A stretch of DNA of 33,242 bases from Chitinophagaceae bacterium. GTDB lineage: Bacteria; Bacteroidota; Bacteroidia; Chitinophagales; Chitinophagaceae. The notes beneath the pieces were generated by a model. It did not search any database, was not told where the DNA came from, and saw only the letters and a program-made list of their open reading frames with translations. The DNA is taken from positions 1 to 33,242 of the forward strand of contig SDZZ01000001.1 of assembly GCA_004173255.1 (NCBI GenBank). The letters are read 5' to 3'. A program made the translations under genes and the position numbers. Shown piece by piece: positions 1 through 33,242 of the stretch; the stretch's first letter is position 1; each line of letters opens with the position of its first letter.

Positions 1-1821
1 ATTGACCGGTTCAACCGCATCACGGGCAGGTTTGATAAACATTATACCGAGGCCGATGGATTACAGAATAATTCGATCCTTTGCCTGCTGACCGATTCAC
101 AGGGTCGCATCTGGATCACGACACGGCTTGGTGGCCTGCACCGCCTCGACACCAATGACCGCATCACCGCATTCCAGCTTCCTTTTGGCCTTGGCCAGTC
201 GAACCTGATCTCGTTGTTTGAAGATTCAAAAAAAGTCCTGTGGATAGGGACCCGTAATGCCGGTCTTATCCGGATTGACACGGACGATCAGGTACTGCAC
301 TACCACACTGCCGAGGGCCTGATGGCTGATATTGTTTACAGTTTTTTTGAGGACAGGCAAAACCAGTTGTGGCTGGGGACCGACAAGGGACTGGTGGCCA
401 TGTCGCCCGGCAGGTTCCGTTTATTTACCACTGATTCGGGTCTGCGTTTTAATGAAACTTACCGGATCCTGGAAGACGAGGAGGGTTACCTGTGGATGAG
501 CGGCAATATCGGCATCCAGCGCATATTGCTGAATGACCTGATGAATGCAAAAAATTATGGTGGCGCAGATACGCGTGTGCGTGCCCGTCTGTTTAATACC
601 AATGATGGCATGCCCAATTCGGAAACGAATGGCGGGTTTTATCCGGCCGGATGGAAAATGAAAGATGGCACAATGTGGTTTCCCACCTCAGCGGGTATGG
701 CCGTAGTGAACGAACGGATGATTTCTGAAGAATCCAATGAACTGGATATCCATATCCAGTCGCTCCGTTATGCTGACCAGGAATTTTTCCAGGGCCAGTC
801 GATCCGCATTCCACCTGGTGTATCCAACTTCGAGATCAGGTATACCAGTATTGATTTTGCCAAAGCATCAGACATCCGTTTTTATTACCGGCTGAAGGGG
901 TTCAATGAAGAATGGACGGCTGCCGGTAACCGGCATATTGCTTACTTCTCGGTACTGGAACCGGGCAATTATGTGTTTGAAGTAAGGGCCGAACGATATG
1001 GTTATTTTTCGCCAACCGCGGTGATGAACTTTACGGTGCGGCCTTATTTTTACCAGACCACCTGGTTCAGGGCCATGGTGGCCGTGTTACTGGCCCTGGG
1101 CATCATAGGCGTTGTTGCCTGGCTGCGTCTTTCGGCAAAAAGGAAAATTGAACAACAGCAACGTATCACCATGGCGCAGATCCACGGGCAGGAAAAGGAA
1201 CGGCAGTTTATCAGCGCCGAACTGCACGACAGCGTGAACCAGCAACTGACTACTGCAAAGTTGTTCCTTGACTTCGCAAAATCAAATGAGGCCATGAGTC
1301 TGGAGCTGATGGCTAAAAGTGAAAAGGTGATCCAGTCGGTGATCAATAATATACGCACGCTCTGCAACTCCCTCACTCCCCCGAGCCTGAAAGATATCGG
1401 ACTGAAGGAAGCACTGGAAGACCTGGTGCATTCCTATGTATCGGTTGGTCGGTTCAGGGTAAACTGGAATTTCCAGATGGATCCTGCCGAACTTACGGAA
1501 GAACTGAAGTTTACCCTCTTCCGTATTACACAGGAACAGATGCAGAACGTAGTGCGCCACTCCACCTGCAAAAATGTATGGCTTGAATTTCTTTCATCTC
1601 CCACCCAGTTGCTGGTGAACATCCGCGATGATGGCCAGGGGTTTGATCCAAAAACACAACGGTTTGGACTTGGATTTGAAAACATCAAAAACCGCCTGTT
1701 GCTTTACAATGGCAAGCTCGAGCTAAAAACCGCGCCTGGTAAGGGTTGTGCATTGATGATCACAATCCCGCTCAGGAAGGTGACGCCGCTGCATCCTCCA
1801 GACCCTGTACGTCCAGTTTGA
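1..1821 (+). CDS. Two-component sensor histidine kinase with ligand-binding propeller, C-terminal part (5' truncated)
   Basis: The frame is open from base 1, so the gene begins outside the window; 606 residues are visible. The first ~210 residues carry Reg_prop-type propeller repeats (motifs such as GRIWITTRLGGL, LWIGTRNAGL, LWLGTDKGL). A Y_Y_Y immunoglobulin-like domain follows (about 250-340), then one membrane helix (about 350-375), a HisKA_3 dimerisation helix with ELHDSVNQQL (phospho-acceptor His near visible residue 409), and a HATPase_c domain (DDGQGFDP, then GLGFENIKNRL). This is the NarL-type architecture in which a periplasmic propeller senses a ligand and the cytosolic kinase phosphorylates a LuxR-type regulator. 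Seen: the domains and the missing 5' end. Known: such proteins are usually about 1000 residues long. No response regulator follows. The 3' end overlaps the convergent VOC gene by 50 bp. The ligand is unknown. Confidence 0.93.
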   Translation: MDRFNRITGRFDKHYTEADGLQNNSILCLLTDSQGRIWITTRLGGLHRLDTNDRITAFQLPFGLGQSNLISLFEDSKKVLWIGTRNAGLIRIDTDDQVLHYHTAEGLMADIVYSFFEDRQNQLWLGTDKGLVAMSPGRFRLFTTDSGLRFNETYRILEDEEGYLWMSGNIGIQRILLNDLMNAKNYGGADTRVRARLFNTNDGMPNSETNGGFYPAGWKMKDGTMWFPTSAGMAVVNERMISEESNELDIHIQSLRYADQEFFQGQSIRIPPGVSNFEIRYTSIDFAKASDIRFYYRLKGFNEEWTAAGNRHIAYFSVLEPGNYVFEVRAERYGYFSPTAVMNFTVRPYFYQTTWFRAMVAVLLALGIIGVVAWLRLSAKRKIEQQQRITMAQIHGQEKERQFISAELHDSVNQQLTTAKLFLDFAKSNEAMSLELMAKSEKVIQSVINNIRTLCNSLTPPSLKDIGLKEALEDLVHSYVSVGRFRVNWNFQMDPAELTEELKFTLFRITQEQMQNVVRHSTCKNVWLEFLSSPTQLLVNIRDDGQGFDPKTQRFGLGFENIKNRLLLYNGKLELKTAPGKGCALMITIPLRKVTPLHPPDPVRPV

Positions 1822-2248
1822 CCATCTGCATCATTGCCTTCATAACGCGCGCGGCTTTCGCCTTGTCTTTATCGCCAAGTAGCCGGGGCAGTGCCCGCGG
1901 CACCACCTGCCAGGTCACACCGAATTTATCGGTCAGCCATCCACACTGCATGTACTTGCCACCATCGCCCAGTTTTTCCCAGTAATAGTCCACTTCCTGC
2001 TGGTCGGTGCAGTCGATCGATAAAGAGAAGGCAGGGTTGAGCTGGTAATGCGGTCCGCCGTTGATCACGGACAACTGCATATCCTCCAGTTCGAACGACG
2101 CTACCAGCAATTGTCCCTTGGGTCCGGGACCGGAGTCACCGTACCGGCTGGAGCTGAGCAGCTTTGAGTTCCTGAAAATGGAGAAATAATAGTTCATGGC
2201 CTCTTCCGCCTGGTTGTCGAACCAGATAAAGGGGGTTATTTTTTTCAT
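1772..2248 (-). CDS. VOC (glyoxalase/PhnB-like) family protein
   Basis: The 158-residue protein starts at ATG with KKITPFIWFDNQAEEA and has the layout of the PF06983-type '3-demethylubiquinone-9 3-methyltransferase' group. In that group paired beta-alpha-beta-beta-beta units form a small metal-binding barrel. Recognisable segments are FIWFDNQAEEAMNYY near the start, the central ELEDMQLSVINGG stretch and the closing DKFGVTWQVVP strand. Despite the family label these proteins are not shown to be methyltransferases, and the substrate is unknown. The last 50 bp overlap the convergent kinase gene on the other strand. It is probably a single-gene unit, since the upstream gap of 366 bp holds no other gene. 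Confidence 0.85.
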   Translation of the reverse strand: MKKITPFIWFDNQAEEAMNYYFSIFRNSKLLSSSRYGDSGPGPKGQLLVASFELEDMQLSVINGGPHYQLNPAFSLSIDCTDQQEVDYYWEKLGDGGKYMQCGWLTDKFGVTWQVVPRALPRLLGDKDKAKAARVMKAMMQMVKLDVQGLEDAAASPS

Positions 2249-2614
2249 ACGATGCGTTTTTGTTTGCTAAAAGTAGGTGGAATGGATTTGGTGGAGGGAG
2301 TTGTTTGCGACAAATAAGGGGTTGTTTGGGAGATTTTTTTTTGCGGCAATCAAACGATAAAGGGTTTGCCATGGCTATACCGGCAAAGGCCCGGATATTT
2401 CGTTGGAGCTGATAGTGAACTATGGCCTATGCCGCTAGTGCCAGGCAATTCCCTTTACCGTTTGATTGGAGTCTGTGGGTTGAACTTTCCAGGCACTCCC
2501 CGATAGTTGCAAACATCTACCTTACTCCGTTCCGCCCACGCTGTCCCTGTTAGCGTCAACAAAAATCGCTCGTATTTTTTTCGGTTGGTTAAGTATCGCT
2601 TCGCGATGATTTGG
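2249..2614. other. Gene-free gap holding a long hairpin element
   Basis: No convincing coding frame was seen on either strand in these 366 bases. The gap contains the 122-bp imperfect palindrome described separately (2347-2468), a T9 run just before it, and a small 13-base hairpin (ATCGC-TTC-GCGAT, about 2594-2606) close to the end of the DinB-like gene. The remaining bases, about 2469-2590, show no feature I recognise. Confidence 0.6.
2347..2468. repeat. 122-bp imperfect palindrome (MITE-like or structured RNA element)
   Basis: Two arms of 45 bases (2347-2391 and 2424-2468) pair across a 32-base loop. The outer 18 positions match at 17 of 18 (CAATCAAACGATAAAGGG against the complement of the right arm). 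The inner ends match again, with CGGCAAAGGCC facing CGGCATAGGCC in complement, and small internal offsets lie between the two blocks. The element lies between two minus-strand genes. No clear target-site duplication and no coding capacity were seen. It could be a miniature inverted-repeat element, a REP/BIME-like repeat or a structured RNA; copies elsewhere in the genome would decide. Confidence 0.7.
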
Positions 2615-3238
2615 TCAGGTTAAGACCGGGTTAAGATCAGCGGCAGGGACTTCGCTTTCGCTGGTTTGGGGCTGGCCGAGGGCGGCAGTGGCGGCTTCCA
2701 GCGCGTGTCGGGCCTGCAGCATATGCCGTTCGGTGTGGTACACAACGAAACGCAGCGTGTCGCCCATACGTAAACGGATGAAGTGCGTCAGGGAGATCGC
2801 CGTTTTTGTTTTGGTGATATCCTTACGGAGGGAATCGATAAGAAGTGATTTCAGTTTTTCCTGTTGTTTGATAAAACGGTTAAGCGTGATGTAAGTAAGG
2901 TGCGGATTGGACGGATCCATTTTTCGCATGGTTTTAATCTTTTTGATGGATCCCTTTTTCACCCTGATCAGGTTGACAAAATAATCACCAAACAGTCCCG
3001 AGCTGAATGTGCAGTCCGACTTTGGTTGCGCCTTCGCCAGTTGCCGCTCAATCTCTGGCAGGTAAAAATTACCATACAGGTTAAGGTGCTCAATACTCTC
3101 CAGCATGCTCCAGGTGCCGGCGTTGGGTTTATAGTTCAGCGTATCGATATCCAGGTCCAGGAAACGCGTTACCTGGTCGATCGCCTGGTCTGTCAATACA
3201 ACTAGTTCATCTATCAGTAACTGATTTTTGATTTTCAT
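2615..3238 (-). CDS. DinB-superfamily protein
   Basis: The 207-residue protein is predicted to be an all-helical DinB/YfiT-like four-helix bundle. The family's metal-binding histidine pattern is visible: one His in the second helix (SIEHLNLYG, His51) and an HxxxH pair in the fourth (VVYHTERHMLQ, His168 and His172). Family members bind a divalent metal; some are thiol-dependent transferases and most have no known substrate. The ATG start is followed by a typical first helix. It lies 56 bp downstream of the Crp/Fnr-type gene on the same strand, so the two are probably co-transcribed. The tail after about residue 185 (TAALGQPQTSESEVPAADLN) is low in structure. Confidence 0.85.
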   Translation of the reverse strand: MKIKNQLLIDELVVLTDQAIDQVTRFLDLDIDTLNYKPNAGTWSMLESIEHLNLYGNFYLPEIERQLAKAQPKSDCTFSSGLFGDYFVNLIRVKKGSIKKIKTMRKMDPSNPHLTYITLNRFIKQQEKLKSLLIDSLRKDITKTKTAISLTHFIRLRMGDTLRFVVYHTERHMLQARHALEAATAALGQPQTSESEVPAADLNPVLT

Positions 3239-3294
3239 AATTTAGTTCTTTTCACAAAGATGTTTAACCGTTTTTACCTGCACCTTGATCCATG

Positions 3295-3837
3295 TCAAGG
3301 ATTCCGGACGCGGCTGAGTGTTTCCGGTGTCATGCGAAGATACGAAGCGATATATTTTAACGGGATTTCCTGGAAAAGGTTCGGGCTGCGGTTGAGTACG
3401 CGTTGAAGCCGCTCGGCAGGCGAAACGGTGAGGAGATCGCGTTCGCGGTCGATCTGCTGTACAAGTACCATTTCGAGGAAACGGGCGTAAGACAACGGCT
3501 GGTGGCGCACCAGCAACTCAATCCGTTCCTTCGGTAGCCGTTTGTAAGTTGTTTTCCTGACCGCCTCAATATAAAATTCGGATGGCCTGCCATTGATAAA
3601 AGAAGAGAGCGAGTTGACGATGGAGCCGGCATATCCGAAACGAATGGTCTGCTCCTCCAATTCCGTCAGCAGGAAAACGCGCACCGCTCCCGACAACAAC
3701 AGGTAGAGATGGTTCTCAATTTGGCCTTCGGTGAGCAGCATTACGCCGCGATCAACTGTAAGGATTTCATCCACTTCCTCAAACTCCTGCTGCAGCAGCG
3801 TGGCAAAAGCGGTATTTCCTGATTCTGTTGCGGGCAA
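3295..3837 (-). CDS. Crp/Fnr-family transcriptional regulator
   Basis: The 180-residue protein has an N-terminal cyclic-nucleotide-binding-type beta roll (about 10-115; LTEGQIENHLYLLLSGAVRVF is typical), a dimer helix and a short C-terminal helix-turn-helix ending IASYLRMTPETLSRVRNP. This is the common Bacteroidota Crp-like form of about 190 residues. The ligand is unknown, and these proteins often lack the residues needed for cAMP. The start is uncertain: a stop lies two codons upstream of the TTG at 3837, and the first in-frame ATG is about 33 codons in, which would cut the domain, so TTG is preferred. It precedes the DinB-like gene by 56 bp, a pairing that suggests a small stress or detoxification unit (inference). 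Confidence 0.85.
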   Translation of the reverse strand: MPATESGNTAFATLLQQEFEEVDEILTVDRGVMLLTEGQIENHLYLLLSGAVRVFLLTELEEQTIRFGYAGSIVNSLSSFINGRPSEFYIEAVRKTTYKRLPKERIELLVRHQPLSYARFLEMVLVQQIDRERDLLTVSPAERLQRVLNRSPNLFQEIPLKYIASYLRMTPETLSRVRNP

Positions 3838-3874
3838 TGATCAATCTTTGAACACGGAAGGTATCAAAATTTAC

Positions 3875-4090
3875 CTACCCTTCGTTTCGCCAGTTTTTCG
3901 CATCTTTTGCTTCCTTGTCACTGGGGGCGGACTGGTCATTTTCTGTTTTACCCTCACCTTCCGCTTGTTTGGCGGGTTTGTCCCCCGAGGCTTGTTTTTC
4001 CGCCTCTATGGCGTTGCGGCCATTACGGATCGACTCCCTCGTTTCATCGCTCGTTTTCGATGACGGCTCGGTTTTATCCTGCTTTTCCAT
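3875..4090 (-). CDS. Small highly hydrophilic protein of unknown function
   Basis: A 71-residue product starting at ATG, rich in Lys, Glu, Asp, Ser and Asn, with no hydrophobic segment and no Cys. It is predicted to be largely disordered and cytosolic. I do not recognise the family. It resembles in composition the small charged stress-type proteins found in this phylum. Overlapping frames on the plus strand have no domain signal. It lies between the small exported protein and the Crp/Fnr gene, all on the minus strand, and the terminator at 4108-4144 separates it from the exported protein. Confidence 0.6.
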   Translation of the reverse strand: MEKQDKTEPSSKTSDETRESIRNGRNAIEAEKQASGDKPAKQAEGEGKTENDQSAPSDKEAKDAKNWRNEG

Positions 4091-4107
4091 AACACTGGTT
4101 TTTGTGA

Positions 4108-4144
4108 TTAAAAAAGGCTGCTTCCTGGGTTTAGGAAACAGCCT
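4108..4144 (-). terminator. Rho-independent terminator of the small exported-protein gene
   Basis: Read on the minus strand, AGGCTGTTTCCT and AGGAAGCAGCCT pair around a 6-base loop (one internal mismatch; stem 4115-4144). A run of six T follows. It lies 24 bp past the stop of the 4168-4371 gene. Confidence 0.85.
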
Positions 4145-4167
4145 GAGAGTAAATTGCCTTTTAAGCT

Positions 4168-4371
4168 TTAACTTTTTGGAGGTGTTTTCCTCGTAGTGTC
4201 TTTTGGATAGCGGTGTTTGGCTGTATCCCCTTTTCGTTTACCTGGTACCGTATCGGCCTGCTCGTAAACGGACTGGGTAGAACGCTGCGTTGCATTTGAC
4301 TCTTTCGCCTGGAATGCAGAAGCTGCAAGCACCGTAACACCGATTCCCGCGATTAACATTATTTTTTTCAT
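4168..4371 (-). CDS. Small exported protein
   Basis: A 67-residue product starting at ATG. Residues 1-22 form a signal peptide (MKKIMLIAGIGVTVLAASAF, then QA). The mature part of about 45 residues is rich in Thr, Lys, Arg, Pro and Asp and has no Cys. It is probably periplasmic; no family was recognised. The terminator directly downstream suggests a single-gene transcript. The upstream 79 bases contain an inverted repeat (AGTGAT at 4375-4380 with ATCACT at 4401-4406) that could be an operator. Confidence 0.7.
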   Translation of the reverse strand: MKKIMLIAGIGVTVLAASAFQAKESNATQRSTQSVYEQADTVPGKRKGDTAKHRYPKDTTRKTPPKS

Positions 4372-4450
4372 AAAAGTGATATTTAGTCGTTGAATAATAC
4401 ATCACTCAAAGAACAAAAACGCTGCCAAGTGCGGGTGTTGCAGAGTGGGC

Positions 4451-5485
4451 CTATTTCCCGGCCTTAATCCGCGCCCCGATATCGTCCCAATTATACAGCT
4501 GGAAAGTACGGTCATCGCTCATTGCCACAAACATTCCCCGCGGAAATCCGGGAAGGGGAACATTGGTAACATCACTTCCATCGCTTTGGCGGGTGGAAAC
4601 GGGCACAATGGCAATACGATCATGCTGGTGCGGATTGGAAGACTCCCCTTCCCTTCTGTATACATTGAATGTGTTGGCCGACTGGTCGGACACCAGGATG
4701 TAGCCCTGCCCGGCGGTAGTTTTGTAAACGGAAATGCCCTCGTTGTCTTCCCGGAACTGGCCCTGGCCGAAAACTGCCAGTTCTTCGTTTCCTTTAGCCG
4801 GATCAGCAAAATATTTACGAATACCGAACTGTTCGTCCGAATAGTACACATACCCCAGTTCGTTATCTACTGCAATGGATTCAATCTCTTTCTTACCACT
4901 GTATTTCCCAAACTTCCTCACCAGCTGCATCACCGGTTTGCCGTTTTCATCCGCCAGCCTGTACTGCCATAGATAACCGTCTGCCGGGCCTGATTTCCTG
5001 CCGACAATCAGGTAAATGGAGTGGTCGGCCGGATGGGTATATACAGCAACGCCCATGGGTTGCCTGTCAGCTTCACCCTCAAAAACCGGTAATCCGCCCC
5101 CATCCACTTCGATGAGTTGTGGCAGGGTGTAAAACCGGAGACTGTTACTGCCGCGCTCGGTACAGATGGCAAGATCCAGCACTTCGGCACCCAGCCTGAA
5201 GCCATATGCCACATCCACGTTGTTGGGTCGCTGCAACCCGACAACCTTATTCACCACTTTTCCCTGCAGGTTGTACGCATACAAGCCGCCGCCGGTTTCT
5301 TTATCGGTGCCGATAATGAGGCTTTGTGAAGGATCGGCACGGTTTATCCAGATCGCAGGGTCATCTGTATCGAATGCGGTCTGCTCCGTCACCACTACCG
5401 GTTTCACCGCATCTGGTGCAATACCGGCCCGTTGGGGTGGCCTGCATCCTGTTACAAAAAGAATGGCAACGATGATTAAACGCAT
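4451..5485 (-). CDS. Beta-propeller 3-phytase, lipoprotein
   Basis: The 344-residue product has a lipoprotein signal (MRLIIVAILFVTGC, lipidated Cys14). The mature part has features of the beta-propeller phytase family: TDDPAIWINRADPSQSLIIG, TGGGLYAYNLQGK, VDVAYGF, RGSNSLRFY, NEGISVY and GYILVSDQ. These enzymes bind Ca2+ at acidic sites in a six-bladed propeller and remove phosphate from phytate (inositol hexakisphosphate). Length fits the family (about 310-380). It is the second gene after the TonB receptor at 5550-8417, 64 bp apart on the same strand. This implies hydrolysis at the cell surface or in the periplasm coupled to uptake of inositol phosphates or a chelated metal. Function is inferred from family membership. 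Confidence 0.92.
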   Translation of the reverse strand: MRLIIVAILFVTGCRPPQRAGIAPDAVKPVVVTEQTAFDTDDPAIWINRADPSQSLIIGTDKETGGGLYAYNLQGKVVNKVVGLQRPNNVDVAYGFRLGAEVLDLAICTERGSNSLRFYTLPQLIEVDGGGLPVFEGEADRQPMGVAVYTHPADHSIYLIVGRKSGPADGYLWQYRLADENGKPVMQLVRKFGKYSGKKEIESIAVDNELGYVYYSDEQFGIRKYFADPAKGNEELAVFGQGQFREDNEGISVYKTTAGQGYILVSDQSANTFNVYRREGESSNPHQHDRIAIVPVSTRQSDGSDVTNVPLPGFPRGMFVAMSDDRTFQLYNWDDIGARIKAGK

Positions 5486-5503
5486 GGGTGCTGATTTAAA
5501 AGG

Positions 5504-5540
5504 ATGTGCCGGTAACAGCTCCTGGCATTCACCGGCACAT
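5504..5540 (-). promoter_or_regulatory. Strong hairpin between receptor and phytase genes
   Basis: ATGTGCCGGT (5504-5513) pairs perfectly with ACCGGCACAT (5531-5540) around a 17-base loop. On the transcribed minus strand it is followed only by a weak T-rich stretch (CCTTTTAAATC), so it is not a full terminator. A partial terminator or an mRNA-stabilising structure that sets the receptor-to-phytase ratio is plausible. The pairing is seen; the role is inferred. Confidence 0.6.
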
Positions 5541-5549
5541 TAATCCAGG

Positions 5550-8417
5550 TTATTTACTCAGGTCGAACTTTACGCCAAGGTTAAACTTCGGACCATAGTA
5601 TTCGGTTTGTGCAGTATAGCCTTTTGTTCCCTGGTAATACCGCAGCGGCTGGTTGGTGAGGTTATTTGCTTCCGCAAACACGCGCCATTTTTTTGTAAAG
5701 GCATAAGATGCGTTGGCGTCAAGGAAAAACTGATGGCTGTAATAACGGTCATTGAAACTGTCGGCACCATAGCCTGCATCATCACTGTCATCTACGTATG
5801 ATGAGGTGTAGTTGCCCGACAGACGTACAGTCAGTTTTGGATTTTCATAACTCAATGAGGCATTCCAGATGTTTGGTGCTGCGCCGGGCAACTTGACGTT
5901 GCTACGGGTCAGGTCGCCCGACTCCGGATCAAAAATATTGCTGGCTTTGGAATGTGTGTAGGTGTAGTTGAGGTAGACGCCAAATCCTTTCCAGAATCCT
6001 GGCAGGAAGTCAAGCTGGCGCTGGATGGCCACTTCAACACCATAAACCGTAGCGCCATCACCGTTCCGACGCTGGATGAAATCATAGCGCTCGCCAGCCA
6101 GGATCGGATTATCAATGGTGGGGTAAGCTGCTGCAAATTTTTCTGATGTAAAATTCGGGTCGATATAAGTGAAGAAGAACTTATCGAGTTTTTTATAAAA
6201 CACCCCGCCGGATATAAGGCCGACAGACTTGAAATATTTTTCAGCCATCAGGTCCAGGTTCGAAGATTTTACCGGCTCCAGCGCCGGGTTACCCGCGGTG
6301 ATTTCATTGTCACCTGGCTTAATATTGAAGTACGGCACCAGGTCAAAATATTTCGGCCGGGCGAGGCTGTTGGTCCATGCTGCCTTGAGTACGAAACTAT
6401 TGCTGAATTTATACTTCAGGTTCAGGTTCGGCAGTACATCGGTGTAATCATTTTTCAGGTTGGCCGTGCCCTTGAACACTTCATCATCTTCTACAATATT
6501 ACCCGTGTAGTCCAATGCGGTGTGTTCCACACGTACGCCGATATTCATGGAAAGCTTTTCCGTAAAATCCTGTTTCAGGCTGATAAAACCCGCGCTGATG
6601 GTCTCTTTCGCGCTGTAGTTGCCGGCAAGGTATTCACCGGGTGCATCCGACTGATCGTACAGCGCACTGTTTGTCAGGTTGAGGTTGCCCAGGTATTTCG
6701 GATCGATGAATTGTCCGGCCATATATTTCCTGCCCGGATAAAAAGAGCTGCTGGTTTTATCGATCAGCGGAAGGGTGGCAATATTATCAATTTCGTTCAA
6801 TGGTTCGTATTCAAAGAAACTGTTGTTCCGTTCTTTCGTTTTGCTGCGCAGTCGTGCCCCAATTTTAAGGAAGCCGGGCTGACCCTGCACCAGTGAAGCA
6901 GGGATTTCCGCGTTGAGTTTAAAGTTGAAATCGCGTTCAAACTGGTCCTGGAACTGTTCGGTGAGTTCGGCCAGCCGGGTGTAGTCCGGCAATGCGATAT
7001 TATCCGTCAGTACCGGAAATTCTGTATCGCTGATATCCTGGTTCACCGTGATGTTTCTCAGGCTCATCGCGATATATCGTTCATTCGGCCGTTTCTCGGA
7101 AGCTTTGGCATACTGGGCACTCCAGTTCACCCGCACACGACCGAAAAGGTGGTCCCCTTTCAGCGCCAGGTTGCGTACGCGCTGGTCTTCCAGCCGACGG
7201 CCTTCATTGCGGCCATTGTCGGCACCGCCTTTGGTCTGGCGTAATACCTCGCCATTGGTATATCCAGTGATATTGCCATTGCCATCGTAGATCAGGTCAT
7301 CAGCATAGTCATCTTCATCCCCACGGTAACGATGACGCAGGCGAAAACGGTTCTCCTTGTCGTCCCTCCAGTTGTAGTTGCCATTGAGTGTGATGGTGTT
7401 CAGCGGATTGATTTTATAGTCGAGGCTGAGCCCGAGGCTACGCCGGATGCGGAGTTCATCGTATACACGAACGTCATGGTCGCTGACAAATGTTTTACCA
7501 TTTTCATCCCTGCTCCACACGGCCTCTACGTTGTCCGAACCGAACTTGTTCCGGTTGTATGAACCGCTTACCACGAATCCCAGTTTATTCTTTGCAAAAC
7601 GGTTCCCCACCACCAGGTTGGCAGTTCCCATAAAACCGTTATCACGGATCGGGTTGTAGCCTCCGGCCAGTGTACCTGATACGCGAAGGCCGTTGGGGGC
7701 AGAACGCGAGACCAGGTTAACTGAACCTCCGATGGCATCTGCGTCCATGTCGGCGGTAAGCGTTTTATTTACCTCTACGGTCTGGATCATATCAGAAGGG
7801 ATCAGGTCAAGTTGCACCCGTCGGTTGTCACCTTCAGCGGAAGGGATCCTTTCGCCATTGAATGTAACCGAGTTGAACTCGGGACCCATACCTCGAACGA
7901 TAATGTTTCGTGCTTCGCCCTGGTCGTTCTGCATGGTGATGCCGGGTACCCGTTTGATTGCGTCGCCGATGTTGGCATCGGGGAAACGGCCCATCTGGTC
8001 GGCACTGATGATATTGGTAATATTATCGCTGTTCTTCTGCTGGTTCAGCGCCCTTGCCTGTCCTTTGAGGCGGTCGCCCAATATTACCACACCTTCCGAT
8101 GTAGTGTACGAGCCGGTAAGCGATTCTGTCAGCTCGTTGTTGCCGACCGATACGGTAATGTCTTTTGTAATGGTAGAATAACCGATGTAGGAAATGGTCA
8201 GTTTATAAAGACCTCGTTTGATACCCGTAATCACCAATTCGCCGGTCTGTCCGGTAACTCCTCCAAAACTACCCGGATTGATTGAAACCGAAGCACCCGG
8301 CAGGTTGAGGTTGTCATTGTCTTTTACTTTTATGGTAACAGTGCTGGTCTGGCCCATTGCAGGAATTGCCATCAGGAACAAGATCGCCGCGAAGACCGGT
8401 GGGAAGAGGTTCTTCAT
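5550..8417 (-). CDS. TonB-dependent outer-membrane receptor of the phytase operon
   Basis: Translated from ATG 8417 the protein has 955 residues. The frame stays open further upstream to 8564, but only this start gives a signal peptide (MKNLFPPVFAAILFLMAIPA, then MGQ). Domains in order: CarboxypepD_reg-like (about 25-105; LPGASVSINPGSFGGVTGQTG), plug (about 115-240; FPDANIGDAIKRVPGITMQ, IIVRGMGPEFNSVTFNGERI, DADAIGGSVNL) and a 22-strand-type barrel ending NLGVKFDLSK. The plug resembles the large TIGR01782-like receptors rather than SusC, and no SusD gene follows. Energy comes from TonB-ExbBD. The phytase gene 64 bp downstream suggests that the substrate is phytate, a lower inositol phosphate or its metal chelate (inference from context). 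Confidence 0.92.
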   Translation of the reverse strand: MKNLFPPVFAAILFLMAIPAMGQTSTVTIKVKDNDNLNLPGASVSINPGSFGGVTGQTGELVITGIKRGLYKLTISYIGYSTITKDITVSVGNNELTESLTGSYTTSEGVVILGDRLKGQARALNQQKNSDNITNIISADQMGRFPDANIGDAIKRVPGITMQNDQGEARNIIVRGMGPEFNSVTFNGERIPSAEGDNRRVQLDLIPSDMIQTVEVNKTLTADMDADAIGGSVNLVSRSAPNGLRVSGTLAGGYNPIRDNGFMGTANLVVGNRFAKNKLGFVVSGSYNRNKFGSDNVEAVWSRDENGKTFVSDHDVRVYDELRIRRSLGLSLDYKINPLNTITLNGNYNWRDDKENRFRLRHRYRGDEDDYADDLIYDGNGNITGYTNGEVLRQTKGGADNGRNEGRRLEDQRVRNLALKGDHLFGRVRVNWSAQYAKASEKRPNERYIAMSLRNITVNQDISDTEFPVLTDNIALPDYTRLAELTEQFQDQFERDFNFKLNAEIPASLVQGQPGFLKIGARLRSKTKERNNSFFEYEPLNEIDNIATLPLIDKTSSSFYPGRKYMAGQFIDPKYLGNLNLTNSALYDQSDAPGEYLAGNYSAKETISAGFISLKQDFTEKLSMNIGVRVEHTALDYTGNIVEDDEVFKGTANLKNDYTDVLPNLNLKYKFSNSFVLKAAWTNSLARPKYFDLVPYFNIKPGDNEITAGNPALEPVKSSNLDLMAEKYFKSVGLISGGVFYKKLDKFFFTYIDPNFTSEKFAAAYPTIDNPILAGERYDFIQRRNGDGATVYGVEVAIQRQLDFLPGFWKGFGVYLNYTYTHSKASNIFDPESGDLTRSNVKLPGAAPNIWNASLSYENPKLTVRLSGNYTSSYVDDSDDAGYGADSFNDRYYSHQFFLDANASYAFTKKWRVFAEANNLTNQPLRYYQGTKGYTAQTEYYGPKFNLGVKFDLSK

Positions 8418-8447
8418 AAACAGTTTTAATTTGGCGCGAAAGTATCC

Positions 8448-8473
8448 GGGGTATGTTAAGCCATTGTTACCCC
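8448..8473. promoter_or_regulatory. Inverted repeat in the divergent receptor/uvrA-like promoter region
   Basis: GGGGTA (8448-8453) and TACCCC (8468-8473) form perfect 6-base arms around 14 bases. It lies just upstream of a poor -7-like box on the minus strand (TACTTTCG, about 8437-8444) that could serve the receptor gene. It may be an operator for phosphate- or inositol-responsive control. The regulator is unknown. Confidence 0.35.
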
Positions 8474-8532
8474 AATGTGAGCAAAACGTTACGGCTGCGA
8501 AGGCGGGGGCATGAAGTTTGCAAATTACCTGT

Positions 8533-11055
8533 ATGGACAAACAGCAGTCGGACAATGGATACATAGAAGTTCATGGCGCAAGGGAACACAACCTGAAAAA
8601 TGTTTCTGTGAAAATCCCCAGGAATGCACTGGTTGTTTTCACTGGTGTTTCCGGGTCGGGCAAATCGTCACTTGCATTCGGCACGTTGTACGCGGAGGCC
8701 CAGCGACGCTATCTCGAATCGGTATCACCCTATGCAAGAAGATTGTTTAACCAGATGTCGGTGCCGGAAGTGGATAGCATTGCCGGACTACCTCCGGCCA
8801 TCGCGTTGCAGCAGCAGCGCGGTTCGGGTACTACCCGTTCATCGGTAGGAAGTGTTACCACCTTGTCGAACCTGCTGCGCATGTTGTATTCAAGGGCGGG
8901 CGACTATCCCAAAGGCCAATCCATTATTTATGCTGAAGCATTTTCACCAAATACGCCCGAAGGCGCCTGCGGTAATTGCCACGGGCTTGGAAGGGTGTAT
9001 GAAGTAACAGAGGAATCGATGGTTCCTGACCCGGGGCTCACTATCCGTGACCGCGCGGTTGCTGCCTGGCCTGTTGCGTGGCAGGGACAGAACCTGCGGG
9101 ACATACTGACCACCATGGGTATCGATATTGATGTGCCGTGGCAACAGTTGCCCAAAAAAACGCGTGACTGGATCCTGTTTACCGATGAACAGCCCGTGGT
9201 ACCGGTGTATCCGGGTTTTGGATTGAAAGAAGTGAAAGAGGCTATCCGTTCAAAAATGACACCCGGATACAAAGGCACCTTTACCGGCGCAAGGAAATAT
9301 GTGTTACACACATTTGCCACTACGCAGAGTGCACTGATGAAACGAAGGGTTTCACAATATATGATCAGTGCCGTGTGCCCGGTGTGTCATGGTAAGAGGT
9401 TAAAGAAAGAATCATTGTCGGTCCGTTTTGCAGGATATGATATAGCCGATATTTCCCGGATCCCGTTAAAAAAACTCGCTGCCGTGTTCGCGCCCTTCGC
9501 ATCGGCAACCTACCTGCAGGATGCCACCGATAAAGAGCATCCCGAAAAAGAAGTGGTGCGTTCGCGTATTGCGCAGGACCTGACCGGCAGGCTGCAGCTC
9601 CTGCTGCAGCTGGGTCTCGGATATCTCACGCTCGAACGCAGTACGCCCACCCTTTCGCCGGGTGAATTGCAACGGCTGCGACTGGCCACGCAAATCCATT
9701 CCAATCTTTTCGGGGTAGTGTATGTGCTGGACGAACCATCTGCCGGCCTGCACCCCGCCGATACCCAGGCATTGCTCAACGCGCTTGACCTGCTGAAGTC
9801 GGCCGGCAATTCCATATTTGTAGTGGAACATGAACTCGATGTGATTCGCCGGGCGGACTGGATAGTGGATGTTGGCCCCGCTGCGGGACAGCAGGGCGGC
9901 GAAATACTTTATAGCGGGAAGCCTGACGGTCTTGCGAAAATTGCTGCATCACAAACAGCAAAGTACCTCTTTAACGATCGTCCATTCAAAGGCCATCCTT
10001 CCAGGCCACCAAGCGGCCATCTTGTACTGGAAGGTATTACCAGGAATAACCTGCAGGGGATTAACCTCAAAATACCTCTTGGCGTTTTTACCAGCGTAAC
10101 CGGGGTATCCGGATCAGGGAAATCAAGTCTAATCAGCCAGGCGCTGGTTGAACTGCTCTCGACGCACCTGGGTCATGAACCTGCCGCCGAAGAACAGGAA
10201 CCCGGATTGATGGATGACACGACTGAAATCATTACCGGCGGTCGTATTGCAGCCGGCATGGAACAGGTCAAACGACTGGTGGTGGTTGACCAGAAACCAA
10301 TCGGCCGTACCCCGCGCTCCAACCTTGCAACCTACACCGGATTGTTCGATCATGTGCGCAAACTTTTCGCTGAAACAAAAATGGCGAAGTCAAGGAAGTA
10401 CGATGCAGGGCGCTTCTCATTCAATGTGGTTAAAGGCCGTTGTGAAAACTGCCAGGGCGAGGGCTTTGTGATGGTCGAGTTGCTGTTCCTGCCCAGCGTA
10501 TATGCACCATGTCCTGTCTGCAAGGGTACGCGTTACAATGAAAAGACACTCGAAGTCAGGTACCGCGACAAAAATATAGCCGAGGTACTTGATATGACGG
10601 TCGATACTGCATACCGTTTTTTTGACGAGGAAACGGCTGTAGCCCGTCCCCTGTCGGTGTTGCATGAGGTTGGACTTGGATATCTGCGCCTTGGCCAGTC
10701 GGCAACCGAACTTTCCGGTGGCGAGGCACAACGGATTAAACTGGCAAGCGAGTTGCAGCGTGTACAGAAAGGCGACTCAGTATATATCCTTGACGAACCC
10801 ACCACCGGCCTTCATCCTGCCGATGTGGAAAAACTGATGACACAACTTGATGGATTAGTGGCTGCAGGTAATACGGTCATTGCGGTGGAACATGACATGC
10901 GGGTGATTGCAGGCAGTGATCATGTAATCGATATTGGTCCGGGTGCCGGTGATGAAGGAGGAAAAGTTGTTGGTGCAGGTACGCCGCACCACATAGCAGG
11001 ATTGAAAACCAGCCGCACCGCTGCTTTCCTGGAGAGATTCCTGGCAGGCGGCTGA
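8533..11055 (+). CDS. UvrA2-type excinuclease ATPase lacking the UvrB-binding domain
   Basis: Translated from ATG 8533, the first ATG in frame, the protein has 840 residues. It has two ABC ATPase halves: Walker [10 protein letters not shown] near residues 38 and 524, signatures [12 protein letters not shown] (near 374) and [12 protein letters not shown] (near 727), and Walker [14 protein letters not shown] and [13 protein letters not shown]. Zinc-type CxxC pairs are [26 protein letters not shown] and CPVCKGTRY. Between [22 protein letters not shown] and the first CxxC only about 30 residues remain; canonical UvrA has the UvrB-binding insertion and another CxxC there. That defines the UvrA2 class, linked to tolerance of DNA adducts or to drug resistance without direct UvrB loading. 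It ends 5 bp from the convergent DUF4130 gene. Confidence 0.92.
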
Positions 11056-11060
11056 ACCGT

Positions 11061-11822
11061 TCACTCCAGCCCGATCGTTTTTTCCGTGAGGAATTTCCAG
11101 TAACGTTTCGGCATGTGCCGGAGATGCAGTTTTGTATTTTTCCGTTCCTTGATATTGACATGGGTGAAATAATGCCCCCACATCCGCTGGAAAGCTTTTT
11201 CCGTTTCATTCAACGCCACTTCTGCTACATCACCCGCATCTTCACTGATGGTTACCGATTCCACTTTTTGCAGGTCATGATATAAACCATACTTGCGGCG
11301 CTGGTCGAAGATCATCCATCGCTGGTCCGCATACCGCGACTGGAAATGTTTCCTGAGCAGCGGCAATACATTAAAGTCAGGATCAATCTCGGCAAAATAC
11401 AACCCATCCTCCGACAAACGGAAACGGATAAATGCTTCCATCCTGTGTTTTTCACGGTGCACCTTACGTGCCATATCTGTCAGGTACTTCACGGCCGGAT
11501 GTGCGTGGTCATCCTCGGCACCTTGCACCGGGCCCAGTATATGGCGGATATAATGGAGCACATAGTTTTCCATACCGGGTTGTCCGGAAAGAAAGGTGTA
11601 GTAAATTTTATTGAGGTCCGATTTCTGTAACCGGGCGGCCAGTTTCTTAAAAACGCGGCCCGCACGTAATGGGTCGGACTCCACCAGTTTTGTTTCATCA
11701 AACAAACCTTCCTGGCTGAAACCTGCCGGACAAATCCTGGCGTTCTCATCCTTTAATACATAAACCTCGAAGACCGCGGTAAGCAGGCCTTCGAAGCTAT
11801 GGTCGTATACATAGGAAGCCAT
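11061..11822 (-). CDS. DUF4130 (TIGR03915-type) probable DNA metabolism protein
   Basis: The 253-residue protein matches in layout the DUF4130 family: start YVYDHSFEGLLTAVFEVY, central FLSGQPGMENYVLHYI, then HREKHRMEAFIRFR, YFAEIDPDFNVLPLL, HFQSRYADQRWMIFD and a C-terminal RHMPKRYWKFLTEK. In other bacteria this domain is fused to UdgX-type uracil-DNA-binding proteins or sits beside the radical SAM partner found here; its biochemical role is unknown. Its ATG overlaps the stop of the radical SAM gene by one base (TAATG), so translation is probably coupled. Confidence 0.9.
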   Translation of the reverse strand: MASYVYDHSFEGLLTAVFEVYVLKDENARICPAGFSQEGLFDETKLVESDPLRAGRVFKKLAARLQKSDLNKIYYTFLSGQPGMENYVLHYIRHILGPVQGAEDDHAHPAVKYLTDMARKVHREKHRMEAFIRFRLSEDGLYFAEIDPDFNVLPLLRKHFQSRYADQRWMIFDQRRKYGLYHDLQKVESVTISEDAGDVAEVALNETEKAFQRMWGHYFTHVNIKERKNTKLHLRHMPKRYWKFLTEKTIGLE

Positions 11823-13078
11823 TAGAACAATGCCATTTGGGAGGACAAAACTGGTTTGTATTTACTGTCGCACTCCGCAAGGATTTTTGCCCGCACCTGT
11901 TCAATCGTATTTTCTTTCTGCGGATAAATAGACCGGTCCCCGGCCAGGAAATGTTTTGCACGATTGTAGGCAATGCCCATTTTTTTCAAATGATCACTTG
12001 TGAGATGACGGAATTTCCTGGCCGCAACTATTTTTAAGGCCGATCCGATCCCGATACCAGGCACCCGTTTAATGAGCCACAGGTCAGCCTTGTTTACATC
12101 AATCGGGAACATGTTCATATTCCTCAATGCCCATCCCAGTTTCGGATCAATATCCAGCGGCAGGTCCGGTTGCTCGGTAGTTACAATTTCATTCACATTA
12201 AAACCGTAAAAACGGAGCAGCCAGTCGGCCTGGTACAACCTGTTCTCCCTGATTACCGGCACCGGTGTACCCAACACCGGTAAGCGGTTGTCATTACTAA
12301 CAGGTACATAGCCGGAATAATACACCCGTTTCATATTCATTTTACCGTAAAACTGGTTAGCCAGCTGCAACACCTGCCAGTCTGTTTCGTTGCTGGCACC
12401 AATGACCATCTGCGTACTCTGACCAGCTGGTGCAAAGAGCGGGGTGGATTTGATTGTTTTTTTATCCTCCCGGTTTTGCAGGATAGCGCCTTTCAGGTAT
12501 TTCATCGGATGGATCATGTCCGCCCTGTTTTTCTCTGGCGCCAGTAGCTTCAACCCCTGCTCGGTTGGCATTTCAATATTAACACTGAGACGGTCGGCAT
12601 ACAGACCTGCTTCGTGCATCAACTCAGGACTTGCGCCAGGAATCGTTTTCAGGTGGATGTAACCGTTGAATTTATGTTCGGTACGCAACTTTTTTGCTAC
12701 CAGAACCAGCCGTTCCATCGTATAATCGGCGTTGGAAAAAATACCCGAGCTCAGGAACAAACCCTCAATATAATTGCGCCGGTAAAAATTGATGGTGAGA
12801 TCAACCACTTCCTGTACGGTGAATGCCGCTCGTTTCTGGTCATTCGACTTGCGGTTGATACAATACGCGCAATCAAAAATGCAATGGTTGGTAAGAAGGA
12901 TTTTCAGCAACGACACACAGCGTCCGTCTTCCGTGTATGCATGACAGATGCCCATGCCCGTTGCATTGCCCAGCCCCTTATTGTGATTGGTCCTTTTGCT
13001 CCCGCTGGAGGAGCAGGACACATCATATTTGGCGGCATCTGCAAGGATGCCCAGCTTCTCCTGGATTCGTTCCCACAT
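11822..13078 (-). CDS. Putative DNA modification/repair radical SAM protein (TIGR03916-type)
   Basis: The 418-residue protein has the radical SAM cluster motif CIFDCAYC (Cys66, Cys70, Cys73), which binds a [4Fe-4S] cluster and S-adenosylmethionine. A TIM-barrel-like core follows (LFLSSGIFSNADYTMERL, GYIHLKTIPGASPELM, DRLSVNIEMPTEQGLKLLAP). The C-terminus has a helix-hairpin-helix-like DNA-binding segment (VNKADLWLIKRVPGIGIGSA). This architecture, always paired with a DUF4130 protein, is annotated as a DNA modification or repair enzyme; the reaction is not known. It is first in a two-gene operon, and a perfect 7-base inverted repeat lies 31 bp upstream. The convergent UvrA2-like neighbour adds to a repair theme. 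Confidence 0.92.
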   Translation of the reverse strand: MWERIQEKLGILADAAKYDVSCSSSGSKRTNHNKGLGNATGMGICHAYTEDGRCVSLLKILLTNHCIFDCAYCINRKSNDQKRAAFTVQEVVDLTINFYRRNYIEGLFLSSGIFSNADYTMERLVLVAKKLRTEHKFNGYIHLKTIPGASPELMHEAGLYADRLSVNIEMPTEQGLKLLAPEKNRADMIHPMKYLKGAILQNREDKKTIKSTPLFAPAGQSTQMVIGASNETDWQVLQLANQFYGKMNMKRVYYSGYVPVSNDNRLPVLGTPVPVIRENRLYQADWLLRFYGFNVNEIVTTEQPDLPLDIDPKLGWALRNMNMFPIDVNKADLWLIKRVPGIGIGSALKIVAARKFRHLTSDHLKKMGIAYNRAKHFLAGDRSIYPQKENTIEQVRAKILAECDSKYKPVLSSQMALF

Positions 13079-13108
13079 GAATGCAAGTTAACGCATAATA
13101 CTAACTTG

Positions 13109-13124
13109 TTTAGCAGTTGCTAAA
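13109..13124. promoter_or_regulatory. Palindromic operator candidate upstream of the radical SAM operon
   Basis: TTTAGCA (13109-13115) and TGCTAAA (13118-13124) are perfect inverted arms around GT. The site is 31 bp upstream of the radical SAM ATG at 13078, a position that suits a repressor. The regulator is unknown; a LexA-like or other damage-responsive factor is one possibility (inference). Confidence 0.45.
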
Positions 13125-13190
13125 GAAATTATCATATATTTTATTCTGTTATTTCTACGGGAAAAACAGGAGTGGCGCGGGTCCCGGCGA

Positions 13191-14195
13191 TTATGACTGC
13201 CGGATGATAAGGTCGGCTGTCAGCAGCACGCGTTCCGAACCAACCGTTCCATTGATCCTGCTGAGGAGCAGGCGGGTAGCCTGTTGACCCATTTCCATCA
13301 GTGGCTGGGAAACGTAACTGACGGGAGCATGAAAGAAATCAAACACTTCGCTTTGGTCGAACGAGAGCAGCCAGAGATCGGATGGATTTTTTACCCGGTT
13401 TGTGTCGAGGTATTTTAATGCTGACGATGCTATCCGGTTTGAACCAAACACAATGGCATCAACCGGTTTTTTTAAATTCAACAGGACAGACATTGCGTGA
13501 TGGATTTCTGCCTGGTCATTGTGGATGCCGACCAGTTGTTTCCATTGATCCGGCGGTTTGATATTGTTGCCGGCGAGTGCCTGCCCGTAACCGGTGATGC
13601 GATCCTGCAGGTGCTGGAGTGCGGAATCATAGGTAATCATGCCTATGCGTTGGCGGCCGCAGCGGATAAGGTGTTCCACTGCCCTGAATGAGGCCTGTTC
13701 ATTATCGATGCAGATACTGTCGCAACTGATATCCGGAAAGTACCGGTCGACCAGCACGAATGGAATGCCCTGTTTTTTTAACTGGCGAACCTGGTCGTCG
13801 GCCCCTGCGGGTGGGCAAATAATCAGCCCATCGACCTGGCGGTTCCGGAGGGCGGTGATCAGTTTCGCCGACTTTACTTCACTCTCATCCGAACTTCCGA
13901 AGATTACCGTATAGCCCAAACGGTCTGCCTCGTCTTCGATAATGCGGGCGAGCATGGAAGAAAACGGGTTGGAGATGTCGGCCACCACCAGGCCAATGGT
14001 ATTGGTGCGGCTGGTCTTCAGGCTGCGCGCAAGATGGTTGGGATGGTAGTTCAGTTTCTCGGCCGCGTCCCGGATCTTTTTTGCCACTTCCTTACTGATC
14101 CGGCCCTCCATCCGTCCGTTCAGCACATAGGACACCAGCGCGGTGGAAACCCCTACTTTGCTGGCAATATCTTTTAAAGAAGTCTTTTTTTGCAT
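13191..14195 (-). CDS. LacI-family transcriptional regulator
   Basis: The 334-residue protein begins with a LacI-type helix-turn-helix (SLKDIASKVGVSTALVSYVL, residues 6-25), then the hinge helix (HPNHLARSLK) and a periplasmic-binding-protein-like effector domain (TIGLVVADISNPFSSMLARI, VDGLIICPPAG, IPFVLVDRYFPDI, LLSFDQSEVF). LacI proteins bind palindromes with a central CG and respond to sugars or their phosphates. Three such sites lie in the 136-bp divergent region, one only 11 bp upstream of its own start, so autoregulation is likely. The sugar is unknown; a fructan sugar is possible given the GH32 gene about 2 kb away, but no site of this type was seen at that gene. Confidence 0.93.
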   Translation of the reverse strand: MQKKTSLKDIASKVGVSTALVSYVLNGRMEGRISKEVAKKIRDAAEKLNYHPNHLARSLKTSRTNTIGLVVADISNPFSSMLARIIEDEADRLGYTVIFGSSDESEVKSAKLITALRNRQVDGLIICPPAGADDQVRQLKKQGIPFVLVDRYFPDISCDSICIDNEQASFRAVEHLIRCGRQRIGMITYDSALQHLQDRITGYGQALAGNNIKPPDQWKQLVGIHNDQAEIHHAMSVLLNLKKPVDAIVFGSNRIASSALKYLDTNRVKNPSDLWLLSFDQSEVFDFFHAPVSYVSQPLMEMGQQATRLLLSRINGTVGSERVLLTADLIIRQS

Positions 14196-14206
14196 AAACA
14201 GGCGGG

Positions 14207-14220
14207 TTAAAACGTTAACA
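14207..14220. promoter_or_regulatory. LacI/cre-like operator 1
   Basis: TTAAAACGTTAACA matches 13 of 14 positions of the LacI/CcpA-type consensus TGWAANCGNTNWCA. It overlaps the inverted repeat GTTAA-N4-TTAAC (14206-14219) and lies just upstream of the regulator's own ATG at 14195. Confidence 0.65.
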
Positions 14221-14242
14221 GGATGCTATAATCCCGCCGGGC

Positions 14243-14256
14243 TGAAAGCGTTGACA
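14243..14256. promoter_or_regulatory. LacI/cre-like operator 2
   Basis: TGAAAGCGTTGACA matches all 14 positions of the consensus TGWAANCGNTNWCA. Its centre is 36 bp from operator 1. The 14 bases AAAACGTTAACAGG at site 1 recur here as AAAGCGTTGACAGG. Confidence 0.65.
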
Positions 14257-14264
14257 GGCGGACG

Positions 14265-14278
14265 TTTAATCGTTTAAA
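14265..14278. promoter_or_regulatory. LacI/cre-like operator 3
   Basis: TTTAATCGTTTAAA matches 12 of 14 consensus positions and sits inside the perfect inverted repeat GTTTAA-TCGT-TTAAAC (14264-14279). Its centre is 22 bp from operator 2. It lies in the spacer just upstream of the -7 box at 14289, so a bound repressor would block that promoter. Confidence 0.6.
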
Positions 14279-14288
14279 CAAATTTACG

Positions 14289-14296
14289 TATCTTTG
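14289..14296 (+). promoter_or_regulatory. Bacteroidota -7 promoter box of the MgsA-like gene
   Basis: TATCTTTG fits the Bacteroidota sigma-A -7 consensus TAnnTTTG and lies 35 bp upstream of the ATG at 14332. No clean TTG -33 element stands at the usual distance; the region is instead occupied by operator 3. Confidence 0.55.
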
Positions 14297-14331
14297 GTGC
14301 AACAAATCCTGGAAAACCAAAAAAATAAATT

Positions 14332-14775
14332 ATGAACAACACAAATAAAGACAAGAAAGCAAAACGTGTAGCGATCATCGCAAACACCAACCACAAGACC
14401 CATCTTATTGAGTGGGCATTTAACAACAGGGAAGTATTAAGCCAGCAGGAAATCTTCGCAAATGGCAAAACAGCACTCGTACTGGAAGGCACATTGAATA
14501 CGCCGGTTACTGAACTGGCCTCCCGTACATTGGGAGGTTACAGGGACCTGACCAAACTGATCAGCCGCGGACTGATGGATGTACTGATTATCCTGAATGC
14601 CGACAAGATCAGTGAAAAGCGGCAGAAGCAGATCAGTGAACTGCTTCACATTGCAATGGAGCAGAACATCGTGGTGGCAGTAAACCAGGCCACAGCAGAT
14701 ATTGTGATCAGTACCCTTGCCGCGGAGGCTGCGGGTTCAGGCGATAATGCCAGCCGGCTCAGCGCGGTTGTTTAG
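14332..14775 (+). CDS. Methylglyoxal-synthase-fold protein without catalytic residues
   Basis: The 147-residue protein aligns along its length with MgsA. Shared blocks are RVAIIANTNHK, LIEWAFNNREVLSQQEIFA, LGG, ISRGLMDVLII and IVVAVNQATADIVIS. MgsA turns dihydroxyacetone phosphate into methylglyoxal. Compared from memory with E. coli MgsA, the active-site AHDH is ANTN here, the GGDQQ catalytic Asp is replaced (GGYRD), the TGTTG phosphate-binding loop is NGKTA, and the FFWDPL and PHDPD segments are lost. It is therefore probably not a synthase; a phosphate-sugar sensor or a scaffold is possible (inference). It is divergent from the LacI gene, with operators between, and ends at a strong terminator. 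Confidence 0.8.
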   Translation: MNNTNKDKKAKRVAIIANTNHKTHLIEWAFNNREVLSQQEIFANGKTALVLEGTLNTPVTELASRTLGGYRDLTKLISRGLMDVLIILNADKISEKRQKQISELLHIAMEQNIVVAVNQATADIVISTLAAEAAGSGDNASRLSAVV

Positions 14776-14827
14776 GAATCCTCACAGCTAACCCTGTTTA
14801 GCAGTATCCTATAAAAGCTTAAGAAAA

Positions 14828-14868
14828 ATGGCGGCCTTCAACAGCCGCCATTTTTTATTTTTTCAATG
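14828..14868. terminator. Bidirectional rho-independent terminator
   Basis: ATGGCGGC (14828-14835) and GCCGCCAT (14844-14851) form a perfect 8-bp stem with an 8-base loop. T runs follow on the plus strand and, as TTTTTCTT, on the minus strand. It serves both the MgsA-like gene and the convergent GH32 gene, whose stop (14855-14857) lies in the T run. Confidence 0.9.
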
Positions 14869-16399
14869 AAGTGTATTTTGCATCGGACACCGCGTTTGGC
14901 GATGCCGGGGTAATGGTTGTTTTATCAAACGGAACTGAGGGGAAAAAAATGTCGGTCATGACCGTCAGTCCGCCATCGGCAAACAATTCAACCGAAGCCA
15001 CATCGACCACCAGTTGCAATGGGATTACATCAGTGGTTGCGATTCTGGGTGCCCAGTGCCTTGCGGCAAAACGCGGATCGAATGCGCTGTTACCCGCGGC
15101 CGTACGATCCATGTAAAACCGGTTCGACCCCTTATCATAACCAATCACAAACTTTTCGGCTTTCGCATTGGAAAGGGTTACCTGGAAGTCTTCTGCCCTG
15201 ATGCCGAACTGGAGGCGGTAGGTGCTGTCTTTCCGGTCCAGCACCAGCGGACGTGGTTCCTTATTGGTAGAAGACGCTGCATTGATACCGAAGTCAGTTT
15301 CGGGTTTACCTTTTTTATCCAGTTCGGGCACCGGCCGGGAGGCGAGGTAAGGCTTCCCTCCTGCTTCCTGCAGGAACAGTTCGCGGGGAAGTGTCATTGC
15401 ACTTCTCCATTTTTCGGTGGGTACTTTTTCGGCATAAAACCAGTTGCTCATCCATCCGACAAAGATGGTGCGATCGCCGGTGTTGGACATGGTTACCCCA
15501 GCGTAATTATCGGTGCCATAGTCAATGAACCGGGTGCTGGTATCGGATGGAATAAATTCTTTCCCGTTAAAATCACCGACGAAGTATTGTGTGGCGGATC
15601 CCCCGTTGGGTCCACCCGGGTTGATACTGACTAGCAGCACCCATACATCATTGCCCTTATAACGGAGGGGGAACAGGTCCGGGCATTCCCACACGCCGCC
15701 ATGCGCACCAAGGGTGGCACCAAATTCACTCAGTTTGCTCCAGTCTTTCAGGTTGGTTGATGCATAAAAAGTAATCCGGTCTTTTGTGGCAAGCGTCATT
15801 ACCCATTTGCTGATCTTTTTATTCCAGTTTACTTTCGGATCGCGGAAATCCACAATACCGGGGTTCTTCAACACGGGATTGTGCTCGTACTTAGTCCATG
15901 TCATGCCGTTGTCGAGGCTATAGGCAAGGCTCTGCGACTGGTAATCGTTTCGTTTTGCGTCTGCACCTTTCGGATCATGATGGGTGAAGATGGCCACAAC
16001 CGGCGTTTTACCATCCTTGCCAAATCCGCTGGTGTTGTCTTTGTCCACCACCGCACTGCCGGAAAAAATATAACCGAGGCTGTCGGGGAACAGGGCTACA
16101 GCTTCTTCTTTCCAGTTGACCAGGTCGGTGGAGGTTGCATGTCCCCAGTGCATCGGGCCCCATTTGGTGTCGCCGGGATAGTACTGGAAGTACAGGTTAT
16201 ACACCCCATCGAGGTAGAACATTCCATTCGGATCATTCATCCAGTGTGCTGCGGGGGAAAAATGAAACTGGGGACGGTATCTTTCTGTAGCCTGCGGGAT
16301 GTTGATGGAAGAATCGGCATCCGGAACTGGCTGGGTACCTGTTTTCGATTTACAGGAATACATCCCTATGAGCAGTACAAGTAAAAGGCGATATGGCAT
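14855..16399 (-). CDS. GH32 fructan hydrolase (levanase/inulinase type), lipoprotein
   Basis: Translated from ATG 16399 the protein has 514 residues, starting with a lipoprotein signal (MPYRLLLVLLIGMYSC, Cys16). The upstream in-frame extension lacks a signal and is not used. The GH32 triad is visible: WMNDPNG with nucleophile Asp56, FRDPK with Asp187, and WECPDLF with acid/base Glu238. A C-terminal beta-sandwich follows (about 360-514). GH32 enzymes cleave beta-fructosides such as levan, inulin or sucrose by a retaining mechanism; exo-acting fructosidase is the likeliest activity. It follows the outer-membrane barrel gene by 25 bp on the same strand, although no SusCD pair for fructan is near. 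The position at the end of a metal-related gene string is odd. Confidence 0.93.
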   Translation of the reverse strand: MPYRLLLVLLIGMYSCKSKTGTQPVPDADSSINIPQATERYRPQFHFSPAAHWMNDPNGMFYLDGVYNLYFQYYPGDTKWGPMHWGHATSTDLVNWKEEAVALFPDSLGYIFSGSAVVDKDNTSGFGKDGKTPVVAIFTHHDPKGADAKRNDYQSQSLAYSLDNGMTWTKYEHNPVLKNPGIVDFRDPKVNWNKKISKWVMTLATKDRITFYASTNLKDWSKLSEFGATLGAHGGVWECPDLFPLRYKGNDVWVLLVSINPGGPNGGSATQYFVGDFNGKEFIPSDTSTRFIDYGTDNYAGVTMSNTGDRTIFVGWMSNWFYAEKVPTEKWRSAMTLPRELFLQEAGGKPYLASRPVPELDKKGKPETDFGINAASSTNKEPRPLVLDRKDSTYRLQFGIRAEDFQVTLSNAKAEKFVIGYDKGSNRFYMDRTAAGNSAFDPRFAARHWAPRIATTDVIPLQLVVDVASVELFADGGLTVMTDIFFPSVPFDKTTITPASPNAVSDAKYTSLKK

Positions 16400-16424
16400 A
16401 ACGTTGTGTTTGATCACCTGTAAA

Positions 16425-17339
16425 TTACGGAAAAGAAAAACTAACGTAAGCCATAAACCTGCTGTCGAGCCGTACGCGTTTTTCGGCAATGTGTTGTGCC
16501 ACGGGCGACTGCACATTTGCCCCGATATTTATTTTACCCGAAGAAATTTCCAGTCCGCCGACCAGGCTTTCTGAATGTCCGCCCGAGTTCCACACCGTAA
16601 TCCCTTTTACCTTTTCATCTTTTGCGCTGCTTTCAAGCAATAACCCACCGTTGGGTCTGATTGAAAAACGATCACTGATCCGCACCTGCTGGTAAATGAG
16701 CAGGTTTGCAGTAAAACGATTGCCATACCGGTATCCATAGCGGTTTGCCGTGTTGAACCGGCAGGCCAGGCTGGCATTGATGCCAGTATTTTTATAAGCA
16801 GCATCGTATACCAGGTTGGTGGAAAAATCAACGCTACCCGAACCCAGCTGGAAGTTGTTCTGCATACCAAGGCCAATATTCTCCTGGTCTTCGTTGTATC
16901 GCCCTGTCGGGAGTTTTACCCCACCGCCGATCCATAATGTTTGCCTGAACGATTGCCCTTCCTTCGGCGAAAGCAGGTCGTAGTAACCCACCAGGTTAAT
17001 GTCGCCGGGGCCTGATTGTTTCTCTGCTATCCCCCCTGCATCGCGGCGGATCATGGTATAGGGAAGCGAGAACATGACACGGAAGCGGCTACCAAGCTGC
17101 GTGCCGCCCCAGACTTCCATTACCGAGGACCGCTCCCTGCTGCTGAGATAGGTTGCCCGGCCATCCGGACCAAGATGTGCCTGCAGGCGGCTTTGCTGGA
17201 AACGAAGACCGATAAAGTGTTTCCGGAAATGCGGTAAGAGTCCGTTATAATAATTACCCGGACCTGACCCGCATACATCACATGCTGTAACCGGTACGGC
17301 AAGGATGATGGTGATACACAGGATTAAATATTTTGCCAT
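16425..17339 (-). CDS. CDVCG-type outer-membrane beta-barrel protein
   Basis: Translated from ATG 17339 the protein has 304 residues, with a signal peptide (MAKYLILCITIILAVPVTAC). The mature start carries a CDVCGSGPG motif, a Cys pair close to the cleavage site. Alternating hydrophobic strands and a terminal aromatic strand (FMAYVSFSFP) indicate a 12- or 14-strand outer-membrane barrel. I recognise it as the 'transporter'-type barrel often found near MbnP/MbnH genes in Bacteroidota. The Cys pair could bind a metal (inference). It sits downstream of MbnP, MbnH and a broken small lipoprotein gene on the same strand. Confidence 0.78.
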   Translation of the reverse strand: MAKYLILCITIILAVPVTACDVCGSGPGNYYNGLLPHFRKHFIGLRFQQSRLQAHLGPDGRATYLSSRERSSVMEVWGGTQLGSRFRVMFSLPYTMIRRDAGGIAEKQSGPGDINLVGYYDLLSPKEGQSFRQTLWIGGGVKLPTGRYNEDQENIGLGMQNNFQLGSGSVDFSTNLVYDAAYKNTGINASLACRFNTANRYGYRYGNRFTANLLIYQQVRISDRFSIRPNGGLLLESSAKDEKVKGITVWNSGGHSESLVGGLEISSGKINIGANVQSPVAQHIAEKRVRLDSRFMAYVSFSFP

Positions 17340-17390
17340 ATAAAAAATTAATGAATGAATAAGCGGGATGCCTGACATGTATGCAAGCCG

Positions 17391-17547
17391 TCATGACGTA
17401 ACAAAGGGAATACTGATCAGCATTTTTTCCCATGCCATGGTGATGCTTCCATGTGAGCTGTCTTTTATTTCCACACTATAGGTGAGCCTGGGAGTCATTG
17501 CATGCGGCAAACAGGATGATGAATAAAATGACGGGGATTTTTTTCAT
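17391..17547 (-). pseudogene. Frameshifted small lipoprotein gene
   Basis: From ATG 17547 a frame gives a 23-residue lipoprotein signal (MKKIPVILFIILFAAC, then NDSQ) and stops at 17476. The +1 frame continues from the same region as RLTYSVEIKDSSHG and onward to a stop at 17391. Joined by one frameshift near 17490 they would make a lipoprotein of about 50 residues. The signal start lies 6 bp after the MbnH stop, in operon style. It could be a real disruption, a sequencing error or programmed frameshifting. The family is not recognised. Confidence 0.5.
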
Positions 17548-17553
17548 GGAAGT

Positions 17554-18576
17554 TTATTGTTCAGCGAGTATCGGGTTTTTGATGAACTGCGGATCGCTGA
17601 GGGTTTTTAAAAATGCGATGACTTGTGTTTTCTGCACGTCTGTCATAGGGATGCCAAGCGTGGTACCACTTCTAAGCAGTGGATCAAGCGTGGGTGCCTC
17701 CTGCACTTTAGCTGCGTAATGGTCCAGCACCGCATCGAGTGTAATGAACCTGCCGTCGTGCATGTAGGGCGCAGTATAGGCAACATTGCGGAGCGAGGGT
17801 ACTTTGAAGCGGAAGTCATCATCCGGGTTCAGGGTTATGCCGCTTCGGCCGCGATCGCCGTTCAGTCCGGCCCTGATGCCGTTATTACGGAAGGAGAAAT
17901 CAGTCAGCAAGGGTTCCTTGTGGCAACCGGTGCAGGATTGGCGGAAAAAGGAATAGCCTGCCTGTTCTTCCGGTGTGAATGTTGCCTGGTTGCGTCTCAC
18001 GCTGTCATATTTCGACTGGTCGCTGACGCACATGACCATAAACTGCGACAGGGCTTTCATCATGTTTGCGGTAGTGATTTCTTCCGACCCGAATGCCTTT
18101 CGGAAAAGTTCGGGGTATGCAGGAATGCCCTGCAATTTTTTGATCACATTGCCGACGCTTTCATCCATCTCTTCATGGCTGGTGATCGGTACTACTGGTT
18201 GCAGGTCGAGGTCGAACACACCGCCATCCCACAGGAACAAGGGCATCCAGGCCAGGTTCATGATTGGTGGCGAGTTGCGTTTGCCCAGGCGGTCGTCGAC
18301 CCCGTGACTCAGGTCGTGCCCGTGTTGGGTAAATGCCGATGACTGTATGTGGCAGGATCCGCAGGAGATACTGTTATTGCGCGACAGGTGCGGGTCGTAG
18401 AAAAGTTTCCTGCCCAGTTCAAAACCTTCCTGGGTTACAGGGTTGGTATCAAAATGATACGCGGTTGCCGGAAAATCGGCCGGTGCTTGGAATCCGGGGA
18501 AGCGTTGCAGGATCTCCTTGCTGCAGGACAATAACAAGAACAGCACTGCACTGGTCATCCATAGTTTTTTACTCAT
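17554..18576 (-). CDS. MbnH-like di-haem cytochrome c peroxidase (MauG family), lipoprotein
   Basis: Translated from ATG 18576 the protein has 340 residues, with a lipoprotein signal (MSKKLWMTSAVLFLLLSC, Cys18). It has two c-type haem sites, CGSCH (72-76) and CTGCH (215-219), and the family segments RNSPPIMNLAW, FLWDGG and PSLRNVAYTAPYMHDGR. In methanotrophs MbnH oxidises a Trp of the partner MbnP to kynurenine, creating a copper site; related MauG enzymes also modify protein substrates. The gene starts 4 bp after the MbnP stop, so the two are likely translationally coupled. The in-frame extension to 18675 overlaps MbnP and has no signal, so it is rejected. Confidence 0.92.
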   Translation of the reverse strand: MSKKLWMTSAVLFLLLSCSKEILQRFPGFQAPADFPATAYHFDTNPVTQEGFELGRKLFYDPHLSRNNSISCGSCHIQSSAFTQHGHDLSHGVDDRLGKRNSPPIMNLAWMPLFLWDGGVFDLDLQPVVPITSHEEMDESVGNVIKKLQGIPAYPELFRKAFGSEEITTANMMKALSQFMVMCVSDQSKYDSVRRNQATFTPEEQAGYSFFRQSCTGCHKEPLLTDFSFRNNGIRAGLNGDRGRSGITLNPDDDFRFKVPSLRNVAYTAPYMHDGRFITLDAVLDHYAAKVQEAPTLDPLLRSGTTLGIPMTDVQKTQVIAFLKTLSDPQFIKNPILAEQ

Positions 18577-18580
18577 GGCT

Positions 18581-19387
18581 TTAATTTTCGGTATGGTCAT
18601 GGAAAAATACCTGGCTGCAGTTGTCTGCGATCTTCGAACTGTAATCGCCGAACATGACGCTTGCATTTTCTGCAAGGCGCACGGTGGTGCTGCCGTCCAT
18701 TACTTTCGCGATATCGGCCATCAGGTGGATATTGGATTTTCTCCCCGTCCTGGCCTGTACCAGTCCGGATGCCCGCAGGTCAAGGTTTACGTTGCGGATA
18801 TTATTAATGCCCGGGGCGCTATAACCTCCGAAGCCGCCAATGTGGAAACGAAATTTATGGTTGCCCGAAGGGTCTGCCGGGGCCGATGGTGAGTCACCTT
18901 CCATCTTGAAAAAAATGTAACCGCTGTTCCACGACCAGTACATGCCATCTTCCATTCCGCCTGTCGGATCCAGCACACCGGTGCGGCGGGATACGTCCAT
19001 GGTGCTGCGGAGGCTGTCGACCCCGACGATAAATTTCAGCGACTGGTAATCGCCCACCGGAACCCTGAAACGGGCAAACCGGGTTTCAGGTTCCGCTTCG
19101 CGGATGAGAAAGTAACTGCTGTCGGCCGGCACGATGTATTCGGTGCCATCTGTTTTTACCAGTGAAATATTGCTAATAAAATACTGAAGGCGGGAGATGG
19201 TATAGTCCTCCCCCATCTTGTTTTTGTACGTGACTGTGTTGAGGAAGAGGTTTTGTCCGCCCACAATATTATCGAACTCAACGGTCATCGGTACGAGTTC
19301 GTTGGAAGTGATGGTTGTATCCTTTTTACATCCGGTAAATCCGAGCGACGAAAGAAGCAGTAGGCAGGGTATAATAGTAAAACGCAT
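18581..19387 (-). CDS. MbnP-family copper-binding lipoprotein
   Basis: The 268-residue product has a lipoprotein signal (MRFTIIPCLLLLSSLGFTGC, Cys20) and MbnP family features: LQYFISNISLVKTDG, FIVGVDSLRSTMDVSRRTG and the Trp-rich core GMYWSWNSGYIFFKMEG. Next come HKFRFHIGGFGGY and a Cys/His C-terminus. MbnP binds copper after its partner MbnH oxidises a conserved Trp. No methanobactin precursor or MbnB/MbnC maturation genes were seen, so here the pair probably serves copper handling without methanobactin (inference). It is the first gene of the string down to GH32; a 22-bp repeat array lies 169 bp upstream. Confidence 0.92.
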   Translation of the reverse strand: MRFTIIPCLLLLSSLGFTGCKKDTTITSNELVPMTVEFDNIVGGQNLFLNTVTYKNKMGEDYTISRLQYFISNISLVKTDGTEYIVPADSSYFLIREAEPETRFARFRVPVGDYQSLKFIVGVDSLRSTMDVSRRTGVLDPTGGMEDGMYWSWNSGYIFFKMEGDSPSAPADPSGNHKFRFHIGGFGGYSAPGINNIRNVNLDLRASGLVQARTGRKSNIHLMADIAKVMDGSTTVRLAENASVMFGDYSSKIADNCSQVFFHDHTEN

Positions 19388-19686
19388 GTTTATGATTTTT
19401 TGATTTCGGGTCCGGGCAATGAAGGGTCAGCTGCGATGGCACCGTATTTTTTTACGGATGTGCATCGGCATTACGGCCGGAACCCAGGTAAATAGAATTG
19501 AAAAGCAGAAGGCAGGTTCATCCATAGCCCTGTTGTGCGTACGCTGTATGGGAAGCAACATTGCAACACCGTTCAAACAACTTTGCAATACTGTTCAGAC
19601 AACATTGCAAAACTGTTCAAACAACATTGCAACACTGGTCAAACAACCAGCAATAAGGGATCAGGAAAGAAATGCCGGAATGGAAT
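19388..19686. other. Non-coding leader region of the MbnP operon
   Basis: An open frame on the plus strand crosses this gap, but its product has no family signal and is partly built from the 22-bp repeats read in shifting frames, so no gene is called. The gap holds a small hairpin (CCGTA-T6-TACGG, 19442-19457) and the 22-bp repeat array. No clear TAnnTTTG box facing MbnP was found. Confidence 0.55.
19556..19643. repeat. Four tandem 22-bp direct repeats
   Basis: Four adjacent units (19556, 19578, 19600, 19622) share the pattern CAACATTGCAA-x-ACTG-TTCAAA with 1 to 4 differences from consensus. A fifth, partial start (CAACCAGCAA) follows. The period of 22 bp is about two DNA turns and is not a multiple of three. 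On the minus strand each unit contains an imperfect dyad (TTGAAC, 3 bases, GTTGCAA). There are no spacers, so this is not a CRISPR array. It could be an array of binding sites for a regulator of the MbnP operon. Confidence 0.85.
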
Positions 19687-20052
19687 TCAGCAATTGGGAG
19701 GATGGAAAAAAGTGGAGGCGCGATCGACAGGTGCTGCCGGGTTGAAAGGAATGTAATGACGACCCGATGTGATGATCATCAACGGAAGTGCATAGACAAA
19801 GGAAGAACGGGAAGAAATGATTTCCGATTTTGCAAGCTTGAGTTCGGGTGCCTGCTGGCTTTTTTTCTCCGCTTCCATCATCTTCTTCATCAGCTGGCAC
19901 TTTCCGTTACAATGCAGCATGGGCCTGGCTTTGTTGACGCAATTTTTTACATACTCGCGTTTGTCGATCATGTATCCAAGACAATAAACCCCCTGGTTGA
20001 AGGTTTGGCCAAGGAAGGCGAGCAGCAATATGGTCGCAGCTATTTTATGCAC
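19687..20052 (-). CDS. Small Cys/Met-rich membrane-anchored protein (HCNGKCQ motif)
   Basis: Taken from GTG 20052 the product has 121 residues; a second GTG at 20082 would add ten. Residues 1-27 form a hydrophobic signal or anchor (AATILLLAFLGQTFNQ). Next comes the conserved core YVKNCVNKARPMLHCNGKCQLMKKM, given here as two blocks (YVKNCVNKARPM and LHCNGKCQLMKKM), whose Cys, His and Met residues could bind a soft metal such as copper. I recognise this motif as a recurrent uncharacterised Bacteroidota family. A -7-like box (TACATTTG, 20057-20064) just upstream would start a transcript close to the GTG, implying little or no leader. It lies between a kinase gene and the repeat array ahead of MbnP, which supports membership of the metal module (inference). 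Confidence 0.7.
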   Translation of the reverse strand: MHKIAATILLLAFLGQTFNQGVYCLGYMIDKREYVKNCVNKARPMLHCNGKCQLMKKMMEAEKKSQQAPELKLAKSEIISSRSSFVYALPLMIITSGRHYIPFNPAAPVDRASTFFHPPNC

Positions 20053-20088
20053 GTTGCAAATGTAAATAAAAGTTTGGATCACCGGCTA

Positions 20089-22731
20089 TTAATCCAGGAT
20101 CGGAAGCTGGAAACTGAATACAGATCCTTTACCTGGTTCGCTTGTTGCCCAGATTGCACCCATTTCCCGTTTGATAATTTCCGAACTGATGTAGAGACCA
20201 ATTCCGAGCCCGGGGAAACTGTGTTGCATATTTCCACTCACCCGGTAGAACTGTTCAAATACGTGCCCGAGTTTTTCTTCTGCAATACCAATACCGAAAT
20301 CCTGCACACTCAGTATGATATTATTATCGCTCCGCCAGGTATGGATGATAATCTCATCGGTTCCCGGCGAATATTTGATAGCGTTCGAGATCAGGTTGGT
20401 TATTACCTGTCCGATGCGTTCCTTATCGGCATACACATATCCGGCTTCTTCATACTGTTCAATCAATGTATGTTTAACAGTGGTGCGCTGCAGGTCTTCC
20501 ACCAGTTCCCGGACCATCGGGTTAAAATCAAAAACTGTTTCGTTGAATTGCAGCTTTCCCGAGTTGATCTTGGTTACGTCGAGCAGGTCACCTATCAGGT
20601 TGGTCAGCCGGTTCACCTGTTTATCCAGCCGTTGCATCATGCCCGCTTCCCGCATATCACCTTTGTCGGTCAACATCTGTTCCAGCAATTGCGTATAACC
20701 TTTGATACTGGTAACGGGGGTTTTCAGTTCGTGGCTGGCAATTCCTATAAAATCATCCTTTTGCTGTTGCAATGATTTCTGGTCCGTGATGTCGACGCAG
20801 GCTCCTATGTAACCGGTGAATTCACCTTGCTCATTGAATTGTGGCTGGCCGCTGGCGGTGCACCAGTGCACGGTACCGTCGGCGTGGATGATCCGGAATT
20901 CAATGTCATAAAAATTATTGCGGACAGGGCCGGAAGCGAATTTATCAATCACTTTCTGCCGGTCGTCAATGTGCAGGTAATGCAACCAGCCTGCATTGAG
21001 ATTGTCTTCGTAAGAGCTGTTGGTCCAGATCAGCCAGGTCTGGTTGATATAGGTCATCTCCATTTTACCATTCGTCATCCACAGTGCGGTCGGCGCAGCC
21101 GTGGTGATATTTCTCAGCAGCTGTTCGCTATCGGCCAGTGCTTTTTTTGCAGTGAGTTCGGGCCGCATGTCCCGCATCACTGCACCAACTGCAATTGGCT
21201 CGCCGGTGACCGGATCATCGATGCGGATACAGTTATTATATACCGGGAAAACTTCACCAGTGTAGAGGTGGCGGACCAGGAGCTCCCCCGACCAGTGGCC
21301 GTTGGACATGACACCGGGCAGCACTTCTGTTTTCACTTTTTCGTATTCTTCGGGAGCATGCAGCTCGGACACTGGTATGCGCTGGACATCTTCTTCCGAC
21401 ACAAATCCAAGCATGTTGCGGCCTGCCTGGTTGATATAGGAATTGACGCCGTTCAGATCGAGGATCGACATCAGGTCCACGCTATTGTCGGCCAGGGTAA
21501 TCAGTTTCTGTTTCTCTTCCGTGGCTTTGCGTTCGTTGGTTATGTCGAGCACGGTGCCCAGCAGGCGCACCGGATGCTGGTGTTCATCGTAAAACACCTT
21601 GCCTTCAGCGCGGATCCAGCGCATGGGCTTGTCGGCCGGAGTCACCCTTGCCTCATAAAACAACGTACCGTTTGCAAGCGCCCACTGGTGTGCTTTGTCA
21701 CGGTGCGCCCGGTCATCGGGATGGATCACGTTTTTATAATCCTGGTATGGCCTCGATTCGTCGAACCCGAAGATGGTATCAAACTGCGGGGAAGTGATAA
21801 GTGTGTCGGTTTCAAATTTTACATCGAAGATTCCAAGACCCACAGCCGTAACAGCCAGCCTGGCACGTTCTTCGGCCAGTTCTGTCTTGATTTTTGCTTC
21901 CACCTGTTCCGTTACTTCCGAAACCACCGCCACCACACCGGTGATCACTCCCGATTCATCGCGAAAAGGATCGCAGCTGTAGTTCACATAGGCATCTTCG
22001 CGCCGGTCCCTGCGCATCAGTGTGAGTTTTTCGCCATAGCCCCTGTAAGCCTCCCCGGTTTGCCGCACCTTATCGATAATGGCCTGGAAACCCTGGTTGC
22101 TCGCCAGTGTGAGCACCGAAAAAAGCGGTTTACCCAGCAGTTCGTCAGAGCCAAGGTCATATAACTCACACATAGGTGGGTTAATGAGTTCCACGATATG
22201 TTGCGGCCCCTGCAGGATGAGGATACCGACCGGTGCCTGCATCAGGGTCAGTTCAAGCTGCTGACGCTGGTATTGCAATGCCTCCAGGTTGGCCCGCTCC
22301 CTTTCAGCGAGCAGGTTCAGTTCAGTCACATTGGCTGGTGAATGGATAAAATAGATCACCTCGCCTTCTTCATTCCTGATGGGTGTATTGCTGGTGGTCC
22401 AGTACCGCTGCTCAAATTTGTCGGTCCCGGGGATCGGGATATCGTAACGGTAGTTGCTCATCACGTGCGGTTCACCCGTCCGAATAGCCTCGTTGAATGA
22501 ATGGATGGTCCGTTCAATGTTTTTGGATTCGTTGTCGGTAGGATTCGCAGGAAATGCTGCAAACACGGATGTTCCTATCAGTGATTCCCGCGTCGAATTG
22601 GTGGCTTGCAGGTACGCTTCATTGACATCAAGTATGGTAAAGACCGGAGCATCGATGCCGATGATCAGGCATGGGGCAGGTACATGCTGGAAAATCGCGG
22701 AGAAGTTTACCGCGGTTGTCATTGGGGGCAT
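20089..22731 (-). CDS. Multi-PAS sensor histidine kinase
   Basis: From ATG 22731 the protein has 880 residues; a GTG at 22758 is an alternative start. No membrane segment was seen, so it is cytosolic. About five PAS/PAC units (roughly 10-125, 145-275, 280-400, 405-530 and 530-655; for example GYIGACVDITDQKSL at the last boundary) are followed by HisKA (SHELKTP, His667) and HATPase_c with QVITNLISNAIKYS, DFGIGIAEEKL and GLGIGLYIS. PAS domains sense redox state, light or small ligands. No receiver domain or response regulator gene is nearby, so it is an orphan kinase. It is divergent from a second PAS kinase. Confidence 0.92.
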   Translation of the reverse strand: MPPMTTAVNFSAIFQHVPAPCLIIGIDAPVFTILDVNEAYLQATNSTRESLIGTSVFAAFPANPTDNESKNIERTIHSFNEAIRTGEPHVMSNYRYDIPIPGTDKFEQRYWTTSNTPIRNEEGEVIYFIHSPANVTELNLLAERERANLEALQYQRQQLELTLMQAPVGILILQGPQHIVELINPPMCELYDLGSDELLGKPLFSVLTLASNQGFQAIIDKVRQTGEAYRGYGEKLTLMRRDRREDAYVNYSCDPFRDESGVITGVVAVVSEVTEQVEAKIKTELAEERARLAVTAVGLGIFDVKFETDTLITSPQFDTIFGFDESRPYQDYKNVIHPDDRAHRDKAHQWALANGTLFYEARVTPADKPMRWIRAEGKVFYDEHQHPVRLLGTVLDITNERKATEEKQKLITLADNSVDLMSILDLNGVNSYINQAGRNMLGFVSEEDVQRIPVSELHAPEEYEKVKTEVLPGVMSNGHWSGELLVRHLYTGEVFPVYNNCIRIDDPVTGEPIAVGAVMRDMRPELTAKKALADSEQLLRNITTAAPTALWMTNGKMEMTYINQTWLIWTNSSYEDNLNAGWLHYLHIDDRQKVIDKFASGPVRNNFYDIEFRIIHADGTVHWCTASGQPQFNEQGEFTGYIGACVDITDQKSLQQQKDDFIGIASHELKTPVTSIKGYTQLLEQMLTDKGDMREAGMMQRLDKQVNRLTNLIGDLLDVTKINSGKLQFNETVFDFNPMVRELVEDLQRTTVKHTLIEQYEEAGYVYADKERIGQVITNLISNAIKYSPGTDEIIIHTWRSDNNIILSVQDFGIGIAEEKLGHVFEQFYRVSGNMQHSFPGLGIGLYISSEIIKREMGAIWATSEPGKGSVFSFQLPILD

Positions 22732-22842
22732 AGTGGTTGGTTGCTTGTCGATCTGCACAGGTAAAGTTTGCTCAAGATAAAAAAAGAACTCGTAAATTGA
22801 TTGTTATTCTGCGCTATTGAAAACAGCTAAAACCAAGATCCG

Positions 22843-24870
22843 TTGAATACCGAAAGGAATACACTTAATTTTCTCACAGACGGTGGTGAGCTGGGCGAAC
22901 TCACGCGTAACTATGACTGGCAGGGTACCCCTATTGGTGTGCCCGCAGAATGGCCACAGAGCCTGCGCACGGCGGTTGGTATAATGCTGCATTCCCGTTT
23001 TGCGATGTTTATATTCTGGGGGCCCGAACTTACCTGTTTTTATAACGATGCCTATCGCGTCTTCCTCGGCGAACAGGGCAAACATCCCTTTGTACTTGGC
23101 AAGCCCGGCGAAGTTGCGTTTCCTGAAGCATGGCCGATCATCAAACCTCTAATCGATGGGGTGCTTGCCGGCGGGCCTTCCTACTACACCGAAGACCAGC
23201 TGGTACCGATCTACCGGAACGGCCGGCTGGAAGAGGTATACTGGACATTCTGCCTGGACCCCATGTATGATGAGACGGGCAACATCAATGGCATTTTTGC
23301 CACGGCATCTGATACCACTGAAAAGGTGCTGCGTGAACGGGAGCTGAATGAAAACCAGCTCATCCATGAAGAACGAATTAATGAAGAAGTGAATTACCGG
23401 TTGGAAATTGAAAAGAGTGCTGCCTATTTCCGGGAGCTGACCGACACGGTGCCAACTATAATCTGGATTACCAATGAACACGGGTACTGTACTTACCTGA
23501 ATAAACACTGGTATGACCTGACGGGGCAAACCACTGAAGAAGCAGAGGGGTTTGGATGGCTGGATGCCATACACCCGGATGATTTCACCAACACCGGCGT
23601 TTTATTCAACGAAGCCAACAGCAAACAGACCAGTTTCCGCTCCGTGTACCGCCTGCGCGTAAAGGGTGGCAACTACCGTTGGGTAATCGACTCGGGCAGT
23701 CCGAAAACAGGTATGGATGGCCGTTACGAAGGCATGATTGGCACAGTAGGCGACATTCACGAACAGGTGATGGCGCAGGAAGAGCAAAAACAGTTTGCGC
23801 AGGAAATACAGACATCGGCCGAACGGCTCAACCTTGCTATAGCGGCGGGCGAACTGGGTTTGTTCGAGATCAATACAAAAACCGGAATCATTTATCCTTC
23901 CGACAGGTTCCGTGAAATTTTTGACGGACTTGCCTCCGACCGCGCATCGGATTACGTTGCCATGCTGCATCAACTGGATGCTGCCGCCCGGCTGCAGTCG
24001 CATGAGCTTGGCAGGCAAACCGGCGCCATTGATTATACCACCCGTGTTACATGGCGCAATGGTAAGGTGCATTGGGTACGGATTAAAGGGATCATGACGG
24101 TTGATGCCAATAAAGAGCCCCTGCGCATCCGCGGTATTGCGCAGGATATTACCGACCTGAAAGAACTGGAAGCGCATAAGGATAGTTTCCTCGGCATAGC
24201 CAGTCATGAGCTGAAGACCCCTGTTACCAGCATCAAGGCTTATGCCCAGGTGATGGAGCAGCAGTTCCGGAAAACCGGGGAGCTCATTTATGCCCAGATG
24301 ATGGAACGCATCGACAAACAGGTGAACCGGCTCAACTACCTGATTTCGGACCTGCTGGATGTAACGAAGATGAACAGTGGTAACCTGGAACTGAACTTTA
24401 CGGAGTTTAACCCCGACGAGTTGGCAAGGGAAGTGGTTGATGATATGCAACGCATTTCTTCCATGCACACTATTATATTGCGCACCGGTTTTGACAGTTC
24501 CATTGTATCTGACCGTGAACGGTTGAGCCAGGTTTTGACCAACCTGATCAACAATGCCATCAAATACTCACCCGGTGAAAACCGGATCTGGGTGTACACA
24601 CAGGATCTGGGTGGCAGCCTGCATGTATCGGTAATTGACCATGGTATTGGCGTGCGCGAAGACCAGCGCGAGCAGGTGTTTGAACAATTTTTCCGGGTAA
24701 AAGGCGACCGGGGTCACAACTATCCCGGGCTTGGACTCGGCCTGTATATTTCAGCCGGTATCATCAAACGGATGGGTGGAAGGATCTGGGTGGAACCGGG
24801 AAAAGAAAAAGGTTCACTGTTTTGTTTTACTGTACCTGTCAACAGCACTGCCAGTGGTAACCCTGTTTAA
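22843..24870 (+). CDS. Multi-PAS sensor histidine kinase
   Basis: The 675-residue protein begins at TTG 22843. A stop lies at 22828-22830 and the first in-frame ATG would remove the conserved N-terminal block (TPIGVPAEWPQSLRTAVGIML), so TTG is the best start although rare. Domains in order: a divergent PAS-like unit (about 15-160, FWGPELTCFYNDAYRVFLG), a linker helix, PAS (about 195-305), PAS (about 320-445), HisKA with SHELKTP (His455) and HATPase_c (QVLTNLINNAIKYS, DHGIGVREDQREQ, GLGLGLYIS). It is cytosolic by sequence. Its kinase core is closely related to the divergent neighbour's (DFIGIASHELKTPVTS versus SFLGIASHELKTPVTS), which suggests duplication. It overlaps the methyltransferase gene downstream. 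Confidence 0.9.
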   Translation: MNTERNTLNFLTDGGELGELTRNYDWQGTPIGVPAEWPQSLRTAVGIMLHSRFAMFIFWGPELTCFYNDAYRVFLGEQGKHPFVLGKPGEVAFPEAWPIIKPLIDGVLAGGPSYYTEDQLVPIYRNGRLEEVYWTFCLDPMYDETGNINGIFATASDTTEKVLRERELNENQLIHEERINEEVNYRLEIEKSAAYFRELTDTVPTIIWITNEHGYCTYLNKHWYDLTGQTTEEAEGFGWLDAIHPDDFTNTGVLFNEANSKQTSFRSVYRLRVKGGNYRWVIDSGSPKTGMDGRYEGMIGTVGDIHEQVMAQEEQKQFAQEIQTSAERLNLAIAAGELGLFEINTKTGIIYPSDRFREIFDGLASDRASDYVAMLHQLDAAARLQSHELGRQTGAIDYTTRVTWRNGKVHWVRIKGIMTVDANKEPLRIRGIAQDITDLKELEAHKDSFLGIASHELKTPVTSIKAYAQVMEQQFRKTGELIYAQMMERIDKQVNRLNYLISDLLDVTKMNSGNLELNFTEFNPDELAREVVDDMQRISSMHTIILRTGFDSSIVSDRERLSQVLTNLINNAIKYSPGENRIWVYTQDLGGSLHVSVIDHGIGVREDQREQVFEQFFRVKGDRGHNYPGLGLGLYISAGIIKRMGGRIWVEPGKEKGSLFCFTVPVNSTASGNPV

Positions 24871-25552
24871 TAAAATCAAAAACAAGTTCCTGATCAGGTT
24901 CACGCTCGGGAAAGATCCCGCCAAACGCATCATCGCATTCTGGAAAAAAAACGGGCCCGACTTCAGGTACTTTGAATCGGCCGAAGATCCGCGATGGATC
25001 GATATCTTCTGGAAAGAAGAATCCCTTTTCCGGCGGTTGTTTTCCCGGCTTGATCTTACCCGGACGCTGGAGATTGCCTGTGGGGCGGGCAGGCATTCGT
25101 GGCAGGTACGTGGGCAGACCGGCGAACTGTACCTGCTCGATTCATCGGCCGGCGCACTTGAACTTGCCCGGCAAAAATTTGCCGGGACTGATCATGTTCA
25201 TTTCATCCATCACCCATCAGGTAATGGTCTGCCTGATTCAATAACCGATAACTCGTTCAGCAGCATTTTTTCCTATGATGCCATGGTGCATTTTGAAAAG
25301 GAAACCGTAAGGTCCTATCTGCTTGCCTCGTTCAGGGCGCTTCGTCCCGGCGGGCTGTGCCTGTTCCATTACTCGAACTACCACGCAAATCCGGCCGGCC
25401 CGTTCTCCGCTAATCCCGGCTGGCGCAACTACCTGACGCAGGAACTCTTCACACAATACTTCACTGAAGCAGGCTTCACCCTCATCGAAACCCATCTGAC
25501 CGATTTCTCCGCGCCCCAGTCCGATGCCGTGTCGCTTCTCCTGAAACCCTGA
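24854..25552 (+). CDS. Class I SAM-dependent methyltransferase
   Basis: From GTG 24854 the product has 232 residues. No ATG stands upstream of the conserved domain in this frame; the frame extends further upstream only inside the kinase gene, where it shows no homology. Motif I is LEIACGAGRHS (binding S-adenosylmethionine), followed by ELYLLDSSAGALELARQKF, FSSIFSYDAMVHFEKE and LRPGGLCLFHYSN, which is a typical Rossmann methyltransferase core. The substrate is unknown. The start overlaps the kinase stop by 17 bp, so co-transcription and coupled translation are likely, although a functional link to the kinase is not evident. Confidence 0.82.
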   Translation: MVTLFNKIKNKFLIRFTLGKDPAKRIIAFWKKNGPDFRYFESAEDPRWIDIFWKEESLFRRLFSRLDLTRTLEIACGAGRHSWQVRGQTGELYLLDSSAGALELARQKFAGTDHVHFIHHPSGNGLPDSITDNSFSSIFSYDAMVHFEKETVRSYLLASFRALRPGGLCLFHYSNYHANPAGPFSANPGWRNYLTQELFTQYFTEAGFTLIETHLTDFSAPQSDAVSLLLKP

Positions 25553-25627
25553 CCCCGGAACAGCGGATCAAACCGGGTATATTTTTTCACGTTATTGGCA
25601 TGCAGCCCAAATTCTACAAAGAAAAAT

Positions 25628-25658
25628 TTGTCAGCAAAACTTTACAACATTACTTTTG
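25628..25658 (+). promoter_or_regulatory. Bacteroidota-type promoter of the SusC operon
   Basis: TTG (25628-25630) and TACTTTTG (25651-25658) are 20 bp apart and fit the Bacteroidota consensus TTG-N19-21-TAnnTTTG. Transcription would start near 25665, about 250 bases before the SusC ATG. Confidence 0.85.
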
Positions 25659-25693
25659 TCCACCAAACTGGTAGACTATAAACGTATCAACTT

Positions 25694-25837
25694 ATGAGTA
25701 ATCGCTTTTTTACTGTTGGCAACACGCGATGTGCCTTGCCACACCGGAAGCCACCCACCGGATCACCTGCCTTATTCCCCTCCATCCTTTCGATGATGCG
25801 AATGCGCATGACCTGCCATTCCTGCTGCTGTTGCTGA
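25694..25837 (+). CDS. Possible leader peptide ending in a Cys cluster
   Basis: The first ATG after the predicted transcription start opens a 47-codon frame. It ends MMRMRMTCHSCCCC and stop, so five of its last seven codons are Cys (TGC, then TGC TGC TGT TGC). Internal ATGs at codons 34, 35, 37 and 39 could also start a peptide of 9 to 14 residues. The four final Cys codons form the 5' arm of a hairpin with GTAGCAGC just downstream. This is the layout of an attenuator leader. Polycysteine leader ORFs acting as cysteine-responsive attenuators are known in mycobacteria; a role here is inferred. An overlapping Leu5 frame competes with this reading. Confidence 0.45.
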   Translation: MSNRFFTVGNTRCALPHRKPPTGSPALFPSILSMMRMRMTCHSCCCC

Positions 25838-25848
25838 TCCGTAGCAGC
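25830..25848 (+). promoter_or_regulatory. Hairpin overlapping the Cys codons of the leader ORF
   Basis: GTTGCT (25830-25835) pairs with AGCAGC (25843-25848) with one G-T wobble around a 7-base loop. GCTGCT one turn upstream can compete for the same 3' arm. A ribosome stalled on the Cys codons would open the stem. No T run follows, so it is not a simple terminator. Confidence 0.4.
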
Positions 25849-25916
25849 CAACCTTATCCCCTGACTTCACGATTGCCTGCCGGCCTACTGCATCTTTCAA
25901 CATATAAATAACCGAT

Positions 25917-28900
25917 ATGAACCGACTTGTACGGGTCGTGGTGCTATGCCTTGCACTACTGGCCGGAGTAAACATCTTTGCGCAGGAAACAAACCGCACC
26001 ATCAGCGGTACCATCACCAATTCAGAAACCGGACAACCACTATCAGGGGCATCAGTGAGTGTGAAAGGTTCCCGGGCCGGAACATCCACCAATGAAGCGG
26101 GTGTGTTCCAGTTACAGGTAGACGCTACAGCAAAAAAATTGCTGGTCAGTTACGCCGGGTTCGACCCCCAGGAAACAGACATTGGCACAAGGGTGCAATT
26201 TGACTTTCAACTGAAATCATCTTCACGCCAACTGGAAGACGTGATCGTGACCGGTTACAGCACACAGAACAAACGCTTCATTGCCGGCTCCATCGTGAGT
26301 GTGAATGCAGACGAACTGCGAAACATCCCTGCCGCCAGCGTCAACCAGCTGTTGCAGGGAAAGGCAGCAGGGGTGCAGGTTACGGCCAACTCGGGTGTAC
26401 CCGGTGGTGGAATTACCTTTCGGGTGCGCGGGAACAATTCCATCAACGCTGCGGTGGATCCGCTGTATATCGTTGACGGTGTAATCATCAGCAACCAGGA
26501 ACTTTTCCAGACCGGTCTCGGCTCGCAAAAACAATCAAACCCCATTGCCGACCTGAACCCGGCCGATATCCAGAACATCCAGATCCTGAAAGATGCAAAC
26601 GCCACGGCGATTTACGGATCGCTGGGTGCAAACGGCGTGGTCATTATCACTACCCGCCGGGGCAAACTGAACAGCGATGGAAAGATCAGCCTCAATGTAT
26701 CACATGGATGGTCGGATGCCCCGAAGAAATTCGAACTGGTATCGGGACCCGAAAATGGGTTGCTGATCAATGAAGCCAGGATCAATACGGCAATTGACCA
26801 GGGCATCGATCCCGCCACCATTGTACTTCCCTACAATCCCGATACGCTGAAAACATATGACCGCATCAAAGACCTGTTCCGCGTAGCCAATACATCCAAC
26901 TACGAGTTATCGGCCCAGGGCGGCTCGGAAAAAAGCACCTACTATGCAAGTGTCGGGTTCCTGCGGCAGGAAGGCATAGTGCGGCCATCCAATTTTGAAC
27001 GTTTTTCCGCCCGGCTCAACTACGATAACTATGTAAACTCGAGAGTGAAAGTTGGGACCAGCCTCAATCTCAGCCGTACCTACCGCAACGTGAGTGTGAA
27101 TGACAACAGCCCGACCGGTGTAATCAATTCGGCTATTTTTCCCCGCTCCTTCCTTCCCATCTTTAATGCAGACGGCACCTATGCACGGTATGGAAGTTTC
27201 GACAACCACATTGCCCTCATCAACAACCTGGACAATAATGCCGTGGGATGGAGGATGATCGGTAATGCTTTTGCAGAGATCAGCATCCTGAAGGAACTGA
27301 AATTCCGTACCAGCTACAGCATCGATTATAACAGCCTTTATGAAAACAACTATGCCAATACCCTCATCAGCGCAGGTATTGCGTCGAACGGATCGGCAGC
27401 TTCCAATGAAACCAAGAACACAGTATTTGTAGCCGACCAGGTACTGACTTATATCAAAACGTTCAACCGCAAACATTCGGTGAATGCCCTGGTGGGTAAC
27501 TCCATTAACAATGTACTGCTGCAGAATACAAACGCCACAGGTACAGGCTTTCCAACCAACAGCATCAAGGCGATCTCTGCGGCTGCCAACAAGGCGGGTT
27601 CATCGAGCCAGGAAAAAACAAGACTGGTGTCTTTCTTTGGTAAAGCCAGTTATACCTATGACAACAAATACACGCTGGATGCAAGCCTGCGGGCAGATGC
27701 CTCGTCCCGTTTTGGTGTTGACAACCGCTGGGGTTACTTCCCCTCCGGTGGTATCACCTGGCGTGCATCGCAGGAAAAATTTGTACAGGACCTTGGTTTC
27801 TTTGATGACCTTAAATTCCGCGCCAGCGCCGGTTTGTCGGGCACACAGACGGGTATCGGGGCCTATGCCCCCCTTGGCCTCTGGGCATCAGGAGCCAACT
27901 ACCTCGATCTTCCCGGTACCGCACCCACCCAACTGGCTAATCCATCCCTTGGATGGGAGACCACCCGTCAGTATGACCTGGGAGCTGAGTTCACCATCCT
28001 GAAAAACAGGCTTTCTTTCACGGTAGACTATTACAACAAATATACCTACGACCTGTTGCTGCAGGTACCGGTGCCGTCCCGGTCAGGCTTTACAGAGCTT
28101 ACCCAAAACTATGGCGCCATCAGGAACAAGGGGGTGGAGCTTACCGTACATTCAACCAATATCAATACCGAGGACTTCCGGTGGACAACCGACTTCAACA
28201 TTTCATGGAATAAAAACAAGATTGAAAGGCTGCCGTCCGATATCACCCTTGGTGCATCCGGCCGCAATATTTCCATCATGCGGCAGGGTTATGCCATCAA
28301 CTCGTTCCAGCTGTACCGCCAGCTGTATGTTGATCCGCAAACCGGCAATGCAGTGTACGAGGATGTCAACAAAGACGGTATCATCACATCGGCCGACCGC
28401 CAGATTGTTGGCAATGCCAACCCGCGTTACACCGGTGGCCTCACCAATACCCTCAGCTATAAATCTTTTGACCTCAATTTCTTTTTCTATTTCTCGCAGG
28501 GCAACAAGATCATGAACATGCAGAACTTCTTCCTGGTGCATGGGGGTACACAATCCAATATCGGATTCCTGCCCATACAGCTGGAAAGATGGCAGAAGCC
28601 CGGTGATGTTACCGATATACCCCGACTGACCACCTTTGCGGGAAGTCCGACCGTTAACGGCGGGGCGTCGAACAACTATGGTGGTAATGTGGCCAGCCTG
28701 AGTAGCCGTTATCTTGAAGATGCATCCTTTATCCGGCTGCGTAATATTTCATTGGGTTATAATGTGCCCGCGGCAGTAAGCCGCACGCTGCACCTGAGTT
28801 CGCTGCGCGCGTATGTGCAGGTGAGCAACCTGTTTACCATCAGCGACTACTCGGGTCTTGATCCGGAGGTAAGCTCGCAGGGCGGTAACCAGAATACAGC

Positions 28901-28967
28901 AGGGTACGACTGGGCAACGGTTCCGCAGCCAAGGACGTTCCTGGTTGGATTAAACCTTTCATTTTAA
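25917..28967 (+). CDS. SusC/RagA-family TonB-linked outer-membrane transporter
   Basis: The 1016-residue protein has a signal peptide (MNRLVRVVVLCLALLAGVNI, then FAQ), a CarboxypepD_reg-like domain (about 27-100; ISGTITNSETGQPLSGASVS), a plug domain (about 110-225; LEDVIVTGYSTQNKR, VNQLLQGKAAGVQV, DPLYIVDGVI, ILKDANATAIYGSLGANGV) and a barrel ending FLVGLNLSF. SusC proteins form the TonB-driven channel of a two-part transporter with a SusD lid. The gene is first after a long leader and is followed 19 bp later by susD-like and then M14 peptidase genes. With a peptidase in the operon the cargo is probably peptide, as with RagAB of Porphyromonas gingivalis (inference). No anti-sigma (FecR) or sigma gene is nearby. 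Confidence 0.95.
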   Translation: MNRLVRVVVLCLALLAGVNIFAQETNRTISGTITNSETGQPLSGASVSVKGSRAGTSTNEAGVFQLQVDATAKKLLVSYAGFDPQETDIGTRVQFDFQLKSSSRQLEDVIVTGYSTQNKRFIAGSIVSVNADELRNIPAASVNQLLQGKAAGVQVTANSGVPGGGITFRVRGNNSINAAVDPLYIVDGVIISNQELFQTGLGSQKQSNPIADLNPADIQNIQILKDANATAIYGSLGANGVVIITTRRGKLNSDGKISLNVSHGWSDAPKKFELVSGPENGLLINEARINTAIDQGIDPATIVLPYNPDTLKTYDRIKDLFRVANTSNYELSAQGGSEKSTYYASVGFLRQEGIVRPSNFERFSARLNYDNYVNSRVKVGTSLNLSRTYRNVSVNDNSPTGVINSAIFPRSFLPIFNADGTYARYGSFDNHIALINNLDNNAVGWRMIGNAFAEISILKELKFRTSYSIDYNSLYENNYANTLISAGIASNGSAASNETKNTVFVADQVLTYIKTFNRKHSVNALVGNSINNVLLQNTNATGTGFPTNSIKAISAAANKAGSSSQEKTRLVSFFGKASYTYDNKYTLDASLRADASSRFGVDNRWGYFPSGGITWRASQEKFVQDLGFFDDLKFRASAGLSGTQTGIGAYAPLGLWASGANYLDLPGTAPTQLANPSLGWETTRQYDLGAEFTILKNRLSFTVDYYNKYTYDLLLQVPVPSRSGFTELTQNYGAIRNKGVELTVHSTNINTEDFRWTTDFNISWNKNKIERLPSDITLGASGRNISIMRQGYAINSFQLYRQLYVDPQTGNAVYEDVNKDGIITSADRQIVGNANPRYTGGLTNTLSYKSFDLNFFFYFSQGNKIMNMQNFFLVHGGTQSNIGFLPIQLERWQKPGDVTDIPRLTTFAGSPTVNGGASNNYGGNVASLSSRYLEDASFIRLRNISLGYNVPAAVSRTLHLSSLRAYVQVSNLFTISDYSGLDPEVSSQGGNQNTAGYDWATVPQPRTFLVGLNLSF

Positions 28968-28986
28968 TCATTACAAATCATCAGAC

Positions 28987-30330
28987 ATGAACTATAGATT
29001 TTTAGCCGCCGCCTCACTACTCACGCTGGCGTTAACGTTCAGCTCCTGCGAAAAATACCTGTCGCAGGACCCTAACTATGCGGTACCGGCAGAAACCGCA
29101 ATCGTTGATGCGAACACGTCACGGGCAGCCATCATTGGCACCTATGACCGTTTACAGAATTATTATGCGGGCAACTATCCGACCCTGGGTACCATCACTG
29201 CCGACCTGGTCGTGTTCAATGGTACGCTGAGCCAGTACCTGCAGCTGGACCAGAATGCGATACCGACCGACAATGTAACAACCGTTGCTGCCTACCAGGG
29301 TATTTACCGCACGATCAACTCTGCTAACAATGTTATTACCTCCGTGCCTGCTGTTACCGATCCACTACTATCTGCAGCGGAAAAAGAAAAAATTCTTGGT
29401 GAAGCCTATTTTATCCGCGCCCTGGCCTACTTCGACCTGGCACGTGGATGGGGTGGAGTGCAACTGCAACTGACCCCTACCCTTACCATTGACGGCATCA
29501 AGGGTGTCAAAAGAAGCACAGTCGACCAGACGTATGACCAGGTGCTGGCCGACCTTGTGGAAGCAGAACGATTACTTCCGGAAGATGCAAACACCAGGAA
29601 CCGCGCACAAAAAAGTACCGCACGGGCGTTGCGCGCAAGGCTGCACCTGTACCGTAAACAATGGGCCGATGCGGAAGCGTATGCTACGCAGGTGATCAGC
29701 AACACAAAGTACCAGCTGGTATCACCCTATAAAACCTTTTTTACTGCGCCATTCCAAAGCCGTGAGTCGGTGCTCGAACTGCAGTTTTCTAACAACGACC
29801 GCAATACTTTCTGGAATCTCTGGTATCCGAGTTCGCAGGGTGGGCAGTTTACCCTGAAACCCTCTGCATCACTCATCGCCCGGCTGAATGACCCCAATGT
29901 GGGTGGTAACAGGAACACGCTTATTGCGGGTACCGGTGCCAATGTGTATGGCGTTTTATATAATACCGTTGGTATCAGCACCGACCCGTCCTATGTGATC
30001 CGGATAGCGGAGCTTTACCTCATCCGTGCAGAAGCCAGGGCACAGCAAAACAAACTTGATGATGCAGTCGATGACCTTGATGCGGTACGTGCACGCGCTG
30101 GGGTGCCTGCATCCACAGCCGTTACGCAGGCAGAAATATTGCAGGCCATTGAAGATGAAAACGCGATTGAGTTTGCGTTTGAATCCCATCGGTGGTTTGA
30201 CCTCGTCCGGACTGGCCGCGCCGCCGCAGTACTGGGTGTAAGTAACCCCAACTACTGGCTGTTTCCCCTGCCCTATTCCGATGTATTGTCGGACCCCGAC
30301 CTGGAAGGACAGAACAACCCGGGTTATTAA
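28987..30330 (+). CDS. SusD/RagB-family nutrient-binding lipoprotein
   Basis: The 447-residue product has a lipoprotein signal (MNYRFLAAASLLTLALTFSS, lipidated Cys21). TPR-like helices follow, with the family segments ILGEAYFIRALAYFDLARGW, STARALRARLHLYRKQWADA, RIAELYLIRAEARAQQ, EFAFESHRWFDLVRTGRA and the C-terminal NYWLFPLPYSDVLSDP. It is on the short side for the family. SusD proteins cap the SusC channel outside the cell and capture the cargo. The gene begins 19 bp after susC and is followed 41 bp later by the peptidase, in one operon. Confidence 0.95.
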   Translation: MNYRFLAAASLLTLALTFSSCEKYLSQDPNYAVPAETAIVDANTSRAAIIGTYDRLQNYYAGNYPTLGTITADLVVFNGTLSQYLQLDQNAIPTDNVTTVAAYQGIYRTINSANNVITSVPAVTDPLLSAAEKEKILGEAYFIRALAYFDLARGWGGVQLQLTPTLTIDGIKGVKRSTVDQTYDQVLADLVEAERLLPEDANTRNRAQKSTARALRARLHLYRKQWADAEAYATQVISNTKYQLVSPYKTFFTAPFQSRESVLELQFSNNDRNTFWNLWYPSSQGGQFTLKPSASLIARLNDPNVGGNRNTLIAGTGANVYGVLYNTVGISTDPSYVIRIAELYLIRAEARAQQNKLDDAVDDLDAVRARAGVPASTAVTQAEILQAIEDENAIEFAFESHRWFDLVRTGRAAAVLGVSNPNYWLFPLPYSDVLSDPDLEGQNNPGY

Positions 30331-30371
30331 TTTTCGTATCACAATTCTTCAAGATAAAACCAGACAACTAA

Positions 30372-32975
30372 ATGAATCTTTTCAAAAAAATCGGTCGCCT
30401 CGGCGTGATAGCGGTACTGCTCATATCGCAGCAGGTCGTGGCACAAAGCAGTTACTATTTCCCCAATGCGGGCTCGTTTGATCCAAAAGTTCCAACACCG
30501 GAAGCTTTCTTCGGTTATGAAATCGGCACACTCTATACCAGGCACGACCAGATCGTTTCCTATTTAAAGGAACTGGCCAGGACATCGGATCGTGTGCACT
30601 TCCAGGTGATCGGTAAAACGTACGAGGAACGCCCGCAGGTGATCCTCACCATTACCTCACCGGAGAACTATAACAAACTGGAGTCCATCCGCACCGAACA
30701 CCTGTCGCTGGTTGATCCCGTCAAACCGGTAGTCGCTTCTACCGCACCGGTGATCATACTGCTTGGTTACAGTGTGCATGGTAACGAAACATCCAGTGGT
30801 GAAGCCGGCATCCTGACGGCGTATTACCTGGCGGCGAACCAGTCGGACGAAACAAAAAAATGGCTTGACCAGTCCGTGATCTTCATTGACCCTTCGCTTA
30901 ATCCGGATGGGCGTGACCGCGCAGCAAACTGGCACAACTCGTACCGTTCATTCCCTAACAGCGCTGATCCGCTCGACAAGGAACATACGGAAGGATGGCC
31001 CGCCGGGCGCGCCAACCATTACCTGGCCAACCTTAACCGCGACTGGCTTAGTGCCACCCAGGTTGAAAGCCAGAACCGCCTTAAGTTTTTCCACCAGTGG
31101 TATCCGAACGTACAGATTGACTTCCATGAAATGGGCGCCAACAGCACCTACTATTTTGAACCCGGACCCAAAAGGACACAGAGCCCCATCCTGCCACAAT
31201 CCTCATACGACTTCAACGCCACCCTTGGCAGGTACCATGCAGAGGCACTTGACAAAATCGGTTCCCTCTATTTTACCAAGGAACAATATGATAACCTGTC
31301 ACCAATCTATGGCTCCACTTATCCCGACTTCTTCGGGGCTGTTGCTGCCACCTTTGAACAGGCCAGCAGCCGCGGGCTTGAAACGGAAAGTGACAACGGC
31401 ATCCTGACATTCCCTTTCAGCATCCGCAACCACCTGGTGACCGGACTGGCCACCATCCGTGGTGCGGTCAACGAAAAAGCGGGATTGTTCAAACTGCAGA
31501 AAGAATTTTTCCAGACTGCACTTGACCAGGCAAAAGCATACCCGGTCAAACAATGGATTTTTGGTGACAGCCGCGACCAGTCGCTGACCAACCAGTTCCT
31601 CGACCTGCTGCTGAAGCACAAGGTGAAAGTATATGAAGTGGGTTCGTCCACTACTATTGCCGGCAAATCTTACGAAAAAGGAAAGGCCTACATAGTACCG
31701 GGCGACCAGCCCAACTTCCGCATAGTGCATTCTATTTTTGAAGAAACCGCACCGCTGAACGACAGCCTGTATTACGATAACACATCCTGGTCACTGATCC
31801 ATGCGTACGGACTGCAATACAGCAAACAAACAACCGCCACTGCGAAAGGTGCAGAGGTAACCACGGTACCGGTAACTACCGGAGGTGTAACCGGTGGAGT
31901 TTCAAAAGAGGCTTACCTGCTCAGCTGGTCGGAGTACAATGCATCGAAAGCACTGAACTACCTGCTCGAAAACGGCGTGTTTGTAAAAGCTGCCTATAAA
32001 ACTTTTAGTGCCCGCGTGTCTGACGGCCTGAAAGCATTCGGCCATGGTTCACTGGTGATACCGGTTGCAGGCCAGAAGCTCGGTGCCGACAGCTTATACA
32101 ACGTGGTAAAACGGGCGGGCGAAACAAGCGGACTTAATTTTTCCACGGTAATCACCGGCTTGAATGTGGAAGGTGTTGACCTGGGAAGTTCGAGTGTAAA
32201 AGGCATCCGCAAACCATCGATCGCGGTAGTATTCGGAACCGGTACCAACTATGAAGAGGCCGGCCAGGTTTGGTTCCTGCTGAACCAGCAGCTGAATGTT
32301 TCGCCTACCAAACTCGATATCCTCAGCCTGCCCCGTGCGCAGCTCGGCCGTTACAATACCCTGATACTGGTGAGTGGTTCGTATGCCAGCCTGGATAAGG
32401 CAACTGTTGCCCGCATCAAAAACTGGGTGGCTGAAGGTGGTACACTGATCACCTTTAAAAATGCAATCGACTGGGGCATTCAGCAGGAAATTATCAATGA
32501 AAAACTGTTTGTCGATTCCTCCGATGCAAAACTCCGCGAACGGATCGATTATGTAAAACAGGATGTAACTGAGGGAGCAAGACGTATCAATGGCGGTGTA
32601 TTCACTGCTGATATCGATACCACCAACCCGATAGCGTTCGGACTGCATAACCGGAAAATATATTTTACCAAGAATAGCCAGACCATACTGCAGCCATCAC
32701 GGAACAAGTATGCCAACGTTGCGGTGTACGACGCGCAATCATATGTCGGTGGATATGTTTCAAAAAAGAATATCGCAAAAATCAACAGCACGGCTGCCAT
32801 TGTGGTGAGTGCTCAGGGTGCCGGTAAAATTATACTTTTTGCCGATGACCCTACTTACCGCAGCTACTGGCATGGAACAGACCGCCTGCTGATCAATGCA
32901 ATTTATTTTGGGTACCAGGTTTCCCTGGGTGCGCCTTCATTCGGTGCAGCCCATGAAGAAGAGGAGGAACTTTAG
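30372..32975 (+). CDS. M14-family zinc carboxypeptidase with GATase-like C-terminal domain
   Basis: The 867-residue product has a signal peptide (about 1-25, ending VVAQ). The M14 domain (about 40-360) shows the zinc ligands His136 and Glu139 in GYSVHGNETSSGEA, His252 in IDFHEMGANSTY, the NLNRDWLS substrate-binding segment and FEQASSRG as the probable catalytic-Glu region. After a linker, residues about 615-720 resemble a class I glutamine-amidotransferase-like fold (PSIAVVFGTGTNYEEAG, LILVSGSYASLDKAT, IKNWVAEGGTLITF). The enzyme should trim peptides at the surface or in the periplasm. As the last gene after SusC and SusD it probably processes their cargo. A terminator follows 22 bp after the stop. 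Confidence 0.93.
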   Translation: MNLFKKIGRLGVIAVLLISQQVVAQSSYYFPNAGSFDPKVPTPEAFFGYEIGTLYTRHDQIVSYLKELARTSDRVHFQVIGKTYEERPQVILTITSPENYNKLESIRTEHLSLVDPVKPVVASTAPVIILLGYSVHGNETSSGEAGILTAYYLAANQSDETKKWLDQSVIFIDPSLNPDGRDRAANWHNSYRSFPNSADPLDKEHTEGWPAGRANHYLANLNRDWLSATQVESQNRLKFFHQWYPNVQIDFHEMGANSTYYFEPGPKRTQSPILPQSSYDFNATLGRYHAEALDKIGSLYFTKEQYDNLSPIYGSTYPDFFGAVAATFEQASSRGLETESDNGILTFPFSIRNHLVTGLATIRGAVNEKAGLFKLQKEFFQTALDQAKAYPVKQWIFGDSRDQSLTNQFLDLLLKHKVKVYEVGSSTTIAGKSYEKGKAYIVPGDQPNFRIVHSIFEETAPLNDSLYYDNTSWSLIHAYGLQYSKQTTATAKGAEVTTVPVTTGGVTGGVSKEAYLLSWSEYNASKALNYLLENGVFVKAAYKTFSARVSDGLKAFGHGSLVIPVAGQKLGADSLYNVVKRAGETSGLNFSTVITGLNVEGVDLGSSSVKGIRKPSIAVVFGTGTNYEEAGQVWFLLNQQLNVSPTKLDILSLPRAQLGRYNTLILVSGSYASLDKATVARIKNWVAEGGTLITFKNAIDWGIQQEIINEKLFVDSSDAKLRERIDYVKQDVTEGARRINGGVFTADIDTTNPIAFGLHNRKIYFTKNSQTILQPSRNKYANVAVYDAQSYVGGYVSKKNIAKINSTAAIVVSAQGAGKIILFADDPTYRSYWHGTDRLLINAIYFGYQVSLGAPSFGAAHEEEEEL

Positions 32976-32997
32976 GTCGACCTATTGTTTAAATCCG

Positions 32998-33030
32998 GCC
33001 ACCGTTGTTTTACAGCGGTGGCTTTTTTTT
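32998..33030 (+). terminator. Rho-independent terminator of the SusCD-peptidase operon
   Basis: GCCACCGTTG (32998-33007) pairs with CAGCGGTGGC (33013-33022), with one wobble, around a 5-base loop and is followed by eight T. It lies 22 bp after the peptidase stop. Confidence 0.92.
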
Positions 33031-33108
33031 GTCCAAATCCACGAAAAACATTGCTGAACCACGATATATCAACATCAGGCAGATGGATGGTTGGTGTCAA
33101 GAAAGCAA

Positions 33109-33216
33109 ATGGTTGCAGCATACGCCTCGGATCTGGATATCACGGCATCGTACCTGAGCCGCGTGGTGAAACGGGTTTTTCAGGAATTATACCGGCGTAA
33201 ATTTCAGCAGTTTTAA
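33109..33216 (+). pseudogene. Decayed AraC-type helix-turn-helix fragment
   Basis: A short frame reads VAAYASDLDITASYLSRVVK, which resembles the first helix-turn-helix of AraC regulators (YA-x-L-x-I-s-x-SYLSR-x-x-K). The continuation expected in the family (ETG) is found in the +1 frame (ETGFSGIIPA), which then stops. No full AraC gene surrounds it: an upstream stop lies at 33055-33057 and the frame ends at 33216. It is best explained as a remnant of a lost regulator. The rest of the window (33217-33242) is too short to judge. Confidence 0.4.
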
Positions 33217-33242
33217 AAAGGATGTTCATCCCAGAAACCCAT

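Follow-up and report, generated by a model that had tools for sequence, protein, structure and literature searches.

A cysteine-tailed leader and a palindromic putative operator ahead of a sulfur-poor SusC-SusD-M14 operon in Chitinophagaceae and related Bacteroidota

The segment between a promoter at 25627 and the SusC gene at 25917 of the window (the whole stretch of 33,242 nucleotides analysed here) is likely the regulatory leader of a sulfur-starvation operon encoding SusC, SusD and an M14-family protein, with two layers of control, an operator next to the promoter and an attenuator made of cysteine codons. Comparison of related sequences makes it very likely that the leader responds to cysteine. 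Cys leaders are found in relatives both before the same importer and before sulfate-assimilation genes, so that the segment is very probably a sulfur-scavenging switch acting at cysteine shortage.

The Bacteroidota-type promoter (25627-25658, plus strand) consists of a TTTG box at 25627-25630 (-33), a 20-nt spacer and the -7 box TACTTTTG at 25651-25658. Immediately adjoining the -7 box lies a palindromic putative operator, TCCACCAAACTGGTAGA (25659-25675), with two mismatches to the consensus TCTACYAAWTTRGTAGA. The leader ORF (25694-25837, plus strand) starts 35 nt past the -7 box and possesses 47 codons (MSNRFFTVGNTRCALPHRKPPTGSPALFPSILSMMRMRMTCHSCCCC and a stop), of which the peptide end MRMTCHSCCCC contains the Cys tail that is kept in orthologous leaders; its last codons read TGC CAT TCC TGC TGC TGT TGC TGA. 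The putative regulatory Cys codons (25814-25834, plus strand) are TGC at 25814-25816 and the run TGC TGC TGT TGC at 25823-25834. An overlapping frame of 60 aa (25729-25911) encodes LLLLL. The promoter, the ORF ending in CHSCCCC-stop and the Leu5 of the overlapping frame had all been described in the earlier note on this DNA and are confirmed here, while the palindrome had been missed. An Rfam search of the window returned no match. The pattern TGYTGYTGYTGY-stop occurs nine times in the window's own genome, and the only leader among these matches is that of the window.

About 50 SusC orthologues of 58-86% identity were retrieved from a genome collection, nearly all of them followed by orthologues of SusD and the M14 protein. 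ATG-initiated ORFs with at least three Cys in the last eight codons are present in 21 of 52 regions upstream of SusC orthologues. The reverse strand yields 1, and 100 sets of dinucleotide shuffles gave 0.21 per set and never more than 3. Tails with at least four Cys occur in 12 of the 52 regions vs 0.01 in shuffles. Some close sister species inflate these counts; a trimmed set, from which three near-duplicates and four doubtful leaders were taken out, comprises 31 susC and 29 cysH leaders. The leader tuned to cysteine that the earlier note had proposed passes the test which that note had named, conservation of a Cys-rich frame, with peptide bodies that diverge. Cys-tailed susC leaders are present in Chitinophagaceae, Sphingobacteriaceae (Pedobacter, Mucilaginibacter, others) and Bacteroidales (Dysgonomonas, Tannerellaceae). 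Most orthologous leader ORFs are short, start with MK or MN, and possess an unconserved body and a Cys cluster at the end, in variants such as CCCC, MCCC, MCSTCCC, CMCCCC, RMCMCMC and TCCTRCCC. Cys makes up 53-75% of each of the last four codon positions, in leaders that had been chosen for possessing a Cys tail, and 2.9% of the peptide bodies. In the leader of a same-genus relative most of the body is deleted, and the MSN start and the terminal RCC are kept. Several orthologues lack an evident Cys leader, namely those of Siphonobacter, of two MAGs and of a Prevotella-type locus. Five remoter SusC paralogues (L049, L051, L052, L053 and L056; about 42-44% identity) possess Cys-tailed leaders of their own. 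A plain CHxCCC motif, searched in 61 relatives, gave 28 matches vs 4 for the reversed control, nearly all in antisense or unrelated frames, and was dropped.

Cys-tailed ORFs are furthermore present in 33 of 41 Chitinophagaceae cysH upstream regions scanned, nearly all of them 44-86 nt before cysH (e.g. MTYQTIYCCCCCFC and MEKMKKYMCCCCCCR); of these, L206, L209 and L232 are doubtful and were excluded at a later stage. No Cys-tailed leader was found at cysH of the window's own genus, of Terrimonas and of one more genome. Among 27 cysH loci scanned to look beyond Chitinophagaceae, convincing Cys tails are confined to Chitinophagaceae members, which makes the cysH case narrower than the susC case.

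Promoter boxes like those of the window precede the palindrome in most related leaders. Searched for over the 110 nt that precede the leader ATG, the palindrome is present with up to four mismatches in 27 of 34 susC leaders, vs 3.5% of shuffles, and in 24 of 33 cysH leaders, vs 1.1%. The latter set is the more independent test, as the consensus was drawn by eye from susC leaders. The leader ATG of locus L196 follows the operator by 3 nt. Scanning 196 Chitinophagaceae genomes for exact matches to the pattern yielded about 58 strand hits vs 3 for the reversed control. Genes behind the palindrome encode CysH, cysteine desulfurase, a MetY-type enzyme, peroxiredoxins, a PhyH dioxygenase, ComA, SusC paralogues and an LLM monooxygenase/ATP-grasp pair, and a siroheme/TauE neighbourhood is also among them; several of these genes again possess a Cys-tailed leader. 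At locus L071 (2565-4624) the pair comprises an LLM monooxygenase of the sulfonate/dimethylsulfone type and a RimK-like ATP-grasp gene, which diverge from the SusC operon and have the palindrome in common with it. Locus L162 likewise contains an LLM monooxygenase and ATP-grasp pair sharing the palindrome, and gene pairs of similar size are present in several relatives.

An Rrf2-family gene (MLSKK.QYAFKAL...) is located near cysH in the window's genome, in its congener and in Terrimonas, and is on that account a candidate for the regulator; from gene position, the chances that the palindrome is bound by this Rrf2-family protein may be put at about even. The arrangement resembles the CymR/Rrf2 cysteine regulon in that one palindrome is found at both sulfur and cysteine genes, with an Rrf2-family gene located near cysH, a comparison that is based on the shared putative operator and gene position. 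Three further loci with the palindrome deserve mention. On the minus strand of L163, operator and Cys leader (...YCCCCGRPMAQ) precede a PhyH-family dioxygenase, which may represent a new enzyme of sulfur scavenging. On the minus strand of L171, with the palindrome at 1501, the leader MKNINTLNSKIAAQNICCCCKTITGCCCSC precedes a small unknown gene and ComA (phosphosulfolactate synthase). The cysH leader of L172 / L196 possesses two tandem operators around the -7 box, and its Cys-codon segment is almost complementary to the cysH start region.

The operon itself (25917-32975) encodes a SusC/RagA TonB-linked outer-membrane protein (25917-28967, plus strand; 1016 aa; TIGR04056, 815 bits; 3.9 internal Met and 1.0 Cys per 1000 aa), a SusD-family lipoprotein (28987-30330, plus strand; 447 aa; PF07980 and PF14322; no internal Met, 1 Cys) and a protein of the M14 zinc-carboxypeptidase family (30372-32975, plus strand; 867 aa; PF00246, E 1.6e-18). 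The M14 protein has a signal-peptide-like start, an HxxE motif at residues 136-139 (HGNE), 0 Cys and 2 Met. A SusC/RagA-family TonB protein followed by a SusD-family lipoprotein is the gene order of a SusCD importer. Sulfur-sparing composition is expected for proteins made in quantity under sulfur starvation. In the window, internal Met per 1000 aa amounts to 3.9 in SusC, 0.0 in SusD and 1.2 in the M14 protein, the corresponding medians over 46-52 orthologues being 3.9, 0.0 and 1.1. Proteins of neighbouring genes contain 18.8 Met per 1000 aa (operon proteins poorer, p < 1e-20), distant homologues 12.5 (SusC) and 14.8 (SusD). Read from the predicted proteins, the paucity of Met and Cys in all three is the compositional mark of a sulfur-starvation operon. 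Among the neighbours of orthologous operons are a MetQ lipoprotein (L097) and a pair of cystathionine beta-synthase and gamma-synthase/lyase (L087). Elsewhere in the window, a second SusC, a TonB receptor followed by a phytase-family gene (4451-8564, minus strand), has 12.9 Met per 1000 aa and is not sulfur-poor, and a di-haem peroxidase (MauG-like) adjoins an MbnP-family gene (17554-19387, minus strand), a pair of a kind associated with copper handling.

A comparison with solved structures gave no sequence match for the M14 protein and generic ones for SusD, and so does not settle the substrate. The carboxypeptidase suggests peptides. That the imported class consists of sulfur-bearing peptides or related compounds is a reading to which we give an even chance.

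A mechanism in two layers is proposed. At the first, a transcription factor, probably the Rrf2-family protein encoded near cysH, would bind the palindrome next to the -7 box and control initiation. At the second, the nascent RNA would present a short ORF whose last codons specify cysteine. With ample Cys-tRNA the ribosome would complete the ORF and depart at the stop, exposing C-rich, G-poor RNA on which Rho would terminate transcription before susC. With scarce Cys-tRNA the ribosome would stall at the terminal Cys codons and keep Rho off, and the operon would be expressed. Its products would then import sulfur-bearing peptides or related compounds, trimmed by the carboxypeptidase.

For the RNA following the leader, the earlier note had placed a hairpin on the Cys codons. 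This hairpin is real in the window (25827-25848, plus strand; 8 bp, GCUGUUGC/GUAGCAGC), where it overlaps the last Cys codons and the stop, and the 71-nt stretch around it folds at -17.9 kcal/mol (z -3.0). It is not, however, a general part of the switch, as it is absent or different in relatives, the congener possessing at most a short counterpart. The spacer between leader stop and SusC (25838-25916, plus strand; 79 nt, 27 C, 11 G) is C-rich and G-poor and represents a candidate Rho-loading region; a block within it, ACGATTGCCTGCC (25869-25881), recurs unchanged in the same-genus relative and almost unchanged in Terrimonas. The C/G ratio after the leader stop is 2.3 for cysH and 2.1 for susC, whereas 136 upstream regions taken as controls have 1.07 (p about 1e-10). 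The excess of C over G extends partly into the leader body as well and may therefore reflect unstructured RNA in general. The stable hairpin with which the window's spacer opens was counted against the Rho reading. A Rho gene is present in 25 of the 26 genomes examined. In the remaining one, the window's own assembly of 903 contigs (G000), the RNA-binding domain of Rho was not found, probably owing to an assembly gap; the congener has Rho. Minimum-energy folds of whole leaders were uninformative.

The main rival retains the stalling at Cys codons and assigns it a translational output, in which the stalled ribosome opens a structure hiding the start of the downstream gene, as has reportedly been proposed for mycobacterial poly-Cys ORFs. 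Strong pairing of the Cys-codon segment with the stretch immediately before cysH (-16 to -19 kcal/mol, z -1.6 to -3.0) is indeed seen in L221 and in three related cysH leaders (L196-L198). Over 30 cysH and 30 susC leaders, however, such pairing is no better than in shuffles (mean z -0.13 and +0.26) or with swapped partners (mean rank 0.48 and 0.57), and we regard this output as the less probable one, though worth keeping in view. Between the Cys tail and the 50 nt that follow, pairing is likewise weak and without general excess. Classical attenuation, by an intrinsic terminator and an antiterminator, may apply to the ComA operon of L171 (...NICCCCKTITGCCCSC), where a terminator-like hairpin with a T run follows the leader as in a possible classical Cys attenuator, and hairpins at or below -6 kcal/mol are present in 10 of 28 susC spacers vs 8% in shuffles. 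Against this, in none of 30 cysH spacers does a hairpin with a T run attain -6 kcal/mol, and the window has no intrinsic terminator, which renders the classical form improbable as a general explanation. A Cys-rich nascent peptide might instead sense metal or redox state rather than the supply of Cys-tRNA; poly-Cys tails could bind metals, and Cys-rich leader peptides act in copper responses in other phyla. Yet number and spacing of the Cys vary freely (RMCMCMC, MCSTCCC, CCCCC, STGC), sulfur genes are the targets and the operon's proteins contain little sulfur, and this possibility is accordingly rated as very improbable. A leucine signal from the overlapping frame, which the earlier note had offered as an alternative, or chance GC-repeat composition is scarcely credible, for although the Leu frame is open in the window and matches of the bare CHxCCC search in relatives fell mostly in frames unrelated to leaders, Leu tails in susC upstream regions remain at shuffle level without enrichment (8 vs 7-10), 33 of the 41 leaders that possess a TGY run have no ATG in the Leu frame, and the same-genus relative ends in KRCC without Leu5.

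Stalling that blocks Rho is the reading favoured here, since terminators or start-site pairing are not shared, the spacer is C-rich and G-poor, and Rho is present in relatives. As far as sequence comparison can carry it, a Rho step rather than another output may be rated at slightly less than an even chance.

The leaders resemble the poly-Cys leaders of Actinobacteria in possessing a short ORF with a Cys run near its stop, before sulfur or cysteine genes and with no obvious terminator; clustered Cys codons beside the stop (window 25823-25834) and a location at sulfur genes (cysH, cystathionine enzymes, MetQ) are found here as there. Experimental work on mycobacterial poly-Cys leader ORFs, which reportedly have a leaderless start, is said to have been carried out by Canestrari et al. 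in 2020. For Actinobacteria, Cys runs near the stop codon were predicted ahead of cys operons; terminators are absent from the mycobacterial cys operons, for which polypyrimidine stretches and a possible Rho-dependent termination were put forward (Seliverstov et al. 2005, PMC1262725). The present leaders differ in belonging to Bacteroidota, in an ATG located some way past the promoter, in the palindromic putative operator common to them, in peptides that are unrelated except for the Cys tail, and in targets that include an outer-membrane SusCD importer. In Rho-dependent attenuation of the tnaC type (E. coli), as in the proposed mechanism, a ribosome held at the end of the leader ORF would keep Rho off; unlike in tnaC, the stall would here arise from uncharged Cys codons and not from ligand-induced arrest. 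Within the same phylum, leader-peptide attenuation is mentioned in general terms (PMC7366714), and leader-peptide attenuators have been suggested for amino-acid biosynthesis operons of Flavobacterium psychrophilum (PMC9723704); these share with the present leaders an ORF before an amino-acid-related operon, whereas cysteine, sulfur and SusCD targets are not described in the available part of that source. A literature search conducted largely outside subscription journals returned no report of Cys leaders in Bacteroidota, which is weak evidence of absence. The principle of the Cys leader is known; new are its phylum, its combination with an operator and its placement ahead of an outer-membrane SusCD importer.

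Whether Bacteroidota possess a widespread two-layer cysteine regulon, in which one operator and poly-Cys leaders govern cysH and a sulfur-depleted SusC-SusD-carboxypeptidase scavenger and stalled ribosomes block Rho rather than melt a terminator, is in our estimate evenly balanced. SusCD systems are usually regarded as glycan importers tuned by their substrate. Here, operon, leader, operator and the paucity of sulfur in the proteins together suggest a SusCD system that responds to the cysteine available in the cell, and would imply a sulfur-scavenging importer in soil and gut Bacteroidota. The combination of a Cys-tailed ORF and the palindrome provides a simple rule by which uncharacterized sulfur genes of this phylum may be recognized, and the system offers a tractable test case for whether Cys-codon stalling acts via Rho in Bacteroidota.
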